Part shown: piece after piece, positions 1-64,000 of the stretch
Position numbering within the stretch: the stretch's first letter is position 1
How the letters are laid out: every line of letters begins with the position of its first letter
NCBI GenBank assembly: GCA_002159065.1
Contig: LZRV01000085.1
Location: forward strand, 1-64,000
DNA: 64,000 nt
Source: Paenibacillaceae bacterium ZCTH02-B3
GTDB taxonomy: Bacteria; Bacillota; Bacilli; Paenibacillales; Paenibacillaceae
Direction: 5' to 3'
Translations under genes and position numbers: made by a program
Notes under the pieces: generated by a model
Database searches by the model: none
What the model was told of the DNA's origin: nothing
What the model saw: the letters and a program-made list of their open reading frames with translations, nothing else

Positions 1-2
1 AA

Positions 3-245
3 ACTCTTGACCAGTGGATACGCCGGCGGCTGAGGATGTGCCTATGGAAGCAGTGGAAACGGATACGGACGCGCTACCGTGAACTGCGGGCGCTGGGGGT
101 ACCGGAACACTTCGTCCATATGATGGCGAACTCACGCCGGGGGCCATGGGAGATGTCCCGCAACCTGAACAACGCCCTTGACACCCGATATTTTCAGGCG
201 CAAGGGCTGGTCAGCATGCTTGAATGTTACTTGGCATTTCGTTAA
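3..245 (+). CDS. ltrA: Group II intron reverse transcriptase/maturase, C-terminal fragment
   Basis: The reading frame is open from the left edge and ends at 245, so only about 80 C-terminal residues are in the window. The sequence (WIRRRLRMCLWKQWKR..., then RELRALGVPE...ANSRRGPWEMS...LNNAL...YFQAQGL) is the typical maturase C-terminus of bacterial group II intron proteins. The full protein would be about 420-460 residues with a reverse transcriptase domain, needed for splicing and retrohoming. The family assignment is firm. Whether the part outside the window is intact cannot be seen. Intron RNA domains V and VI follow directly. Confidence 0.9.
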   Translation, partial: TLDQWIRRRLRMCLWKQWKRIRTRYRELRALGVPEHFVHMMANSRRGPWEMSRNLNNALDTRYFQAQGLVSMLECYLAFR

Positions 246-252
246 CTCTTCG

Positions 253-324
253 GAACCGCCTGGTGCGGACCCGCATGCCAGGTGGTGTGAGAGGACGGGG
301 GCTAGCCGCCCCCTTCTACTCGAT
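253..324 (+). ncRNA. Group II intron domains V and VI (3' end of intron)
   Basis: Directly after the maturase stop there is a hairpin with arms ACCGCCTGG and CCAGGTGGT (domain V position), followed by a second hairpin GGGGGC-tagc-GCCCCC and the CTACTCGAT 3' end typical of this intron class. The domain V start reads GAACC where this class usually has GAGCC, so the catalytic AGC triad may be AAC here, which would impair splicing. The layout is seen directly; the mutated triad is inferred from memory of family sequences. Confidence 0.7.
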
Positions 325-325
325 T

Positions 326-969
326 GTACGCCCAGCATGGGCGTCATCTTTAGGGTGAAAGTCGCGAACTGGGGGGCAGACGAGCGTCTACCGTTAGCCA
401 AGTAAAAAGGCATCCGTCGCGGAATTGAAGGGAACCAGAGCAAACGCACGGGCAAAATTCTACGAGACCAATTCAAGACTGGGATAGTCAGATGAGTTGA
501 GGTCAAACAAAACGAAATCCTAAGCAGCCAAGGGCTATCGCAATAAACTTGGGTAGCCATGGGCGGAATAATGATACTCTTATCAGGTAACCGCAGTCGG
601 GAGGTTGCGATGAAACGGAAGGAGTCAGCAGAAGCTATAGAAGGCCGGTACAGGACGCCGGAAGACGGATGTGCCAACAATAAGGAGAGAAGAAGTCGAT
701 GCATTCGTGAGACAAGCAACGTTATCCGAAAAAGTTTTTATGCGACGCTTGAGCGAACCAACCCATAAGGGACTTCTGGCAGGAGGTAGCGGTGGAGTTG
801 CAAGGAACCGCCAGAGCGTTGTGCTTGTCACCGGCACGAGGTCAGCACCTAGCGAACATCCCGATTGATGATTTGGAAATAGAAACTGGAACGAATGGGA
901 CACAGGTTTGTCCGGTACGTAGATGGCTGCAAGATCTTTGCAGCCAGGGAACGTGCCATGTGTTCTTGA
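326..969 (+). mobile_element. Second group II intron, 5' part only, degenerate
   Basis: Only one or two bases after the 3' end of the first intron, the sequence GTACGCCCAGCATGGGCG resembles the usual GTGCGCCCAG 5' start of the same broad intron class. The stretch then runs through domain I-like features (GGTGAAAGTC, AACTGGGGGGC, CCGTTAGCCAAGTAAA). Instead of a full intron protein gene it carries only a short, damaged piece of reverse transcriptase near 800-969, then stops matching. It is therefore a truncated, internally deleted copy lying head-to-tail behind the first. The boundaries are approximate. Confidence 0.65.
792..969 (+). pseudogene. Reverse transcriptase remnant (central catalytic motifs only)
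   Basis: One frame gives LSPARGQHLANIPIDDLE, matching the family motif around PLSPLLANI-LDDLD. Then a one-base frame change gives KLERMGHRFVRYVDGCKIFAARERAM, matching the RGHRFVRYADDC-IFV block that carries the YADD active site. Here YADD (916-927) reads YVDG, so a catalytic aspartate is lost. The N-terminal and C-terminal parts of the protein are absent. With the frameshift, the active-site change and the missing ends it cannot be functional. Confidence 0.75.
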
Positions 970-1124
970 TATAGATTTGAATTTAATTTTTTGAAAAGGT
1001 ACTTTATATAGGTGGGTTGAGGGGGATAGTCGTTCTTTCCGACTTGATTATTTCACGATAATCCGCAACTAAAGTAGTAAAGTGAACGTCAAATATTTAA
1101 GAAGAAAATAATGGAGGGCAGGTC

Positions 1125-3575
1125 ATGAAGGCAATTCCTAAAATTATTATTGCATCTGCAATCGCTCTTTCATCAGTTACATTTGGTTACTCTCAAGTGA
1201 ACGCGGCAATTGTTACTGAAAACGTTTATACAGAAATAATCGGCAACACTGTTAACTTGTCAGAAAAAGCATATTTAAAAATCAGCAATTTGACCATGGT
1301 CAGGCAGGACGGCTTTAATACAATTGCACTGATGGTAACTATTGAAAATGGGAATAACAGAGCATTGGACTTGATGGACTACTGGGTAAAAGCAAGAACA
1401 AAGCAAGGTGCTAGTGTTTCCCTCAAGTTGGCTTCAAAAGATAAGACAAAGAAAAGTGTTTCGCCGAAAACGTCAGAAGAAATGACGTTTTATGGGAAAG
1501 TTGATACAGACATTTCCTTGAAGGATTTGGTCTTTGAAGTGGTAAAATGGGACTTTTCAGTGCCCAATTATGAAAGGAAACTTGGAATATTGACTGTTCC
1601 GTCAAATTACAATCCAAGCATTCCGTTTCACTATAAAAAAATCGTTACCATTAATGGAACACCGGTTAAGACGTATGTTGAAAGGTTTAGTGCAAGCGCA
1701 CAGGAAGATTTTCTTATTGATGTTATTTTTGTGATTGAAAATGCGGGAGTATCCCCTGTTAACGATCCAAAATATAAATTTTATCTTCAGTCCGATTCAG
1801 GAATGCTGTATCCGCTGAATTCATCCGAACAGGAAGGCTATACCATTGTCCCAATGGAGCGAAAAACACTTGCACTTTCAGGCCAGTTGCCAGGACATGT
1901 GAAATCAAAATACTGGACGCTATTGGTGGCACAAGAAGATGAACAAGATAAGCTGCTTGTACCAGTAGCTTTATATCAGTTGCCGAGCATAGTTCAAAAT
2001 GTGAATGAAGAACAGAAAGTTTCTGTCTATGGTTTGCCCTTTACATTTCAGTTGAAAGATGTTCAACTCAACAGATACGGTGCTCAAATAACCGCCACCA
2101 TTCAAAACAGGGGAAACAAGTCGTTAAAATTGTCCAATTTCAAATTCCATGTTGTAAACGAGAAAAAAGAATCCATTCCTCTCAAAACAGATCAGGCAAA
2201 CGTAGAAATACTGCCCAATACAAACAAAGAGATCAGGCTGGTTTCAGATGTGTGGTATGACGGGGCCAATGACATCTACTTGGCAGTCAATTTCTCAGGT
2301 GTCAAAGCGCCGATTCTGGTTTACAATCTGAACAATCAGAATGCCAACGATAATAGGCTCGGGGTATGGAACACGTTTACCAATAAAGGTGTTCAGTATC
2401 AAATCATGCTTGAAGCAGTGGAACGTCAACCGGCGGCCGACGCTGATTTTGTGGTAGCCCATTTTGCTTTGAAGAATCCCGGAAGCAAAGCGTTGCCGGT
2501 TCCGGCTATGGGAGGAACAATCCTGTTTGATGGTATTGAGGCTAATTCGGAAGTAAACATAACGGGCCTGGAAAATGCAATTGCCTTGGGCGTAAATGAA
2601 CAAATCAAATTTTCTGTATATACATTGGTTCCCTATTCTTTCAACTTCAATAATTTAGACATTCAACTTTATGAAAAATCTGAGGACAAGAAGAAGAACC
2701 TGATCAAACTGTCTTCAAATGTTGCGAACTTTAACAAGTACAGTTTCGCCAATAATGGCGTCTACAGGATTTCCGATTTGGGGAAAACCGCCGAAGTCTC
2801 GATCAGGAAAGTAAACACTTATGTCAACTCTAATGGCAAGTTAATTTATGTTGAGCTGGATTATAAAAACAACGAAAAAAGATTCGCCGATGTCGCCAAA
2901 TTGGCCGCATATTTCAAAACGGACGACGAATCTTATTTCCCGGCAACGTTAACGGAAACCGATCAAAAGATAAGTCCTCAGGGGATGGGGTTAATGTCTC
3001 TTTGGGCAACCGTTCCCTCTGATCAATCTGTTGAAGATTTGACTTTGGTGTTGGGGCAAAAGATTGCAACGCCGGATTCAAAATACAGCGGAATCTTCAA
3101 AGTAGCATCCATCTCTTTGCCGGATGAAACGACCCTTGATGTGTCGCATATCAACAATACGTCTGTCGTAAGCACCTCGATGAGCAACCTGGAACTGCAA
3201 CCATACAATGTTTCTTTTGAGAATATTGTCGCAAATTACGTGGGAACACCAGGAAGCATTTCGCAGTTGAATATAAGCTTTTCTTATGTGCTGTTCAAGA
3301 AAAGCGGATATGACATTTTGCCGGAAGCGCATGATTTGGCGATCGAGTTTGTTGATGTTTTTAGCGGCATGTCTGTTACGCAAGTCATTCAGTCGTCCAA
3401 CTTGCAGGCGGGAGGTGTCCGAAGCTACACACTGACTATAAATGATCAGGCACTGTTGCAGAAATTGAGAAGCACAGGATTGTACCGTCTTAATATCTAT
3501 GATTCATATAAAGGGTATAACAAGCTTATAGCTAGTAAAGTAGACTGGTATTGGATGCAGCAGAACAATTTTTAA
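1125..3575 (+). CDS. Secreted protein of unknown function with beta-sandwich-like repeats
   Basis: The product has 816 residues. It begins with a clear signal peptide (basic start, hydrophobic stretch, cleavage near VNA-A at residues 26-28). GGAGGGCAG lies just upstream of the ATG. The mature part seems to contain about five related segments of 110-130 residues, each with a pattern like 'ITATIQNRGNKSLKLSNFKFHV...', 'VTIENGNNRALDLMDYWV' or 'AHFALKNPGSKALPVPAMG'. This is the type of Ig/DUF4352-like sandwich that compares a structured strand set with 'N-x-G' turns. No enzyme motif was seen. The gene is far richer in A and T than the genes from 4 kb on, which suggests acquisition by transfer. The next gene follows 12 bp later and is also exported, so the two may be co-transcribed. 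Confidence 0.75.
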   Translation: MKAIPKIIIASAIALSSVTFGYSQVNAAIVTENVYTEIIGNTVNLSEKAYLKISNLTMVRQDGFNTIALMVTIENGNNRALDLMDYWVKARTKQGASVSLKLASKDKTKKSVSPKTSEEMTFYGKVDTDISLKDLVFEVVKWDFSVPNYERKLGILTVPSNYNPSIPFHYKKIVTINGTPVKTYVERFSASAQEDFLIDVIFVIENAGVSPVNDPKYKFYLQSDSGMLYPLNSSEQEGYTIVPMERKTLALSGQLPGHVKSKYWTLLVAQEDEQDKLLVPVALYQLPSIVQNVNEEQKVSVYGLPFTFQLKDVQLNRYGAQITATIQNRGNKSLKLSNFKFHVVNEKKESIPLKTDQANVEILPNTNKEIRLVSDVWYDGANDIYLAVNFSGVKAPILVYNLNNQNANDNRLGVWNTFTNKGVQYQIMLEAVERQPAADADFVVAHFALKNPGSKALPVPAMGGTILFDGIEANSEVNITGLENAIALGVNEQIKFSVYTLVPYSFNFNNLDIQLYEKSEDKKKNLIKLSSNVANFNKYSFANNGVYRISDLGKTAEVSIRKVNTYVNSNGKLIYVELDYKNNEKRFADVAKLAAYFKTDDESYFPATLTETDQKISPQGMGLMSLWATVPSDQSVEDLTLVLGQKIATPDSKYSGIFKVASISLPDETTLDVSHINNTSVVSTSMSNLELQPYNVSFENIVANYVGTPGSISQLNISFSYVLFKKSGYDILPEAHDLAIEFVDVFSGMSVTQVIQSSNLQAGGVRSYTLTINDQALLQKLRSTGLYRLNIYDSYKGYNKLIASKVDWYWMQQNNF

Positions 3576-3587
3576 GGAAGGGTTCAC

Positions 3588-4064
3588 GTGAAAAAGAACA
3601 GATATATTTTGCTTGCGTTATTGTCGATCGTTCTATTATTTGGTGGCGGATCACAATTGATTTCAAGAGCTGAAAGTAACATGCAACCTGGTTCGGTTTC
3701 CGATCCGGTCGTTACCAAAAGCTACGTGGATCAAAAAGTGACCGAACTCGTTCGGCAGGAACTGGCGAATGTCGGGGGAGGAAGCGGCGGCGCAGCGCTT
3801 GAAGTGGTGACTTTACCCGCCGGGAAACGGCTGATCGTGACGGGCGGCAGCGAGGTGATCGTCCGCTCCGGCAAGGCAGTCGCCTACAGTCCGGACAGCA
3901 ACGGGCTGTCCGACCTCACCGACGGCAAGGACATTGCCCCCGGCAAACCGGTACCGGCCAATCACTTGATCCTGTTCCCCCGCGACGGAAGGGGCATTGA
4001 AGCCGATCCGGCCTCGGCGAACGGCCTGATTGTCCTTGTGCGCGGCACATATCACATTGAATAG
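3588..4064 (+). CDS. Small exported protein of unknown function
   Basis: The product has 158 residues and starts with GTG after GGAAGG. It has an N-terminal membrane/signal segment (ILLALLSIVLLFGGGSQLIS) with likely cleavage near SRA-ES. It continues with a short helical stretch (SYVDQKVTELVRQELANV), a glycine-rich linker (GGGSGG, residues 64-69) and a compact beta-rich C-terminal domain of about 90 residues that starts EVVTLPAGKRLIVTGGSEVIVRSG. I recognise no named family with certainty, though similar short exported proteins occur in Paenibacillus. Base composition changes inside the gene: the first 180 bases resemble the AT-rich upstream gene and the rest resembles the GC-rich chromosome. 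Confidence 0.75.
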   Translation: MKKNRYILLALLSIVLLFGGGSQLISRAESNMQPGSVSDPVVTKSYVDQKVTELVRQELANVGGGSGGAALEVVTLPAGKRLIVTGGSEVIVRSGKAVAYSPDSNGLSDLTDGKDIAPGKPVPANHLILFPRDGRGIEADPASANGLIVLVRGTYHIE

Positions 4065-4079
4065 AATACCAAAAAGGGG

Positions 4080-4116
4080 CAGGCCTTCCGCGGCAATTCG
4101 CCGAGAAGGCCTGTTT
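4080..4116 (+). terminator. Intrinsic terminator after the two exported-protein genes
   Basis: Nine-base arms CAGGCCTTC (4080-4088) and GAAGGCCTG (4105-4113) enclose a second small CGGC/GCCG stem. A short TTT follows and A-rich sequence precedes. It ends the transcription unit that starts at 1125. Confidence 0.7.
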
Positions 4117-4197
4117 CACTATTTCGGTTGATTTTACAAGAGTCCTGACGAGTATTGCCGAAATATAAAAATATACTACTCAATTTGGGAGTTTGAC

Positions 4198-5971
4198 ATG
4201 ACCGTTGCAGCAGGCTTTGCACTCGCCCTCATCCTGCTCATGATCGTATGTCTGGTGCTGGAACTGGCCAGGCCGGAATACATCATCCTGTTTGTGCTGT
4301 CCCTCTTTATCCTGACTGGCGTCATCACCCCGACGGAGGCGCTGAAGGTGTTTTCCAACCAGGAATTGATGACGATCGCGCTGCTTTTCGTGGTAGCGGG
4401 CGCCGTGCAACAGAGCGGGGTGCTCCACACGGCCGTCAAGAAGATACTGGGCGGAGGCTCGCGTCCGAGATGGACCCTTGTCCGCATGATGGGCGTCGTC
4501 TCGGCGTTTTCCGCTTTTATCAACAATACGCCGATCGTGGTGATGCTTCTTTCGGAAATCAAACGGTGGTGCCGGTCGAACCGCGTTTCGCCTTCCAAAT
4601 TCCTTATTCCCTTTTCTTTCGCGGCGGTGTTCGGCGGGACGCTCACCCTGATCGGGACATCCACCAACCTGGTGGTGCAGGGGTTGCTCGTGGAAAGCGG
4701 GCACCCCGGCATGACGATGTTCCAGATCGGGATGATCGGCCTTCCTGCGGCGGCCGTCGGCATCTTGTACATGGCGACCATCGGCTACCGGCTGCTGCCT
4801 GACCGACCCGACGTCGAGGACGCTGGCTTCCAACAGCCGGGAATACCTGATCTCGGTCCGGGTGGCCGATCACTGTCCAATCGTCGGCAAAACCATTGAA
4901 GAAGCGGGATTGCGGAACCTGAAGGGGCTGTATCTGTTCGAGATCGTCCGCGGCGGGGAGATCATCACACCGGTCTCGTCAAACGAAAAAATTCGGGCAG
5001 GAGACCGGCTGATTTTCACAGGAATCGTGTCGACCATTTCCGAATTGCAAACCATCAGGGGATTGGAGATCGAGACGGACAATCCCGTCGAGCTGTTCGA
5101 TCTGCAGAACGGCAATGCGCAGCTGGTAGAAGCCGTCATCCCGTCCCATTCTTCCCTGCTGAACAAAACCGTGAAGCAGGTGCAGTTCCGCAGCCGTTAC
5201 GACGCGGCGTTGGTGGCGGTCTGTCGCGACCGGGAACAGATCCGGCGCAAAATCGGCGACATCGTGCTCAAGCCGGGTGACGCGATTTTGCTGCTCACCG
5301 GGAAGGAGTTCGGGAAACGGGCTGGGGCCCATCGAGATTTCTACGTCATTACGGACGGCGGGAAGCACCGGCTGTTGGACAGGAGCAAGACATTCCTGGT
5401 AGTGCCGTGCCTGCTGGCGGTCGTCCTGCTTCCCGCCCTGCAGGTCATGTCCACGATGAAGGCGGCGCTGCTGGCCGTCCTGGTGTTGACCCTGGGACAA
5501 GCCGTAAGGGTCCAGGAAATCGCCAATTTTATTCCGTTCCGCATCCTGCTGCTCATCGCGGGTGCCTTCGGCATCGGAGCGGCGCTGGACGAAACGGGTG
5601 TGGACGACGCCCTGGCCGGCATGATCGCGGAAATGGCGCCGGGCCTTGACAAGATGGCTTTGGTCCTGATGATTTACCTGATCACCAATCTTTTGACTGA
5701 ACTCATCACCAACAGCGCCGCCGCGGCCATTGTGTTCCCGATCGCGCTGTCCCTGGCGCAGCAGACGGGCACGGATCCAATGGCACTCATTCTGCCCCTG
5801 ACCATGGCCGCATCGGCCGGTTTTGCCTCCCCCATCGGGTATCAGACCCATCTCCTGGTTTATGGTCCGGGCGGGTATCGGTTCGGGGACTTTGCCAAAG
5901 TGGGCCTGCCTCTGAATCTGCTGTTCATGCTGACCACGGTCGTGCTCGTCCGGGTTTACGGGCTGGTATGA
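4198..5971 (+). pseudogene. SLC13-type anion transporter with RCK/TrkA-C insert, frameshifted
   Basis: Two frames together encode one transporter. Residues from 4198 give the N-terminal membrane half (ALILLMIVCLVLELARPEYIILF..., then the INNTPIVVMLL and GTSTNLVVQG signature loops). The frame changes at about 4799-4806, where one extra base moves translation to the frame reading TDPTSRTLASNSREYLISVRVADHC. That frame continues through two TrkA-C-like domains (KTIEEAGLRNLKGLYLFEI..., LNKTVKQVQFRSRYDAALVAV) into the C-terminal membrane half (TNSAAAAIVFPIALSLAQQTG, ASPIGYQTHLLVYGPGGY), ending at 5971. The family (divalent anion:Na+ symporters, including sulfate/thiosulfate permeases) usually forms one protein of about 590 residues, which fits. 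The neighbouring APS kinase gene suggests sulfate as substrate, by inference. It is a genuine pseudogene unless the frame change is a sequencing error. Confidence 0.85.
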
Positions 5972-5993
5972 AATTTTTTTGGAAAGGAATCGG

Positions 5994-6603
5994 ATGATGA
6001 ACCGCAAATCGACAAACATAGCATGGCAACCGACCAAAGTTTCCAAGGAAGACCGGAGGCGGCTGAACGGGCACGGAAGCTGCGTGCTTTGGTTCACGGG
6101 TCTGTCCGGGTCAGGCAAATCGACCCTCGCCACGGAAGTGGAGAAAAGGCTGTTTCAAAGCGGCGTCCGCACCTACGTGCTGGACGGGGACAACATCCGG
6201 CACGGGCTCAACCGGGACCTGGGCTTCGGCAAGGACGACCGCAAGGAAAACATCCGCCGGATCGGCGAAGTGGCCAAGCTGTTCGTGGACGCCGGGATCG
6301 TCACCCTTACGGCGTTTATTTCGCCGTACCGGGAAGACCGGGATATGGTTCGGGGCCTGTTCGAACCTGGGGAATTCATTGAAATCGACGTCAAATGCAG
6401 CCTGGAAGAAATGCGAGCGCAGAGATCCGAAAGGGCTCTATCAAAAGGCGCGCAGGGGTGAAATCAAGGACTTCACCGGGATTTCCGCTCCTTACGAGGA
6501 ACCCGTGAATCCCGAGCTGGTGGTGGAAACCGAGCGGGAGACGGTGGAGGAATCGGTGGGCAAGGTGTTGGATTTCCTGTCCTCGTTCAAAGGTCTGCTG
6601 TAA
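5994..6603 (+). pseudogene. cysC: Adenylylsulfate (APS) kinase, frameshifted near residue 140
   Basis: APS kinase makes PAPS, the sulfate donor for sulfotransferases and assimilation. The frame from ATG 5994 (GGAAAGG 7 bp upstream) carries the P-loop GLSGSGKS (residues 36-43), [27 protein letters not shown] and FISPYREDR. At 6408-6411 one extra base in GAAATGC shifts the frame. The correct continuation, [25 protein letters not shown]...YEEP, is in the next frame to 6603. Without the extra base the protein would be about 203 residues, normal for CysC. The frame in use instead ends at 6461. It lies 22 bp after the transporter, so the two were probably an operon for sulfate uptake and activation. 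Confidence 0.88.
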
Positions 6604-6636
6604 GCATCGCCGCAAGAATCCAGTGCACCGGCCTCA

Positions 6637-6909
6637 ATCGAGAAAAAGCCGCTTTGGCCCAAGAGCCGGTGCGCGGTGACCGGCATATACATGTACGACG
6701 CCCGAGTTTTCGGGATCTTCCGGGGCCTCGAACCGTCCGTTCGGGGCGTGCCGGAGATCGCCGACGTGAACAACGCCTATTTGCGCCGGGGAGCTCATGG
6801 ACGACATCCTGCCCGGCTTATGGAGAGACGCGGGGACGCACGTTCGTATCCAAGGGCCAGCGAGCCGGCGAAGGACACCGTGCCGGGCGGGGAATTCGAA
6901 GGCTGGGGT
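6637..6909 (+). pseudogene. rfbA: Glucose-1-phosphate thymidylyltransferase, C-terminal remnant
   Basis: The stretch encodes IEKKPLWPKSRCAVTGIYMYDARVF, GLEPS-RG-PEIADVNNAYLRRG and, in a second frame, MDDILPGLWRDAGTHV, then returns to the first frame for SEPAKDTV. These are the C-terminal blocks of RmlA/RfbA (normally IEEKP...A-TGIY-YD, EITDVNN-Y, GxxWxDAGT). About 130-150 N-terminal residues, including the nucleotide-binding start, are missing and there are two frame changes. The remnant sits directly before rfbC, where an intact rfbA would be expected. If the strain makes dTDP-rhamnose, another RmlA must exist elsewhere. Confidence 0.85.
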
Positions 6910-7485
6910 GTGGCGGACTTGAAACTTCATCCATGCAGGCTGCCGGGGGTCAAGCTGATCGAACCCGAGGTGTTCGAGGATCGCCGCGGCTTTTTCATGG
7001 AGTCATATCATGAAGCTAAGTTCGCGGAGCTGGGCATCCATTGCCGGTTCGTGCAGGACAACCATTCGCTGTCGTTGGAACGCGGCGTGCTGCGCGGGCT
7101 GCACTATCAGCTGAAGCCGCGGGCACAGGCGAAGCTGGTGCGGGTGATCCGCGGCGCCGTGTACGACGTGGTGGTGGATTTGCGGCGCGGTTCGCCCACG
7201 TTCGGGCAGTGGGAAGGATTCGTGCTGTCGGCGGAGAACAAGCTGCAGCTTTTTGTCCCGCGGGGGTTTGCCCACGGCTTCTGCACGCTGGAGCCGGGCA
7301 CCGAGGTGCTGTACAAGGTGGACGACCTGTACGCGAGGGACCTGGAGCGAGGCATCGCCTGGAACGATCCGGCGCTTGGCATCCCGTGGCCGGTCAAGCA
7401 TCCGATTCTGTCGGACAAGGATGCGCGGCATCCGCCCCTGGCCGAAGCGGAATATAACTTCACCTGCGAGGAGGACGGCCCATGA
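6910..7485 (+). CDS. rfbC: dTDP-4-dehydrorhamnose 3,5-epimerase
   Basis: It catalyses the third step of dTDP-L-rhamnose synthesis in the cytoplasm. The 191-residue product has the family blocks LIEPEVFEDRRGFFMESYH, FVQDNHS-S-ERGVLRGLHYQ (with the catalytic histidine), KLVRVIRGAVYDVVVDLR and FVPRGFAHGF. The frame is open further upstream into the rfbA remnant. I chose GTG 6910 because homology begins a few residues later and the length then fits the family. Ribosome-binding sequence there (GGCTGGGG) is weak, so the start is uncertain and translation could even begin upstream as a fusion to the remnant. It overlaps rfbB by ATGA. Confidence 0.9.
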   Translation: MADLKLHPCRLPGVKLIEPEVFEDRRGFFMESYHEAKFAELGIHCRFVQDNHSLSLERGVLRGLHYQLKPRAQAKLVRVIRGAVYDVVVDLRRGSPTFGQWEGFVLSAENKLQLFVPRGFAHGFCTLEPGTEVLYKVDDLYARDLERGIAWNDPALGIPWPVKHPILSDKDARHPPLAEAEYNFTCEEDGP

Positions 7486-8474
7486 AGCTTCTGGTGACGG
7501 GCGGCGCCGGTTTCATCGGGAGCAACTTTGTTCATTACATGCTGCGCGAGTACGCGGATGTGGAAATTGTCAACGTCGACCTGCTCACCTATGCGGGAAA
7601 CCTGGACAACCTCCGCCCGGTGGAAGGAGACCCGCGGCATCGTTTCGTGCGGGCGGACGTGGCCGACCGGCAGGCGATGGAGCCGCTGTTTGCGGAAGGG
7701 ATCGACGCCGTGGTGCATTTCGCGGCGGAAACCCACGTGGACCGCAGCATCGCGGATCCGGGGGTGTTCGTCCGGACGAATGTGCTGGGCACGCAAACCT
7801 TGCTCGACTTGTCTTTGAAATATAAGGTGGGCAGATTTGTGCAAATTTCGACGGATGAAGTGTACGGCTCACTGGGAGAGACGGGGCGGTTCACCGAGTC
7901 GTCTCCGCTGGCCCCGAACAGCCCGTATTCCGCCAGCAAGGCGGGGGCGGACCTTCTTGTTCGGGCGTATCATGAAACCTACGGCCTGGACGCCGTCATC
8001 ACGCGCTGTTCCAACAATTACGGCCCCTACCAGTTTCCGGAGAAGCTTATCCCGCTCATGATCATGAACGCGCTGGAGAACCGGCCTCTTCCCGTGTACG
8101 GCGACGGGCTGCACGTGCGCGACTGGCTGCATGTGGAAGATCATTGCCGGGCCGTCGACCTGGTGCTGCGCAAGGGACGCGCGGGAGAGGTGTACAACAT
8201 CGGCGGCAACAACGAGCGCACGAACCTTCAAGTCGTGCGCACGATTTTGCGGGAACTGGGCAAGCCTGAGACGCTCATTGCCTTTGTGCCGGACCGTCCG
8301 GGCCACGACCGCCGGTATGCCATCGACGCGGGCAAAATCCGACTGGAGCTGGGATGGGAACCGCGGTATGAGTTCGCGGCGGGTATCCGGGATACGATCC
8401 GCTGGTACGTGGTGAACCGGGAGTGGCTGGAACGGGTGAAGTCGGGTGCGTACCGGGAGCTGCCGCCCTCTTGA
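7482..8474 (+). CDS. rfbB: dTDP-glucose 4,6-dehydratase
   Basis: It is an extended short-chain dehydrogenase that converts dTDP-glucose to the 4-keto-6-deoxy sugar using bound NAD+. The 330-residue product shows the Rossmann motif TGGAGFIGSN at residues 6-15, HFAAETHVDRSI, STDEVYGSLGETGRF, the catalytic YSASKAGAD, TRCSNNYGPYQFPEKLIP and HVRDWLHVEDHCRA. GGAGG lies before the ATG. It overlaps rfbC by four bases, so the two are translationally coupled. Confidence 0.95.
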   Translation: MKLLVTGGAGFIGSNFVHYMLREYADVEIVNVDLLTYAGNLDNLRPVEGDPRHRFVRADVADRQAMEPLFAEGIDAVVHFAAETHVDRSIADPGVFVRTNVLGTQTLLDLSLKYKVGRFVQISTDEVYGSLGETGRFTESSPLAPNSPYSASKAGADLLVRAYHETYGLDAVITRCSNNYGPYQFPEKLIPLMIMNALENRPLPVYGDGLHVRDWLHVEDHCRAVDLVLRKGRAGEVYNIGGNNERTNLQVVRTILRELGKPETLIAFVPDRPGHDRRYAIDAGKIRLELGWEPRYEFAAGIRDTIRWYVVNREWLERVKSGAYRELPPS

Positions 8475-8561
8475 CGTTCACCGCCGGACGGGTGGAGCCG
8501 CGGACGTTCCGGCCACTTTGGCGGCAGAGGAAGGAAGCCGAGGATGGGGAGGCGGTGCTCC

Positions 8562-9404
8562 ATGCGCGTGCTGGTGACGGGCGCCGGCGGGCAGCTTGGG
8601 CGGGAGCTGTGCGCGATGGACGGTGTTTCCGTGGAAGTGATCGGGCTGGACCGCAGCGGACTGGACGTGACCGACCTGGCGCAGTGCCGGGAGGCGATCG
8701 CGGCTTATCGTCCGGACGCGGTGATTCACGCCGCCGCCTACACCGCGGTGGACCGGGCGGAGGAGGAACCGGACGAAGCTTTCCGCGTGAACACCGCGGG
8801 AACGCGCAACATGGCCTTGGCCGCGCAGGAGGGTCATGCGAAATTTTGCTACATCAGCACCGATTACGTGTTCGACGGCCGGGCATCGGCGCCCTACAAC
8901 GAATATGATGCACCGAATCCGCTGAACATGTACGGCAAGTCGAAGCTGGCGGGGGAGCGGCTTGCGCAGTCGCTGTCGGACCGCTGGTTTGTCGTGCGCA
9001 CTTCTTGGGTATACGGCGCGCACGGCGCCAATTTCGTGAAGAAGATGCTCCGGCTCGGCGCGAAGCGGGGGCGGGTGCGGGTGGTGGCCGACCAGACGGG
9101 GTCCCCCACGTGGGCGAAGGATCTGGCGGTTTTCCTGCTCGCGCTGGTCTCCACCGAAGCATATGGCATTTACCACGCCGCGAATGCGGGACATTGCTCC
9201 TGGTATGAATTTGCCAAGGCGATTTTCGAGGAAAAAGGGATGCGCGTCGAAGTCGTTCCCTGCACGACCGGGGAATTTCCGCGGCCCGCGCGGCGTCCAA
9301 CGTATTCCGTGCTGGACGGGGCCGCCGTCCGCTACAACGGATTGCCGGCGATGCGCCACTGGCGGGAGGCGCTTCGGGAGTTTTTGCGGGAATGGCGCGC
9401 GTGA
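8562..9404 (+). CDS. rfbD: dTDP-4-dehydrorhamnose reductase
   Basis: It is the last enzyme of dTDP-L-rhamnose synthesis. The 280-residue product begins MRVLVTGAGGQLGREL and carries DVTD, HAAAYTAVDRAEEEP, STDYVFDG, YGKSKLAGE (catalytic YxxxK), RTSWVYG, DQTGSPT and RPTYSVLD, all typical of RmlD. I chose ATG 8562 because GGGGAGG lies 7-10 bp upstream; an in-frame ATG at 8544 would put that site inside the gene. It is 87 bp after rfbB in the same direction. Confidence 0.93.
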   Translation: MRVLVTGAGGQLGRELCAMDGVSVEVIGLDRSGLDVTDLAQCREAIAAYRPDAVIHAAAYTAVDRAEEEPDEAFRVNTAGTRNMALAAQEGHAKFCYISTDYVFDGRASAPYNEYDAPNPLNMYGKSKLAGERLAQSLSDRWFVVRTSWVYGAHGANFVKKMLRLGAKRGRVRVVADQTGSPTWAKDLAVFLLALVSTEAYGIYHAANAGHCSWYEFAKAIFEEKGMRVEVVPCTTGEFPRPARRPTYSVLDGAAVRYNGLPAMRHWREALREFLREWRA

Positions 9405-9692
9405 TTTTCACGTCGTTTCCGGCCGCCGGCGCTGTCGGCGTTGGAGCGGGTCCAGTCGCGCGAGCGTTGACGGGGACGGTGCAGCGCCTGATGCCGGAGG
9501 CGGCAGCCAGGCACGCCGGATGCCTGTTCGGACTCGCGTACTCGAAACTGCCGCTGCCGCTTTGCCAGGAATTCAGCATGCGATTTTCAACATTTTGCCC
9601 GATGTCCCAGCAGATTATGCGCCTTCCGAGCGGGTTCCCCGCACACACTAAACCCGGACCCCCTCACAAGGGGCCGGGGAGGTGCGATCGGG
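9405..9692 (+). other. Gap between rfbD and the spore protein gene: no gene seen
   Basis: Open frames exist here, but none shows a recognisable motif or a good start. The 3' part has a hairpin with arms CCCGG-A-CCCC (9653-9662) and GGGG-C-CGGG (about 9670-9679), which ends in the ribosome-binding site of the next gene. It could affect translation of that gene, but this is speculative. Confidence 0.4.
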
Positions 9693-9980
9693 ATGGCACG
9701 CGGAAGAAACGGCGGCCGCAGGCCGCTGGTGCCGGAATGCAAGCCCGCGCTGGAGCGGATGAAGTACGAAATTGCCGCGGAACTGGGGCTATCTGGCGTG
9801 TTGGCTGCCGCGGGCAACGCGGCGGACGCGGAATTTTCCTCCGAACTGGGTGACGCCGCGGTGGCAGGGCAACGGTTCGGGCGTCCCTACCTGGGCCACA
9901 TCACCGCACGGGAAGCGGGACTCATGGGCGGCAACGTTACGCGCAGGCTGATCGCCCAGAGCGAAAGCGGCTTTATGTAA
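9693..9980 (+). CDS. Small acid-soluble spore protein, alpha/beta type
   Basis: The 95-residue product contains LERMKYEIAAELGL, the family's central 'x-MKxEIAxELGV' block, and ends GLMGGNVTRRLIAQSE, matching the second conserved block 'GG-ITKRLV'. Such proteins coat and protect DNA in dormant spores and are made late in the forespore. It is longer than the usual 60-70 residues: a basic N-terminal extension (ARGRNGGRRPLVPECKPA) precedes the core, and about 35 residues rich in alanine separate the two blocks. GGGGAGGTG is 9 bp before the ATG. It shows that the organism forms endospores. Confidence 0.85.
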   Translation: MARGRNGGRRPLVPECKPALERMKYEIAAELGLSGVLAAAGNAADAEFSSELGDAAVAGQRFGRPYLGHITAREAGLMGGNVTRRLIAQSESGFM

Positions 9981-10026
9981 CGTTCATGCAGCCTATGCAG
10001 CCCCCGGCCAGTTTAAAAAAGGTTAT

Positions 10027-10065
10027 GCAGGGGCAAGCCCCGGGCTTGTGGCGGCTTGCCCCTGC
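10027..10065. terminator. Strong hairpin after the spore protein gene
   Basis: Thirteen perfectly paired bases (GCAGGGGCAAGCC at 10027-10039, GGCTTGCCCCTGC at 10053-10065). No T-run follows on the + strand. On the - strand the hairpin is followed by ATAACCTTTTTT, so it would work better as a terminator in that direction, although no - strand gene is recognised nearby. It could still act as a 3' end for the spore gene transcript. Confidence 0.45.
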
Positions 10066-10125
10066 GGCCTCGAAGGAGACGTTCCGAAACCGCCGGAGGG
10101 CTTGGCGAATCTGGGCGAATGCCGA

Positions 10126-10154
10126 TTGACAGGGGACGACAGTTTCGCTATCAT
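10126..10154 (+). promoter_or_regulatory. Sigma-A promoter of metK
   Basis: A perfect -35 TTGACA (10126-10131) and a -10 TATCAT (10149-10154) are separated by exactly 17 bp. The predicted transcription start is about 10160-10162, only about 70 bases before the metK start codon. Confidence 0.8.
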
Positions 10155-10161
10155 TCAAATG

Positions 10162-10209
10162 AAGGTTCGAGCATTACAACCTTTTCCGGGCGGAAAAGGT
10201 TCATTTTTT
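10162..10209 (+). promoter_or_regulatory. Candidate transcription attenuator in the metK leader
   Basis: A terminator-like hairpin has 10-bp perfect arms AACCTTTTCC (10178-10187) and GGAAAAGGTT (10192-10201), a 4-base loop, then CATTTTTT. It lies between the promoter and the metK ribosome-binding site. AAGGTT at 10162-10167 can pair with AACCTT at 10178-10183, which would destroy the terminator, so two exclusive structures are possible. No SAM-I (S-box) riboswitch sequence is present. Confidence 0.6.
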
Positions 10210-10228
10210 GTGTCGGGAGGGGAAGCCC

Positions 10229-11431
<1,203 letters not shown>

Positions 11432-11449
11432 GCGCGGGCATCGCTATTC

Positions 11450-11483
11450 GGCGGGGGAAGCAAAACCCCCGCCTTTTTTTTTT
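11450..11483 (+). terminator. Intrinsic terminator of metK
   Basis: Arms GGCGGGGG (11450-11457) and CCCCCGCC (11466-11473) are followed by ten T residues. Confidence 0.95.
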
Positions 11484-11604
11484 GCGTTTATTTAATATAC
11501 AGAGGACTGTCTCTCCCGCAAAAATTGCACCTTTCGTCCCTAAAATTGTCAACCTTCAAGTCCGAAATAAAAAGTATCAGTATGTCCATTTCGGAGGTCT
11601 GGTC

Positions 11605-14600
11605 ATGCGGAGTTCCCGGACAGCATCCACCTTGACGACGTCCAATCCGCGTATTCGGACTATCTCCGCCATGGTGGCTTTTTTGCTGTTTGTTGAGCTT
11701 TGGCTGTCATCCCTGCTTTTTCCCGGTTCGGCTGCGGCCGCCGGCATGGGCCACAAATCGCTCGACCCCGTTCCGGGCACGCCGATCGTCGTCCATCGGG
11801 ACTTCGTGATCGAGTTTGAGGAGCCGGTGCACCGGGGGACCGGGGAAATTGAGGTTTGGAAGGACGGAGGCACGCAGGCGATCGGAACGATCAACGTGTC
11901 CGATACGGTCCATGTGCAACTGGATAAATCCGGAACGCGCGTAATCATCAAGTTGCCCCAGAATTTGCAGAATGCGATCAAGGACGACGTGGGCCAGACT
12001 TATTACCTGAACATTCCGCGGGAAGCTTTTTACAGCAGAGCCAAGAATGATCCTTACGCGGGAGTTTCCTATTGGAATTTTACCATCAAGAAATTCGAAC
12101 TTATTTCCAGCCCCCGCAGGCCTGAAAACGGACAGTCATTCGTGGATGTGGACAGCAGTCCCGACCCGCTTACGCTGGAATTTGCGTTCAATGACAACGT
12201 TGATCCGGGAACGGGTTATATCCGGATCCGGCGAAAAATCGACGGCGTCATCGTCAGGGCGATTGACGTGGCATCCGGCGTGGAAACCGGCGATGTGACC
12301 ATCGCGAACAATGTGGTAACCGTGAAAGCGGGTTCGCTTGCATACGATACGGAGTATTATGTGACGATCGATCCCGGGGCGTTTGTGGATCAGCACAAAA
12401 ATCCCTTCGGCGGCATTACGAATAACACCACCTGGACGTTCAAAACCGAACCGGCCCCGGATACCCAAAAGCCCAAAGCCGTCTCCTATACGCCGGCCGT
12501 CAACGGGACGTTGAGCAATCTGCAAGGGGATTTGATCATCGAATTCGACGAGCCCGTTTTCGCAGCCGGAGGGTTCATCAACATCCGTAAAAACACCTCC
12601 GGGCAACCGTTGTTTTGCTCCATTCCCGTGTCCGCCGTGACCGTAAACGAAAAGACGGTGCGCATTTCCCCCGGCGGGTACGGGTGCGGCGCGTTCGAAA
12701 ACAACACCCAGTACACGGTGCAGATTGGCGATACGGCATTCAGGGATGCGTCGGGCAACTATTACGAAGGCATTACGAACTGGACGTTCAGAACCAATCA
12801 GGATACCACCGCGCCGGCGGTTTCCTCCTATTCTCCGGTGCCGGGGGCGACGAACGTAAGCGTGGGCACGAAGACATTCTCGATCTTGTTCAACGAACCG
12901 GTACAGGTGGTGCCCCCTTCGGCTACGGCGCAACTGTTCCGGACGGACAATCCGGGCTCCTCGTCCACCCTGTCGATGGCGGTGGATTCTTCTGACAACC
13001 GAAAAGTGAATCTTACCTATTCCGGTGCGAATCTGGCGGCCAATACGCAATATTCCATCACGATTCCGGCAGGGGCGATCCGGGACGTGGCCGGGAACGA
13101 GTTCCCCGGCATCCTGGGGCAGTACCAGTGGACGTTCCGCACCGGGGGAGCCGGGGCGGCGCCCGTTCTGGAGAAGGCCGAAATGGACGGATCGGCGGCC
13201 ATCGTGCTCACGTTCAACGTGACGTTGAGCAGCGCCCATGTGCCGATTCCGGGTGACTTTTACGTGACCGTCAATGACGCGTATCGCCAGGTGACCGGGG
13301 TGTCCGTGAACCAGAACCGGGTCCGGCTGACCCTGGCGAGCGGGGTGTTGGTCGGACAGACGGTCAGGGTGTCCTATTCGCCGGATCCTTCCCGGCATCT
13401 GCAGAGCGTGGACGGGCAAAAGGTGGCCGCGTTCTCCAACCGTGCCGTCACCAATACCGTGGACACGACGCTGCCGAGACCCGTGTCCGGCCAAGTGACC
13501 GGAAACATGGTGGTGCTGACCTTCAATCGTGCGCTCGCTCCGCTTTCGTCCAATGCTTACCAGCAATTCACCGTCGTTTGGGGCGGCCAGGTCATGAACG
13601 TCACCGGCGCGTCGGTGTCCGGAAACATCCTGTCGCTGACGCTCTCCTCGACCGGCCCCACGGACGGCGCGATATCCGTGACATACACGCCGGGAACAAA
13701 CCCGATTCGGGATCAGGACGGAAACTACGTCAGCGCGTTTACCGACTTTTACGTGCGGAATCCTTACGACAATCAACCGCCTCAGCTGACCGGAGTGACG
13801 GCTTCCGGCAACAAGGTAACGCTCGTTTACAATGAAGGCTTGAGGTCGGATTCCGTTCCGCCCGCATCCAGCTTTACCGTGACCGCATCCAACCGGACCA
13901 TTTCCGTTACCACAGTTGCCGTGAGCGGCAACCAGGTGGAGCTGACGCTTTCGTCCACCCTGACGAACGGCACCATCGTCCAAGTGTCCTATGTGCCGGT
14001 CAACCCATATTTGGTCGATCTGGCAGGCAATGCGGCTCCCGCTTTTTCAGGCTATCCGGTGACGGTGGCAGGCGGGAAAGCACAGCTTGTGTCCGCCACG
14101 GTGAACGGCGCACAGCTCACCTTGACTTACAGTTCCGCCCTGTACACGGGTACTGCGCCGTTGGCAAGCCAGTATTCCGTGACGGTGGACAATATGGTTG
14201 CAGCGGTCACCAGAGTATCGGTGTCGGGATCACAGGTGACCCTCACGCTGGCCAATCCGGTTCGCAGCGGCCAAACAGTCAGGGTATCGTATAACAATTC
14301 GGGCCAGGCCTTGCGTGACGCGCAAAACAACGTGCTGGATTCTTTCAGCGGGGTGACCGCGACCAACGTCACTTCCACGGTGAACCTCGGCCTGGATTAT
14401 GCGGCCGGGGACGCGGAGAAAGGTTTGGTGCTCAACTATCTTGCCGTGACTCAGGGGGCGGGGCAAACCATCAACGGAAAAGCGGCGGTGAAGTACACCG
14501 TCGATGCGACGAAATTGACCGGCGCGTTCAACGCTGTCCGCACCCAGCCGGGGGGAATTCCGCAGCGGGTGGTGTTCCAGGTTCCCTCGACGCAGCCCGG

Positions 14601-15657
14601 CGCCATCGTCGCCGTGCCGGCGGGCGCGCTGCTGAGCGCGAAGAACACGGTGCCAAGCGGCTCCTTTGTGGTAGAATACGGCGGCCACATGTTTGAATTG
14701 CCGCTGAGAGCCCTGAACCCGTCCATCGTTCCGGGCGGGATTCCGTCCGGCGCCCAGATCCTCATCCGCATCGAGTCGGTTTCCGCTTCCGGCGTCACGC
14801 CGGCCCTGAACCGTGCGGGAGGGGTTCTCGTCGGGACGCTGGTGGAGTTCGGCGTCTACGTTGTCCAGGGGACCAACGAAACGGCGGTAACCGAATTCGA
14901 CGCCTATGTGCGGCGCGCCATCGCCGTCCCCGGCACGACGCAACTGAACGCGAGCCTGACCGTGGTCCGGTATGATCCGGAATCCGGGGAAGTCATCCCC
15001 GTTCCGACCCGGATCGACCGCTCCGGAACGCAGCCGGTCCTGACCTTCATGCGCAAGGGCGCCAGCATCTACGCCGTGGCGCGGAAGGCGTCCGCGGCCT
15101 TAGCGGATATGGAGAGACACTGGGCCAGAAGCGACGTGGAGCTGTTGTCGGCGAAATTCATCGTCGACGCGAAGACGGGCCGGAATTTCGTGCCCAATGA
15201 AGCGGTGACGCGGGCCGACTTCGCCAAGTTCATCGCCCGCGGCCTCGGGCTCGCCTCGGACCGCACCGCCGCGTCCCGCTTCCGCGACGTCGGGGCGAAC
15301 CACGCCTACGCCTCTTACATCGGCGCCGCCAGCAAGGCGGGCATCGTGCAGGGGGACCCGGACGGGCGATTCCGCCCGAACGATCCCATCACCCGGGAAG
15401 AGATGGCCACGATGATGATACGCGCGATTACGTATGCCGAACAGCAGGTGTCCCTGTCGACCGCCGCGCTGAACAAATTCCAGGACAGAGGGCGGATCAG
15501 CAGCTGGGCGCTGACTTCGGTGGCCGGGTGCGTCAACGCCGGCATCATCCGGGGCGTCACCGAAACCCGGTTCGAGCCGAAAAACAACGCCACGCGCGCG
15601 GAAGCGGCGGTCATGATCAAGCGGATGCTCGAGTACGTCGGATTTCTGGAAAAATGA
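11605..15657 (+). CDS. SLH-anchored surface protein with Big_5 and SwmB-type repeats
   Basis: The 1350-residue product starts at ATG 11605 with GGAGGT 6 bp upstream; the frame is open upstream but has no better start. A signal peptide ends near AAAAG (residues about 45-50). Then come about four Ig-like Big_5 domains with 'EFDEPV...YTVQIGDTAFRDASGNYYEGITNWTF' patterns (residues 50-510) and about four SwmB-type repeats ('GNKVTLVYNEGLRS...VRVSYSP', residues 515-930). An unassigned domain follows, then three S-layer homology domains at the C-terminus (residues about 1165-1350). SLH domains bind pyruvylated secondary cell-wall polymer, so the protein sits on the outer wall. It may be an S-layer or adhesion protein; no enzyme motif was seen. 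Confidence 0.88.
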   Translation: MRSSRTASTLTTSNPRIRTISAMVAFLLFVELWLSSLLFPGSAAAAGMGHKSLDPVPGTPIVVHRDFVIEFEEPVHRGTGEIEVWKDGGTQAIGTINVSDTVHVQLDKSGTRVIIKLPQNLQNAIKDDVGQTYYLNIPREAFYSRAKNDPYAGVSYWNFTIKKFELISSPRRPENGQSFVDVDSSPDPLTLEFAFNDNVDPGTGYIRIRRKIDGVIVRAIDVASGVETGDVTIANNVVTVKAGSLAYDTEYYVTIDPGAFVDQHKNPFGGITNNTTWTFKTEPAPDTQKPKAVSYTPAVNGTLSNLQGDLIIEFDEPVFAAGGFINIRKNTSGQPLFCSIPVSAVTVNEKTVRISPGGYGCGAFENNTQYTVQIGDTAFRDASGNYYEGITNWTFRTNQDTTAPAVSSYSPVPGATNVSVGTKTFSILFNEPVQVVPPSATAQLFRTDNPGSSSTLSMAVDSSDNRKVNLTYSGANLAANTQYSITIPAGAIRDVAGNEFPGILGQYQWTFRTGGAGAAPVLEKAEMDGSAAIVLTFNVTLSSAHVPIPGDFYVTVNDAYRQVTGVSVNQNRVRLTLASGVLVGQTVRVSYSPDPSRHLQSVDGQKVAAFSNRAVTNTVDTTLPRPVSGQVTGNMVVLTFNRALAPLSSNAYQQFTVVWGGQVMNVTGASVSGNILSLTLSSTGPTDGAISVTYTPGTNPIRDQDGNYVSAFTDFYVRNPYDNQPPQLTGVTASGNKVTLVYNEGLRSDSVPPASSFTVTASNRTISVTTVAVSGNQVELTLSSTLTNGTIVQVSYVPVNPYLVDLAGNAAPAFSGYPVTVAGGKAQLVSATVNGAQLTLTYSSALYTGTAPLASQYSVTVDNMVAAVTRVSVSGSQVTLTLANPVRSGQTVRVSYNNSGQALRDAQNNVLDSFSGVTATNVTSTVNLGLDYAAGDAEKGLVLNYLAVTQGAGQTINGKAAVKYTVDATKLTGAFNAVRTQPGGIPQRVVFQVPSTQPGAIVAVPAGALLSAKNTVPSGSFVVEYGGHMFELPLRALNPSIVPGGIPSGAQILIRIESVSASGVTPALNRAGGVLVGTLVEFGVYVVQGTNETAVTEFDAYVRRAIAVPGTTQLNASLTVVRYDPESGEVIPVPTRIDRSGTQPVLTFMRKGASIYAVARKASAALADMERHWARSDVELLSAKFIVDAKTGRNFVPNEAVTRADFAKFIARGLGLASDRTAASRFRDVGANHAYASYIGAASKAGIVQGDPDGRFRPNDPITREEMATMMIRAITYAEQQVSLSTAALNKFQDRGRISSWALTSVAGCVNAGIIRGVTETRFEPKNNATRAEAAVMIKRMLEYVGFLEK

Positions 15658-15685
15658 GAACGTCGCGGCCGCGATGGCCACCAAG

Positions 15686-15719
15686 GTGCCCGTTCCGTAG
15701 GGGATGGGCGCTTCTTTTT
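15686..15719 (+). terminator. Intrinsic terminator after the SLH protein gene
   Basis: Arms GTGCCCGTTCC and GGGATGGGCGC pair over 11 positions with some G-U pairs, a GTAG loop lies between, and CTTCTTTTT follows. Confidence 0.65.
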
Positions 15720-15927
15720 GCAAGGAACGGAGCTTCTATTTGGAGGGGCAGGCGTTTCTTTTTGGTGTGCGGGTTGATGTTAGTTCGCATGGCGGGTGTG
15801 GGAAGGAAAAATTTTCAATTCCTTCCGCTTCGGCTGTAACTTTTGGCCGATAAAAGAGTCTAAAAGTTATAGAGAAAGAAAGACAGCCAGAAACGACACC
15901 AGGTATCGGGGAGCGGGAGAGAAATCC

Positions 15928-18675
15928 ATGAGAAAAACCGGACGGAAACTGCTGAACGCGCTGATGGCGGGGGTGATGTCGCTAACGGGTCTGCTTTTTC
16001 CGGCCGCCGCGGCGGCGCGGGACAAAGCGTCTGTCGAACCGGCTCTGGTGAAGCGGAGCGAGGCGGTCGTGACGTCGGGAGTAAGGCTGATGGAATACGC
16101 CTGGATCACCGGCGGCGGGACGCCCGTGGAGAAACCCGTGCACGTGCTGCGGATCGACCTGTCCAACCCGTACGTCCGTCTGGACGTGATGGGAGGACGC
16201 GGCGGCAGCGTCACGGCCCGGCGGTCCGTGGAAGAAATGGCGAAGGACACGGGCGCGGCGGCGGGCGTCAACGGCGACGTCTTCAACACCGACGGGGAAG
16301 GGGCGCCGATCGGCCCGGAAATCCGCGGCGGACGGCTCACTTCCAGCCCTTCGAAGCTGCAGGGCATGTACGCCTTCGGCGTAACCGTCGGCGGAACGGC
16401 CGTCATCGACGCGTTCGCGTTCCGGGGAACGGTTACGGCGCAGGACGGGGCGCAATTCGAGCTGGCCGGCGTCAACAAGTCCTCCTACATGACCGAGCCG
16501 GACCGTTCGCCCAGCCATTATAACGCCTTGTATATGTACACGTCCGCCTGGACCGCGGCGGCGCGGCCGAAAGACAGCTATACGTCGCCCACCGAGGCGC
16601 TGGTGGTGGATGGCGTTGTGACCGCGGTATCCCCGGAACGGAATACGCCCCTGAACATTGCGGCGATTCCGGAGAACGGATACGTTTTGCGGGGACACCG
16701 GGACGCGGCCGACTTCATCCTGCAGCATCTGCCGGTCGGCAGCAGGGTGTCGGTGTCCTATGAGCTGGTGGCTTCGGATGGCAAGGTTTATCAGGCTTCG
16801 GATTTCCGGATGCTGATCGGCGGCCATACCCTGCTGGTGGACGGCGGCCGGGCATCGGCGTTTACCCGCTCCATCAGCGGTGTCGACGGATCGCGGGAGC
16901 GGGCGCGCACGGCGGTCGGCCATTCCAAGGATGGAAAGACCGTGTGGCTGGTCACGGTGCAGGAAAGCGGCGGCATGACGCTGGCGGAGCTCCAGCGGGT
17001 GCTGGTAAGCCTGGGCGTCTGGAAGGCCGTCAACCTTGACGGCGGCGGGTCGACGACGATGGTCGCCCGGCCGCTGGGCGAATTCGACGCCGTGCTGGTT
17101 CACCCGGTGAGCCAAGGCACGCAGCGGGCGGTCAGCAACGGGATCGGGGTTTATTCCACGGCGCCGCCAGGGGAGCTGGCGGGCCTGCTGGTCAGCGGTC
17201 CGCGGACGCTGTTTCTCGGCCAGACGGCGGAATACGGGTTGAGGGGATATGACAAGTATTATAATCCCGTCGACCTTTCCGGGAAGACGCCGCGGCTGAG
17301 TCTGGACCGGCCGATCGCCCAGGTGCGGGGCGCCGGGCTGATCCCGACCAAGCCCGGCACGGCGGAGCTCACCGTGCGGGTGGATGGGGCAGCGGCCAAG
17401 ATCGGCCTGGAAGTGATCGGGGAATCGCAGATTGCGGAAATGACCATCCGCCCGACCGCACAGGAGATCCGGGAAGGCGGCGCGGTCCGCTTGGAAGCCA
17501 AGGTGAAGCTGGCCGACGGCCGGGTGCTGACGGTGCCGCATGAGTCGCTTGCGTGGCAGCTTGTCGGCATACGGGGACAGGTGAAGGACGGCGTGCTGCG
17601 GGTCGACGGTTTTGGCGCGAACGCAGGCACCGTCTACGCCATCGCCCGCTACGGCGGCTACGGCGCGGCGGCGGCGTTGCTCCCGGCGCCAAACCGGATG
17701 CTGGAAGATTTCGAGGACGCGGGGGTTGCGGTCCGGTTCGAAGGCCTGCCGGCGGAAACCTCCGGCTCGGCGGGCGTGACGGCCGGCCTTCCCGGCCGGG
17801 AGACGTCGCGGGCGCTGCGGCTCGTCTACGATTTCACGCGCGGGACGGGCGACCGGTTTGCGTACGCGGTGCTCGGCGACGGCATTGATCTTGCGGGCGC
17901 TTCGGATGCTTCCGGTGCGGCGGATCCGGCCAGCGCGAACGGTACCAACGGGTCGTCCGGCGCGAGCGGGGCGCTGGCCGCAAACGGTGCGGCCGGCGCT
18001 GCAGCCGGCGCCGAACCGTCCGCCCTTTCCGTCGACGTGCTGGGCGACGGCGGCAACAACTGGCTGCGGGCCGAATTCCGCGACGCGGCCGGCCGGGCCG
18101 TGCTGGTGACGCTGGCCGACCGGATCGACTGGACCGGCTGGAAGACGGTTTTCCTCGATCTCAAAGCCGCCGGCGTCAGCGGCATGAAACTGACGCGGCT
18201 CTACGTCGTCCGCCTGGAGAGCGGTTCGGACGACCGCGCGCTGCGGGGCGAGATCGCCTTCGACAACCTGAAATTGCACTATCCTGCTGTAGACGCCGAG
18301 CCGCCGCGGGCGGAAATCGTCCTGAAAAGCGGCAGCACGGAGGCCGTCCGGAACGGAGAGGCGATCCGGCTGGACGCGGCGCCGTTCCAGCGGGAGGGCG
18401 TCACCTACGTCCCGCTTCGATTTATCGCCGATTCGCTGGGTGGAAGCGTCCTTTGGGACAACGGGCTGAAGCGCGTTACCGTGCTCCGGAATTCCGGCAT
18501 GGTGGAGTTGCGCGTGAACAGCCCGGACATGACGGTAAACGGCGTGCGGCAGGCCGCCGCGGCTTCGCCTCTGATCCGGAACGGACGGGTCATGGTGCCG
18601 GTCCGGGTGGTCGCCGAACAGCTGGGCCTGCAGGTTGTGTGGGACGGCCAGGCGAAAACGATCACGATCCGTTGA
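15928..18675 (+). CDS. Exported phosphodiester glycosidase-family (NAGPA) protein with stalk domain
   Basis: The 915-residue product starts at ATG 15928 after GGGAGA and has a signal peptide ending near AAAARD (residue 30). Residues about 60-410 form an NAGPA/phosphodiester glycosidase domain, recognisable from GVNGDVFNTDGEGAPIGPEIRGG, FRMLIGGHTLLVDGG and VNLDGGGSTTMVARP. This family hydrolyses sugar phosphodiesters such as wall teichoic linkages. Ig-like segments and an alanine/glycine-rich linker (about residues 660-695) follow. A 'copper amine oxidase N-terminal' stalk domain closes the protein (PFQREGVTYVPLRFIADSLGG ... NGRVMVPVRVVAEQLG). The stalk domain name is historical and does not imply oxidase activity. 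Substrate unknown. Confidence 0.88.
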   Translation: MRKTGRKLLNALMAGVMSLTGLLFPAAAAARDKASVEPALVKRSEAVVTSGVRLMEYAWITGGGTPVEKPVHVLRIDLSNPYVRLDVMGGRGGSVTARRSVEEMAKDTGAAAGVNGDVFNTDGEGAPIGPEIRGGRLTSSPSKLQGMYAFGVTVGGTAVIDAFAFRGTVTAQDGAQFELAGVNKSSYMTEPDRSPSHYNALYMYTSAWTAAARPKDSYTSPTEALVVDGVVTAVSPERNTPLNIAAIPENGYVLRGHRDAADFILQHLPVGSRVSVSYELVASDGKVYQASDFRMLIGGHTLLVDGGRASAFTRSISGVDGSRERARTAVGHSKDGKTVWLVTVQESGGMTLAELQRVLVSLGVWKAVNLDGGGSTTMVARPLGEFDAVLVHPVSQGTQRAVSNGIGVYSTAPPGELAGLLVSGPRTLFLGQTAEYGLRGYDKYYNPVDLSGKTPRLSLDRPIAQVRGAGLIPTKPGTAELTVRVDGAAAKIGLEVIGESQIAEMTIRPTAQEIREGGAVRLEAKVKLADGRVLTVPHESLAWQLVGIRGQVKDGVLRVDGFGANAGTVYAIARYGGYGAAAALLPAPNRMLEDFEDAGVAVRFEGLPAETSGSAGVTAGLPGRETSRALRLVYDFTRGTGDRFAYAVLGDGIDLAGASDASGAADPASANGTNGSSGASGALAANGAAGAAAGAEPSALSVDVLGDGGNNWLRAEFRDAAGRAVLVTLADRIDWTGWKTVFLDLKAAGVSGMKLTRLYVVRLESGSDDRALRGEIAFDNLKLHYPAVDAEPPRAEIVLKSGSTEAVRNGEAIRLDAAPFQREGVTYVPLRFIADSLGGSVLWDNGLKRVTVLRNSGMVELRVNSPDMTVNGVRQAAAASPLIRNGRVMVPVRVVAEQLGLQVVWDGQAKTITIR

Positions 18676-18787
18676 GCGAAAATATTATAATACTACTCAG
18701 AAATCCTCAGACATGTCCACCCGAATCCGGCAAGTGTGATATGATATTTTTGGAAGCGGATGAAGCGGCAAGTTCGAGGGAGGCGCG

Positions 18788-19990
18788 ATGAAGGCGCAGA
18801 AACAACCGGAGCCGACGAATGTCGCGGATGACCACGGCGAGCAGCTCGAGCGGATCATCCAGCATGCCATCGAGGTCATCGAGAACAGCAAGACCCAGGT
18901 TTTCACCATCTATGAATCGTTTATCAAGGAACTGGCCCTGCTGGAAGAAGAGCTGGAACGGGTCCTGCGCGAAGTGGAGGAAACGATCCCCATCGTCAAC
19001 CGGCTGGAATGGGAGTTCCGCCTGGCGCGCGTCAAGCTGACGGAGGTGTCCCGGGATTTCGTCCAGTACAACGAGGAGGATATCAAGGCCGCTTACGAGA
19101 AGGCGACCCGCATCCAGCTGGATTTGATGGTGTACCGGGAGAAGGAGCAATACCTTCGGTCCCGCCGCGACGAGCTGCAGAAGCGCATCCGCATGCTCGA
19201 ACGCTCCATCGAACGCGCCGAATCCGTCGTCTCCCAGCTGAACGTGGTGTCCGAGTACCTTTCCGGCGATTTGTCCAATGTTTCGCGCATCCTGGAAACC
19301 GTGAAAAGCCGCCAGCTTCTCGGGCTCAAGATCATCATGGCCCAGGAGGAGGAGCGGAAGCGCGTGGCCCGCGAAATCCACGACGGCCCCGCGCAAACGC
19401 TGGCCAACCTCGTGCTGAAGACGGAGATCGCCGAACGTTTTCTGGAAATGGACGACATTGAGAATCTCCGGGCGGAGCTGGCCGATCTGAGGACGCAGCT
19501 CCGCAGCGGGCTCGAGGAAATCCGCAAAATCATTTTCCTGTTGCGCCCGATGGCCCTGGACGATCTGGGCCTTACGCCGACATTGCGAAAATATGTGCAA
19601 GATTTCGAAGAGCGGACCCGGATCAAGGCTTCCTTCGAAGCGACGGGCAAGGAAAGGCGGCTCCCCGGGGCGATGGAAGTGGCGCTGTTCAGGCTCGCCC
19701 AGGAAGCGCTCAACAACGTCCAAAGGCACGCGCGGGCCACGTTCGTATCCTTGAAGCTGAATTTTACCGACACCGAAGTCCAGATGACGATCGAGGACAA
19801 CGGCGTGGGGTTCCGGATGAATGAACGCAATCCCCGCGAGAGGGCGAAGCTGCAGTCCCGGTTCGGCCTGATGGGCATGCGGGAACGCGTGGAGCTTCTG
19901 CAGGGCACCCTTCAGATCGACAGCGCCCCGGGTCAGGGCACGACCATACGCATCACGCTCCCTCTCCGCGAGGGATTCGGAAAGGAGTAG
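18788..19990 (+). CDS. degS: Sensor histidine kinase of the DegS-DegU system
   Basis: The 400-residue product lacks membrane segments and has a long coiled-coil sensor region (residues about 20-180, many heptads such as LALLEEELERVLREVEE), as in cytoplasmic DegS. HisKA_3 follows with the phosphorylated histidine in AREIHDGPAQTLANL (His198), then RPMALDDLGLTPTLRKYV. The HATPase domain has ALNNVQRHARA, DNGVGF and RFGLMGMRERVELLQG. It phosphorylates DegU, which controls exoenzymes, competence and motility. ATG 18788 has GGGAGG 5 bp upstream. DegU follows after 7 bp. Confidence 0.95.
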   Translation: MKAQKQPEPTNVADDHGEQLERIIQHAIEVIENSKTQVFTIYESFIKELALLEEELERVLREVEETIPIVNRLEWEFRLARVKLTEVSRDFVQYNEEDIKAAYEKATRIQLDLMVYREKEQYLRSRRDELQKRIRMLERSIERAESVVSQLNVVSEYLSGDLSNVSRILETVKSRQLLGLKIIMAQEEERKRVAREIHDGPAQTLANLVLKTEIAERFLEMDDIENLRAELADLRTQLRSGLEEIRKIIFLLRPMALDDLGLTPTLRKYVQDFEERTRIKASFEATGKERRLPGAMEVALFRLAQEALNNVQRHARATFVSLKLNFTDTEVQMTIEDNGVGFRMNERNPRERAKLQSRFGLMGMRERVELLQGTLQIDSAPGQGTTIRITLPLREGFGKE

Positions 19991-19997
19991 ATGCCAG

Positions 19998-20729
19998 ATG
20001 GAAGCCATGACGGACATGACCGGCGTAAACGGAGCGGCGCGGGAAAACCGCGTGATCACCGTGGTGGTGGCGGACGACCACAAGCTGTTCCGCGAGGGGC
20101 TCAAACGGATCCTCAACATGGAGCAGGATCTCGAAGTGATCGGCGAATGCGCCGACGGCCGGCAGGTGATCGAGTTCTGCCAGCAGCACAAGCCCGATGT
20201 CGTGCTGTTGGACATCAACATGCCCGTGGAGAACGGCGTGACGGCCACGGAGAAGCTGCGGGAAATGTGTCCCGACGTGAAAGTCATCATTTTGTCCATC
20301 CACGACGATGAAAGCTATGTGTTCGAGACCCTCCGCAAAGGCGCGTCCGGCTATCTGCTGAAAGACATGGAGGCGGAATCGCTGATCGACGCCATCCGGA
20401 CGGTGGCTGCGGGACACGCGTACATCCACCCGAAGGTGACCGGCAAGCTGATCCATCAGCTGCGGCGCATGGCGAACACGGACGGAGCCGCCGTTGCCCA
20501 GGCGGAGAAGAAGCAGCCGCAGAACATCAACGTTCCGCTGACCAAGCGGGAAATCGAAGTGCTCCGGCTGATGGCGGAAGGCAAGAGCAACAAGATGATC
20601 GGGGAGCACCTGTTCATTAGCGAGAAAACCGTCAAAAACCACGTCAGCAGCATTCTGCAAAAAATGGAAGTCGAAGACCGTACGCAGGCCGTCATCGTAT
20701 CCATCAAGAACGGCTGGGTGACGCTCTGA
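19998..20729 (+). CDS. degU: Response regulator DegU (NarL/FixJ family)
   Basis: The 243-residue product has a receiver domain ([14 protein letters not shown], phosphorylation site Asp72 in [27 protein letters not shown]) and a LuxR-type helix-turn-helix ([43 protein letters not shown]). It is slightly longer than the 229-residue B. subtilis protein, mostly at the N-terminus. In Bacilli, DegU binds promoters of exoprotease, comK and flagellar genes, so it may influence flgM and other flagellar genes in this window. Confidence 0.96.
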
Positions 20730-20764
20730 GTCGGCGGTTGCCATCATTCATGACCCTTGCAGGT

Positions 20765-20822
20765 GCGTCTGTCCCGGCGCCCTGGATTCCCTTCCGGGGA
20801 GCGGGGAAAGACGCAACTTTTT
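20765..20822 (+). terminator. Intrinsic terminator after degU
   Basis: GCGTCT (20765-20770) pairs with AGACGC (20809-20814), with further pairing of TCCC to GGGGA inside, and AACTTTTT follows. Confidence 0.7.
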
Positions 20823-20936
20823 GTGGGAACCTTTCGTCAAACTGAACGGGTGTTTCCGCGCCCCTGCATGGGCATGAACCCCTCTTCCGGCGGCGGCATA
20901 TATTGTCGCATAGCCGCATGCGGGAGGTGGCAGCCC

Positions 20937-21374
20937 ATGGCGGAGCTGCTGGTGATCATGGCTTGCTACGTCGCGGCGGCGTTGCTCGTGCAATGGGCGG
21001 CGCGGCGCCGGAGACGCGATCCGGGCATGCGCGTCGTGGTGGCCCTGGGCCGTCACGCGCTGCAGGCAGAGGACGTCGTCCGCAGGCTGCGGCGCTGGTC
21101 GCGCTGGTCCGGCAGGCCGCTGCGCATCGCGGTCCTGCTGGACCGTTCCGACGAGGAGGCCGCGAGGATCGTGGAGCGGCTGGCCCGACGCGATCCGGAC
21201 CTGGTATGGCTGCATGGCGACCGGCAGCCCGATGGCTGGCGGAGCGACCCTGATGGAGCGGTGACAAGCGGCGCGGCAACGGGGCCGGCCTGGGAGGCGC
21301 CGTGTCGGGAAACGCCCGCCGATGGGGCATACTGGTGGGAATGGAACAGGGACGAAAAAAGGAGAGAACCATGA
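20937..21374 (+). CDS. Small membrane-anchored hypothetical protein
   Basis: The 145-residue product starts at ATG 20937 with GGGAGGTGG upstream. One membrane helix (ELLVIMACYVAAALLVQWAA, residues 3-22) is followed by a strongly basic RRRRR stop-transfer stretch. The remaining part, which should be cytoplasmic, looks like a small alpha/beta domain (MRVVVALGRHALQAEDVVRRL, LRIAVLLDRSDEEAARIVERLA, DLVWLHGD), then an unstructured tail. I do not recognise the family. It overlaps the next gene by ATGA, so the two are translationally coupled and may act together at the cell surface. Confidence 0.75.
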   Translation: MAELLVIMACYVAAALLVQWAARRRRRDPGMRVVVALGRHALQAEDVVRRLRRWSRWSGRPLRIAVLLDRSDEEAARIVERLARRDPDLVWLHGDRQPDGWRSDPDGAVTSGAATGPAWEAPCRETPADGAYWWEWNRDEKRREP

Positions 21375-23656
21375 CGAACTTGCGGAAACGAACAAACTTG
21401 CGGAAGCTGACACTGGGCGCATGGATTGCGGTACTGGTTTGGGGACTCGTTTTTCCGCCGACAGGGCAGAGTACGTTCGCGGGAACGGTATGGGCTGCGG
21501 CGGCGGAACCCCTGACGGGGACAGAGACGTACGGTGACGGGACGGCTTCTTCGCCGTCAAGCCAGACGGACAAGCCCGCAGCGGAATCGGCTGACGCGAC
21601 GGAGGCGGAAGCGGCGAATGCCGGGACGCCGGATGCGGCGGATTCCGGGACGCCGAATGCAACGGACTCCGGAACGCCGAATGCCGCGGGCTCCGGGGAT
21701 GAACCGGACGCTGCCGGTACATCGAACCGGGAATCAGGCGCACCGGAAGCGGCAACGGGAACGAAACCCGGCGAAGAAGTGCTGCTGATCCGCAGGGATT
21801 CCAACGTGCTTTGGCACAACGGAAAAGCGTACACGATGCCCCGGCCGGCAAAGGTGGCGGGCGGCGCCACCTATGTGCCGGCGCGGGCCCTGGCGGAACG
21901 GTTCCGCATCAAGATCCTTTACGACGCAAAGAGCAAATCGTACCTTTTTGTATTCGAACCGACGAAAACGGAGCTCAGGGTCAAACCCGGACAGTCCACT
22001 TACATAGTCGGCGGAACCAAGATTCAGAGTGCGGCCGCTTTCGTGGACAAGGGCACGCTCATGGTGCCGGTCCGCGTGATCGCGCAGGCCTTCGGTCTCC
22101 GGATGTCCGTTGATTCGGCCGGCAAGGAGATCCGGCTCAGCCGGATGGTTTTGCCGGTGGCCGCCTTTGAGCTGACGCCCGATCACGCCCACGCGGGAGA
22201 GACCGTGGTCGGCTACAGGGATCTGGCCAGCCATCCGCTGGGACTCAGGATCGTCGCCGATGAATGGCAAGGCCTTCAGGAACGGTACGACACCCCCGGG
22301 ACGTATGTGATCACCCGCCGGGTGCAGGACGAAAACGGCGTCTGGAGCGAACCCTATTCCGTCACGCTGGAGGTGCTGCCTCCGAACCAGCCGCCCCGGG
22401 CGTTTTTCACCACGGACAAGATCGTCTACAAGATGGGCGAATGGGTCGAGTACCGCAACTACAGCTACGACGACGAGGGTCGCATCGCGGAGGTGGAATG
22501 GATCGGCGCGGATAACGGCTTCTGGGAACCGGGCGAGAAGACCATCACCCTGCGCGTCACCGATGAACACGGAGCGTCGTCGGAATATACCCGCACCATC
22601 ACGGTGACGGACGAGCTGCTGTACACCCGGGAGCAGTTTCCGTTCGTCTACGGCAAGCCCGGCGACAAGTTCACGCTGCGCGGCGGGGACGTGCCGAACC
22701 TGCCGCGGGTTTCCTATACGATCCACGAGTATACGGATCTGCCGCTGTTCCGCAGCAACAGCCCGGAACTGATCGTCCAGGACGGCATCTACTATGCCGA
22801 CGAACTGTCCGGCGAAATCCGGTTCATGCTGCATCATCAAAACAAATCCGCCGACCGGAAACGCATCTGGCTGATCGCCACGAACCCGGGCGAACAGCCG
22901 GTGAAGGTGCATGTGGACCGCGTCAGCGTGGGCGGTCCCCACGAGTACGTGACTTCATCGGGCAAAGCCGCCGCCACCCGCTACCTGCAGGCGCGCCTGA
23001 ATCCCGTGAAGACCCGGAGCCTTGCGCTGGCGCCCGGCGAAAGCCGCGTCATCGCCGAAGAAACGGGTGCCGTCGCCATCAAGCCGGAACAGGTGATCAC
23101 GGCCTACGCGGATGTGCGGACGGACGCGCCGGTGCGGTTCAGCGTGGTGGTGGTCGGCGAGAAGGACGACCCGATCGCCCGTTTCGCCGAGCTGCCGCTG
23201 CTTCCTTCCGACGGGGTGCACAACCGGGGCACGTTCCGCCCGGCCACCCGCATTCTTGTGGCGAATCAGCGGATTGGCGGGCAAATGTCCCGCCTGGTGC
23301 TGTCGGACAATGCCACCGATAAGTGGGTGGTCGGCATCGACATGGTCACGGGCGAGCCGAAGACCAACGCGGGCAACTACGGCATTTTGTACGTGATCCG
23401 GCTCAACAGCGTGCTGCCCAATACCGGCATCGCGGTGAACCCGCGCGGCGGGCATTACGCCGGGGCGTTCGTCGTCAACGGCAACGTGGTGCAGGTGACG
23501 GAACACAGCCATCTGCGGGATCCGAACGAAGCCGCGGTGCTGTACAAAACCGGCGACCAGCCGGAAAGCGTGGAGATCGTGTTTACTCCGGCTTCGGGAA
23601 GCTTTTTGCCGATCAACCTGCTGTTCGTGCCGCTGGCGCCGGGCGGGGGGAACTGA
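21371..23656 (+). CDS. Exported stalk-domain (copper amine oxidase N-terminal-like) and PKD protein
   Basis: The 761-residue product starts at ATG 21371 (AAAGGAGAG upstream). A signal peptide ends near VWAAAAE (residue 43). Next is a low-complexity linker with imperfect repeats of 'ADSGTPNA' (residues about 75-110), then a stalk domain (GGATYVPARALAERFRI ... DKGTLMVPVRVIAQAFGL, about 165-255), a PKD-like domain (PPRAFFTTDKIVYKMGEWVEYRN, about 340-415) and a long C-terminal beta-rich region of about 330 residues of unknown function. It has no catalytic motif that I can name. A role in binding wall or matrix polymer is a guess from its domains. Confidence 0.85.
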   Translation: MTNLRKRTNLRKLTLGAWIAVLVWGLVFPPTGQSTFAGTVWAAAAEPLTGTETYGDGTASSPSSQTDKPAAESADATEAEAANAGTPDAADSGTPNATDSGTPNAAGSGDEPDAAGTSNRESGAPEAATGTKPGEEVLLIRRDSNVLWHNGKAYTMPRPAKVAGGATYVPARALAERFRIKILYDAKSKSYLFVFEPTKTELRVKPGQSTYIVGGTKIQSAAAFVDKGTLMVPVRVIAQAFGLRMSVDSAGKEIRLSRMVLPVAAFELTPDHAHAGETVVGYRDLASHPLGLRIVADEWQGLQERYDTPGTYVITRRVQDENGVWSEPYSVTLEVLPPNQPPRAFFTTDKIVYKMGEWVEYRNYSYDDEGRIAEVEWIGADNGFWEPGEKTITLRVTDEHGASSEYTRTITVTDELLYTREQFPFVYGKPGDKFTLRGGDVPNLPRVSYTIHEYTDLPLFRSNSPELIVQDGIYYADELSGEIRFMLHHQNKSADRKRIWLIATNPGEQPVKVHVDRVSVGGPHEYVTSSGKAAATRYLQARLNPVKTRSLALAPGESRVIAEETGAVAIKPEQVITAYADVRTDAPVRFSVVVVGEKDDPIARFAELPLLPSDGVHNRGTFRPATRILVANQRIGGQMSRLVLSDNATDKWVVGIDMVTGEPKTNAGNYGILYVIRLNSVLPNTGIAVNPRGGHYAGAFVVNGNVVQVTEHSHLRDPNEAAVLYKTGDQPESVEIVFTPASGSFLPINLLFVPLAPGGGN

Positions 23657-23738
23657 CGGTACTTGCGGGGCGCCTGCCTTTTCGGCGCCCGACTTGCAGC
23701 CGCTGCCTTTTCGCCGCCCGCGTGCGGGTTTGGCCAAA
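23657..23738 (+). other. Intergenic stretch with a GC hairpin
   Basis: GGGCGCC (23668-23674) and GGCGCCC (23684-23690) form a 7-bp hairpin shortly after the stop codon. There is no T-run, so it is only a possible weak terminator for the preceding gene. The four-palindrome element starts at the end of this stretch. Confidence 0.4.
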
Positions 23739-23929
23739 TCGGACATCGGGTCCGAGAAAGACAACGGAAAACGGTTCCGCGAAAAGTTTTCGGACATATG
23801 GTCCGATGCGCGCATGCTGCGCCCGCGAAATCGTTTTCATTGGGGTTGGAGCGCGTTTATTCGGACGTATGTCCGAAAAAATTTTAATAGGGCCGTTTTC
23901 GGCTTTTTTTTTCGGACTGGATGTCCGAA
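23739..23929. repeat. Four-palindrome intergenic element, copy A (191 bp)
   Basis: Four palindromes TCGGAC-N4/5-GTCCGA lie at 23739-23755, 23790-23806, 23861-23876 and 23911-23929, with core starts spaced 51, 71 and 51 bp. The first two read GGACAT on the left side and the last two read ATGTCC on the right side, so the array is an imperfect inverted repeat of two half units. GAAAACGG (23767-23774) in the left half recurs as CCGTTTTC (23893-23900) in the right half. The same architecture, with different palindrome arms, recurs at 29833-30023. Function unknown. Confidence 0.85.
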
Positions 23930-23964
23930 TTGCTTTCGCGCAGGCCATTTTTTGATCCGGTGTA

Positions 23965-23994
23965 TCGCCAGAAACTGCCGACCCGTGATATGCT
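23965..23994 (+). promoter_or_regulatory. Candidate promoter of the nfeD-stomatin operon
   Basis: TCGCCA (23965-23970) and TATGCT (23989-23994) are separated by 18 bp. A similar arrangement (TAGCCA, 17 bp, TATACT) follows the second palindrome element at 30042-30070, and short blocks around it (ATCCG, GCCAG) are shared. Confidence 0.5.
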
Positions 23995-24058
23995 CTTATT
24001 AAAGATTCGCAACGAATGGGGCAGGATCACCGTAATACAAACCGGGAAGGTGAGAGAT

Positions 24059-24496
24059 GTGGCTTGGTGGGTTATCTGGCTCATCGTTTGCGGTGTGCTG
24101 CTGATCGCCGAGATGATGACGTTTACATTTGTCCTGCTCTGGCTGGCCGTTGGCGCGGCCGCGGCGGCGCTCACGGCGCTGGCGTTGCCGGATCATTTTG
24201 CCGTCCAGGTGCTTGTCGGCAGCGCGGTGGCGCTGATCATGACGCTGTCCACCCGGCGCTTTGCGCGCCGTTGGAAGCAAAGATCGCGCGGGTTCCGCGA
24301 CGTCATCGACGAACTGGAAGGCAAGATGGGCGTCGTCATCGAGGACATTCCCGCGGGGGGAACCGGGATCGTCAAGGTCGGCAGCGACACCTGGACCGCC
24401 ACGTCGGCCGAATCCCTGTCCCGGGATGAACGCGTTGAAGTCGTCCGAAGGGGCACCACGGTGCTGGAAGTGAGAAAATGGAGAGGTGAAGCGTGA
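24059..24496 (+). CDS. NfeD-family membrane protein
   Basis: The 145-residue product is of the short NfeD type: two or three membrane helices at the N-terminus (VIWLIVCGVLLIAEMMTFTFVLLWLAVGAAAAALTAL, then VLVGSAVALIMTLS) and a C-terminal OB-fold domain (LEGKMGVVIEDIPAGGTGIVKVGSDTWTA) that ends in a beta strand pattern. NfeD proteins are encoded with SPFH/stomatin proteins and act in membrane microdomains. I chose GTG 24059 with AAGGTGA 5 bp upstream; the frame is open further upstream, but that part overlaps the promoter region. The stomatin gene begins directly at the stop codon. Confidence 0.88.
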   Translation: MAWWVIWLIVCGVLLIAEMMTFTFVLLWLAVGAAAAALTALALPDHFAVQVLVGSAVALIMTLSTRRFARRWKQRSRGFRDVIDELEGKMGVVIEDIPAGGTGIVKVGSDTWTATSAESLSRDERVEVVRRGTTVLEVRKWRGEA

Positions 24497-25435
24497 ATGT
24501 TTTGGGTTGCGCTGGTCATTTTGGCCATCGTCATCGTTTTTGTTTCCCTGTCGGTCAAAATCATTCCGCAACAGCAAGTCGGCGTCGTGGAACGGCTCGG
24601 GAAATTCCACAAACTGCTGATGCCGGGGGTGAACCTGGTCATCCCGATCATTGACCGCGTCCGGGTTATACATGACCTCCGCATCCAGCAAACCATCGTG
24701 CCGACACAGTCGGTGATCACCAAGGACAACGTACAGGTGCAAATCGACACGATCATTTTCTACCAGGTCGTTTCGCCCGAACACGCCACCTACGGCATTT
24801 CCGACTACGTCAGCGGCGTGCGGAACATCACCACGGCCACCATGCGGCAGATCATCGGCAAAATGGAGCTGGACGAAACGCTCTCCGGCCGGGAGAAGAT
24901 TTCGACGGAAATCCGGGTGGCGCTGGACGAGGCGACGGAAAAATGGGGCGTCCGCATCGAGCGGGTGGAAATCATGGACATCAAGCCTCCGGCCGACATC
25001 CAGGAAGCGATGGACAAACAGATGAAGGCGGAGCGGAACAAGCGCGCCATCATCCTCGAGGCGGAGGCGGCCCGGCAGGACATGATCCTGCGGGCGGAAG
25101 GCGACAAGCAGAGCAAGATCCTGCGGGCGGAGGGCGACAAGGAAGCCCGCATCCGCGAGGCGGAAGGCTTGCAGAAGGCGCAGGAGCTGGAAGCGCTCGG
25201 GCAGGCCAAGGCCATTCTGGCGATCGCGGAAGCCGAGAAGCGCCGCATCGAGATGCTGCGTGAAGCGGGGCTCGACGAAAGGGTGCTGGCGTACCGTTCG
25301 TTCGAGGCGCTGACCGACATCGCGAAAGGGGACGCCAACAAGGTGTTCCTGCCGGTGAGCGCGGTGGAAGCCCTGGGCAGCATCGGCGCCATCGGCGAGG
25401 TATTCAAGGACAAGGACAAAAAGCCGCAGGAGTAG
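24497..25435 (+). CDS. SPFH domain / stomatin-like (paraslipin) protein
   Basis: The 312-residue product has one N-terminal membrane helix (VALVILAIVIVFVSLSV), then an SPFH/band-7 domain (IIPQQQVGVVERLGKFHKLLMPGVNLVIPIIDRV ... IRVALDEATEKWGVRIERVEIMDIKPP), then a long alanine/glutamate-rich coiled coil (residues about 185-265, with repeats such as ILRAEGDKQSK/ILRAEGDKEAR). This layout is typical of paraslipins/QmcA-type proteins, which form large oligomers in the membrane together with NfeD. GGAGAGGTGAAG precedes the ATG. A strong terminator closes the two-gene unit. Confidence 0.93.
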   Translation: MFWVALVILAIVIVFVSLSVKIIPQQQVGVVERLGKFHKLLMPGVNLVIPIIDRVRVIHDLRIQQTIVPTQSVITKDNVQVQIDTIIFYQVVSPEHATYGISDYVSGVRNITTATMRQIIGKMELDETLSGREKISTEIRVALDEATEKWGVRIERVEIMDIKPPADIQEAMDKQMKAERNKRAIILEAEAARQDMILRAEGDKQSKILRAEGDKEARIREAEGLQKAQELEALGQAKAILAIAEAEKRRIEMLREAGLDERVLAYRSFEALTDIAKGDANKVFLPVSAVEALGSIGAIGEVFKDKDKKPQE

Positions 25436-25567
25436 ACTGCGGCGACAGGATGCGGCATGCCGGGTCAAGAGGCCGAACGGCCGCGACGCGGTCATCGGTC
25501 GCACGGTTCCGGCTTGTCGCAGGATCACGGAGAATCGCACATTCCATATCGTTGCGATACCGGGGTG

Positions 25568-25618
25568 AAGCACACCCTGTATCGGCGCCATGGCGCCGGC
25601 AGGGTGTGCTTTTTGTTT
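25568..25618 (+). terminator. Intrinsic terminator after the stomatin-like gene
   Basis: Twelve-base arms AAGCACACCCTG (25568-25579) and CAGGGTGTGCTT (25600-25611) enclose a second GGCGCC/GGCGCC stem and are followed by TTTTGTTTT. Confidence 0.95.
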
Positions 25619-25661
25619 TGCAGGCGATTGTCCGTCAGGCGATGGTCCGGAAAGGGGCGGA

Positions 25662-28022
25662 ATGCGGATGTTGGCGGTGCTGTACATGGTCGGGAACGGC
25701 GGAAAATGGGAAGCGCGCTGGACGGCGGCATGGGAAGCGGACCGGCGGTTTTGGCTGGATTCCGAGTTTCGCCTTGGCGTGCTGGAGGGAGGCGGAGAAC
25801 GGGATGAATCGGGCAAGACGGAAACCGGCGGTCTGCGATTGGCGGTGCTTGGCGAGCCGCTGCCGTTGGGCGTGGCGGAAGCCGCGGCGACGTGGCTGAT
25901 GGAACGGGTTGAAAGGACGGGGGCGCGGAAGGCAGGGACGGATGAGGAGGCGCTGTTTCTCTTGAAGGAGGCGGCCATCGTCTGCCGCGAATTGGCGGAC
26001 GAGGGAGCGAAGCGGCGGCCGGGTTTCCGCTCCGGTGTCCCGCCCGGTGTTCCTTTTGCGGGCGTGCCGCTTCCGCGCGGCGCGGCGTTGCTGACGCCCG
26101 ACGGACAGCGGTGGGCGGAGGACGAGAAGAGCCGGCGGGATTACGGACGGCGGCTCGGCCGGTTCGCCCGCCGGGCCGCGGATTGTCTGGCCGGCCAGTC
26201 GCTGTTGCCGGAGGAAGCGCAGCGGGTGTTGGCGGACGAGCTCCCGGAAATGAAGCGGGAGGAATGGCTCATGGCGGTGCAAACCGCGTGCCTGCTCGGA
26301 CGGGTGGAGCTTCGGTCGGCGCTGGAGCCCCGCGTCCCGACAGGACGGCTCATGCAGGCGGGACCACGCAACCCGGCGGGATCGCGCATCCTGACAAAAA
26401 TGCGCATCCTGACAGGAATGCGCATCCTGACAGGAATGCGCATCCCGGCAAAACGGCGCCTCCTGGCAGGATCGCATTTCTCGACGGGACAGCGCATGCA
26501 GGAGGGAACGCATATTCCGAAGGAACAGCGCACCCGGGCGGGAACGCGCATCCCGGAAGGGGGACGGTTTTTCAGCCTGCCGCGGCCGGAGCGGGTTCAA
26601 TCTTTTATTCGCCGGTGGTTCGGGCGACCCGTACGGGGCGGGTCCCTTCACTGTCGCCGCTGCGGGAGCGGAGAGAAAAGCCTGCGGCGGTCCCCCTGCG
26701 CTTCCTGCGGCCGCGTCTGCGCGGTCTGCGAAGCGTGCCTCACCATGGGACGCTGCCGGGAGTGCGAACTTTTGATCATCGGCCGTCCGGAGCGAAGGGC
26801 GGGCCGGCTGGCTATTCCCGAAGGAAGCCTGGAGCCGCTGCTTGACCGATGGAAGCTCAGTCCCGCCCAGAGGGAAGCGTCGGCGCAGGCGCTGGCCTTC
26901 ATCCGCGAAAGCCTGGGACGTCCGAAGATCGGCGAAGAAAGGATCATCGGGGAAGACCGCCGCTTCGAAAAGGAGGGACGATTCGCAACAGACCGGCGTT
27001 TCCTGTTGTGGGCGGTCACCGGAGCGGGCAAGACGGAAATGATCTTTCCGCTCCTTGATGCGGTGCTCCTGGCAGGCGGCCGCGCGCTTGTGGCCACGCC
27101 GCGCAGGGATGTGGTGCTGGAACTGGCGCCCCGCCTGGCCCGCGCTTTCGGCGAAGATCGCCTGTCCGTCCGTTACGGAGGCAGCCCCGACCGCAAGCGC
27201 ATCGCGCCGCTGACGCTGGCCACCACGCACCAGCTGCTCCGCTTCCGGGAAGCGTTCGATTTGGTGTTGATCGACGAGCTGGACGCCTTTCCTTTTCACG
27301 GCGATCCGATGCTGAAATTCGCGGCGGACAAAGCCCGCCGGACCGATGGCGTCACGGTGCTGCTCACCGCCACGCCGCCGCGGGAACTGCAGCGCGACGT
27401 GCGGAAAGGACGGCTGCCCTGCGCCAGGGTGCCGGTGCGGTACCACGGCTATCCGCTGCCGGAACCCCGCCGGCTCCGGCTCCCCGAACTTTCCCGCATG
27501 CTGCGGACGGGTCGCTTGCCGGCGCGGCTGATTCGGGCTTTGCGGCGGTCCGTCGCGGCGGGCAGCAGCCTGTTCGTGTTTGTGCCGTACGTGCGTCAGG
27601 CGGAGGCGTTTGCGGACCTGCTGCGAAGGCACGCATCCATGCTTGGGCTTGAAGCCGGCCAGATCGCGGGCACTTCTTCCCGGGATGCGGACCGCGGGCG
27701 CAAGGTCCAGTCGTTTCGGAACCGCGAGGTGCGCCTGCTGGTGGCCACCACCATTCTGGAACGGGGCGTCACGGTGCCGCGCAGCGACGTGTTTATCCTG
27801 GACGCCGACAACGCCATGTTTGATGAAACCGCATTGGTGCAGATGGCCGGACGGGCGGGCCGTTCCGCGGAAGCGCCGGACGGGCGGGTGGTTTTTGCCG
27901 GAAGGCACATGACCGCGGCGCAGCGCCGGGCGATCCGCCATATCCGCGGCATGAACCGACTGGCCCGGGAGAAAGGTTATCTCGTCCGGCTTACTGGATC
28001 CGCTCGGAGGGAAACGGGATGA
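25662..28022 (+). CDS. comFA: ComFA-like DNA helicase of competence, with enlarged N-terminal region
   Basis: ComFA is an ATP-driven DNA translocase that helps pull transforming DNA into the cell. The C-terminal 430 residues show the four-cysteine zinc motifs (HCRRCG, CASCG, CEAC, CREC), Walker A AVTGAGKTEM, LIDELDAFP, LLTATPP, FVPYVRQAEAFADLL, LLVATTILERGVTVPRSDVFILD and MAGRAGRS. The product is 786 residues, against about 460 in B. subtilis. The extra N-terminal 330 residues have no known domain and include 13 tandem six-residue repeats (26331-26564). Start ATG 25662 follows AAAGGGGCGG. It overlaps comFC by four bases. Confidence 0.9.
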   Translation: MRMLAVLYMVGNGGKWEARWTAAWEADRRFWLDSEFRLGVLEGGGERDESGKTETGGLRLAVLGEPLPLGVAEAAATWLMERVERTGARKAGTDEEALFLLKEAAIVCRELADEGAKRRPGFRSGVPPGVPFAGVPLPRGAALLTPDGQRWAEDEKSRRDYGRRLGRFARRAADCLAGQSLLPEEAQRVLADELPEMKREEWLMAVQTACLLGRVELRSALEPRVPTGRLMQAGPRNPAGSRILTKMRILTGMRILTGMRIPAKRRLLAGSHFSTGQRMQEGTHIPKEQRTRAGTRIPEGGRFFSLPRPERVQSFIRRWFGRPVRGGSLHCRRCGSGEKSLRRSPCASCGRVCAVCEACLTMGRCRECELLIIGRPERRAGRLAIPEGSLEPLLDRWKLSPAQREASAQALAFIRESLGRPKIGEERIIGEDRRFEKEGRFATDRRFLLWAVTGAGKTEMIFPLLDAVLLAGGRALVATPRRDVVLELAPRLARAFGEDRLSVRYGGSPDRKRIAPLTLATTHQLLRFREAFDLVLIDELDAFPFHGDPMLKFAADKARRTDGVTVLLTATPPRELQRDVRKGRLPCARVPVRYHGYPLPEPRRLRLPELSRMLRTGRLPARLIRALRRSVAAGSSLFVFVPYVRQAEAFADLLRRHASMLGLEAGQIAGTSSRDADRGRKVQSFRNREVRLLVATTILERGVTVPRSDVFILDADNAMFDETALVQMAGRAGRSAEAPDGRVVFAGRHMTAAQRRAIRHIRGMNRLAREKGYLVRLTGSARRETG
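26331..26564 (+). repeat. Coding minisatellite inside comFA, 13 units of 18 bp
   Basis: In-frame units of 18 bp with consensus ATGCGCATCCTGACAGGA encode degenerate hexapeptides of the type R-I-L-T-G-M (RILTKM, RILTGM, RILTGM, RIPAKR, RLLAGS and so on). The two central units at about 26399-26434 are identical and the outer ones have diverged. It lies just before the zinc-binding region. Confidence 0.85.
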
Positions 28023-28900
28023 GATTGCTGCATCGTCTCCGCACGATGGATTGGAGCCGTTGGCTGCGGGCGGAACTTGCGCATTGCCCGGTGTGCGGAC
28101 GCGCTTTCCGGCCGGTTGCCGTTCCGCTTCCCGTCGCATCGGGGCAGCCGCGCCGGGAGCTGGGCGCCCTGTGTCCGGATTGTGCGGACCGCATCCCATG
28201 GATTCTTGCTCCGTTGTGCAAGGTTTGCGGCCGTCCGGAACGGTGCGAGGACTGCCGCCGCAGGCGCGAAACGCATTTCGTCGTCTCCCGGAGCGCGGTG
28301 CGTTATGACGGGACGATGCGCGAATGGTTGGCCCTCTACAAGTATCGCGGCGCGGAGCGGCTGGAACCGGTGCTGGCGGCGATGCTCGCCCACGCGCTGG
28401 AACGAATGGCGGCCGAACTGGGGTTCGACGAACCCGGGAAGGCGTTCGGCATGATGACCGCGGTGCCGCTGTCGGACGAACGTCTGGCGGAACGCGGTTT
28501 TAACCAGGCCGAACGCCTGGCCCGCCGGCTGGCCGGTTGGTACGGCATTCCCTTTGCCCCGCTGCTCCGCCGGATTCGCCACACCGACAAAATGAGCTTC
28601 AAATCGCGCAGCGAACGGCTGACGGATGTCCGGGGCATTTTTTCGCCTGATCCTTTGATCGCCGCTGTGCTTGTCCGTCGCTCGCATTCCGTTGCCGCTT
28701 GTGCGCGCCAATCGTTATCCGCCGCCGGATCCGGCCGGCGCCCGCCGGTGAGCGGCAACAGCCCGCGTCCTTTGTACCGCATCCTGATCGTGGACGACGT
28801 CTATACCACCGGCAGCACCATGAACGAAGCGTCGCGGATTTTGAAAGGCGCGTTGGGCGCGGGATTTGAGCTGTTCGGCCTGACCTGGGCGAGATCGTGA
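28019..28900 (+). CDS. comFC: ComF-family phosphoribosyltransferase-like protein
   Basis: The 293-residue product has an N-terminal zinc ribbon (CPVCGR ... LCPDC ... CKVCGRPERCEDC) and a phosphoribosyltransferase fold ending in the PRPP loop ILIVDDVYTTGSTMNEASRIL. ComFC is needed for full transformation efficiency together with ComFA. It is longer than the usual 230-240 residues because of an arginine/serine-rich insert of about 35 residues (LVRRSHSVAACARQSLSAAG) just before the PRPP loop. The insert might disturb the active site. It starts inside the end of comFA (ATGA). Confidence 0.93.
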   Translation: MRLLHRLRTMDWSRWLRAELAHCPVCGRAFRPVAVPLPVASGQPRRELGALCPDCADRIPWILAPLCKVCGRPERCEDCRRRRETHFVVSRSAVRYDGTMREWLALYKYRGAERLEPVLAAMLAHALERMAAELGFDEPGKAFGMMTAVPLSDERLAERGFNQAERLARRLAGWYGIPFAPLLRRIRHTDKMSFKSRSERLTDVRGIFSPDPLIAAVLVRRSHSVAACARQSLSAAGSGRRPPVSGNSPRPLYRILIVDDVYTTGSTMNEASRILKGALGAGFELFGLTWARS

Positions 28901-29040
28901 GGAACTGTCGGACAGATCTCTGCATGGCTGAGAACCGATGGACAAGGTCCCGACTTGTGCGGGATCGTGAGAGAACCGTCGGGTAAGGCCCAACTTGGAT
29001 GGGATTGTGAGAAACCGTCGGGCAAGGTCCCATATTGGAG
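28893..29040 (+). repeat. Imperfect tandem repeat, about four units of 34-40 bp, after comFC
   Basis: Units start near 28893, 28927, 28963 and 29003, each of the form GATCGTGAGA-GAACCGTCGG-(N)AAGG(T/C)CC-(N)ACTTG. Units 3 and 4 are the most similar. The first unit covers the comFC stop codon. No gene is seen between comFC and 29167. Confidence 0.7.
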
Positions 29041-29166
29041 ACCCGTGCGGGCATAAATTCCGGCTAAGTCTTGGCAATCGAAGACATGCTGTGGTCGTGA
29101 AGCACACGCCGCTTTGAACGCTTGTGTCGGAGCGGTTTTATATTTTTGGAAAGGAGACAGGGAGCC

Positions 29167-29853
29167 ATGGACGGATTTGACAAAATGTACGAGGCTTGGC
29201 TGAACGGACAGATTGCCGGGGAGAAAAACCGCCGCAGAAGGGAACTGCTCGAAAAGGGCCTTGGGCACGGTACCGTAGAATTTTTGCGCAATGTGTGGTT
29301 TCCGGCGATTGGCAACTTCGACCATCTGCATGCGGAATGGGAGGTGAGGGACTTTCACGGCGGATACCGGTATCTGGACCTGGCGTACCTTCCGGGCGGG
29401 GCCAAGGGCGGAATTGAAATCCAGGGCTACGGTCCCCACGCCAGGGATCTGGATGTCAAACGGTTCAAAGATCTTTGTTGGCGGCATTGCCTGCTGGCCT
29501 TGGACGGATGGCTCCTGTTGCCGATCGCCTACCTGTCCATCCGGGATGAACCGGAGAAATGCAGGCAGCTGGTTCTTGCCTTCGTGGGCAGATTCGTGTC
29601 TTTTTCCGTTCCGGCCTGCCTCGGCAGCATGGAGGCGGAGATCCTGCGTTTCGCCCGGAGAGTGCTCCGGCCTTTTTCCGCGATTGAAATGGCGGATCAT
29701 TTGCGGATTACCGACCGCCATGCCCGACGGCTGTTGAACGGCATGGTCGAATCGGGCCATTTGCGGGTGGTTGGCGGCAATCGGAGGTACAGAACCTATC
29801 AGGCGGATTTTGCCATGAGTACGCCAAAGCCCAACGGACATTTATTCCGTTAG
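29167..29853 (+). CDS. PD-(D/E)XK nuclease-like domain fused to winged helix
   Basis: The 228-residue product starts at ATG 29167 (GGAAAGGAGACAGGGAG upstream). Residues about 55-125 contain GGYRYLDLAYLPGG-x4-IEIQGYGPHARDLDVKRF. The spacing Asp71 ... Glu84-x-Gln86 ... His91/Asp94 resembles the catalytic core of DUF559/Vsr-like PD-(D/E)XK nuclease folds. Residues about 160-215 look like a winged helix (ILRFARRVLRPFSAIEMADHLRITDRHARRLLNGMVESGHLRV). I recall similar proteins in several Paenibacillus genomes, without a known function. The last codons (NGHLFR-stop) lie in the first palindrome of element B. It could be a DNA-acting partner of that element or a regulator; neither is proven. Confidence 0.75.
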   Translation: MDGFDKMYEAWLNGQIAGEKNRRRRELLEKGLGHGTVEFLRNVWFPAIGNFDHLHAEWEVRDFHGGYRYLDLAYLPGGAKGGIEIQGYGPHARDLDVKRFKDLCWRHCLLALDGWLLLPIAYLSIRDEPEKCRQLVLAFVGRFVSFSVPACLGSMEAEILRFARRVLRPFSAIEMADHLRITDRHARRLLNGMVESGHLRVVGGNRRYRTYQADFAMSTPKPNGHLFR

Positions 29854-30023
29854 AAAATGGAAAAACAATCCCGCCGAAATACAACGGACATTCAGTCCGT
29901 TAGCGCGATCGGAGTTCAATGGAAAACGTTTGCAACCGCTCTATGGGCGGTCCTAACGGACTGAATGTCCGTTAAGATTCCAACTCATCCGATTTTCGGA
30001 TCGTAACGGACCAGATGTCCGTT
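29833..30023. repeat. Four-palindrome intergenic element, copy B (191 bp)
   Basis: Palindromes AACGGAC-N5-GTCCGTT lie at 29833-29851 (one arm base changed), 29883-29901, 29955-29973 and 30005-30023, with starts spaced 50, 72 and 50 bp. Copies 2 and 3 are exact inverted copies of each other over 21 bp (29883-29903 and 29953-29973). As in copy A, the left pair reads GGACAT and the right pair reads ATGTCC. The total length, 191 bp, equals that of copy A. The first palindrome overlaps the end of the preceding gene. Confidence 0.88.
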
Positions 30024-30041
30024 GGGTTCGCCAAAATCCGA

Positions 30042-30070
30042 TAGCCAGTTTGGCCGGCATCCGCTATACT
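30042..30070 (+). promoter_or_regulatory. Candidate promoter of the polysaccharide deacetylase gene
   Basis: TAGCCA (30042-30047), 17 bp, TATACT (30065-30070). It lies 18 bp after palindrome element B and resembles the promoter that follows element A. Confidence 0.55.
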
Positions 30071-30117
30071 GATAGAAAACGCAGCAAGAATTGTTCTACG
30101 GGAGAGAGAAGTGTTTC

Positions 30118-31395
30118 ATGCCGCAAGTCGAAGTAAACCGGAGCCGCCATGCCGGAACCCGCCACGCCGAAACCCGCCATGCGGGGAGAACGCTGCGGCT
30201 TGCGTGGAAGCTGCTGCCGGTCGTTCCGCTGCTTTTGTTCCTTTTTGGTCCGTACGTCACATTTGCCGGGAAAGCGCGGCCCATGGACATGTGGATGGAC
30301 GGGGCGCGGCAGCGGACGGACGTTGTGTATGACGGCAGGCATTATTTCATCACCGCGGAAGCTTTGAAGCTTTGGGGACTCCAGGCGGACTACGATCCCG
30401 ACGCCAGGCGGCTGATGCTTGCCCCGGTACCGGAAGCGGGCCGGGACATCGCCTTCAATCCCGTCTACTATCGCGATCGGGTCATTGTTCTCATGTACCA
30501 CCATATCGTCGAAGGACCGGAGGATCGCGACGGGCTCCCCGTCTCCGAATTCCGCCGGCAGATGGAACTTCTGGCCGCCAACCGGTTCAACGTGATCGGG
30601 ATGCGGGAATTTGCCGATTACATGCTGCGCGGGGCTCCGGTGCCTCCCAACGCGGTGCTGATCACGTTCGACGACGGATACGAGTCTTTCTACACCCTGG
30701 CGTTTCCGGTGCTGAAGGAATTGGGATTTCCGGCCTCCAATTTCCTGATTGTGAAGTGGATCGACAAGCCTTACGGCATACCCAAACTGACCTGGGACCA
30801 GATGCGGGAAATGCAGGCGTACGGCATGAGCTTCTACAATCATTCGTACCAGTCCCATGAATACAGACCGGTGAACAAATCCGGACGCCTGAAGCCGGCC
30901 CTGGCCCACCGGCTTTACCTGAAGGACAAAAAGCGAAGGGAAACCCCTGACGAATACCGGCAAAGGGTGCTGGACGACCTGACCGCGGCCGAGCGCCGCC
31001 TTCGGGAGGAGCTCGGCAACCGGACCGGCATTCTGGCTTTTCCCTACGGTGCGTACAACGAGGACTTGCTTCATTTGGCCGAAGAAGCGGGCATCGAGCT
31101 GGTGTTTTCCACCAAGGAAGGGATCAACAAACGGGGACAACGGGTCGTGTACAGGGTCAACGCCGGTGCGCCGGATGCGGATGCGGAAGAACTCGTGCGC
31201 CGGATGCGGCATGCGCTCGGCCCGGTGCCCGATATCCGCCTGAAGGTGTCATTCGGGGGCGCCGAGATTGTATTTCCGACGGCCCGGCCGTTTGAACATG
31301 ACGGGGAGGTATGGCTGCCCCTGGAAACCATGGCGGAAACGTTCGGGATCCGGTTTCAAATGGACCGGGAGAACGGGAATGTGATCTTTTTCTGA
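30118..31395 (+). CDS. Membrane-anchored polysaccharide deacetylase with flanking stalk domains
   Basis: The 425-residue product has a basic N-terminus with short repeats (RHAGTRHAETRHAGR), one membrane helix or signal (LLPVVPLLLFLFGPYVTFA), a stalk-like domain (residues 55-115), a NodB-type deacetylase domain and a C-terminal stalk-like strand domain. The deacetylase motifs are VLMYHHI, ITFDDGYESFYTLAFPVL and FYNHSYQSHE, the latter carrying metal-binding histidines, then LAFPYGAYNEDLL. Such enzymes remove acetyl groups from peptidoglycan or exopolysaccharide outside the cell. ATG 30118 follows GGGAGAGAG at 9 bp spacing. Substrate not determined. Confidence 0.9.
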   Translation: MPQVEVNRSRHAGTRHAETRHAGRTLRLAWKLLPVVPLLLFLFGPYVTFAGKARPMDMWMDGARQRTDVVYDGRHYFITAEALKLWGLQADYDPDARRLMLAPVPEAGRDIAFNPVYYRDRVIVLMYHHIVEGPEDRDGLPVSEFRRQMELLAANRFNVIGMREFADYMLRGAPVPPNAVLITFDDGYESFYTLAFPVLKELGFPASNFLIVKWIDKPYGIPKLTWDQMREMQAYGMSFYNHSYQSHEYRPVNKSGRLKPALAHRLYLKDKKRRETPDEYRQRVLDDLTAAERRLREELGNRTGILAFPYGAYNEDLLHLAEEAGIELVFSTKEGINKRGQRVVYRVNAGAPDADAEELVRRMRHALGPVPDIRLKVSFGGAEIVFPTARPFEHDGEVWLPLETMAETFGIRFQMDRENGNVIFF

Positions 31396-31428
31396 TAATA
31401 AGGACGGCTGTTTCACGGATTTTATATT

Positions 31429-31457
31429 TTACAAGCTTTCCGGGTGTCGGTTATAAT
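31429..31457 (+). promoter_or_regulatory. Candidate sigma-A promoter of yvyF
   Basis: TTACAA (31429-31434) and a perfect TATAAT (31452-31457) are separated by 17 bp, about 75 bp before the yvyF start. Confidence 0.6.
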
Positions 31458-31533
31458 ATGATAGGGAAAAAATTACCTGTTTCAACTAATCCACCAAATA
31501 GCTGCCAAACAGGCGGCGCAGGGGGTGCCAACG

Positions 31534-31953
31534 ATGGGACTGGAATATTGCCCCCGTTGCGGGAAACTGTTCTCAAGAACAGTGCGTGACATTTGTTACA
31601 ACTGCCATCAGGAGCTCGAGAAGCAATACGAACGCGTTGTGGCATATTTGAAAGAACATCCCGGACTCACCCTCAATGAATTGGCGGAGGCCACCGAGGT
31701 CAGCGCCAAACAGATCACACGCTGGGTCCGGGAAGGCCGTATTTCGATCGCGCAAGCTCCCAATATCGTGATTGCCTGCGAGGTATGCGGCACGCCGATC
31801 CGTGAAGGCACGATGTGCGATTCCTGCCGCAGACGGCTGGCCAGGGAAGTCAAGCGGGTCCAGATGCCAAAACCTGCGGCCGCACGGAAGAACGAGGATG
31901 CCGCTTCCCGCGACGATACGTACCACATCACGGACCGGCTGCGGGATCGCTGA
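31534..31953 (+). CDS. yvyF: Flagellar operon protein YvyF family
   Basis: The 139-residue product has zinc-binding pairs at both ends (YCPRCGKLF ... CYNC near the N-terminus; CEVCGTPIREGTMCDSCRR near residues 86-105) and between them a helix-turn-helix-like segment (LTLNELAEATEVSAKQITRWVREGRI). This matches the YvyF/TIGR03826 family, located before flgM in Bacilli. It may be a regulator of flagellar genes. The ATG was chosen over an in-frame GTG 9 bases upstream because the latter overlaps the GGGGGTG ribosome-binding site. A terminator follows it. Confidence 0.9.
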   Translation: MGLEYCPRCGKLFSRTVRDICYNCHQELEKQYERVVAYLKEHPGLTLNELAEATEVSAKQITRWVREGRISIAQAPNIVIACEVCGTPIREGTMCDSCRRRLAREVKRVQMPKPAAARKNEDAASRDDTYHITDRLRDR

Positions 31954-31979
31954 CCGCCGGAACTGTTGAAAAATAGCTA

Positions 31980-32007
31980 TAAATATTTGCATTACATGAA
32001 CCGATAA
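31980..32007 (+). promoter_or_regulatory. Sigma-D promoter of flgM
   Basis: TAAA (31980-31983), 16 bp, ACCGATAA (32000-32007), close to the flagellar sigma consensus TAAA-N15/16-GCCGATAT. The hag promoter in this window has the same spacing. The -10 sequence lies in the left arm of the yvyF terminator. Confidence 0.75.
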
Positions 32008-32037
32008 TACAGGTAAGGATTGTCGGTTCTTTTTTTT
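31998..32037 (+). terminator. Intrinsic terminator between yvyF and flgM
   Basis: Arms of 11 bases (GAACCGATAAT at 31998-32008, ATTGTCGGTTC at 32019-32029, one G-U pair) are followed by eight T residues. It separates yvyF from the flgM operon. Transcripts that start from the flgM sigma-D promoter would begin inside the hairpin and escape it. Confidence 0.88.
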
Positions 32038-32053
32038 GGGAGTGGATGGACCG

Positions 32054-32320
32054 ATGAAGATCGACGAAACGCAACGCATCGGCATGCGGCAGGCTTACGG
32101 CAGCGTGACGAGCCGCCGCATTGAAGGAATTCCGGACAGAAAGCGCGTGGATGAAGTGCACATTTCCGAGGAAGCGAAACGCCTGCTCGATGCCCGGGAA
32201 GCGCAGCAAACCGAACGCATCCGGAAACTCGAAACGTTGAGGCAGGAAGTCGCGTCCGGCACCTATTACGTGGAAGCCGGCAAGATCGCCGAGAAGCTGC
32301 TTCCCTTCCTGTTAAAATAA
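32054..32320 (+). CDS. flgM: Anti-sigma factor FlgM
   Basis: The 88-residue product binds sigma-D and holds it inactive until the hook-basal body is complete. Family signs are MKIDET, the disordered basic N-terminus, DEVHISEEAKRLL and the C-terminal sigma-binding helices (IRKLETLRQEVASGTYYVEAGKIAEKLLPFL). ATG 32054 has GGGAGTGGA upstream. It is first in a sigma-D-driven operon, which makes a feedback loop. Confidence 0.93.
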   Translation: MKIDETQRIGMRQAYGSVTSRRIEGIPDRKRVDEVHISEEAKRLLDAREAQQTERIRKLETLRQEVASGTYYVEAGKIAEKLLPFLLK

Positions 32321-32338
32321 CGCAAACGGGGGATTTCC

Positions 32339-32839
32339 GTGGCCGCGCGCGAACTGATCGAGTCGCTCCGCCTCATGCTTCGGCTGTACCGGCAGCTCAT
32401 TGAGCTGGGCAAGCAGAAAAAGGATCAGGTGATCGGTAACCGCCTGAACGACCTCACGGAAACCCTGGCCAAGGAATCCCGGGTTCTGAAGCAGCTGACG
32501 GAAGCGGATAAGGCAAGGGTCCGGGCGGTTGCGGCATTCCAGCGCAGCCTGGGGCTGAAAGAAGATCCGGAAGCGAAACTCTACGATCTGGCGAATCTCA
32601 TCCTCAACCGGACGGAGAAGCAAGAGGCGCTCCGGCTGCTGGAAGAGATCGGACAGGCCGCCGCGGAACTGAAAGAGCTGAACGAACGCAACCAGGCGCT
32701 TGTCCGCCAGGCGCTGGAGATGGTGGAATTTACGCTGGATCTCCTGGCCGGACCTCCGGTGGAGGAGCCCGTCTATCAGGCTCCCACCCAGAAGCCGGCG
32801 GAGCCGAAGCGGATCAGCCGGTTTGACGCCAAGGCGTGA
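32339..32839 (+). CDS. flgN: Flagellar export chaperone FlgN
   Basis: The 166-residue product is almost all helical and coiled-coil (LRLMLRLYRQLIELGKQKKDQVIGNRLNDLTETLAKESRVLKQL), ending in a proline-rich tail. FlgN keeps the hook-junction proteins FlgK and FlgL export-competent. It starts with GTG after GGGGGA at 5 bp. Position between flgM and flgK is the canonical one. Confidence 0.9.
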   Translation: MAARELIESLRLMLRLYRQLIELGKQKKDQVIGNRLNDLTETLAKESRVLKQLTEADKARVRAVAAFQRSLGLKEDPEAKLYDLANLILNRTEKQEALRLLEEIGQAAAELKELNERNQALVRQALEMVEFTLDLLAGPPVEEPVYQAPTQKPAEPKRISRFDAKA

Positions 32840-32936
32840 AGCGGACGGCGGAAAAACGCCATAGCCTGTACCGTACCCTCAAGACGATAACGGCGAACGG
32901 AACCGGCGCCGGCGAGCGCCGGGAGGAGGAATGACG

Positions 32937-34514
32937 ATGCGGTCAACCTTTCACGGTTTGGAAACCAGCAAACGGGCGCTCCTGACCACCATGGTCGCGA
33001 TGCAGACGGTGGGGCACAACATCGCCAACGTCTCCACCGAGGGATATTCGCGGCAGCGCGTGAATCTGACGGAATCCCGCCCGATCGAGGCGCCGGGGTT
33101 CCAGCGCAGCGCGCAGCGGGGCATGCTCGGCACCGGCGTGGAGTATGAAAGCATCACACGGGTGCGCGACAGCTATCTGGACCTGCAATACCGCAGGGAG
33201 AACGCCCTGCTGAACAGCTGGGATGTGCGCAATACCGTGCTGTCTTCCATCGAGGCCATCATCAACGAGCCTTCCGAAACGGGCCTTCGCGCGGTGCTTG
33301 ACAAATTCTGGAACTCATGGGAAGTGCTCAACCGCGACCCCATGCTGCTCAGCGCCCGCGTCGACGTGGTCGGGGCGGCGGTCAACCTGGCCGATACGCT
33401 GAACCACATCGGGTCCGCGCTGAGCAATCTGGAGAAAGACCTGAGCGGCGATGTCGACAAGGCGGTGCTGGAAGCCAACGACCTCATCCAGAACATCGCC
33501 CGGCTTACCGACATCATCCGGCGCGCGGAAGCGCTGGGGGACAACGCCAATGACTACCGCGACCAGCGCGACCTCATGATCGACAAGCTCTCGAATCTGA
33601 TCGACGTGCAGGTGACCGAGACGCCCGACGGCAACTTCACCATCGTCGCGGGCGGCGTCACCGTGGTGAACAACACGGCGTTCACCCTGCTGACCGCAGC
33701 CGCGGCAGACACGGCCACGAGCGGCAAGCTGCACGGCATTACCCAGGCGCTGGACGATATCCAGCGGACGCGCGACCAATTGAACGCGATGGTCGACACG
33801 ATGATGCGGGGCGCCATCCGGGTCCGTCTGGAAAACGGATACGTGACCAGCCGGGACATGACCGCCCTGAACGACGTCACGCTGGAAGACGGGACGGTCA
33901 TCACGGCGGGCAATACGATTCCGGCGGGATCGCGCATCGTGTCGCCGGTCGAATTCGAGGTGGAAGGCTTCAACGGCCTGCACCGGCTGGGCTACAGCCT
34001 GTCGGATCCGGCCGTGACCGACATCCCGTTTTTCGTGACCAGCGACGGAAGCGCCGCATTCACCCTGGACAACATCCGGGTGAACAGCATGATCCAAAAC
34101 GACACGAACATGATTGCGGCATCCGGCAAATACGAGACCGTAAACGGCGAGAACATCACCATCAAGGGCAACAGCGACATCGCGCAGGCGTTGGCCTCTC
34201 TGCGCGACGCCAGGTTCCAGTTCCCGTCCGGCATGACATCGCTGACCAGCGGCACCATCGACGACTACTTCCGGGCGGCGGTGAGCGACGTGGGCACCCG
34301 TGCGGCCAACGCCGAGCGCAACCTTCTCAACCAGGAAGATCTGGTCCATTCCGTCCAGTTGCGGAGGCAATCGGTCAGCGGCGTGTCCCTCGACGAGGAA
34401 ATGGTCGAACTGATCAAGTTCCAGCATGCGTACAACGCCGCGGCCCGCAACATCACCGTGGTGGACGAGGTGCTCGACCGCATCATCAACCATATGGGAA
34501 TTGTCGGCCGGTGA
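32937..34514 (+). CDS. flgK: Flagellar hook-associated protein 1 (FlgK)
   Basis: FlgK is the first hook-filament junction protein and is exported by the flagellar secretion system. The 525-residue product has the conserved N-terminus FHGLETSKRALLTTMVAMQTVGHNIANVSTEGYSRQRVNL and the C-terminal helix VSGVSLDEEMVELIKFQHAYNAAARNITVVDEVLDRIIN. I chose ATG 32937 because GGAGGAGG ends only two bases before the alternative ATG 32931. Confidence 0.96.
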   Translation: MRSTFHGLETSKRALLTTMVAMQTVGHNIANVSTEGYSRQRVNLTESRPIEAPGFQRSAQRGMLGTGVEYESITRVRDSYLDLQYRRENALLNSWDVRNTVLSSIEAIINEPSETGLRAVLDKFWNSWEVLNRDPMLLSARVDVVGAAVNLADTLNHIGSALSNLEKDLSGDVDKAVLEANDLIQNIARLTDIIRRAEALGDNANDYRDQRDLMIDKLSNLIDVQVTETPDGNFTIVAGGVTVVNNTAFTLLTAAAADTATSGKLHGITQALDDIQRTRDQLNAMVDTMMRGAIRVRLENGYVTSRDMTALNDVTLEDGTVITAGNTIPAGSRIVSPVEFEVEGFNGLHRLGYSLSDPAVTDIPFFVTSDGSAAFTLDNIRVNSMIQNDTNMIAASGKYETVNGENITIKGNSDIAQALASLRDARFQFPSGMTSLTSGTIDDYFRAAVSDVGTRAANAERNLLNQEDLVHSVQLRRQSVSGVSLDEEMVELIKFQHAYNAAARNITVVDEVLDRIINHMGIVGR

Positions 34515-34563
34515 GGCGCCGGGGCGCCTGGGGTAGGGCCCGGAAAAGGGAGGATGCGAATCC

Positions 34564-35454
34564 ATGCGCGTGACGAGCATGATGCAGAATCTGCAGCTGC
34601 TCAACAATTTGCGGCAGACCAACGCGGAGATTCTGAAATGGCAGGACAAACTCGCCACCGGTCAGCGAATTCAGCGCCCCGCCGACGATCCGGTCGGCGT
34701 CAACTATCTGATGCGCTACGAGACCGAGATCGGCCGCAGTGAAGTATTTCTGGAAAACGCGCGGACGGGGCTGGGAATGCTGCGCGCGATGGATTCCCTC
34801 ATGCAGCAGGCCAGCGACGTCCTGAAACGGGTCAAGGTGCTTGTCCAGCAGGCCGCCAACGACACCGTCGCGCCGGAAGACCGCCAGATCATTGCGGCCG
34901 AGGTGCGGCAGTTGCGCGAACAGATGGTCATGATCGGCAACAGCAGCTTCAACGGCAGGTATCTGTTCAACGGCCAGAAGATGGACCAGCCGCCGTACAC
35001 AAGCGCCAACGCCGCCAACGAAGCCACGGATGACGGCGTCTTCTATCTGAATGTGAGCCCGTCCATCCAGGTTCCGGTCAGCCTGCAGGGCGAACTCATT
35101 TTCGGCGAAGCCGGCGATCCGGAAAACACGTTCAAGATTCTGGATGACATCATCGATCATTTGATGAACAATAACGTCGACGGGTTGCGCCTCGCCCTGG
35201 ACCGCATGGTCGTCGCGGAGGAACGGATTTACGCGGCGTGGGCGGAAATCGGCGCCAGGACCAACCGGTTCGAACTGGTGGAAAACCGGATCCGGGATGA
35301 ACAGGTGTCGCTCTACCGGCTGAAAAGCGAAACCGGCGACGTCGACATGGCGGACGCGATCATCCGGCTCAAGCTGGAGGAAAATACGCTTCAGGCCGCA
35401 TTGGCGACCGGCGCAAGGATCATGCAGGTGTCACTGATTGACTTCCTGAGATGA
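34564..35454 (+). CDS. flgL: Flagellar hook-associated protein 3 (FlgL)
   Basis: The 296-residue product forms the second junction layer between hook and filament. It has the flagellin-like start MRVTSMMQNLQLLNNLRQTNAEILKWQDKLATGQRIQRPADDPVGVNYLMRYET and the C-terminal helix DVDMADAIIRLKLEENTLQAALATGARIMQVSLIDFLR. GGGAGGATG lies 9 bp before the ATG. It follows flgK after 49 bp. Confidence 0.96.
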   Translation: MRVTSMMQNLQLLNNLRQTNAEILKWQDKLATGQRIQRPADDPVGVNYLMRYETEIGRSEVFLENARTGLGMLRAMDSLMQQASDVLKRVKVLVQQAANDTVAPEDRQIIAAEVRQLREQMVMIGNSSFNGRYLFNGQKMDQPPYTSANAANEATDDGVFYLNVSPSIQVPVSLQGELIFGEAGDPENTFKILDDIIDHLMNNNVDGLRLALDRMVVAEERIYAAWAEIGARTNRFELVENRIRDEQVSLYRLKSETGDVDMADAIIRLKLEENTLQAALATGARIMQVSLIDFLR

Positions 35455-35472
35455 CGAGGGTGTGAATGACCG

Positions 35473-35952
35473 ATGCGCGTCGAATCGGCCTCCCCGGCCC
35501 TGAAACCGGGGTGGTGGCGCAACATCAAGCCGATCCGTACCTTGTCCCCGCCCGTCGAGGTGAATGCCCGGCACATTCCCGCGGAGCTGGAAATCCGTCA
35601 GCGTCCCCCTGAAATTCAGGCGGATTGGGTCCAGGTCTGGGAGGAGCGCGGCGTAAGACGGCATTATACGCTGATCAAGGAACTGACGGATAAGGCGCAA
35701 CGGGAGCTGGCTGAAGAAATCGTGGTCAAGGCAAGGCAGGGGGATGAATCCGCCGACCTGCGCAACCGCGAACCGAACATCTTCGGCAGACACGCTTTCG
35801 AAAACTATATGCGCAGAAGCAAGGTGGAAGTGGTGCTGGATGCGGTTCCCCGTTTCGGGGTAAAGTTCGACGTGCGCGTCTATCCTCCGGAAATCGAAGT
35901 GCGCACGCCCGGTGCGAACAGATTTATAATCGACAAGGTGCCACGGAGGTGA
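35473..35952 (+). CDS. DUF6470-family protein of the flagellar operon
   Basis: The 159-residue product lies between flgL and fliW, the usual place of this family in Paenibacillus and Bacillus (yviE-like). Visible blocks are ELEIRQRPPEIQADWVQVWEERG, LAEEIVVKARQGDESADL and a beta-rich end VKFDVRVYPPEIEVRTPG. No enzymatic or membrane motif. Function unknown; assignment rests mainly on context. Confidence 0.75.
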   Translation: MRVESASPALKPGWWRNIKPIRTLSPPVEVNARHIPAELEIRQRPPEIQADWVQVWEERGVRRHYTLIKELTDKAQRELAEEIVVKARQGDESADLRNREPNIFGRHAFENYMRRSKVEVVLDAVPRFGVKFDVRVYPPEIEVRTPGANRFIIDKVPRR

Positions 35953-35962
35953 AGAACGCGCC

Positions 35963-36415
35963 GTGGGTGAACGGATGACCCTGATCCGCAGCGACCGATA
36001 CGGGGATCTGCATGTGGCGGAAGAACAGATTTACCGCTTTGAAAAAGGCATCGTCGGCTGGCAGAACATCACGCATTACGCGTTGATCGGCATTGAAGAC
36101 ACGCCGTTCTTCATCCTGCACGCGGTGGACGAGCAGCTCAGTTTCATTCTCATTCCGGCGGAGAAGGCTGTGCTGGACTACGGATTCGAAATCGACGACG
36201 AAACCGTCGCGCTCCTGGACGCCAAACAGCCGGAAGATGTTGTGACGTTCCTGATCGTGAATATCATCGATGACAATTTCTACGTGAATCTGAAAGCGCC
36301 GGTCCTGCTCGCCCCGCGATCGCGGGCGGGTTGCCAGTATGTCATCCACGACCGTGACTATCCGCTGAGATTTCCCCTGCGCCGCAGGGGGGAGGCCGGC
36401 AATGCTGGTGCTTAG
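35963..36415 (+). CDS. fliW: Flagellar assembly factor FliW
   Basis: FliW binds either flagellin or CsrA. When flagellin is exported, free FliW relieves CsrA repression of hag translation. The 150-residue product has YRFEKGIVGWQNITHYALIGIED, PFFILHAVDEQLSFILIPAE and VVTFLIVNIIDDNFYVNLKAPVLLAP, all typical. It starts with GTG after GGAGGTGA (an in-frame ATG four codons later is possible). Its end overlaps csrA by 14 bp, as in many Firmicutes. Confidence 0.94.
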   Translation: MGERMTLIRSDRYGDLHVAEEQIYRFEKGIVGWQNITHYALIGIEDTPFFILHAVDEQLSFILIPAEKAVLDYGFEIDDETVALLDAKQPEDVVTFLIVNIIDDNFYVNLKAPVLLAPRSRAGCQYVIHDRDYPLRFPLRRRGEAGNAGA

Positions 36416-36674
36416 GCGAAAAAGCGGGGAAACGGTCATGCTGGGTGACAGTATTGAGGTTCACGTGCTGGCGGTGGAAGGCGACACGGTAAAACTCGGT
36501 TTCGTGGCTCCCCGCAGCGTCCAGATCCTGCGAAAGGAAGTCTACGAAGCGCTGATGCAGGAAAACCGGCAAGCGGGAATCGAAGCGGCCGGCACAGGCA
36601 AGCCTGTGCTGGACCTGCTCAAAACCTATCGCGATGTGAAGGTCGATGCTCCATCCGAAGAGGATTCATCATAA
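36402..36674 (+). CDS. csrA: Translational regulator CsrA
   Basis: The 90-residue product begins MLVLRRKSGETVMLGDSIEVHVLAVEGDTVKLGFVAPRSVQILRKEVYEAL, the complete CsrA fold including the N-terminal RNA-binding strand and the VxLGF-AP-xVxILR region. It binds GGA motifs in mRNA leaders and in Bacilli represses flagellin synthesis. A C-terminal tail of about 35 residues is longer than in most CsrA proteins. GGGAGG overlaps the end of fliW. Confidence 0.95.
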   Translation: MLVLRRKSGETVMLGDSIEVHVLAVEGDTVKLGFVAPRSVQILRKEVYEALMQENRQAGIEAAGTGKPVLDLLKTYRDVKVDAPSEEDSS

Positions 36675-36722
36675 ATATATCCGTGAAGTTTCGTCCGGTA
36701 GCAAGGAAAGGAGAGAGGCAAA

Positions 36723-37136
36723 ATGAACGTGACTGCGGTCAGCAAGTATGATCCGGTCATGACGGGGCTCTCCGTCCCCGCCGTTTCGGCCCCGTCCAAG
36801 TCCACGGCGCCTTCCCCGGAAAAGTCTCCGTTGCAGAAGGCGGCGGAACAACAAAAAAGCACGGCTGTTCTAAAAAAGCCGAATTTCGACATCATGTCGC
36901 TCAGCGAAGACGAGCGCAAGCAGCTGGAAGAAGCGCTCAAGCAGCTGAACGACTCCATTGCCCCTTATAACAAGATGCTGCGGTTCCGTTACAATGAGGA
37001 AGCGGAGCAGACCTACGTGGAAGTCATCGACACGGAGACGCAGAATGTGGTGGCCAGTCTGCCGCCGGAGTTTCTGATTGATCTGTCGATCAAAATGAAA
37101 GAATTGATCGGCATGTTCATCGACAAAAGAGTCTGA
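36723..37136 (+). CDS. flaG: FlaG-family flagellar protein
   Basis: The 137-residue product has a low-complexity N-terminus (PVMTGLSVPAVSAPSKSTAPSPEK) and the FlaG core: LNDSIAPYNKMLRFRYNEEAEQTYVEVIDTETQNVVASLPPEFLIDLSIKMKELIGMFID. FlaG proteins affect filament length; the biochemical role is unclear. GGAGAGAGG precedes the ATG, and fliD follows. Confidence 0.92.
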   Translation: MNVTAVSKYDPVMTGLSVPAVSAPSKSTAPSPEKSPLQKAAEQQKSTAVLKKPNFDIMSLSEDERKQLEEALKQLNDSIAPYNKMLRFRYNEEAEQTYVEVIDTETQNVVASLPPEFLIDLSIKMKELIGMFIDKRV

Positions 37137-37216
37137 GCGCAGGTCGCGGGAAAGGCGGGGAACCCGCGGTGCGCCTGATGTTCGGCGGAATCCGAAACCC
37201 AAAGGGGTCGTGAGGC

Positions 37217-38647
37217 ATGAGTTTCAGCATTACGGGCATCGCGTCCGGCATGGATACGGCACAAATGATCGAATTGATGATGAAGCTCGAACGCCTGCCG
37301 TACGAGAATCTGCAAGCCCGCAAGCAGGAACTGTCCCAGGAACAAAGCGTCATCCGGAGCATCAACACCAAGTTGGTCACGCTGCGCAACGCTGTGGCCG
37401 ACCTCATGTACAACGTTTCGTTCCGGCAGGTCTCGGCCAAGACGAGCGACAACACCGTTGCCACGGTGTCCGCTTCGGAAGGCGCGGCCACCGGCAGCTA
37501 TCAGATCCAGGTGACCCATCTGGCGAAAAAGCATGCCGTCGCCTCATCCGAGTTTGTCAAGGACGCTTTGGCAACAGGCCTTGAGGGAGAAATCACGCTG
37601 TATTGGAAAGACAATCCCGACGGCAAGACCATCACTTTGGAAGGCAGCACTTATGAGGAAGTGTTAAGCAATCTTCGGGACGCCATCAATGACCTCAAGG
37701 CGGGCGTGCGGGCCAGCCTCATCGAAACCAAGCCGGGCCATGTCACCCTGGTGCTTACGGCGGAAGGATATGGCGAGGAAGCAGGCATGAAGCTCGGGAC
37801 GGTTCCCGATGATCGTTACACCGCTTTTGATGACGGTGATTCGCTTGCGGTTCTGACCGCTCTCGGCCTGGTATCCGGCGGCAGCCTCAATACCATAGAG
37901 GAAGGGCAGAACGCCAAGGTCAAGGTCAACGGGCTTGACATCGAAGCAGCCGGCAACACGCTGGTCAACGTCTTGCCCGGTCTGACCGTCAACCTGCTCA
38001 AACCCGGCGAAGTCACGATAACGGTGGATACGGACGCGGACAAAATCGCCGACAAGGTCCAGAAATTCGTGGACGCCTACAATGACGTGATCAACACCAT
38101 CCGCAACAATACGGCCAAAGGCGCGATCCTGCAGGGGGATTTCACGCTTCTTTCGCTGTCTTCGAACCTGTACGACCTGTTCAACGGTGCCGTGGGAGGC
38201 GGCGGTAATTTCCGCTTCCTGTTCGAGATCGGACTGGAAATCGACAAGGGCGTGACCAGCGGAAGCGGTATGACCGGGACCATTTCGTTCAATCGCGACA
38301 AATTCAAGGAAGCCTTCGCGGCGAATCCCGACGCCGTCAAGCACCTGTTTACCCACGACGATCCCGGGTCTTTCGCCCGGGACGGCGTAGCCGTGCGTTT
38401 TTACAATGAAATTATCAACTGGACGAGAACAGGCTCGGGTTATCTCACTTCCAAGATTGCGGGTTATGACAGCACCATCAAGCAAATAACGGAACAAATG
38501 GAACGCATGGATCTGCGTCTTCAGAACCGGCAGAAACAGCTGGAAGCGCAGTTTGCCGCCATGGAGAACGCGCTGGCCCAATTGAGAAACCAGCAGATCT
38601 GGATGGCGGCGCAGATCGCCTCGCTCACCACGGCTGCCGGGAACTGA
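37217..38647 (+). CDS. fliD: Flagellar filament cap protein FliD
   Basis: FliD caps the filament tip and promotes flagellin polymerisation. The 476-residue product has the FliD N-domain (SITGIASGMDTAQMIELMMKLERLPYENLQARKQEL, LRNAVADLMYNVSFRQVSAKTSD), the central region and the FliD C-domain (VQKFVDAYNDVINTIRNNTAKGAILQGDFTLLSLSSNLYDLF, IAGYDSTIKQITEQMERMDLRLQNRQKQLEAQFAAMENALAQL). It lies between flaG and fliS as expected. Confidence 0.96.
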   Translation: MSFSITGIASGMDTAQMIELMMKLERLPYENLQARKQELSQEQSVIRSINTKLVTLRNAVADLMYNVSFRQVSAKTSDNTVATVSASEGAATGSYQIQVTHLAKKHAVASSEFVKDALATGLEGEITLYWKDNPDGKTITLEGSTYEEVLSNLRDAINDLKAGVRASLIETKPGHVTLVLTAEGYGEEAGMKLGTVPDDRYTAFDDGDSLAVLTALGLVSGGSLNTIEEGQNAKVKVNGLDIEAAGNTLVNVLPGLTVNLLKPGEVTITVDTDADKIADKVQKFVDAYNDVINTIRNNTAKGAILQGDFTLLSLSSNLYDLFNGAVGGGGNFRFLFEIGLEIDKGVTSGSGMTGTISFNRDKFKEAFAANPDAVKHLFTHDDPGSFARDGVAVRFYNEIINWTRTGSGYLTSKIAGYDSTIKQITEQMERMDLRLQNRQKQLEAQFAAMENALAQLRNQQIWMAAQIASLTTAAGN

Positions 38648-38668
38648 CGAACCGATAGGATTAAGGGG

Positions 38669-39076
38669 ATGGAACCTGTGAGCATGTTGGCCCAAAGCGG
38701 TTTTCAGGCGTACCAGAGAAACAAGTTTGAAACCGCGTCTCCTCATCGGCTGATCCTGATGCTGTACGACGGCGCGTTGTCCAACCTGGCCAGGGCCAAA
38801 CAGGCTCAGGCGGAAAACCGGAAGCTGGAGTCGGGACGGTACATTCGCAAATGCCAGGATATCCTGTTCGAGCTGATCGCCTGCCTGAACGAAGAACAGG
38901 GAGGCGAAATCGCCAAAAACTTAAAGCAGCTTTACATGTACATGATCGAACAACTGCTCCGGGCGAACATCCGCAACAGCCCGGAACCCATTGACGAAGC
39001 GGAAACGCTGCTCAGGCAACTGCGCGACGCATGGGAACAAATTGGAAAGGAAGTCGGCCTCGGTGCGACCCGATGA
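38669..39076 (+). CDS. fliS: Flagellin export chaperone FliS
   Basis: The 135-residue helical protein binds the C-terminus of flagellin before export. The start AYQRNKFETASPHRLILMLYDGALSNLARAKQA and QLYMYMIEQLLRANI are characteristic. It is directly after fliD. A second start ATG (MLAQSG) lies five codons further in. Confidence 0.95.
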   Translation: MEPVSMLAQSGFQAYQRNKFETASPHRLILMLYDGALSNLARAKQAQAENRKLESGRYIRKCQDILFELIACLNEEQGGEIAKNLKQLYMYMIEQLLRANIRNSPEPIDEAETLLRQLRDAWEQIGKEVGLGATR

Positions 39077-39596
39077 ACGGGGGCCGAAGCGGCCCGGCGG
39101 CGCCGCGGAATCGGGCGGGGGAACCGATGAAGACACGGCCGTTTTGGTGATCCGGTGGCGGGAAGGCTATGCGCAGCTGGCCGAAATCAGCGAGCGGCAG
39201 TTTGCCGCGGTTAAAGACGCCGTGCCGGCCGAGATCACCCCGGATGCCTCCGGAGACGGGGGTGAGGGTGTTTCCGCTTTTGAGGACATCTGGCGGCAGC
39301 TGGGACAATTGGCGGAAGAGAAAGAGGCCGTGCAGCGCGAACTGGAACGGGTGCAGGAGGAGCTCCGCCGGCGGCTTGGGGACGAGAAATTGAAAGCGGA
39401 ATTCGAAAAGGACATTCGCGCTTTGGCGGAACAGGCCCGCGTGCTTACCCTGGAGACGGCGCGCAAAGTGGAGAGCCTGATCGTCCATATCGGCGGACGT
39501 CTCGGTTCCGTCCGCCTTCACCGCAAAGCGATGCACGCCTATTACGGTATGGACCAGGGTGAACAGGTTCCGCTTTATTTCGACGAAAAAAAGTGA
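39063..39596 (+). CDS. Probable FliT-like flagellar protein
   Basis: The 177-residue product starts with GTG 39063, which overlaps the end of fliS by 14 bp; GGAAAGGAAG precedes it. It is charged and mostly helical (AEISERQFAAVKDAVPAEI, a long coiled coil LAEEKEAVQRELERVQEELRRRLGDEKLKAEFEKDIRALAEQARVLTL). The place after fliS suggests FliT (the FliD chaperone), but sequence identity is not decisive and the protein is longer than FliT (about 110 residues). Confidence 0.65.
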   Translation: MRPDERGPKRPGGAAESGGGTDEDTAVLVIRWREGYAQLAEISERQFAAVKDAVPAEITPDASGDGGEGVSAFEDIWRQLGQLAEEKEAVQRELERVQEELRRRLGDEKLKAEFEKDIRALAEQARVLTLETARKVESLIVHIGGRLGSVRLHRKAMHAYYGMDQGEQVPLYFDEKK

Positions 39597-39616
39597 AAGG
39601 AAAATATCGGCGGCTC

Positions 39617-39644
39617 TAAATTATGTCAGGAGTCCTGCCGATAT
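39617..39644 (+). promoter_or_regulatory. Sigma-D promoter of flagellin
   Basis: TAAA (39617-39620), 16 bp, GCCGATAT (39637-39644): a perfect match to the sigma-D consensus. The -10 is the right half of a 9-bp inverted repeat AATATCGGC (39603-39611) / GCCGATATT (39637-39645). CAGGA-G-TCCTG, a small palindrome, lies in the spacer. Confidence 0.92.
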
Positions 39645-39650
39645 TAATAC

Positions 39651-39700
39651 TTGGGTCGCACGGACGCGGCCTGCAAAAAAATCATGGAGGATGATGCAGG
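39651..39700 (+). promoter_or_regulatory. hag leader with candidate CsrA sites
   Basis: The expected mRNA leader of about 50 bases contains GGA motifs in CACGGACG (about 39659) and in the ribosome-binding site TGGAGGA (39685-39691), with a further AGGATG at the start codon. In B. subtilis, CsrA binds two such sites in the hag leader; here this is an inference from motif and context. Confidence 0.5.
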
Positions 39701-40519
39701 ATGTCGATGTTCATCAACACGAACGTCAGCGCCATCAACGCCCATCGCAACCTGTCGTTCAACAACACCCAGATGGGCAAAGTGATGGAGAAGCTGTCGT
39801 CCGGCTACCGGATCAACCGTGCCGCGGACGACGCCGCCGGTCTGGCCATCTCCGAGAAGATGCGCTATCAGATCAACGGTTACTACCAGGCGATCCGGAA
39901 CGCGCAGGACGGCATCTCCCTCCTTCAAACGGCGGAAGGTGCGCTCACCGAAGTGCACGCCATGCTGCAACGCCTGAACGTGCTGGCGAACCAGGCTTCC
40001 AACGACACGCTGAACAACGAAGACCGCAATAAGATTCAGCTGGAAGTGAAGCAACTGCTAGATGAAATCGACAACATCGCTTCGAGCCTGAAGTTCAACG
40101 GTCGGAACCTGCTCAAGAATGCCGGCAGCAGCCTGCAATTCCAGGTCGGCTTCGAAAAGAACACGGTGATCACGGTCGAACTGGACGACGCCAGAGCTTC
40201 CGCTTTGGGGATCAAAGGCATCAGCGTCTCCTCGATCTCGAAGGCCCAAGACGCTCTCAGCGCCATTCAAGCGGCCATTTCCAAGGTTTCGGAAATCCGC
40301 GCGAAATTCGGCGCCGTGCAAAACCGCCTGGAGCACACGATCAACAACGTGGGCGTCAACGCGGAGAACCTGTCCGCTTCCGAATCCCGGATCCGCAACG
40401 CCGACATGGCGAAGGAGCTCACGGAGTTCACGAGATTCCAGATCCTGGTGCAAGCCGGTACCGCAATGCTTGCGCAGGCCAATGCCGTGCCGCAAAACGT
40501 GCTCCGTCTGCTCGGCTGA
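39701..40519 (+). CDS. hag: Flagellin
   Basis: The 272-residue product has the D0/D1 domains only: N-terminal FINTNVSAINAHRNLSFNN, MEKLSSGYRINRAADDAAGLAISEKMR, ANQASNDTLNNEDR and C-terminal NVGVNAENLSASESRIRNADMAKELTEFTRFQILVQAGTAMLAQANAVPQNVLRLLG. The variable D2/D3 part is reduced to about 60 residues, similar to B. subtilis Hag (304) but shorter. Ser/Thr residues around 140-200 are candidate glycosylation sites. It has its own sigma-D promoter and terminator. The Maf-type gene downstream suggests it is glycosylated. Confidence 0.97.
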   Translation: MSMFINTNVSAINAHRNLSFNNTQMGKVMEKLSSGYRINRAADDAAGLAISEKMRYQINGYYQAIRNAQDGISLLQTAEGALTEVHAMLQRLNVLANQASNDTLNNEDRNKIQLEVKQLLDEIDNIASSLKFNGRNLLKNAGSSLQFQVGFEKNTVITVELDDARASALGIKGISVSSISKAQDALSAIQAAISKVSEIRAKFGAVQNRLEHTINNVGVNAENLSASESRIRNADMAKELTEFTRFQILVQAGTAMLAQANAVPQNVLRLLG

Positions 40520-40544
40520 TTTGGAAGATCGATACCGAGTTGGC

Positions 40545-40575
40545 AAAGCTCCCCGACATCGTCCGGGGAGCTTTT
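40545..40575 (+). terminator. Intrinsic terminator of hag
   Basis: Ten-base arms AAAGCTCCCC (40545-40554) and GGGGAGCTTT (40565-40574), then TCTATT. Confidence 0.92.
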
Positions 40576-40643
40576 CTATTCAGTTTTTCCCGCCAAAATC
40601 CGATATAAATAAAAAGAGTTGTTTCGACAAGGTGCTGGGTGCG

Positions 40644-41243
40644 ATGATCATTGTGACTCCGCAGGAGACCATCGACCTGTCCGGACAGGAAAGGGATCAG
40701 GTGGCTTCGTCCATTCAGGCATTGTTCAATGGTTTGTACAACCGTTCCGAGATCGTGCAGGAAGTGCTGATTGACGGCGTGTCGTTCCGGGAAGGATATC
40801 GCGAATACTTGCTGGAAAACCTGGAGTCGGTGCGGCGTGTGGAAATTCGCACAATTCCCGCAGCCGATTTGATGGAGGAGATCGCCGACGGACTGCGCGG
40901 CTATCTGCCCAGGGTGATCCGGGCATGCGACTCCATCTCCGAACTCTTTTACGGAGAAATGGCCCAGGAAGACTGGTCGTATTTTAGCCAATTGACGGAA
41001 GGCATCAACTGGGTCGCGCAATCCGTTCACGCCATACGCCATCATTTGGAGCGCACGGGCGAAAACGCCGATCTGGTCGCGGCGCTCAACGGCTTTGAGC
41101 ATGATTTGAAGGCGCAGCTGGCGGAGGTTGCCCGCGAGCTGGAAAGCGGCGACCGCACGGCGGCGGGTGACCGCATCAAATACGAATGGCCGGAATTGTT
41201 CCAATCGCTGCTTGACCGATTGTCGTTCGAGGGATCGTCATGA
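40644..41243 (+). CDS. Hypothetical protein coupled to the Maf-type gene
   Basis: The 199-residue product is acidic and helical. It has an N-terminal beta strand (MIIVTPQETIDLSG), then EVLIDGVSFREGYREYLLENLESVRRVEIRTI and DGLRGYLPRVIRACDSISELFYGEMAQEDWSYFSQLTEGINW. It has no signal peptide or membrane helix. It overlaps the Maf-type gene by ATGA, so its product may assist that transferase. I chose ATG 40644; AAGGTG lies 9 bp upstream. Family not recognised. Confidence 0.75.
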   Translation: MIIVTPQETIDLSGQERDQVASSIQALFNGLYNRSEIVQEVLIDGVSFREGYREYLLENLESVRRVEIRTIPAADLMEEIADGLRGYLPRVIRACDSISELFYGEMAQEDWSYFSQLTEGINWVAQSVHAIRHHLERTGENADLVAALNGFEHDLKAQLAEVARELESGDRTAAGDRIKYEWPELFQSLLDRLSFEGSS

Positions 41244-43099
41244 AAAAATACGCCGCCGACAATCTTTTGTTCTTGCGAGAACAATACCCGGAAATCTATC
41301 GGCTGGTCAGCAACCGCGCCGCGGATCCCGGGCTTTATCGCCGGGAGGAGGCGCGCAACGGACAGGCAAATCTGATCTATCAACCGGAGGGACAAGCTCC
41401 GCTCACCCTTTACAGCCGATACGATCCGGGCCTGGAAGCCGAAAGATGGGCCACATCGGTGGCCGAAAGCCTCGGGAACGCCGGTGACGTGCTGGTGGCC
41501 GGCTTCGGTTTGGGGTATCATGCGGCCGCTTTGCTTTCGGCATTCCCCGACAAACGTTTTTTCGTCTATGAACCCGACCTGGAGTTGTTCCTTCATGCCG
41601 TGGAAACCGTGGATCTGCGTCCGATTCTGGGCAACCGGCATATCGTCGCGCTGGCGGTCGGCAAAGACGACTGGGTCCTTAAACAGCTGGTGATGGGGCT
41701 GTTCAAATCGCGCAAGGGAGAATTCGCCTACGCGATCCTTCCTTATTGCAAACGGATGGACCCCGAACTGGAACAACGCGTCAAGAGACAAATTTCACAG
41801 TCCGCTCTCGGATACCGCGCCGACCTCAGTACAGTCGCCCGTTACCGTACCGAGTGGCTTGAAAATTTTATTCTCAACATGGAACGCAATTTGCGAACCC
41901 CGAACTTCTATCCGATGAAGGACGCTTGCAAGGGGATCCCCGCTATCATTGCCGGATCGGGTCCATCTTTGGGACTGGCGATCGATACGCTGCGCGAGGC
42001 GAAACGTCATGCGCTGCTCATTGCCGCCGGTACCGCCGCGCAAAGCCTGTTGCATCATGGAATAGAGCCGCATCTGATCGTTTCAATGGATCCCGGAGAA
42101 CCGAACCGGCGTGCCTTTGAAAAACTGGAGATCGGCCACATTCCATTTTTATATATTCCCACGATCAAACATACCGCCATCCGGGACGACCGTTCGCCCT
42201 GGCTCATGCATGCGTTTTTCAATATCGACATCATTGCGCATTATTTGATGGATCTTACCCCGGAAGACTGCGTGCTGGCCTCCACTTCTTCGGTGACCGG
42301 GACGTGCATTCAAGCCGCCGTGCATCTCGGATGCGCCGACATCGTGTTCATCGGCCAGGATTTTTCCTTCCCGAACAATCAAGTCTATGCGTCCGGTGTT
42401 CAGCATGTCCCGGAAAATGCGCTGCAAAAAAGGATTCAGGATGCCGATCTGACTGTGCCCAACGTGGCGGGAGGCGTCAATGCCACGAATCGGAGCATGC
42501 TTGTGCTGAAACAGGATGTGGAAGAGGTGATTCGGGAGTTTCCCGAAGCAGCCTTTTACAACGCTTCGCCCGTTGGAGCCGTCATCGAGCATACCGAACA
42601 GGTCAGCCTCGGCGAGCTGATGAAAAGATTCAGCCATATTCACCTGGACGACGACTGGTTGAAAGAACGGATGAAAGAAAGGCTAAAGCCTTATCCTCCC
42701 GCGCGAATCGCCAAAGTCGCCGACCGGGTTTCCGCGACCATCGGGCAGCTGCGGGCGTTTCAGGAAACTTTGCGGCAAGCGGACGACTTGTTGTCCATTG
42801 GCGACCGTTCGCGGCCGACGGCGGACTGGTTTGCCCGGTTTGAACCGGTTTGGGCCAAACTGGTGGGAGATCCGCTGTACGAGAAAATTTTTTCGTTCTT
42901 CCTTCTTCGGGAAAAACTGCATGCGGAACGATACTGGGAGGACATGCGGCAGGAGACCAATCTCGCCTTGAAATACCGGAAACTGCTGAATTGTGCCGGG
43001 CCGCTGGTGAACGGGCTGAAAAAACTGGTTCCCGAAACGGAGCGTTTAATGGGCGGGTTGTCGGAAAAACTGGCTCACCTTCATGGGGTGAAAGGATAG
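41240..43099 (+). CDS. Motility-associated (Maf-type, DUF115) flagellin glycosyltransferase
   Basis: The 619-residue product has an N-terminal Rossmann-like part (DVLVAGFGLGYHAAALLSAFPDKRFFVYEPD, about residues 80-110), then the DUF115/MAF_flag10 domain (GIPAIIAGSGPSLGLAIDTL at about 230, APEHL-type block HGIEPHLIVSMDPGEPN, ASTSSVTGTCIQAAVHLGCADIVFIGQDFSF). A helical C-terminus follows. Maf proteins transfer nonulosonic acids (pseudaminic or legionaminic) to flagellin Ser/Thr. Its place right after hag and the nonulosonate genes at 58.7-63.8 kb fit that role. Confidence 0.9.
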   Translation: MKKYAADNLLFLREQYPEIYRLVSNRAADPGLYRREEARNGQANLIYQPEGQAPLTLYSRYDPGLEAERWATSVAESLGNAGDVLVAGFGLGYHAAALLSAFPDKRFFVYEPDLELFLHAVETVDLRPILGNRHIVALAVGKDDWVLKQLVMGLFKSRKGEFAYAILPYCKRMDPELEQRVKRQISQSALGYRADLSTVARYRTEWLENFILNMERNLRTPNFYPMKDACKGIPAIIAGSGPSLGLAIDTLREAKRHALLIAAGTAAQSLLHHGIEPHLIVSMDPGEPNRRAFEKLEIGHIPFLYIPTIKHTAIRDDRSPWLMHAFFNIDIIAHYLMDLTPEDCVLASTSSVTGTCIQAAVHLGCADIVFIGQDFSFPNNQVYASGVQHVPENALQKRIQDADLTVPNVAGGVNATNRSMLVLKQDVEEVIREFPEAAFYNASPVGAVIEHTEQVSLGELMKRFSHIHLDDDWLKERMKERLKPYPPARIAKVADRVSATIGQLRAFQETLRQADDLLSIGDRSRPTADWFARFEPVWAKLVGDPLYEKIFSFFLLREKLHAERYWEDMRQETNLALKYRKLLNCAGPLVNGLKKLVPETERLMGGLSEKLAHLHGVKG

Positions 43100-43106
43100 A
43101 AGAGAG

Positions 43107-44174
43107 ATGGGGTTCTACACGGGAAAAAAAATATTGATCACGGGCGGAACGGGAACAATCGGCCGGGCGCTGACCCGCCGGCTTCTCAAAGAAAACCCTG
43201 AGGTGGTTCGCATCCTCAGCCGGGATGAACACAAACAGTTTGAGATGCAGCAGGAGTTGCGAGGGTATGATAATATCCGTTTTCTCATCGGGGACGTGCG
43301 GGATGCGGACCGGGTACTCCGGGCAATGGAAGATATCGATTGCGTCTTTCATCTCGCGGCCATGAAGCACGTTCCGTTTTGCGAATACAACCCGTTTGAG
43401 GCGGTCAAGACCAATGTGATCGGGACGCAGAATGTCATCCACGCGGCGATCGCCTCCAATGTGGAGCGAGTTCTTTTTACCAGTACGGACAAGGCCATTT
43501 CACCCACCAATACGTACGGTGCGACCAAACTCACGGCGGAGCGCCTCATCTCGGCGGCGGAATTTCACAAGGGACCCCGCAAGACCGTGTTTTGTTCGGT
43601 TCGCTTCGGCAACGTCATGGGATCCCGGGGATCGGTCATTCCGCTGTTCGTCCGGCAAATCCTCGAGGAACGGCGGGTGACGGTCACCAATCCCGAGATG
43701 TTGCGCTACATGATGACGCCCGGCCAGGCGGTCGAGCTGATCTTGCGCGCCAATGAAATGGCGTATGGCGGAGAAGTTTTCGTGTTGAAAATGCCCGTCG
43801 TGAGACTGGGCGACCTCGCGGAAGTCATCATCGAAGAAGCCCGTCGGGAATTCGGCATCCGGGATCCGATCAGGACGGATATTGTCGGCTTGCGTCCGGG
43901 AGAAAAGATGGTGGAGGAACTGATGACGCCCGACGAAGCCGAATCGGCCATGGAAACCCGGGAAATGTTCATTCTTCAGCCCTTGTTCAGAATTTCCCAC
44001 CCAAGGGTTTACCCGGATGCGATGGAACGAACCGAACTTTGGCCGTCGCTGGCCACGCGGGAACCGATTTCCAAAAACACAATCCGGAACTGGCTCATGG
44101 AGGAAAATTTGATCCGTAAAGATATGGACGTGATCGCCCGATGGACAGCCGATTGGACGATAAAAAACTACTGA
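43107..44174 (+). CDS. UDP-GlcNAc 4,6-dehydratase-like SDR (PseB/CapE/FnlA type)
   Basis: The 355-residue product is an extended SDR with TGGTGTIGRALTRRLL (residues 11-26), ILSRDEHKQFEMQQEL, GDVRD, the diagnostic FHLAAMKHVPFCEYNPFEAVKTNVIGTQNV block, TSTDKAISPTNTYGATKLTAE (catalytic YxxxK) and VRFGNVMGSRGSVIPLF. The block with AMKHVP is typical of UDP-N-acetylglucosamine 4,6-dehydratases that start pseudaminic, legionaminic or bacillosamine pathways. Which isomer it makes cannot be told from sequence alone. It starts 8 bp after the Maf-type gene and overlaps the next gene by 34 bp. Confidence 0.88.
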   Translation: MGFYTGKKILITGGTGTIGRALTRRLLKENPEVVRILSRDEHKQFEMQQELRGYDNIRFLIGDVRDADRVLRAMEDIDCVFHLAAMKHVPFCEYNPFEAVKTNVIGTQNVIHAAIASNVERVLFTSTDKAISPTNTYGATKLTAERLISAAEFHKGPRKTVFCSVRFGNVMGSRGSVIPLFVRQILEERRVTVTNPEMLRYMMTPGQAVELILRANEMAYGGEVFVLKMPVVRLGDLAEVIIEEARREFGIRDPIRTDIVGLRPGEKMVEELMTPDEAESAMETREMFILQPLFRISHPRVYPDAMERTELWPSLATREPISKNTIRNWLMEENLIRKDMDVIARWTADWTIKNY

Positions 44175-45157
44175 TTTTCGGATTGGGCGCCATTCAGAGA
44201 TTGCTCGAGACCCGTTTTCCGAATCTGCCGGTGGTTGCCTATGCGGACAACGACCCGGCAAAACAGGGGACGCAATACAGGGGCAGACCCGTTCTGGCGG
44301 CGGAAAACATTCGCGACATCTGGTCGGACGATATGGCGATTGTGATCGGGTCAAGCCAGATGGGCGCGATTTCGCAGCAGCTGGACGCGATGGGTTTTGA
44401 GCTCGGACACGAGTATTTTGACGGCGCGGATTTTCTCTCGGACCGGGAATTCCGTGAAATCTTTCGGTTCGATCCCGATATGGAAGAAGATTTCATCCGG
44501 ATCTACCAACAGTGCCGGAAATTTACCATGACCTCTGCGGCGAGAATGTATGCCCTCTACAACGCGATTCGTTACGTCTCGGATAATCGGATTCCGGGAG
44601 ATATCGTGGAATGCGGGGTCTGGAAAGGGGGCAGCTGCATGCTGGCGGCTTTGACGCTGCTCCACCTGGGGGATACCGATCGAACGATTTATCTGTACGA
44701 CACCTTCGCCGGCATGAGCACGCCCGAAGATGTGGATCTGGATTTTCAACATAACCGGGCAAAAGAAGAGTGGGAAAAGCACAAAAAAGGGAACATGAAT
44801 CTGTGGTGTTACAGTCCGCTGGAGGCGGTCCGGCAAAACATGTTGTCGACGGGATATCCGGCCGAACGGCTGGTGTTTGTCCAGGGAAAAGTGGAAGAGA
44901 CAATTCCCGGGACGATGCCTTCCGGCATCGCTTTGCTGAGACTGGATACGGACTGGTACGCTTCCACCCGTCATGAATTGGACCACTTGTATCCGGTACT
45001 GAGCGAACAAGGCGTTCTGATCATTGACGATTACGGATACTGGCAAGGTGCCAGGCGGGCGGTGGATGATTACTTTGCCGATCATCCTCCGCGTCCGTTG
45101 CTCCATAAGATTGACTTTTCGGGCAGAGTGGGCATCAAGCCGGCAGGTGTTCGGTGA
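44141..45157 (+). CDS. Rossmann-like module fused to TylF/MycF-type O-methyltransferase
   Basis: The 338-residue product has two parts. Residues about 8-90 (LLIFGLGAIQRLLETRF...VVAYADNDPAKQGTQYRGRPVL) resemble the N-terminal Rossmann domain of PglD-like proteins. Residues about 125-335 are a macrocin O-methyltransferase (TylF) domain: PGDIVECGVWKGGSCMLAALTL, IYLYDTFAGM, LVFVQGKVEETIP and LRLDTDWYASTRHELDHLYP...LIIDDYGYWQGARRAVDDYF, with the acidic metal-binding residues present. It probably methylates a sugar hydroxyl of the glycan. The Rossmann module recurs in six other genes of this island. Confidence 0.85.
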   Translation: MDSRLDDKKLLIFGLGAIQRLLETRFPNLPVVAYADNDPAKQGTQYRGRPVLAAENIRDIWSDDMAIVIGSSQMGAISQQLDAMGFELGHEYFDGADFLSDREFREIFRFDPDMEEDFIRIYQQCRKFTMTSAARMYALYNAIRYVSDNRIPGDIVECGVWKGGSCMLAALTLLHLGDTDRTIYLYDTFAGMSTPEDVDLDFQHNRAKEEWEKHKKGNMNLWCYSPLEAVRQNMLSTGYPAERLVFVQGKVEETIPGTMPSGIALLRLDTDWYASTRHELDHLYPVLSEQGVLIIDDYGYWQGARRAVDDYFADHPPRPLLHKIDFSGRVGIKPAGVR

Positions 45158-45185
45158 AACCGCGTTGGTGACTGGAGGAATCGGG

Positions 45186-46220
45186 TTGGATTGCGCTTGC
45201 CCTTTGTGCGAGAGCCGTCGTCACGTTTGGCTGAAGGAAATACAGGCATCGGATTTGATCGAAAAATATCGGCGATTCTTTCAGATCGACGTTAAGCATT
45301 ACTTTCCGGAACCTTCCGTTGCCTTGGTGCAATGCGCCGACTGCAGGCTGAAATATTTCCATCCCCGTTCGGAAGGCAAGAGCGACCTGTACGAACAGCT
45401 CGAACGATTCGAATGGTATTACCAGGATGAGAAACCCGAATTTGAATACGCCCTGGAAAAGCTGATGGAAAAAAAGCCTTCTTCCGTATTGGAGATCGGA
45501 TGCGGGGACGGGCGCTTTCTGAAAAAAATCTGCCGTCTGTTTCCCGTCCGGGCAAGGGAATACAACGAGAAAGCCCTGAAAAAGCTCGCGCAAATGGGCA
45601 TCCCGCTGGACGAAGAAGGCATGAAATATGATTTTGTCATGGCTTTCCAAGTCCTTGAACATGTGGAAGATGTCAAGGGATTCCTGGACCTTTGTGTCGA
45701 AAAGCTGAATGACGGCGGTTATTTGCTGATTACCGTGCCGAACAACGATTCGAAATACATCAACGAAGTCGATGTCATTTTGGACCATCCGCCCCACCAT
45801 GCCACACAGTGGCCCAAAGCGGCTCTCTATGAAGTTGCCAGGATTTACTCCCTGGACGTGGAAGAGTATTATGTCGACCCCCTCCGGTTCGAGCATTACC
45901 GGGCCATCATCGACTCGCGCAGGCGGACCCTGCCGTTGGGCGATCTGTTTGAACAGTCCGGCGGCGTGTTCCGCCATCTGGTCTCGGCGATCGACCGGGT
46001 TCTTGCCCCCTTTTTTACGACCTCGTATCCTATCCCGGACACACGCATGGATGCCTGTATAAAAAAAGCGGAAGGGGAGCAGTCGCACATTGACGCTTCC
46101 GATGAAAATGCTCAATGTGGGTTGCGGCAACGTGTTTCATCCGGACTGGGTCAATGCGGATTTGATGCCGGCCGATCCGGGCGTCATGCGCCTGGACGTG
46201 ACGGAACCGTGGCCTTTTGA
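45186..46220 (+). CDS. Class I SAM-dependent methyltransferase with zinc-ribbon start
   Basis: Start TTG 45186 follows GGAGGA at 6 bp and gives MDCACPLCESRRHVW, a zinc-ribbon CxxC pair that matches a second pair at VQCADCRLKYFHP. Then comes SVLEIGCGDGRFLKKI (motif I), DFVMAFQVLEHVED and GGYLLITVPNND, typical of Methyltransf_23/13 sugar or lipid methyltransferases. The product as read is 344 residues. The last 43 lie over the next gene (131-bp overlap) and look like out-of-frame sequence, so a lost stop codon near 46090 is likely. Confidence 0.8.
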   Translation: MDCACPLCESRRHVWLKEIQASDLIEKYRRFFQIDVKHYFPEPSVALVQCADCRLKYFHPRSEGKSDLYEQLERFEWYYQDEKPEFEYALEKLMEKKPSSVLEIGCGDGRFLKKICRLFPVRAREYNEKALKKLAQMGIPLDEEGMKYDFVMAFQVLEHVEDVKGFLDLCVEKLNDGGYLLITVPNNDSKYINEVDVILDHPPHHATQWPKAALYEVARIYSLDVEEYYVDPLRFEHYRAIIDSRRRTLPLGDLFEQSGGVFRHLVSAIDRVLAPFFTTSYPIPDTRMDACIKKAEGEQSHIDASDENAQCGLRQRVSSGLGQCGFDAGRSGRHAPGRDGTVAF

Positions 46221-47133
46221 AACGGAGTCGTTTGATGTGGTGTACAGCTCCCATGTTCTGGAGCACTTGTATCCGCACCAGGCTTCCCATTTTCTGTCGG
46301 AAGCCCGCCGCGTATTGCGTCCCGGGGGGACGATACGGCTGGCCGTGCCGGATCTGGAACGGATTGCCCAGACCTATCTCCGGGCTCTGGCGGACGTGCG
46401 CCGCCGCAGGGACCCGGTCACCGAGGCCAATTACGACTGGATGGTCCTGGAACTGCTGGATCAAATGGTCCGGCAACGATCCGGCGGAATGATGGCGGAA
46501 TTTCTGTCCCGGCCGGATTTGCCGAACGAATCGTTTATTCTGGAAAGAGTCGGCCTGGAGGCGCAGCCCTATTTTGAAGAAAATCGTCCTCTTCGCGAAG
46601 CACTGGATTCCATGGCTAAATATCGGGGAAACCGGCCGCTGGCCGTTTTCGGTGCGGGAAGCCTGGGCCAAAAGGTGGCTGGCCGGCTGAAAGCGCTCGG
46701 ATACCGGGTCGACTTTTTCGTGGACAACGATCCGGGCAAACACGGCCGTGATCTGGACGGGCTTCCGATTTTGGCGCCGTCGCGTGTCCAAGAAGCGTAT
46801 GTTGTCGTCGCGTCCGCCTGGGCGGACGAAATCCGCCGGCAACTGGTCGCAGCGGGACGAAAGGAACGGGAGGATTTCGTCTGCATTTCACGCCTGGGCG
46901 GAAATGCCGGAGAGACGCCAAGCCCCCAGGGGGAACTGCACCGCTGGATGTACGATTCGTTTTCGCTGGGGCGGCTCTTGGAAAACCACGGATTTGAGGA
47001 CATCGCGGAATGCACGGCCTTTTCCAGCCGGATTCCGCAATTCGAGCGTTATCAGCTCGATACGCTGGACGGCCGAATCCGGAAACCCGATTCCCTGTAC
47101 ATGGAAGCCAGCAAAACCCATTCGCCACTTTGA
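46090..47133 (+). CDS. SAM-dependent methyltransferase with inserted Rossmann-like module
   Basis: The 347-residue product starts with TTG 46090 (AAGGGGAG 9 bp upstream) or ATG 46102. It has MLNVGCGNVFHPDWVNADL, DVTEPWPFETESFDVVYSSHVLEHL and SEARRVLRPGGTIRLAVPDLE, a class I methyltransferase of the WbdD/GlcNAc type. Residues about 178-265 (NRPLAVFGAGSLGQKVAGRLKALGYRVDFFVDNDPGKHG...) are the same Rossmann-like module seen in neighbouring proteins, here near the middle. The methyltransferase-like ending (GRLLENHGFEDIAECTAF) continues after it, so the module is inserted into the methyltransferase. Confidence 0.82.
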   Translation: MTLPMKMLNVGCGNVFHPDWVNADLMPADPGVMRLDVTEPWPFETESFDVVYSSHVLEHLYPHQASHFLSEARRVLRPGGTIRLAVPDLERIAQTYLRALADVRRRRDPVTEANYDWMVLELLDQMVRQRSGGMMAEFLSRPDLPNESFILERVGLEAQPYFEENRPLREALDSMAKYRGNRPLAVFGAGSLGQKVAGRLKALGYRVDFFVDNDPGKHGRDLDGLPILAPSRVQEAYVVVASAWADEIRRQLVAAGRKEREDFVCISRLGGNAGETPSPQGELHRWMYDSFSLGRLLENHGFEDIAECTAFSSRIPQFERYQLDTLDGRIRKPDSLYMEASKTHSPL

Positions 47134-47154
47134 CATGCGGAGACGAATGCCCAG

Positions 47155-49122
47155 ATGAGAAGCATTGTCCACATCAACACCAACGACGTCCGCGGAGGCG
47201 CGGCCAAGGTGGCGAGGCGCCTTGCGGAAGCGCAGATCCGGCAGGGTGCGGACGTTTCCATGCTGGTCGGCATCCGGGAAGGAGACTCGGATTGGGTATA
47301 CCCTTTTCGTCTGGACCGCGACCGACAAAGTCCGTACCGGGAACAGGGCCTGCTGGATTACGATTTGACCGGGAGCGACCGCCTGACGGAGCATCCGGCG
47401 GTCGGCCGGGCCGATCTGATCCACGCGCATAACCTGCACGGCGGATACTTCAATCCGCGTTCCCTGGTCCGGCTGTCGCACGCGAGGCCGCTGCTTTGGA
47501 CCCTGCACGACATGCAGGCGGTCACCGGACACTGCGCGTATTCCTACGATTGCGACCGCTGGGAATCCGGGTGCGGAAATTGTCCGAACCTGCAGGAATA
47601 TCCCGCCGTTCCCGTGGATGCCACCGATCGCCTGTGGCGGGACAAAAAGGAGATTTACGCCCAATCGGTTCTGTATTTGGTCACGCCGTCCTTGTGGCTG
47701 AAACGGATCGTGGAACGCAGCATTCTGGCCGGCCATCCGGTCGAACTGATCTACAACGGGGTGGATACCCGCGTATTCCGTCCGGGAGACCGGGCGGAGC
47801 TTCGGCGCAAGCTGGGGCTGCCCGACGACAGGGTGCTGATCGGCTGCTTTGCCAATTACGGCGCGCTGGGGAACAAGCGAAAGGGCGGCGGAGCGATCGC
47901 GGAAGCGATCGGGTTTCTGAAGGAAAAGGCCGTTCCGTTTCTGGTGGTCAACATCGGAGACGACAACACGGACTGGGACGATCCGTTTATCCTGAGCGTC
48001 GGATATGTCGGCGACGAGATGCGGATGGCGGAATGGTACGCGGCGATGGATCTTTTCCTGTTCCCGTCGCTGGCCGACAATTGTCCGCTGGTGGTTTCCG
48101 AGGCGATGGCTTGCGGCGTTCCCCTCGTCACGTTCGCCACCGGCGGCATTCCCGAACTGGTCCGGGACGGCGTGCATGGTGCCGTGGCGCCTCAGGGAGA
48201 TACGCAAGGGTTGCTCCAGCGGCTGGAAAGTCTCGCCAGGAACCATGAGCTGCGCCGCAGAATGGCCCGGCAATGCCGGGAAGACGCGGTCAGACTGTAC
48301 GACCATGACCGGATCGCGGCCCAATACCGGAAAGCTTACGAGAAATGCGAAGCCCATTACCGGGACACGTGCCGGAAACGGAACATCCGCGCGTTTCCCG
48401 CTCCCGCCATCGGGGTTCCGGAACCCAGGGTCGCGATCCTGGACATGGATGAACGGGTTTTGGAACGCCTTGAGCATGTGGACGCCGATCTCATCGGATT
48501 GCGTCCGCCTTCCGTGACCTTGAGCCGTTCCATGGTGAGCATTCTGGCCGGGGCGTACCGGGGGGAAGATATCGTTTACAGCCACATTCACACGCTTCGC
48601 AACAACGGGCGAATGTTCTATTTCCCCGTGACGCCGCTTTTGTGGGAGAAAAACGGCGTTTTTGGATTCGATCTGCATCTTGTCCACACCATGCTGTTCA
48701 GAAGGGAGTACCTGCTCAGGCATTGGGAGGAGATGCGGGCCGCGGGCGTGGCGGTGACGCCAAACGCCGCCGGGTTGCACGCCGCATTTCACCGCATGAG
48801 CGTCGCGGAATACATCGAAGGAAAACTGAAAAAGTGGAATGTGCGGTCTTTCTATATATACGGCGCCGGCACCCATACCGACCAACTCCTGTCCCAGCTG
48901 GATCTGAAACGGGTCCCGGTCAAGGGAATTTTCGACCGGGACGCCGGGAAAGCGGGCGCGACATTGCGAGGTTTGCCCGTTTATCACGTCGGCGAGTTGC
49001 CGGAATTGCGGCCCGAAGCCGTTCTGATTTCATCCTTTTCCTATGAGGATGAAATCTACAGACAACTGGCCGAAACCATACCCCGGCAGCGGGTGCTGCG
49101 CTACTACGGAATGCGGGACTGA
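47155..49122 (+). CDS. GT4-family glycosyltransferase with C-terminal Rossmann-like module
   Basis: The 655-residue product begins like WcaC-type GT4 enzymes (IVHINTNDVRGGAAKVARRLAEAQ, LHDMQAVTGHCAYSYDCDRWESGCGNCPNL) and has the donor-binding part PVELIYNGVDTRVFRPGDRAELRRKLGLP, PSLADNCPLVVSEAMACGVPLVTFATGGIPELV. After about residue 410 a second region follows (about 150 residues, unknown), then the Rossmann-like module at about 560-655 (VRSFYIYGAGTHTDQLLSQLD...GIFDRDAGKAGATLRGLPVY). It probably adds a sugar to a surface glycan. Confidence 0.87.
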   Translation: MRSIVHINTNDVRGGAAKVARRLAEAQIRQGADVSMLVGIREGDSDWVYPFRLDRDRQSPYREQGLLDYDLTGSDRLTEHPAVGRADLIHAHNLHGGYFNPRSLVRLSHARPLLWTLHDMQAVTGHCAYSYDCDRWESGCGNCPNLQEYPAVPVDATDRLWRDKKEIYAQSVLYLVTPSLWLKRIVERSILAGHPVELIYNGVDTRVFRPGDRAELRRKLGLPDDRVLIGCFANYGALGNKRKGGGAIAEAIGFLKEKAVPFLVVNIGDDNTDWDDPFILSVGYVGDEMRMAEWYAAMDLFLFPSLADNCPLVVSEAMACGVPLVTFATGGIPELVRDGVHGAVAPQGDTQGLLQRLESLARNHELRRRMARQCREDAVRLYDHDRIAAQYRKAYEKCEAHYRDTCRKRNIRAFPAPAIGVPEPRVAILDMDERVLERLEHVDADLIGLRPPSVTLSRSMVSILAGAYRGEDIVYSHIHTLRNNGRMFYFPVTPLLWEKNGVFGFDLHLVHTMLFRREYLLRHWEEMRAAGVAVTPNAAGLHAAFHRMSVAEYIEGKLKKWNVRSFYIYGAGTHTDQLLSQLDLKRVPVKGIFDRDAGKAGATLRGLPVYHVGELPELRPEAVLISSFSYEDEIYRQLAETIPRQRVLRYYGMRD

Positions 49123-49134
49123 AAGGGTGAGGAT

Positions 49135-50241
49135 GTGATATCGAACCCCACCGTCTCCATTATCACGGCAACCCTGAACAGCGCAAAGACCGTGGAAGAG
49201 ACCATCCAAAGCGTCCTTCTGCAAACCTATCCCCGCATCGAATACCTGATCGTCGACGGCGGATCCACGGACGGGACGCTGGACATCCTCGAGCGATACC
49301 GGCCATCTTTGGCCCGCGTCATTTCCGAACCGGACAACGGCATCTACGATGCGTTCAACAAGGGTATTGCCGCTTCATCCGGCGAAATTCTTTATTTCTT
49401 GAACTCGGACGACAGCCTCGCGGATTCTGGCGTGGTCGAGCATTTTGTCCGGCGGTTTCGGGAATGGCCGGAAGTTTGGGCGATTTACGGCAACGTGCGG
49501 GTGCGGGAAGGAGATAGGGAGCTGATCCTGGGCCGAAGCCTCACGGTGGAAGACTTCCGGCGGGGAGAGTACCCGCAGCAACCGGCCATGTTTGTGCGCC
49601 GGCGTGTGTTCGAGAAACTGGGTCCGTTCGATACGCGTTATCGAATCGCCGGGGACATTGATCTGATCGCCCGGCTGTACCTTGAACCGGGAGAGCGCAT
49701 TCGTTACGACAACCGTGTCGTATCCAATTTCAGAAGGGGAGGAATCTCTTCCCGTTATGACACGCGGATTGAGGGAATGCGGGAGGCGGAAGGCATCCTG
49801 CGCCGGCATTTCGGAGAAGCTCCGGATCTGGCCGGCACCGAGATCCGCAATAACGCGCTGTACCGCATGTGGCTGGAAAACCTTCTGGTACACGGAAGGG
49901 GCATTACAGGGTTGCTGAAACCCGGTTGCGAGCGGGTGGCCATTTTCGGGACGCGCATGACCGCCCGGTATTTGCTTGCGGATTTGCGCAGGGAAGGCTT
50001 GACTCCGGTCTGCTTCCTCGACAACAACCCCTACGTTCAAGGCACGGAAATCGAGGGCGTGGCGGTTCGCTCCCCCGATTGGCTGAAAGAGCGTCCCGAC
50101 GCGGCGGACGCCGTCATCGTGTCCGTGGAAAACGAGCGGGACGCCGAACTGGCCGGAGGGTTGAGGGAACGTTTAGGGGCGGAAATCCCGGTTTGGACGT
50201 GGAAAGAGCTGGTCTTGAAGTCATTTCGCCAAACGGATTAA
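49135..50241 (+). CDS. GT2-family glycosyltransferase with C-terminal Rossmann-like module
   Basis: The 368-residue product starts with GTG 49135 (AAAGGGTGAGGA upstream). Residues 1-230 are a GT-A fold: TVSIITATLNSAKTVEETIQSVLLQTYPRIEYLIVDGGSTDGTLDIL, EPDNGIYDAFNKGIAAS, YFLNSDDS (metal-binding DxD) and PAMFVRRRVFEKLGPFDTRYRIAGDIDLIARLY, as in WcaA/WcaE-like enzymes. Residues about 267-350 (RVAIFGTRMTARYLLADLRREGLTPVCFLDNNPYVQGTEI) repeat the Rossmann-like module. It follows the GT4 gene after 12 bp. Confidence 0.88.
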   Translation: MISNPTVSIITATLNSAKTVEETIQSVLLQTYPRIEYLIVDGGSTDGTLDILERYRPSLARVISEPDNGIYDAFNKGIAASSGEILYFLNSDDSLADSGVVEHFVRRFREWPEVWAIYGNVRVREGDRELILGRSLTVEDFRRGEYPQQPAMFVRRRVFEKLGPFDTRYRIAGDIDLIARLYLEPGERIRYDNRVVSNFRRGGISSRYDTRIEGMREAEGILRRHFGEAPDLAGTEIRNNALYRMWLENLLVHGRGITGLLKPGCERVAIFGTRMTARYLLADLRREGLTPVCFLDNNPYVQGTEIEGVAVRSPDWLKERPDAADAVIVSVENERDAELAGGLRERLGAEIPVWTWKELVLKSFRQTD

Positions 50242-50280
50242 ACATCATTTTATCGGTATATTGAAGGAGCGATGGGAAAA

Positions 50281-51384
50281 ATGGACGCCACGATTCGTTA
50301 CCCGCTTCCCGACATTTCCCTTGACCCGGGCGACAGGATTTGGATTTACGGGACGGGCGAAATCGCACGAGAGTATTATGAACAGATCGTTTCCCGTTAC
50401 GGCCCGGAACCGGTGAAGGGTTTCATCAACACGTTCGGCCTGCCTTCCACCTTTATGGGGAAAAAGGTGATGGCCGCAACGGATCTGGAGGCGGATCCAA
50501 AGGACAAATTTCTGATCGCTTCCAAGGCTCAAGCAGATATCATGGCGGGGATGCTTTTCCAACGCGGCGTAAAATACGAGCGGATGATTTGCCGGCCGGA
50601 CTGGCTGCATTTCGACAAATGGGACGGGCGCCCGGTGCTGATTTATCAATTTGGAAAGGTAGGCTCGACAAGCTTATATTATTCGCTTCAACGTCTAAAT
50701 CGGGAAGTTTATCACATCCACATCCTCGAAGCGGGACGTTTGGCCAACGCGATCAAACGTTTGAAGGATGCCGGCAAAGAAATCCCCCCTCATTTGGCCG
50801 CGAGTTTTTACCTGCACAAGTACCTTCGAAACCGCAAGTGGGACATTGTCAGCGTCGTTCGGGATCCGGTAGCCCGGAACGTTTCCGCCTTTTTTCAAAA
50901 CATTGATACGTACTCGCCCACCTACAGGGACCGTGAACTTTCCACGGACCCGGAAGAAATGGTGGAGAGGATGATCAGGGAATTTTTTGATCATTTTAAT
51001 CATGATTCCATTTTTCATTGGTTTGACATCGAAATGAAAGGCGCGTTCGGTTTCGACATTTTCTCCCATCCGTTTGACCGGTCGAACGGATACGGCATAT
51101 ACGAATGGGACGGTCACCGGCTGCTGGTGCTCCAATTTGAGCGGTTGTCGCAGCTGACCGACGTGATCCGGGATTTTCTGGGCCTTCCCCAGTTTGTGCT
51201 TTCCAGGGAAAATGTGGGGGATGCGAGGGATTACGGAGCGATCTACAAACGATTCCGGGAGCCCATCCGGTTTGACGATGTATTCTTGGACCGGATGTAC
51301 GACAACCGGTTTGTCAGACATTTTTACAGTGAAGAAGATATTGCAGCTTTCCGGCAAAGATGGTCCACCGGATCTCCAAAATGA
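50281..51384 (+). CDS. Sulfotransferase-like protein with N-terminal Rossmann-like module (paralogue 1)
   Basis: The 367-residue product starts at ATG 50281; its paralogue begins at the same aligned residue, and GAAGGAG is too close to the alternative ATG 50272. Residues about 20-110 are the Rossmann-like module (RIWIYGTGEIAREYYEQI...). The C-terminal part resembles P-loop sulfotransferases: QFGKVGSTSLYYSL (residues 123-136; position of the PAPS 5'-phosphosulfate loop) and VVRDPVARNVSAFF (192-205; position of the 3'-phosphate motif). A capsular-polysaccharide/sulfotransferase family is likely. The real donor is untested. Confidence 0.75.
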   Translation: MDATIRYPLPDISLDPGDRIWIYGTGEIAREYYEQIVSRYGPEPVKGFINTFGLPSTFMGKKVMAATDLEADPKDKFLIASKAQADIMAGMLFQRGVKYERMICRPDWLHFDKWDGRPVLIYQFGKVGSTSLYYSLQRLNREVYHIHILEAGRLANAIKRLKDAGKEIPPHLAASFYLHKYLRNRKWDIVSVVRDPVARNVSAFFQNIDTYSPTYRDRELSTDPEEMVERMIREFFDHFNHDSIFHWFDIEMKGAFGFDIFSHPFDRSNGYGIYEWDGHRLLVLQFERLSQLTDVIRDFLGLPQFVLSRENVGDARDYGAIYKRFREPIRFDDVFLDRMYDNRFVRHFYSEEDIAAFRQRWSTGSPK

Positions 51385-51409
51385 AATACAACAGGGTAGT
51401 GTTCTGCAT

Positions 51410-52513
51410 ATGGATAACAGGTACGAGCATCAACTCCCGGATCTGTCACTTGGCCCGGAGAACCGATTATGGATTTTCGGCACCAACGAAATTGCCCGGC
51501 AATATTACGAACAAATTTGCCGCCGTTACGGGGAACATGTGGTGAACGGGTTTATCAACACCGCGGGTCGGCCGGCGACCTTTCTGGGAAAAAAAGTATA
51601 CGGTTTGGCGGAGAAACGGGAAATCGGAGAACATGAAATATTTTTGGTCGCGACGCGTTCCGCGGCCGACATCGCCGTCGCCTCGTTTCGTTATTATTAT
51701 GGCGTGCCCGAGAATCGGATCATATACCGTGCGGAGTGGCTGAGTTCCCTTCCGCCCAACGGGAAACCCGTGCTGATCCATCAATTCGGCAAGGTGGGTT
51801 CCACCAGCATATTGCACGGGCTCAGGCGATTGAATCTGGAAGCCTATCAGACGCATGTTTTGAATGCGGAGAAACTGGACGAATGGGTACGGGATGTTCA
51901 GAAAGCGGGAATGGCGGATCTCCATGTCGTTTTCCTGAACATGTTGTCCATCAGCAAGTGGTTTTTAAGCCGCAAATGGAACATCATCAGTGCCGTCCGG
52001 GATCCGTTGAGCCGCAATATCTCTTGGTTTTTCGAGAGTTTGTATTCCTATGTTCCCGACTACCGGCAACAGCTTGAAACCGATCCATCGAGATTGACCG
52101 ACCTTTGTCTGGAACTGTTTATTGAAAAATTTCCCCATGAAGAGATTTTTCATTGGTTTGACACGGAAATCAAAGACCACTTCGGCATCGATGTGTTGGC
52201 ACATCCGTTTGACAAATACAACGGATATGTCGTATGTGAAGAAAACGGTCACCGGCTTCTGGTTCTGCAATTCGAACGGTTGCCGAACCTTTCCGATATC
52301 ATTCGGGAATTTCTGGGACTTTCCGAGTTTGAACTGATCAGGGAAAATATCAGCGAGAAAAAAGACTATGGTTTCGTATACCGAGAGTTTCTGAAGCGCA
52401 TCCGTTTCGACGAAGCGTTTCTTGACAGGATGTACGACAACAAATTTACGAGACACTTTTACAGCGACGAAGAGATTGAAACTTTCCGGCGCAAATGGTC
52501 GAAACAGTCTTGA
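51410..52513 (+). CDS. Sulfotransferase-like protein with N-terminal Rossmann-like module (paralogue 2)
   Basis: The product also has 367 residues and is a clear paralogue of the previous gene over its full length (MDNRYEHQLPDLSLGPENRLWIFGTNEIARQYYEQI; HQFGKVGSTSILHGL; SAVRDPLSRNISWFF; ending FTRHFYSDEEIETFRRKW). This indicates a local duplication followed by divergence. Ribosome-binding sequence at ATG 51410 is weak (CAGGG), but alignment with the paralogue supports the start. The two may sulfate different positions or acceptors of the glycan. Confidence 0.75.
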   Translation: MDNRYEHQLPDLSLGPENRLWIFGTNEIARQYYEQICRRYGEHVVNGFINTAGRPATFLGKKVYGLAEKREIGEHEIFLVATRSAADIAVASFRYYYGVPENRIIYRAEWLSSLPPNGKPVLIHQFGKVGSTSILHGLRRLNLEAYQTHVLNAEKLDEWVRDVQKAGMADLHVVFLNMLSISKWFLSRKWNIISAVRDPLSRNISWFFESLYSYVPDYRQQLETDPSRLTDLCLELFIEKFPHEEIFHWFDTEIKDHFGIDVLAHPFDKYNGYVVCEENGHRLLVLQFERLPNLSDIIREFLGLSEFELIRENISEKKDYGFVYREFLKRIRFDEAFLDRMYDNKFTRHFYSDEEIETFRRKWSKQS

Positions 52514-52528
52514 GAGGGATGGTCTCGG

Positions 52529-53617
52529 GTGAAAAAAAGAGCGCTCATCACCGGCGTCACCGGACAGGACGGGGCTTATCTGGCGGAGTTTCTGCTAAAC
52601 AAGGGGTATGAGGTCCATGGCATCAAGCGCAGGGCTTCTTCCTTCAACACGGACCGGATCGATCATCTGTATCAGGATCCTCATGAACAGAACGTGAACT
52701 TTTATCTGCATTACGGGGACCTCACCGATTCGACGAACCTGATCCGGATCCTGCAGGAAGTGCAGCCGGACGAAATCTACAACCTCGCGGCGCAAAGCCA
52801 TGTGAAGGTGTCCTTCGAGACGCCGGAGTACACCGCCAACGCCGACGCCGTCGGCACGCTGCGCCTGCTGGAGGCCATCCGGATATTGAACCTCGTCGAC
52901 AAGACCCGGTTCTACCAGGCTTCCACTTCCGAGCTGTACGGGAAGGTAAGCGAAGTGCCGCAATCGGAAAAAACCCCGTTCTATCCGCGCAGCCCGTACG
53001 CGGCGGCCAAGCTGTACGCGTACTGGATCACCGTGAACTATCGGGAAGCGTACGGCATCTTCGCCTGCAACGGCATCCTGTTCAACCACGAATCGCCGTT
53101 GCGGGGCGAAACCTTCGTGACGCGCAAAATTACGCGGGCGGCTGCCCGGATCAAGCTGGGCCTGCAGGACAAGCTGTACCTGGGCAACCTGAACGCAATG
53201 CGCGACTGGGGCTTCGCCGGGGACTACGTGGAAGCGATGTGGCTCATGCTGCAGCAGGACCAGCCGGACGATTACGTCATCGCGACGGGGGAATCCCATT
53301 CGGTGCGCACCTTTGCGGAGCTGGCGTTCGCGGAGCTCGGCATGGAGCTGGAATGGGTCGGCAGCGGCGTTGGGGAAAAGGGCATCGACAAGGCGACCGG
53401 GCGGGTCCTCATCGAGATCGACCCCCGTTATTTCCGGCCGACGGAAGTGGATTTGCTCCAGGGCGATCCTTCCAAGGCGAAGCGCGTGCTCGGGTGGGAG
53501 CCGAAAGTGAAATTTCACGACCTGGTCAGCATGATGGTCCGGGCCGACCTGGAAGAAGCGAAGAAAGACATGGCTGTCCTGCGGGAAGGTTACAGGGTTC
53601 GACGGTATTACGAATGA
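52529..53617 (+). CDS. gmd: GDP-mannose 4,6-dehydratase
   Basis: It makes GDP-4-keto-6-deoxymannose, the precursor of GDP-L-fucose. The 362-residue product has [122 protein letters not shown] and [21 protein letters not shown], all Gmd hallmarks. GTG start after GAGAGGG. It overlaps the next gene by ATGA. Confidence 0.96.
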
Positions 53618-55155
53618 CGCCTCATGGGGAATTTGCGACGCCGGAGTTGATCCCGATGAATCGGCTGGAAAGTTTTTGTTTGGCGACCTCCATCGCCCCG
53701 GGAAATGCGGAGAACCAGTCAAAAGCGGTAAAAAGTTGGCTGAGGGAAGGATTTCACGTCGTTTCCATCAATTGCAGGCGGGAAATCGAAGAATTGTCGG
53801 GTCTGTACCCGCAGGTGCGATTTGTCGAGAGCAACAGGGATGCCCGGGACAAGTTCGCAAAGCCATACATCTACTTTGACGAATTCCTGGATTTTTTCAA
53901 ATCCAGCGGATATAAACGATTCGGCTTGATCAACTCCGATATCGTGCTGACCCCTCTGACCGGGGAAGTGAAAGACCTCCTCCTGAAGCACACCGATCGG
54001 GCGCTGCTGTTCGGATGCCGCATGAATGTCGATTCGGTGGAAGCGCCGCATGACGGTTTGATGTATCACCAGGGTTTCGACTTTTTCTTTTTCGACGAAC
54101 ATTATCTTCACCTTTTTCCGAGGTCGAATTTTTGCATTGGATTGCCCTGGTGGGACTATTGGGCGGTGATGGTGCCGGTGTTGAAGGGTTTGCCGGCCCG
54201 CCGGATGCTGGCCCCGATTGCCCTTCACAGGAAACATGAGGTGAAATGGGATCCGAATATTTGGAAATCGCTCGGAGAGGAGTTTGCCCAGTTTCTGAAA
54301 CCCGTTTTATCTTTTACGGATCTCAAAAACATGGCCCATGTTTCCGTTGCGTACATCGAAGAAATGTCCGACGTCCTGTTTGTCCGGCGCCATCGCCCTA
54401 AAGCCGACATCGTGGTGGTGTACGACGGCGAAGATCCGGCCCGGGATTCGCCTGCCCTCCGCGCCCTTCACCGCCAGACGATGGAAGGCATTCACGTGTT
54501 GCGTTCAAACGCCCGGCCGGCGGCGTCCGAGCTCCAGGGATTCGATTACGTGTATTTCATGGAAGAAGGGGACGTCATTCCGCCGTATTTTTTCGAACTC
54601 ATGTGTTCGGAAATCGGGGACAGTGCTTTTATTCAGTGCGGGTTCCGGATTTTGCAAGACACGGGGTTCGATTTCACGTTGCGATTGCCGGCGGGCCCGA
54701 ACGCATCGCTGGAAGAGAAGAGGCTTGCCAGAAAAACCGTCGTCTTTGCCAAAGAAACCCTGCTGCGCAACCCGGACGCCGTGGACGACTGGACCGTGGA
54801 AAACGGCCGGTTTCTGGGCATCGGCCTCATTCAGCAATCCCTGGGACAATATGTTCTGGAAAGGCTCAGATTTCATACGGGCGCCAAATTGTATTTGTAC
54901 GGCACAGGGTCACATTCGAAAATATTGTTGGACCTTTTTAAAGCAAACGGGATAAAAATCGGGGGTGTTTTCAGCCCGGATATCCGGTTGCACGATACCG
55001 AATTCGAAGGCGTCCCCGTCATTCACGACCGGTTTTTAAATACGCTCGATTTTGACAAGCTGCTGATTTCTTCTTACTCTTTTGAAAAAGTGATCTATGA
55101 ACGAGTCGCCCGGATCGTTCCCGAACACAAAATCATGAGATTGTATTACTTGTGA
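53614..55155 (+). CDS. Large glycan-locus protein with C-terminal Rossmann-like module
   Basis: The 513-residue product starts at ATG 53614 overlapping the gmd stop (an in-frame ATG at 53656 has a better ribosome-binding site, GGAG). The N-terminal 250 residues ([66 protein letters not shown]) look like a glycosyltransferase-like alpha/beta fold with an NSDI acidic motif that could bind metal. A second GT2-like part follows ([23 protein letters not shown]...[18 protein letters not shown]). Residues about 425-513 are the Rossmann-like module ([18 protein letters not shown]). Function is inferred from context only. Confidence 0.7.
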
Positions 55156-55206
55156 AATTCGCCCCGGGCGGTGCATCGAGTTTCGAAGCGAGGGAGGGCT
55201 GCTTCG

Positions 55207-56166
55207 GTGAATGCGGAAAGCGCCGTTTTTGTCGCCGGGCATCGCGGCTTGGTCGGTTCCGCGATCGTGCGAAGGCTTCGGGAGAAGGGATACCGCAGGC
55301 TGATCCTTCGGACGCGGCAGGAACTGGATCTGCGAAATCAGTCGGCCGTGCGCGAATTTTTTGAACGGGAAAGGCCGGAATACGTGTTTCTGGCCGCCGC
55401 CAGGGTGGGCGGAATTTATGCGAACGCAACCTATCCTGCCGAGTTCATCTACGACAACCTGGCGATCCAGACCAACGTCATCGAGGCGGCGTACCGCTTC
55501 GGCGTGCGGAAGCTCATGTTCCTTGGCAGCTCCTGCATCTACCCGAAATTCGCGCCGCAGCCGATGCGGGAGGAGCATCTGCTCACGGGCGCCCTGGAGC
55601 CGACCAACGAACCGTACGCCATCGCCAAGATCGCGGGACTGAAAATGTGCGAAGCCTACAACCGGCAATACGGGACGGATTTCCTGGCGGTCATGCCCAC
55701 CAACCTGTACGGAATCGGGGACAATTTCCATCTGGAGAACTCCCACGTCATCCCGGCGCTCATCCGCAAATTCCACGAGGCAAAACGGAGCGGCGCGGCA
55801 TTCGTGGAAGTGTGGGGCACGGGCAATCCGCGGCGGGAATTTCTGTATGTGGACGATCTGGCGGACGCGTGCGTATTTTTGATGGAAAACTATTCGGCCC
55901 GCGACCTCGGCGGATTCATCAACGTGGGTACCGGCACGGATCTCACCATCCGCGAACTGGCCGAAACGATCCGCCGGGTGGTGGGGTATGAGGGCGAGAT
56001 CCGCTTCAACCCGGACAAGCCGGACGGCACGCCGCGCAAGCTCCTGGACGTCAGCCGGATCACGGCCCTGGGCTGGAAAGCGTCCGTTTCGCTGGAGGAA
56101 GGGCTGCGCCGCACCTATGAGTGGTATGTGCGGGAAGAACAAACATCCGGGGCGGTGAAGAAGTGA
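55207..56166 (+). CDS. fcl: GDP-L-fucose synthase
   Basis: It converts the Gmd product to GDP-L-fucose by epimerisation and reduction. The 319-residue product has [16 protein letters not shown], the [23 protein letters not shown] block, [34 protein letters not shown] (catalytic YxxxK), [12 protein letters not shown] and [22 protein letters not shown] 55207 has GGGAGGG 8 bp upstream. It overlaps manC by four bases. Confidence 0.95.
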
Positions 56167-57527
56167 AGCTGATTCTGCTGTCCGGCGGCAGCGGCAAGCG
56201 CCTGTGGCCCCTGTCCAACGACGCGCGTTCCAAACAGTTCCTGCGGGTGCTCGACGATGGCCGGGGACGAAAGGAATCGATGGTGCAGCGCATTTGGCGG
56301 CAGCTCACGGAACTGGGCATGGACGGGCACGCATACGTGGCCGCCAGCCGGGCGCAGGCCGAAATGCTGGAGTTTCAGCTTGGCCAGGGCGTCAGGATCA
56401 TCGCGGAACCGGAGCGGAGGGACACGTTTCCCGCCATCGCGCTGTCCGTTTTGTATTTGCTGGAACATGAAAAGGCCGATCCGGACGAGACGGTTCTGGT
56501 CCTGCCCGTCGATTCCTGCGTCGAGCAGACTTATTTCGCCCTGTTCGCGAAGCTGGACGCGCTGATCCAGGCATCCCTCGCGGACATCGGACTGATTGGC
56601 GCCAAACCGACCTATCCTTCGGAGAAGTACGGGTATATTCTGCCCGGCGCCCGTCTCGATGCCGATGCCTTTGCGGTGGAGCGGTTTGTGGAAAAACCGA
56701 AGGCCGAGGAGGCGCGGCGGCTGATCGACGAACACGCCGCACTTTGGAATTGCGGCGTATTCGCGTTTCGGCCCCGTTACCTGTTGGACGTGCTGGCCAG
56801 GAGGCAATATCCGGTGCGGTACGCGGAGTTGCGGGAACGCTACGCCGGTTTGCCTCCCGTCAGCTTTGACTACGAAGTTCTGGAAAAGGCGGAACGGATC
56901 GGGGTGGTGCCGTACGGCGGGCAATGGAAGGACTTGGGGACCTGGAACACGCTGACCGAGGAACTGACAGAGCCGGTTATCGGCAACGCCATCCTGGATG
57001 AAGAGAGCCGGGGCAGCCATGTCATCAACGAGCTCGATCTGCCCGTCAAGGTGCTGGGCGTCCCCAACGCCGTGGTGGCGGTGAGCCCGGACGGCGTGCT
57101 TGTGGCCGACAAGGCCGCCACGCCGCGCCTCAAGGACCTGCTGGACGAAAGGCCCGGAAGGCCGATGTATGAGGAGCGCCGCTGGGGATGGGCGCGGGTG
57201 CTGGATTTCACGACCAACGAACGGGGTTGGGAAGTGCTGACCAAGCGCATTTGCGTGCAGGCGGGCAAATCGCTCAGCTACCAGACGCATCGTCAGCGCA
57301 CGGAAATTTGGACCATCCTCTCGGGTTCGGGGGAAGTGGTGCTGGACGGGGAAATTCAAAGCGTCGGTCCGGGGGATGTGGTGGTCATCCGCCCCGGGGT
57401 GAAGCACGCCCTTCGCGCTTTTGCTCCGGTGGAATTGATCGAAGTGCAGATGGGAGAAGCCCTGATCGAGGAAGACATCCTCCGGGAAGACTTCCCTTGG
57501 CCGCCTCATCCTCCTCACAATTCATGA
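56163..57527 (+). CDS. manC: Mannose-1-phosphate guanylyltransferase with cupin domain
   Basis: It makes GDP-mannose, the substrate of Gmd. The 454-residue product has [76 protein letters not shown] and WNCGVFAF, then a C-terminal cupin domain ([37 protein letters not shown]...[21 protein letters not shown]), as in bifunctional ManC/type II phosphomannose isomerases. GTG start overlaps the fcl stop. Confidence 0.94.
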
Positions 57528-57562
57528 GAGAGTTGTCGATATTGAAAGAAAGGGGTGGTCCT

Positions 57563-58699
57563 GTGCCGGAAGTCAGTGTCATCATGCCGGTGTACAACGG
57601 CGAAGCCTGGCTGGAGGACGCGATGGCCAGCGTGCTGAACCAGTCGTACGGCGATTTTGAGTTGATCGTCGTCGACGACGGCAGCAGGGACCGGTCCCCG
57701 CAAATCGTGCGCAAGTTCACCGGAGCGGACCCCCGCGTCATGCTGGTGGAGCACGGTGTCAACCGCGGGGCGGCGGCCGCCCGCAATACCGCCATCCGCA
57801 GGAGTTCCGGACGGTACCTCATGATGACCGACGCGGATGACATCCAGCACCCGGACCGGCTGAAGCTGACGCTGGAGCTGGCGGAACGGGAACGGGCGGA
57901 CATGGTGTTCCATGATTACGAGTTGATGGACGAGAGCGGACAGCCCTTGGGCGTTACGAAAGGGTACCCCGATGACATGGACAGCCGCAACGCGCTGCTC
58001 CATCAACTGCGCCGCAACCAGTTGTGCAGCGGTCTCGCCCTGGTGCGGAATACCCCCGACGTGCGGTTTGATGAGTCCCTGGCCTGTGCGGAAGATTTCG
58101 AGCTGTTTCTCAGGCTTTTGCTGCGCGGATACCGGGCGTCCCTTCTAAGGCGGGTGCTCACTTGGTACCGCCGGCACGGCGCCAATCTGTCCAGCGACCT
58201 GTCCCGATCCAACCGGGTGGTCAAGACGGTGCTAAGCAGGCTGGACATGGAAGAATTAGAGCGCAAGCTGGTTTCAACATTCGGCCGGGAGGAGGCGGCC
58301 CTGGCGCTGGCGGCCGTTTTTCTTTGGCGGGACCAGCCCGGTGATGCGGCGCGAGTGCTCGAGGTTTTGCCATTTTCGTGGGAGACGGAATTTTACCTGG
58401 GTGTCAGTTATTATAAAAAGGGAGATTTCTCCCGGAGTCTGCGAAGCTTCGAAAAACTGGACGAATTGCGGCCGGACGCCGCGGTGCGGAACAATCTCGG
58501 CGTGCTTGCGTGGCTGGTGACCGGCAACCGGGAACGGGCGGGTGAATACTTCGCCTCGGCCATCGTCATGCGCCCAGGATATCTGGACGCGGCCCGCAAC
58601 GCGGAAGCCTTGGCAAGAGGGGACAAAGCGGGGCTCCGTTTTACGGAGAGGCCTTTGCGAAGCCAGCTGCTGGACGCAAAACATTACGCTCGCCAGTGA
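57563..58699 (+). CDS. GT2-family glycosyltransferase with C-terminal TPR-like region
   Basis: The 378-residue product has the GT-A motifs VSVIMPVYNGEAWLEDAMASVLNQSYGDFELIVVDDGSRDRS, RGAAAARNTAIRRSSGRYLMMTDADDIQHPDRL (DxD) and FDESLACAEDFELFLRLLLRGY. A C-terminal helical part (ETEFYLGVSYYKKGDFSRSLRSFEKLDELRPDAAVRNNLG) looks like tetratricopeptide repeats. I chose GTG 57563 with AAAGGGGTGG upstream; ATG 57524, which overlaps the manC stop by four bases, is the alternative. Acceptor unknown. Confidence 0.86.
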   Translation: MPEVSVIMPVYNGEAWLEDAMASVLNQSYGDFELIVVDDGSRDRSPQIVRKFTGADPRVMLVEHGVNRGAAAARNTAIRRSSGRYLMMTDADDIQHPDRLKLTLELAERERADMVFHDYELMDESGQPLGVTKGYPDDMDSRNALLHQLRRNQLCSGLALVRNTPDVRFDESLACAEDFELFLRLLLRGYRASLLRRVLTWYRRHGANLSSDLSRSNRVVKTVLSRLDMEELERKLVSTFGREEAALALAAVFLWRDQPGDAARVLEVLPFSWETEFYLGVSYYKKGDFSRSLRSFEKLDELRPDAAVRNNLGVLAWLVTGNRERAGEYFASAIVMRPGYLDAARNAEALARGDKAGLRFTERPLRSQLLDAKHYARQ

Positions 58700-58710
58700 A
58701 GGGACTTGGC

Positions 58711-59292
58711 ATGATGCGATACGCTTGTCTGAAACGGCAACGATACGAATCCGGTCCTTTGGCCGTCATCCCGATCCGGGAAGCGGACATGGAACTCATC
58801 CGCGTCTGGCGCAACGCGCAGATGCGGGTGCTGCGCCAGTCTCGGCCGCTCAGCCCGGAAGACCAGAAGCGCTATTTCCGCGATGTGGTGATGCCGACGT
58901 TCGAACAGCCGCAGCCTCCCATGCTTCTGTTTACCTATCTTCTGGACGACCATCCCATCGGTTACGGCGGGCTGGTGCACATCGACTGGGAGAACCGCCG
59001 CGCCGAAATCTCCTTCCTGCTGGAGACGGCGCGAAGCCGGGAGGACGCCGACGGGGAATATGCGCGGCTGTTTTCGTGTTTTCTCGGCCTCATGAAGCGA
59101 ATCGCTTTCGACGAACTTGGTCTGAACCGGCTGTATACGGAAACCTTCGACATCCGGCCGCTTCATGTGCAGGTGCTGGAGCAAAACGGCTTCCGGCCGG
59201 AAGGCCGCATGCGCCAGCACGTGCTGGTGGACGGCCGGTTCGTCGATTCGTTGATCCACGGTTGTCTGAGCGGGGAGCGGGATTATGCTTGA
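58711..59292 (+). CDS. GNAT-family acetyltransferase (PseH/SpsD-like)
   Basis: The 193-residue product has a GNAT fold of the RimJ-like type: LAVIPIREADMELIRVWRNAQMRVLRQSRPLSPEDQKRYF, IGYGGLVHIDWENRRAEISFLLE and NRLYTETFDIRPLHVQVLEQNGFRPEGRMRQHVLVDGRFVDSLIHGCL. Similar acetyltransferases N-acetylate 4-amino sugars in pseudaminic/legionaminic pathways. ATG 58711 follows GAAGGGA at 6 bp. It overlaps the next gene by 8 bp, within a tight run of nonulosonate genes. Confidence 0.82.
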   Translation: MMRYACLKRQRYESGPLAVIPIREADMELIRVWRNAQMRVLRQSRPLSPEDQKRYFRDVVMPTFEQPQPPMLLFTYLLDDHPIGYGGLVHIDWENRRAEISFLLETARSREDADGEYARLFSCFLGLMKRIAFDELGLNRLYTETFDIRPLHVQVLEQNGFRPEGRMRQHVLVDGRFVDSLIHGCLSGERDYA

Positions 59293-61276
59293 CAGGTCTT
59301 TCAAGGGGAAACGCGTATTTGTCAGCGGCGGAGCGGGAGTAATCGGCCGGAGGCTTGTCGCCAGGCTCGAACGGGCCGGGGCGGAGGTGCTGGTTGGCGA
59401 TCTGAAGCCAAGGCCGCCGGAATTTTCCCGGACGGTTGCCTATTGGCAAGGCGACCTGAACGAACTGCCGAGGCGCGTGCTCGAAGATTTCGCGCCGGAA
59501 ATTTATTTTCACCTGGCCGCGACCTTCGAGCGATCGACGGAAAGCTACGAGTTCTGGGAAGAAAACGACCGCCACAATGTGCGGCTCAGCCATTATCTGC
59601 TCGATCTGGTCAAGGACATGCCGCAGCTTCGACGGGTGGTGTTCGCCTCCAGCTATCTCATCTACGATCCGGCCTTGTACCAGTATGAGAGCCCGGCGGA
59701 ACGGCCCCGCGCGCTGAGCGAGAGCGATCCGGTGAGACCCCGCAATCTATGCGGCATGGCCAAGTTGCAACACGAGATGGAATTGTCGTTCGTGTCGTCG
59801 TTCCGGCCTGCCCTGGAAGTCGTCAGCGCGCGCATTTTCCGCGTGTACGGCAAGGATTCGCGGGATGTGGTGTCCCGCTGGATCCGCGCGCTGCTCCGCG
59901 GGGAGACGCTGCGCGTGTACCGGAAGGAAGGCATGTTTGATTACATTTACGCCGACGATGTGGCGGAAGGGTTGTTCCGCCTCGCCGCCTGCGGCCGGAG
60001 CGGAGTGGTCAACCTGGGCAGCGGCCGGGCGAGGCGTGTGGCGGAACTGCTGGAAGTTTTGCGGAGCCATTTTCCCGAAATGCAGTGGATCGAGGAGGAC
60101 AGCGACATTCCCTTCGAGGCGTCCCAAGCGGATATGGGCCGCTTCCGGGAATGGACGGGCTGGATACCGGAACGCGCGCTGGAAGATACGGTACCGGAGC
60201 TGGTCGAATATTACCGGAAGCAGGCGGAACAGCTCGGGCGGATGGAGGAACCACGTCCGGAACCCGCCGTGCTCGTCACCAGCGCGTCGAAAAAGGTGCC
60301 GCTCATCCGATCCCTGACTGAGGCGGCCGCACGGTCAGGCCGTCCCTTGCGCATCGTCGCCGCGGATAGCGACGACACGTGCATCGCCCGCCATTTCGCG
60401 GACGAATTCTGGAAAATGCCGAGGCTGGAAGAGCTGACGGCGGGGCAGCTGTTAGAGAAATGCCGGGAACTCGGGGTGCTGGCCATTGTGCCAACCCGCG
60501 ACGGGGAACTTTCCTTCTTTGCCCGCCATCGCTCCGAGCTGGAGGCGGCGGGCATCTCGGTCATGGTGCCCGATGAAGAGGCGGTCAATCGTTGCACGGA
60601 CAAGCTGTTGTTCTACGAATATTTGGCGTCCCGCGGTTTTCCGGTCATACCGACGTTCCGGACCGCCGACGAAGTTCCGGCGGACGCGCTGGTGGTGAAG
60701 GAGCGGTACGGGGCGGGCGCGCGAAAGATGGCCCTGAACGTTTCCCGCGAGCAGGCCAAGGCGCACGCCTCCGCTCTGGAGCATCCGATCTTTCAGCCTT
60801 TTGTGACAGGTGATGAGACTAGCGCCGATCTGTATGTGACGAGAAGCGGACGGTGCAAGGGGGTCGTGCTGCGGCGCCGGGAAAAGGTGGTGGACGGCGA
60901 ATCGCAGATTACCTCCACATACCGCGATGAAAGGCTGGAGCGGCTGTGCATGGACTTGGCCCGGGAACTCAAGCTTTACGGCCACGCGGTGGCGCAGTGG
61001 ATCGTGGACGGTGAGGGACGGTATCACCTTGTCGAGTGCAACCCCCGTGTCGGCGGCGCGTCGCGGCTCAGCTGGCAGGCCGGCCTGCGCAGCCTGGATT
61101 GGTTTTTGGCCGAGGCGCTGGGGAAAGATGCCGACGCCATCCCGTTTCGCCGGGCGGAGTCGGAAATGCGGATGGTGCGTTATCCCGAGGACCGGTTCAT
61201 GGGGGTCCAGCCGGAAAGCGCGGCAGGGAGGCCGGCAAGCGTGTCGTTGAATCGGAGGAACGTGCCTGATGGCTGA
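59285..61276 (+). CDS. Fusion of NAD-dependent epimerase and ATP-grasp enzyme
   Basis: The 663-residue product combines two enzymes. Residues 1-310 are an extended SDR (RVFVSGGAGVIGRRLVARLERAG, FHLAATFERSTESYEF, VFASSYLIYDP, RNLCGMAKLQHEME in the YxxxK region, where the tyrosine position is not obvious). Residues about 330-640 are an ATP-grasp domain (AVLVTSASKKVPLIRSL, PTRDGELSFFARHRSELEAAGI, RCTDKLLFYEYLASRGFPVIPTF, VVKERYGAGARKM, HLVECNPRVGGASRLS). Separate genes for the two parts occur side by side in other surface-sugar loci. It may link an amino acid or similar group to the sugar. Exact reaction unknown. Confidence 0.85.
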   Translation: MLDRSFKGKRVFVSGGAGVIGRRLVARLERAGAEVLVGDLKPRPPEFSRTVAYWQGDLNELPRRVLEDFAPEIYFHLAATFERSTESYEFWEENDRHNVRLSHYLLDLVKDMPQLRRVVFASSYLIYDPALYQYESPAERPRALSESDPVRPRNLCGMAKLQHEMELSFVSSFRPALEVVSARIFRVYGKDSRDVVSRWIRALLRGETLRVYRKEGMFDYIYADDVAEGLFRLAACGRSGVVNLGSGRARRVAELLEVLRSHFPEMQWIEEDSDIPFEASQADMGRFREWTGWIPERALEDTVPELVEYYRKQAEQLGRMEEPRPEPAVLVTSASKKVPLIRSLTEAAARSGRPLRIVAADSDDTCIARHFADEFWKMPRLEELTAGQLLEKCRELGVLAIVPTRDGELSFFARHRSELEAAGISVMVPDEEAVNRCTDKLLFYEYLASRGFPVIPTFRTADEVPADALVVKERYGAGARKMALNVSREQAKAHASALEHPIFQPFVTGDETSADLYVTRSGRCKGVVLRRREKVVDGESQITSTYRDERLERLCMDLARELKLYGHAVAQWIVDGEGRYHLVECNPRVGGASRLSWQAGLRSLDWFLAEALGKDADAIPFRRAESEMRMVRYPEDRFMGVQPESAAGRPASVSLNRRNVPDG

Positions 61277-61985
61277 GGGGAGGCATACCCCGCTGAAAGC
61301 CGACGTCGTCGTGTTTGATCTGGATGATACGCTTTACGAGGAGATGAGCTTCGTCCGCGGCGGGTTCCGCGCCGTGGCGGCCTGGCTGGAGCGGGAGGTG
61401 TCGGGGGCGCGGGCGGAGAGATGTTACGAGTGGATGCTGGAAGAACTCGAGCGCCGGGGCCGTGGCCGAGTGTTCGACGCCGTGCTGGAGCGGCTCGGGC
61501 GGCGAGCTTCCCGCCGGATGGTCGCCGCCTGCGTCCAGGTATACCGGCGGCATGAGCCGGTTCTGGCGCTGTATCCGGATGCGGAACGGGTTTTGCGGAC
61601 ACTGGATGAAGCGGGCGTGCCGGCATACATCGTCACCGACGGTCACCCGGGGGTTCAGGCGGCGAAGTTGAAGGCGCTCGGACTTGCCGGAAGGCCGCCC
61701 ATCCGCCGATGCTATCTGACGCGGCGATACGGGCTTTGCCATGAGAAACCTTCGCCGCACTGTTTCCGGCTCATTTGCGAACGGGAGGGCGTTTCGCCGG
61801 GGCGGGTTGTATATGTGGGAGACAACCCCCGCAAGGATTTCGTGGGCATTCGTCCTCTCGGTTTCCGCACCGTTCGCGTGATGCGGGGGGCTCACGCGGC
61901 CGTAGAGCTGGACGAAACGCACGAAGCGGAAGCGCGGGTGCGCGATCTGGAAGAATTCATGGACTGGCTGACCGGTGGAATATAA
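61269..61985 (+). CDS. HAD-family hydrolase
   Basis: The 238-residue product has motif I VVFDLDDTLYEE (Asp nucleophile), motif II IVTDG, and motif III/IV EKPSPHCF ... VVYVGDNPRKDFVGIRPLGFRTVRV, the pattern of small-molecule phosphatases with a helical cap. In nonulosonate loci such a phosphatase can remove the phosphate after NeuB-like condensation or from a sugar-phosphate. It overlaps the fusion gene by 8 bp. Confidence 0.88.
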   Translation: MAEGRHTPLKADVVVFDLDDTLYEEMSFVRGGFRAVAAWLEREVSGARAERCYEWMLEELERRGRGRVFDAVLERLGRRASRRMVAACVQVYRRHEPVLALYPDAERVLRTLDEAGVPAYIVTDGHPGVQAAKLKALGLAGRPPIRRCYLTRRYGLCHEKPSPHCFRLICEREGVSPGRVVYVGDNPRKDFVGIRPLGFRTVRVMRGAHAAVELDETHEAEARVRDLEEFMDWLTGGI

Positions 61986-62043
61986 GGCCGCAAACGATGG
62001 CACACCGAGGCCGGTCGGACGGGAACGCAAGAGGTGGGACGAA

Positions 62044-63102
62044 ATGGCGGTACGAATCGGCGATCACTGGATCGGCCAAGGTCACCGGCCGTTCATCATT
62101 GCGGAAATGTCGGGCAACCATAATCAATCGCTGGAGCGGGCGCTGCAAATCGTGGAAGCCGCGGCCGCGGCCGGCGCGCACGCGGTGAAGCTGCAGACGT
62201 ACACCGCGGATACGATGACGCTGGATCTGCGTGAAGGCGAGTTTTTCATCGACGACGAAAAGAGCCTCTGGAAGGGTAAATCGCTCTACGAATTGTATCG
62301 GGAAGCCTACACGCCCTGGGAATGGCATTCCGTCATCTTTGAGCGCTGCCGTCAGCTTGGTCTGGTCGCCTTCAGCACGCCGTTTGACGAGAGCGCCGTC
62401 GATTTTCTGGAATCGCTGGACGTGCCCTGTTACAAGATCGCTTCTTTTGAAAACACGGACATCCCGCTCATCCGCAAAGTCGCGGCCACGGGGAAACCCC
62501 TTATTATCTCCACGGGCATGGCGACGCTGGCGGAGCTGGACGAAGCGGTGCGGGAAGCGCGGCGGGCCGGCTGCAAGGACCTCATTCTGCTGAAATGCAC
62601 CAGCACGTATCCCGCGCCTCCCGACGAATCGAACTTGCTTACGATTCCCCATCTGCGGGAGACATTTGGCTGCGAGGTCGGGCTGTCCGATCACACCCTC
62701 GGGATTGGCACAGCGGTGGCCGCCGTGGCGCTGGGATGTTCGGTGATCGAGAAGCATCTCACCCTTTCCCGGGCGGAAGGCGGTGTGGACGCCGCGTTCT
62801 CCATGGAACCGCAGGAAATGAAGCAATTGGTGGAAGAGACGGAGCGCGCCTGGCGCAGCCTGGGACGGATCGCTTACGGACCGGCGCCGTCGGAACGCGC
62901 CTCCCTGAAGCATCGCCGCTCCCTGTATGTCGCGGAAGATCTCAAACCGGGCGACGTCATTACCCGCGCCAACGTGCGGGCGATCCGGCCCGGATTGGGC
63001 CTGCCGCCGAAATACCTGGACCAGCTCCTCGGCCGCCGGGTGGCGAAGCCGGTGCGGAAAGGAACGCCCGTGACCTTGGATCTGTTCGGTGATCGCGGAT
63101 GA
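62044..63102 (+). CDS. pseI: Nonulosonate (pseudaminic acid type) synthase, NeuB family
   Basis: It condenses a 6-carbon diacetamido sugar with phosphoenolpyruvate. The 352-residue product has the NeuB fold: FIIAEMSGNHNQSLERALQIVEAAAAAGAHAVKLQTYT, the SxLFDE-like block AFSTPFDESAVDFLE, YKIASFENTDIPLI, ISTGMATLAELDEAV and LSDHTLGIGTAVAAVALGCSVIEKHLTLSR, and a C-terminal SAF/antifreeze-like domain (RSLYVAEDLKPGDVITRANVRAIRPGLGL...RRVAKPVRKGTPV). The SDH-type loop and ending DAAFSMEP favour the PseI branch, but NeuB/LegI cannot be excluded. GAGGTGGG precedes ATG 62044. Confidence 0.9.
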   Translation: MAVRIGDHWIGQGHRPFIIAEMSGNHNQSLERALQIVEAAAAAGAHAVKLQTYTADTMTLDLREGEFFIDDEKSLWKGKSLYELYREAYTPWEWHSVIFERCRQLGLVAFSTPFDESAVDFLESLDVPCYKIASFENTDIPLIRKVAATGKPLIISTGMATLAELDEAVREARRAGCKDLILLKCTSTYPAPPDESNLLTIPHLRETFGCEVGLSDHTLGIGTAVAAVALGCSVIEKHLTLSRAEGGVDAAFSMEPQEMKQLVEETERAWRSLGRIAYGPAPSERASLKHRRSLYVAEDLKPGDVITRANVRAIRPGLGLPPKYLDQLLGRRVAKPVRKGTPVTLDLFGDRG

Positions 63103-63824
63103 AGACCGTCGTCATCATTCAAGCCCGCATGGGATCTTCGCGGTTGCCCGGCAAGGTGCTCATGCCGCTGGGCGATACCGTGGTGCTGGATTACGTCGTC
63201 ACCCGTTGCAACCTGATTGATGGCGCGGACGAGGTGGTGGTGGCCACCTCGGTACTGCCCCAGGACGACGTCATCGAAGACTGGTGCCGCCGCCGCGCCG
63301 CGTCGTGCTTTCGGGGAAGCGAAGACGATGTGTTGTCGCGCTACGTGGAGTGCGCCCGGGCGTACGGCGCGGATCGGGTCATGCGCGTGACTGCCGACTG
63401 CCCGTTCATCGACTATGAACTCGCCGGCGCCATGATCCGGGCCATGGACGAACGTCCCGCCGATCTGGTCGCGTTGCGCGGCGAACTGCCCCGCGGGCTG
63501 CCGGCGGAACTGTTTGCCATGCCGGCTCTGGAACGCATCCACCGGGAGGGCAAGGAACCCCGGCACCGCGAACATGTCACTTATTATGCCTATGAATACC
63601 CCGATCGGTTTCAACGGACGACAATTGATGTGCCGGAGGAATTGCGGCATCCCAGGCTGCGCATTACCCTTGACACAGAAGAGGATTACCGACTGTGCCA
63701 GGCGGTGGCGGAACATTTTCGGGGCGACCGAAGGGTGCCCTCCCGGGAAGTCGTCCGGTTTCTTCTGGATCATCCAGAAGTTGCAGCGCTCAACGCCCAC
63801 GTGCGGCAAAAACCGGTGGACTAA
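63099..63824 (+). CDS. SpsF/PseF-like cytidylyltransferase
   Basis: The 241-residue product has IIQARMGSSRLPGKVLMPLGDTVVLDYVV, VVVATSVLPQDDVIEDWC, FRGSEDDVLSRYVECARAYGADRVMRVTADCPFIDYEL and RHREHVTYYAYEYPDRF, matching the SpsF/acylneuraminate cytidylyltransferase-like family (CTP_transf_3). It probably activates the nonulosonate as a CMP-sugar for the Maf-type transferase. It overlaps pseI by ATGA. Confidence 0.88.
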   Translation: MKTVVIIQARMGSSRLPGKVLMPLGDTVVLDYVVTRCNLIDGADEVVVATSVLPQDDVIEDWCRRRAASCFRGSEDDVLSRYVECARAYGADRVMRVTADCPFIDYELAGAMIRAMDERPADLVALRGELPRGLPAELFAMPALERIHREGKEPRHREHVTYYAYEYPDRFQRTTIDVPEELRHPRLRITLDTEEDYRLCQAVAEHFRGDRRVPSREVVRFLLDHPEVAALNAHVRQKPVD

Positions 63825-63841
63825 GCATTGGGGGAATAAAC

Positions 63842-64000
63842 GTGAACCTCGAGACGGCGGAACGCGAAATGACGGAAATGGATCGCCTGTTCGATCGATT
63901 GTTTCCGATTTGCAGAAGCATCACGGGAGAAGGGCTGCGTCAAACGCTGGATATTTTGTCCGAATATGTTCCGCTGGAACGGTTCGGCGTGCCAACGGGA
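63842..64000 (+). CDS. DUF4910/DUF2172-family aminopeptidase-like protein, 5' part
   Basis: The frame starts with GTG 63842 (GGGGGA 8 bp upstream) and runs off the right edge after 53 residues. FDRLFPICRSITGEGLRQTLDILSEYVPLERFGVPTG matches the N-terminus of the aminopeptidase-like family found in polysaccharide biosynthesis loci ('LYPICRSITGxGxRxTLxxI...IPLExxxVPTGT'). Catalytic residues lie outside the window. Confidence 0.75.
   Translation, partial: MNLETAEREMTEMDRLFDRLFPICRSITGEGLRQTLDILSEYVPLERFGVPTG

Follow-up and report, generated by a model that had tools for sequence, protein, structure and literature searches.

A dispersed four-palindrome repeat of Bacilli lies beside genes for its candidate cognate nuclease-like protein

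Element A, at positions 23739 to 23928 of the window (the whole stretch of 64,000 nucleotides that was analyzed, positions 1 to 64,000 of contig LZRV01000085.1 from Paenibacillaceae bacterium ZCTH02-B3), is a member of a family of dispersed intergenic repeats of ∼180 to 190 bp. Repeats of this design occur side by side with genes for one protein family; the pairing is motif specific, and the divergence of the two partners is correlated. We consider it moderately probable that the repeats serve as cognate sites for the protein encoded by a single gene at positions 29122 to 29853, that the two form a wrapped complex, and that a nuclease copies or moves the element.

The window holds two copies, A and B, each with four palindromes, two in the plus orientation followed by two in the minus orientation; direct reading of the DNA confirmed this layout, which the first-pass annotation had described. 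Neither element is assigned a strand as a whole. In A, a T..A subtype element, the plus-strand palindromes are CGGACATCGGGTCCG (23740 to 23754) and CGGACATATGGTCCG (23791 to 23805), and the minus-strand palindromes are one of 14 bp, with a loop shorter by one base (23862 to 23875), and CGGACATCCAGTCCG (23913 to 23927). Their starts lie 51, 71, and 51 bp apart, and the shorter third palindrome sets this copy apart from the others. Element B (29834 to 30022), of the A..T subtype, adjoins the candidate cognate gene and has palindromes at 29835 to 29849 and 29885 to 29899 on the plus strand and at 29957 to 29971 and 30007 to 30021 on the minus strand, with spacings of 50, 72, and 50; the nuclease-like gene and the first of these palindromes overlap at the gene's 3′ end. 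Also as described earlier, GGACAT is found in the left pair of A and ATGTCC in the right pair, GAAAACGG is repeated in inverted form, and an nfeD-stomatin operon follows, both genes of which match Pfam families (NfeD, 1.1e-9; SPFH/Band_7, 5.9e-41). An ATG at 23921, inside the fourth palindrome of A, opens the longest NfeD reading frame; the true start may be downstream.

The 3.12-Mb assembly contains 67 occurrences of the core CGGACATNNNNTCCG and a single one of a reversed control pattern. With the surrounding contigs included, 13 complete four-palindrome elements are present in this genome, all in the + + - - order and spaced 50-51/72-73/50-51 nearly throughout, with small deviations in A. 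Thus, we conclude that this is a real, dispersed family and not a product of chance. A pair pattern of the motif is carried by 10 of the 148 genomes examined from the same family and by 3 of 299 class-sampled genomes, and a scan of species genomes returned at least 116 stretches, in Rossellomorea, Alkalihalobacillus, Salibacterium, Gracilibacillus, Texcoconibacillus, Paenibacillus, Aquibacillus, and others. Relatives across Bacilli share the design, often in dozens of copies, as had been predicted for a conserved family with fixed spacing. Most of 107 elements in relatives have a 51/62/51 geometry with little variation; the middle spacing in this genome exceeds theirs by 10 bp, or one helical turn.

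We also observed tandem amplification of whole elements, with a period of about 250 to 264 bp, and of single 50-bp palindrome units, at sites in R. marisflavi (C1:1382239-1383192 and C1:1590421-1591389) and in genome G057 (C1:995045-995256 and C1:1407422-1407636). Genome G104 carries a half-element four times with an ∼211-bp period (C1:6761326-6762022), and near-identical copies lie elsewhere in G104. A Lachnospiraceae MAG has CGGACATTCCCTCCG four times in a single orientation with an exact 51-bp period (L103:6324-6492), which is possibly unrelated, and congeners of G057 without CGGACAT elements have tandem-repeat regions with an ∼52-bp period (L220, L227, and L230).

The anatomy of the elements favors a curved double-stranded DNA that would carry proteins on one face, not an RNA hairpin. 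We aligned 58 of the 107 elements, those with identical spacing, in both directions. Spacer sequence is not conserved among them, and A/T-rich blocks recur every ∼10.2 bp, at about positions 17, 28, 38, 48, 68, 78, and 89 from the first site; the flanks have no such periodicity. The same phasing reappeared in a set of 37 elements whose motifs differ. For the 58 elements linked to genes, we found a middle spacing of 61 to 63 in 48 and of 71 to 72 in 9, with hardly anything between, and this step again amounts to one helical turn. Phased A/T tracts, whole-turn spacing steps, and spacers without excess complementarity together argue for protein on predicted curved double-stranded DNA; judged from sequence, the element is probably curved.

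The first-pass annotation had suggested that the whole element could fold into one long branched hairpin or bind protein at four sites. We rejected the long hairpin: in five genomes, complementarity is no higher between the two spacers of an element than between spacers drawn from different elements. More generally, a structured RNA or terminator that acts in transcripts would fit the short palindrome at every site and the frequent location of elements 3′ of genes. We nevertheless judge it very unlikely, given that spacers do not covary with each other, stems do not covary within the family in 414 sites, spacing changes by whole helical turns, most relatives in the CGGACAT subfamily have stems of just 4 bp and loops of 7 nucleotides, and Rfam gave no match at the gathering score in the window and nothing credible for the elements in eight relatives.

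Palindrome symmetry is preserved across motif subfamilies through paired changes. Pair 5-15 is Watson-Crick at 41 of 58 loci (24.3 expected; 0 of 500 shuffles) and pair 4-16 at 50 of them (46.6 expected), and in a distant clade, four pairs reach z values of 3.5 to 6. The earlier proposal that sequence can change without loss of symmetry therefore applies between subfamilies; it fails for the contrast between A and B, whose arm difference, read at the time as a paired change, is due to whole-element T..A and A..T subtypes. Because whole elements belong to one or the other subtype, positions -1 and 15 covary in this genome (31 versus 20.2 expected). They do not in relatives (138 versus 142.5 expected, of 414), and we found no compensatory arm change within the CGGACAT subfamily in the same 414 sites.

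The candidate cognate gene (29122 to 29853, plus strand; likely start at 29167) ends within element B. Its family was found by comparison of element-flanking genes between organisms, together with DNA matches. Homologues of the window protein are present in 124 of the 148 family genomes, and a single genome can encode as many as 15 paralogues. Pfam, NCBIfam, and PADLOC gave no clear match for the window protein or for two close relatives; the window protein itself had no DUF559 match and no clear match in the PDB. Among 36 diverse members, 20 matched DUF559 and 19 matched REase_MTES_1575, and the matches cover residues 62 to 140 in the members examined; L385 and L387, among members scanned individually, exceed the curated DUF559 cutoff. 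The C terminus of the family matches winged-helix families. W44, L54, D62, D71, E84, H91, and L110 are invariant in the 36 members, and a D...E-x-(D/Q)-G...H pattern is conserved in the family. On the strength of these divergent relatives, we assign the N terminus as PD-(D/E)XK nuclease-like, of the DUF559 type, with D71, E84, and H91 as putative catalytic residues. Profile searches of the PDB gave credible matches to winged helices only, and an AlphaFold model run with three sequences is confident for the winged helix alone (N terminus poor, mean pLDDT of 51). No curated family spanning the whole protein was found in the libraries searched.

Genes for a ComFA-like helicase and a ComFC-like phosphoribosyltransferase lie upstream of the nuclease-like gene (25590 to 28897). 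Linkage to comFA-comFC is confined to this genome and was not seen at the other gene loci examined, so we rejected it as a general feature. A second, 36%-identical paralogue in this genome (L393; G000:C75:572-1192) has a weak candidate element alongside.

To assess the pairing of gene and element, we used 29 loci selected by protein similarity alone. A motif-blind array search found a four-palindrome element adjoining the gene at 25 of them, with no such array in 290 dinucleotide shuffles or at 23 control loci. A broader, earlier control set gave 7 positives among 45 loci: A and B, two in element-carrying genomes, and three tandem-repeat regions of congeners. A clear element is absent at 4 of 32 gene loci. 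In a second, more distant set of homologues, 35 of 58 loci scored and 23 did not. Where a template-based match was obtained, the element lies 3′ of the gene at 49 of 58 loci. The gene is present in 15 of 16 element-positive genomes; the exception is Evansella (G429), which has the element and lacks the gene. R. marisflavi has a single gene copy with elements on either side.

Most gene-linked motifs differ from CGGACAT. Examples are CGAAACTACGTATCG, CGGACTCCACAGCCC, and CGGACCGTAGTTCCG, which have a common frame, TAACGR...NTTATT, and some distant paralogues adjoin quite different palindromes. We tested the prediction that a non-CGGACAT motif should have dispersed copies in whichever genome encodes its paralogue. 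The motif used for this test, TAACGAAAC..., which adjoins paralogues in G074 and G084, had 16 matches in G074 and 11 in G084, with none in G057, in this genome, or in the controls. Distances between proteins and between their motifs are correlated (r = 0.54; 0 of 2,000 permutations), a value inflated by shared ancestry.

Copies within a genome or genus are 78 to 91% identical inside the element (some tandem neighbors more so); their flanks are random, and identity drops sharply at the outer palindromes. Sharp, inverted ends between dissimilar flanks are what one would expect of a MITE-like nonautonomous transposon that is moved by some other transposase, with the gene located nearby through an insertion preference or as former cargo. 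We think this improbable: across 107 elements, no length or offset of a target-site duplication was clearly above mispaired controls, no autonomous copy came to light among element-flanking genes, and the motif-specific pairing with the gene recurs over many paralogues and genera. The plasmids and phages searched also contained no element matches. We rejected a phage or plasmid origin for the element; one true element is on a viral contig, probably in host flank, and the nuclease-like protein was not found in viral contigs.

Both partners are under constraint. Between orthologous elements of G057 and P. humicus (G035), 4.9% of the motif positions not used for detection differ, compared to 20.6% of spacer positions and 31.7% of flanking ones, indicating purifying selection on the palindromes. 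Together with the paired changes across subfamilies, these differences bear out the earlier idea that symmetric sites are under selection. The nuclease-like gene has a dN/dS of 0.08 in the same comparison, a sign of strong purifying selection. Every locus pair compared between G057 and G035 has the element in both species, with no empty site among them, suggesting that movement is slow in the P. humicus lineage.

Such stability between sister species, along with the strong constraint on the palindromes, would also suit a sequence-specific DNA-binding protein that has been domesticated and perhaps lacks catalytic activity. The elements would then be fixed curved-DNA hubs that insulate neighboring genes or organize or protect the chromosome, with dispersal that was ancient or occurred by other means. 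We give this possibility a smaller, though appreciable, chance. By simple open-reading-frame calls, 35% of elements in relatives lie between convergent genes (19% background) and 11% between divergent genes (23% background), and the phased A/T tracts suggest wrapping; both observations agree with fixed hubs. So does the distribution in G057, in which the element pattern has zero matches from 1.93 to 3.93 Mb of C1, 2 Mb that presumably surround the replication terminus, and occurs at ∼37 places on the remaining chromosome. However, among the matches listed, the elements of R. marisflavi occur throughout the portion of the chromosome that those matches cover, and we therefore rejected terminus avoidance as a general rule. 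Also at odds with fixed hubs are copies up to 91% identical that Gracilibacillus, Rossellomorea, and others carry at unrelated loci, which point to fairly recent spread, and the invariance of the putative catalytic residues D71, E84, and H91 in the 36 members.

We return to the reading that we prefer, in which the protein recognizes and spreads its own repeat. The element is an inverted pair of half-elements, each made of two direct dyad-symmetric sites 50 to 51 bp apart on DNA whose A/T tracts recur in phase every ∼10 bp. Dimers of the protein would occupy the four palindromes along a single face of the curved DNA and give rise to a wrapped complex, and nuclease activity, present or past, would copy or move the element to new intergenic sites. 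The nuclease may spread the repeat, or it may use the repeat to organize or regulate the chromosome. More broadly, we lean toward a novel class of repeat-enzyme systems in Bacilli, in which DUF559-type nuclease/winged-helix proteins form families of as many as 15 paralogues in one genome and every paralogue maintains and disperses a curved four-palindrome element with a motif of its own. The family is apparently undescribed, and its novelty is provisional: in open-access papers, the literature covered, we found no description of a paired repeat-nuclease system.

If the pairing is functional, Bacilli hold an independently evolved counterpart of REPIN-RAYT systems that is built on a restriction-like nuclease, and the long-standing question of which role repeat-associated "domesticated" enzymes play in their hosts could be tested in a second, unrelated system. 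Motifs specific to individual paralogues make up a naturally occurring set of protein-DNA specificities, and structural studies have a defined substrate in the rigid four-site element. This reading would also provide a hypothesis for a protein family that is present in 124 of 148 genomes sampled from this taxonomic family and is unnamed by the curated libraries searched.

Several known systems resemble this one in part. The BIMEs of enterobacteria are mosaics of palindromes in opposite orientations that occupy extragenic DNA, often at the 3′ ends of genes, and vary in palindrome number and spacing. The elements described here share the opposite orientations, whereas their number and spacing are rigid, and no sequence relation to BIMEs was seen. 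Like MITEs, they are short, dispersed, and noncoding and have inverted ends, here through the + + - - symmetry. Unlike MITEs, they come without a target-site duplication or parent transposon that we could find, and conservation extends to their internal sites and A/T phasing. A comparison of genes beside elements found no transposase gene common to the flanks in different organisms. The protein, in turn, resembles DUF559/Vsr-like and REase_MTES_1575 PD-(D/E)XK nucleases by the profile match in residues 62 to 140 of family members and by the D...E-x-(D/Q)-G...H pattern and differs from these nucleases in its fusion to a C-terminal winged helix and in the dedicated repeat that its gene adjoins.

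The closest parallels are with REP/REPIN-RAYT systems and REPtrons, in which short dispersed intergenic palindromes likewise have an inverted arrangement and lie mostly 3′ of genes, a conserved cognate gene is flanked by the repeat, and several paralogue-specific repeat families exist (PMC3733652, PMC3116915). RAYTs are HUH/Y1 transposases, whereas the enzyme here is of the PD-(D/E)XK (DUF559) type with a winged helix. Unlike REPINs, the elements have four palindromes with a fixed 50/62/50 or 50/72/50 spacing and phased A/T tracts. Four element-carrying genomes (G000, which is this genome, G057, G035, and G104) had no match to the Y1 transposase family (PF01797), and we therefore ruled out a RAYT/Y1 transposase as the driver. 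Y1 genes are present in four Bacillaceae genomes. Two IS200-type Y1 transposase genes of R. marisflavi (L181 and L184; C1:1904010 and C1:2355363) each lie ∼80 bp before an element half; the two halves are identical in spacer sequence, which would fit an IS that carries or targets the element. Rather than the REPIN tag GTAG (or CGTC) at the palindrome foot, the consensus has TAACGR...NTTATT; REPs tagged with CGTC are reported to have no known enzyme (PMC3733652). As in REPtrons, a conserved gene adjoins its cognate dispersed palindromes, but that gene is unrelated to RAYT. The process that we propose would be analogous to that of RAYT enzymes and REPINs, with unrelated parts and probably a different chemistry.

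Follow-up and report, generated by a model that had tools for sequence, protein, structure and literature searches.

A predicted nuclease/winged-helix gene associated with a leader RNA and four-palindrome arrays: a candidate chromosomal repeat system in Bacilli

Introduction

RAYT, together with the REPINs, is the best-known case of a bacterial enzyme tied to a dispersed population of palindromes, and this system serves here as the reference for comparison (PMC3116915, PMC8049555). The RAYT gene is single-copy and vertically inherited (PMC8049555). In other phyla, CGTC-tagged REPs are dispersed extragenic palindromes for which no transposase or associated gene is known, and the text describing them does not mention Paenibacillus or Firmicutes (PMC3733652).

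We analysed a stretch of 64,000 nucleotides from Paenibacillaceae bacterium ZCTH02-B3 (contig LZRV01000085.1, positions 1 to 64,000 of the forward strand), hereafter the window. A preliminary description of this DNA had noticed a gene with a nuclease-like core and a winged-helix C-terminus joined to a palindrome array, and had likened the pair to the REP/RAYT pattern while holding the enzyme to be unrelated to RAYTs. In the open-access literature that we searched, no such gene-array system is described. Our analysis adds to that first picture an oriented four-unit array geometry, a leader RNA upstream of the gene and a second gene/array family in the same genome.

A gene joined to a four-palindrome array

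The gene lies at 29167..29853 on the forward strand, as supported by its open reading frame, homolog conservation and predicted fold, and encodes a protein of 228 amino acids. The palindrome array reported at its 3' end is real: it spans 29832..30024, and its first palindrome holds the stop codon of the gene. The array consists of unit 1 (29832..29852, forward strand), unit 2 (29882..29902, forward), unit 3 (29954..29974, reverse) and unit 4 (30004..30024, reverse), centred at 29842, 29892, 29964 and 30014 and thus spaced by 50/72/50 bp. Since the units are slightly asymmetric, each has an orientation, and their order is ++--. The second array, said to lie 6 kb away, was also found, at 23737..23930; it stands alone, belongs to the same family and shares the architecture of four units, here built on the variant TTCGGAC..GTCCGAA, with units at about 23737, 23788, 23859 and 23910 (spacing 51/~71/~51 bp). 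The window contains 10 palindrome matches against 1.95 expected, a number reached in 0 of 100 dinucleotide shuffles. An array sequence model, R1, matches the gene-adjoining array with an E-value of 1.7e-15, this array being itself one of the 56 rows of the model, and did not report the 23737..23930 array in the window, which is too divergent.

The proposed pattern, in which one gene carries an array and many further arrays stand alone, extends to the whole genome of 3.12 Mb: the core CGGACATNNNGTCCG occurs 56 times, compared with once for the reversed control, and complete arrays of four units number at least 13, with a spacing of 50/51, 70-73 and 50/51 bp. Units and spacing are common to these arrays; the sequence between the units is not visibly so. 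Degenerate direct repeats of 35-70 bp (GATCGTGAG..AACCGTCGGGCAAGG) occupy 28879-29040 of the window, in the interval that separates the upstream gene from the leader described below.

The protein is predicted to carry a nuclease fold and a winged helix

A structure prediction was run on the complete protein (mean pLDDT 84.7), and it returned an N-terminal domain with PD-(D/E)XK topology, as the preliminary description had proposed from the motif; modelled separately, this domain reached a mean pLDDT of 87.7. D71 and E84-x-Q86 are placed on two strands next to each other, which is how the core fold of the PD-(D/E)XK superfamily arranges D and (D/E)-x-K and would make the protein a member by predicted fold. 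Foldseek searches of the PDB with this domain gave the R2 retrotransposon endonuclease and Can2 as leading matches, and Card1, Cas4, Bax1 and RecU further down the list; all of these are PD-(D/E)XK nucleases, although the E-values are modest, the best being 5e-3. The motif residues of the window protein are D71, E84-x-Q86, H91 and D94; D71, E84, H91, R93 and D94 are invariant in two sets of 28 and 43 homologs, and Q86 is kept in at least 90% of the homologs of these sets. The third motif position, canonically a lysine, is Q in the window protein and K, D or E in paralogs (ExK/ExD/ExE). From the modest fold matches and the conserved motif, the N-terminal domain is thus predicted to be a PD-(D/E)XK-type nuclease. 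The C-terminal domain (winged helix at about residues 154-213) gave MarR-like matches, in agreement with the winged helix first noted there.

Profile searches were consistent with a protein outside the named families. No family of Pfam, NCBIfam, PADLOC or PHROGs names the whole protein; of the anti-phage families in PADLOC, SoFic alone overlaps weakly with the winged-helix region (E 0.023). Neither the DUF559 and MTES_1575 (Vsr-like) profiles nor a sequence search of solved structures for a nuclease produced a match. An origin of the gene from phages or plasmids was considered and rejected, on finding no viral-contig or phage match and a single distant plasmid match.

Homologs occur in 115 of the 151 genomes of the order, at 1-15 copies per genome, and their hosts include Paenibacillus, Cohnella, Thermobacillus, Bacillus, Gracilibacillus, Virgibacillus, Aquibacillus and Halalkalibacter, among others. 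Its carriers in the Paenibacillus/Bacillus group include many bacteria of soil. A distant homolog elsewhere in the phylum (locus L308, genome G345) has neither leader nor array.

Most genes are paired with an array of their own

Among 80 named homologous loci in Bacilli, a four-unit array adjoins the gene in at least 64, strong arrays being those above 60 bits in the refined scoring (64 loci with an intact gene). An independent search for four units in the order ++-- beside the gene was successful at most named loci and gave candidates in 3 of 81 shuffled regions, all of them weak. Strong arrays usually begin no more than 300 bp from the stop codon, and an array attached to a gene mostly lies on its 3' side. 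The units measure about 21 bp and are generally spaced by 50/51, 62 and 50/51 bp; in a few genomes, that of the window included, the central spacing is 70-73 bp, which is one helical turn more. Conservation ends sharply at the array edges. The unit consensus is TAACGRAC..YCGYTATT, and palindromes are alike within a locus and different between loci. Co-variation across the unit dyad is clear at one position pair only, because most of the others are nearly fixed or unpaired. The arrays were also considered as structured RNA, a reading that we rejected as they have no Rfam match and their helical-phase spacing points to DNA.

The sequence of the units follows the gene tree: the core class changes 7 times on this tree compared with 19.4 times in shuffles (0 of 200 as low), and unit distances correlate with gene distances (Mantel r 0.43, p 5e-4). 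Nominal values of r are 0.46 for the winged-helix part and 0.32 for the nuclease part. Pairing is also seen inside single genomes, since Paenibacillus vini, P. terrigena, Paenibacillus sp. 32O-W and Cohnella thermotolerans each contain two genes of different clades together with two different arrays. Among 20 distant paralogs (34-43% identity), 11 have four-unit arrays scoring at least 54, compared with at most 47 in 200 shuffles; their palindromes are unrelated, for example ATAAGACCC..GGGTCTTAT, TAACGGTC..GACCGTTA and TAGTTGCAC..GTGCAACTA, and the array geometry is the same.

The genome of the window itself has a second gene of this kind, and its arrays fall into two separate families. The second gene, on contig C75, encodes a paralog of 36% identity with an E-x-K motif and weak DUF559 and MTES_1575 matches, both below the cut-offs (13.5 bits vs 20.6, and 13.0 vs 38.2). 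Its array lies upstream of the gene, and the corresponding dispersed family, with unit GCGACAAAAATGCCATTATT, is found at C30, C41 and C52 and, as partial copies, at C66 and C90; this family is distinct from that of C85. Tandem repeats of about 58 bp stand upstream of the array of this paralog (L124:1520-1700).

Array number is associated with presence of the gene

R1 detected arrays in 109 of the 151 genomes of the order. The preliminary description had called for a genome-wide correlation between gene and arrays, and arrays proved not equally common: they are present in all 73 genomes with a close homolog and in 36 of 78 without one (Fisher p 5e-16, species treated as independent). Across the phylum, 6 of 250 genomes matched the model, 4 of these 6 belonging to the same family. 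A partial array was noticed in a small genome elsewhere in the phylum (G408:C60:52429-52572).

In one genus represented by 76 genomes, the gene or a trace of it was found in 26, mostly as a single copy, and several copies are broken by stops or frameshifts. Genomes of this genus with an intact gene have a median of at least 65 array strand matches, nearly all reaching this value and the lowest having 53, compared with a median of 42.5 and a lowest value of 6 in genomes without the gene (Mann-Whitney p 1e-5, species treated as independent). Copies broken by stops, frameshifts or truncations were recorded at L093 and in G153, G159, G177, G182, G188, G194 and G200, indicating repeated loss. Some genomes, such as G181, G197 and G202, keep many arrays despite a broken or missing gene, and the decay of arrays after gene loss thus appears slow. 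G082 has lost the gene and its array; what it retains is the leader, at the syntenic position, and about 5 weak arrays. G081, G108 and G145 have the gene and approximately one array.

Arrays vary in position and avoid promoter regions

At orthologous intergenic sites, an array can be present in some genomes and absent in others, and a clean empty site was found in G184 for the array at G024:5954225. For exact insertion boundaries, G024 and G038 (~80% identity) are too diverged, and the closer species G181, G184 and G211 were used. Spacers are mostly unrelated within one genome, so that recent copying of whole arrays is seen for one subfamily only; this subfamily occupies many non-orthologous sites in its genus, with 75-83% identity over ~240-265 bp. 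Clear direct flanking repeats are likewise limited to this amplified subfamily, and a general target-site duplication was not found, the longest flanking repeat measuring 6.1 bp vs 5.5 bp in controls and coming largely from one subfamily. Comparison of G024 with G181 and G184 over 5.86-6.26 Mb also revealed numerous clean indels of 180-210 bp unrelated to the arrays, which suggests other small mobile repeat families. At L316 (G024:6024600-6026300), an array with an intact ortholog in G038 is interrupted by an element carrying ORFs of 278 and 105 amino acids, labelled IS3-like from ORF sequences judged by eye.

The amplified subfamily, found in genus g7 (L165, L155 and relatives), sits within a GGGCTGTCCC..GGGACAGCC palindrome, a terminator or small repeat, and is flanked by AGGGCT(GTC) direct repeats. 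This insertion into the GGGCTGTCCC palindrome with a AGGGCTGTC direct repeat is what would be expected if an unrelated transposase moved the arrays as ordinary MITE-like elements and the nuclease gene hitchhiked beside one of them. We consider this very improbable, since array sequence tracks the nuclease gene both in paralogs and within single genomes, array number tracks presence of the gene, and no transposase gene was seen beside it within the window.

All 27 arrays examined for their gene context, some of them orthologous to each other, are intergenic. Twelve lie between convergent genes and none between divergent genes, vs 25% of gaps that are divergent. In aligned pairs, a few of which may be paralogous, the units change at approximately half the rate of the spacers. 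These data bear on the possibility that the nuclease fold is catalytically silent and that the protein serves to regulate transcription or to structure DNA, the arrays being operators or terminator-side regulatory sites. The MarR-like winged helix, the ExQ motif in place of ExK, the conserved palindromic sites in helical phase and the slower change of units would all fit such a factor. However, the avoidance of promoter regions, the usual position of the attached array 3' of its gene, the invariance of D71, E84, H91 and D94, and the existence of multi-paralog genomes with private arrays together with repeated gene loss, which is unusual for a regulon, make this explanation unlikely in our opinion.

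Another possibility is that arrays are sites of benefit to the host that organise the chromosome, in segregation, nucleoid structure or replication, with the protein as their binding partner. In two complete chromosomes starting at dnaA, the origin-proximal half holds 32 of 38 arrays (G024) and 31 of 35 (G038), a bias uncontrolled for gene or intergenic conservation, and extragenic placement and the slower change of units point in the same direction. Yet the gene is absent from most species of the 76-genome genus, any trace being found in 26, and the presence of arrays varies at orthologous sites, so that we regard this possibility as more doubtful still than a regulatory role.

A conserved leader RNA precedes the gene

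Directly upstream of the gene, at 29092..29146 on the forward strand, conservation and covariation define a leader RNA (GGTCGTGAAGCACACGCCGCTTTGA...TCGGAGCGGTTTT) made of the hairpin CGTG-AAGCA-CACG and, after it, an intrinsic terminator with hairpin and T-run. Of 81 close loci, 59 have the leader upstream, as do all 21 distant paralog loci read, and the leader model matches upstream of 56 of 60 listed genes, mostly within 70 bp of the start. The strict leader pattern occurs almost only at the gene, G082, with its leader and no gene, being an exception. In 53 sequences, pairing reaches 98.6% in one helix and 91.9% in the other (93.6% of cells overall), compared with 30-49% for slid controls, and 13 of 16 pairs have changed on both sides, with 68 such cells vs 13.8 in shuffles. 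Neither leader nor array has a relevant match in Rfam.

The leader looks like a transcription attenuator. A role as guide RNA was judged unlikely because the leader is near-identical across systems with different palindromes.

A proposed three-part system

We propose that leader RNA, nuclease/winged-helix protein and four-site target array form a three-part chromosomal repeat system, to which we assign a probability of roughly 0.6. Sequence comparison is what establishes how the locus is built and the leader structured, that the geometry hardly varies, that arrays are paired with genes, that array number is associated with presence of the gene and that copies lie at non-orthologous sites; from these we infer low expression by attenuation, array binding, cleavage and a copying mechanism. 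The built-in terminator of the leader would keep expression of the protein low. The array of about 190 bp would be its specific DNA target, bound at the four sites by winged helices, probably as dimers, the TA(A/G)CG half-sites of each palindrome being most likely recognised. Because spacing is near a whole number of helical turns, the four sites may lie on one face of the DNA, where a symmetric complex would assemble and the nuclease domain would nick or cut. Rare gene-dependent processing would then copy arrays to new intergenic sites and maintain the array population, as proposed here by analogy with REPINs and RAYT.

Whether this amounts to an undescribed class of intragenomic replicators in Bacilli, in which a leader-attenuated nuclease/winged-helix protein propagates and maintains private four-site arrays, with several systems per genome each having its own specificity, we consider an even bet. 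Many paralogs each come with their own array, and these provide natural protein-site pairs for work on specificity.

Comparison with known systems

The Vsr/DUF559/EDxHD-type PD-(D/E)XK nucleases, which include homing endonucleases, have in common with the window protein a D..E-x-(Q/D/K)-G..H..D signature. Unlike them, the protein described here falls below curated cut-offs, carries an extra winged helix and is tied to dispersed arrays; its gene sits beside such arrays and is not linked to an intron, an intein or an empty target site. TnsA of Tn7 combines a restriction-type nuclease with a winged helix in the same domain order. No sequence match to TnsA was found, and it is absent among the Foldseek matches listed; in contrast with Tn7, no TnsB/C partner was recognised next to the window gene, and the arrays are not known Tn7 ends.

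The CGTC-tagged REPs are likewise dispersed extragenic palindromes, whereas the arrays described here have an associated gene. Closest in behaviour is REPIN/RAYT: in both cases, short extragenic palindromes, mostly paired or grouped, are dispersed in many copies per genome, their number is associated with a gene, and this gene is chromosomal; the gene described here is, in the genus examined, mostly single-copy and syntenic. This part of the REP/RAYT-like reading given in the preliminary description therefore stands. The part that does not is structural, as the GTAG/CGTC end tag and the head-to-head or tail-to-tail pair are absent and replaced by a four-unit ++-- array, and RAYT is a Y1 HuH single-strand transposase whereas the protein here has a predicted PD-(D/E)XK fold and a winged helix. 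Pfam searches found no Y1 transposase either for the window protein or among the families listed for 28 members, as expected from the earlier view of unrelated enzymes. The fixed four-site geometry, helical spacing and terminator-bearing leader RNA further distinguish the two. The system thus behaves like REPIN/RAYT and is not a member of it, since the enzyme is unrelated, the GTAG tag is missing and the geometry is four-site. If our proposal is correct, it would represent a second, unrelated enzyme with the ecology of REPIN/RAYT, indicating that this lifestyle evolved more than once and raising the question of how a nuclease of the double-strand type maintains repeats.
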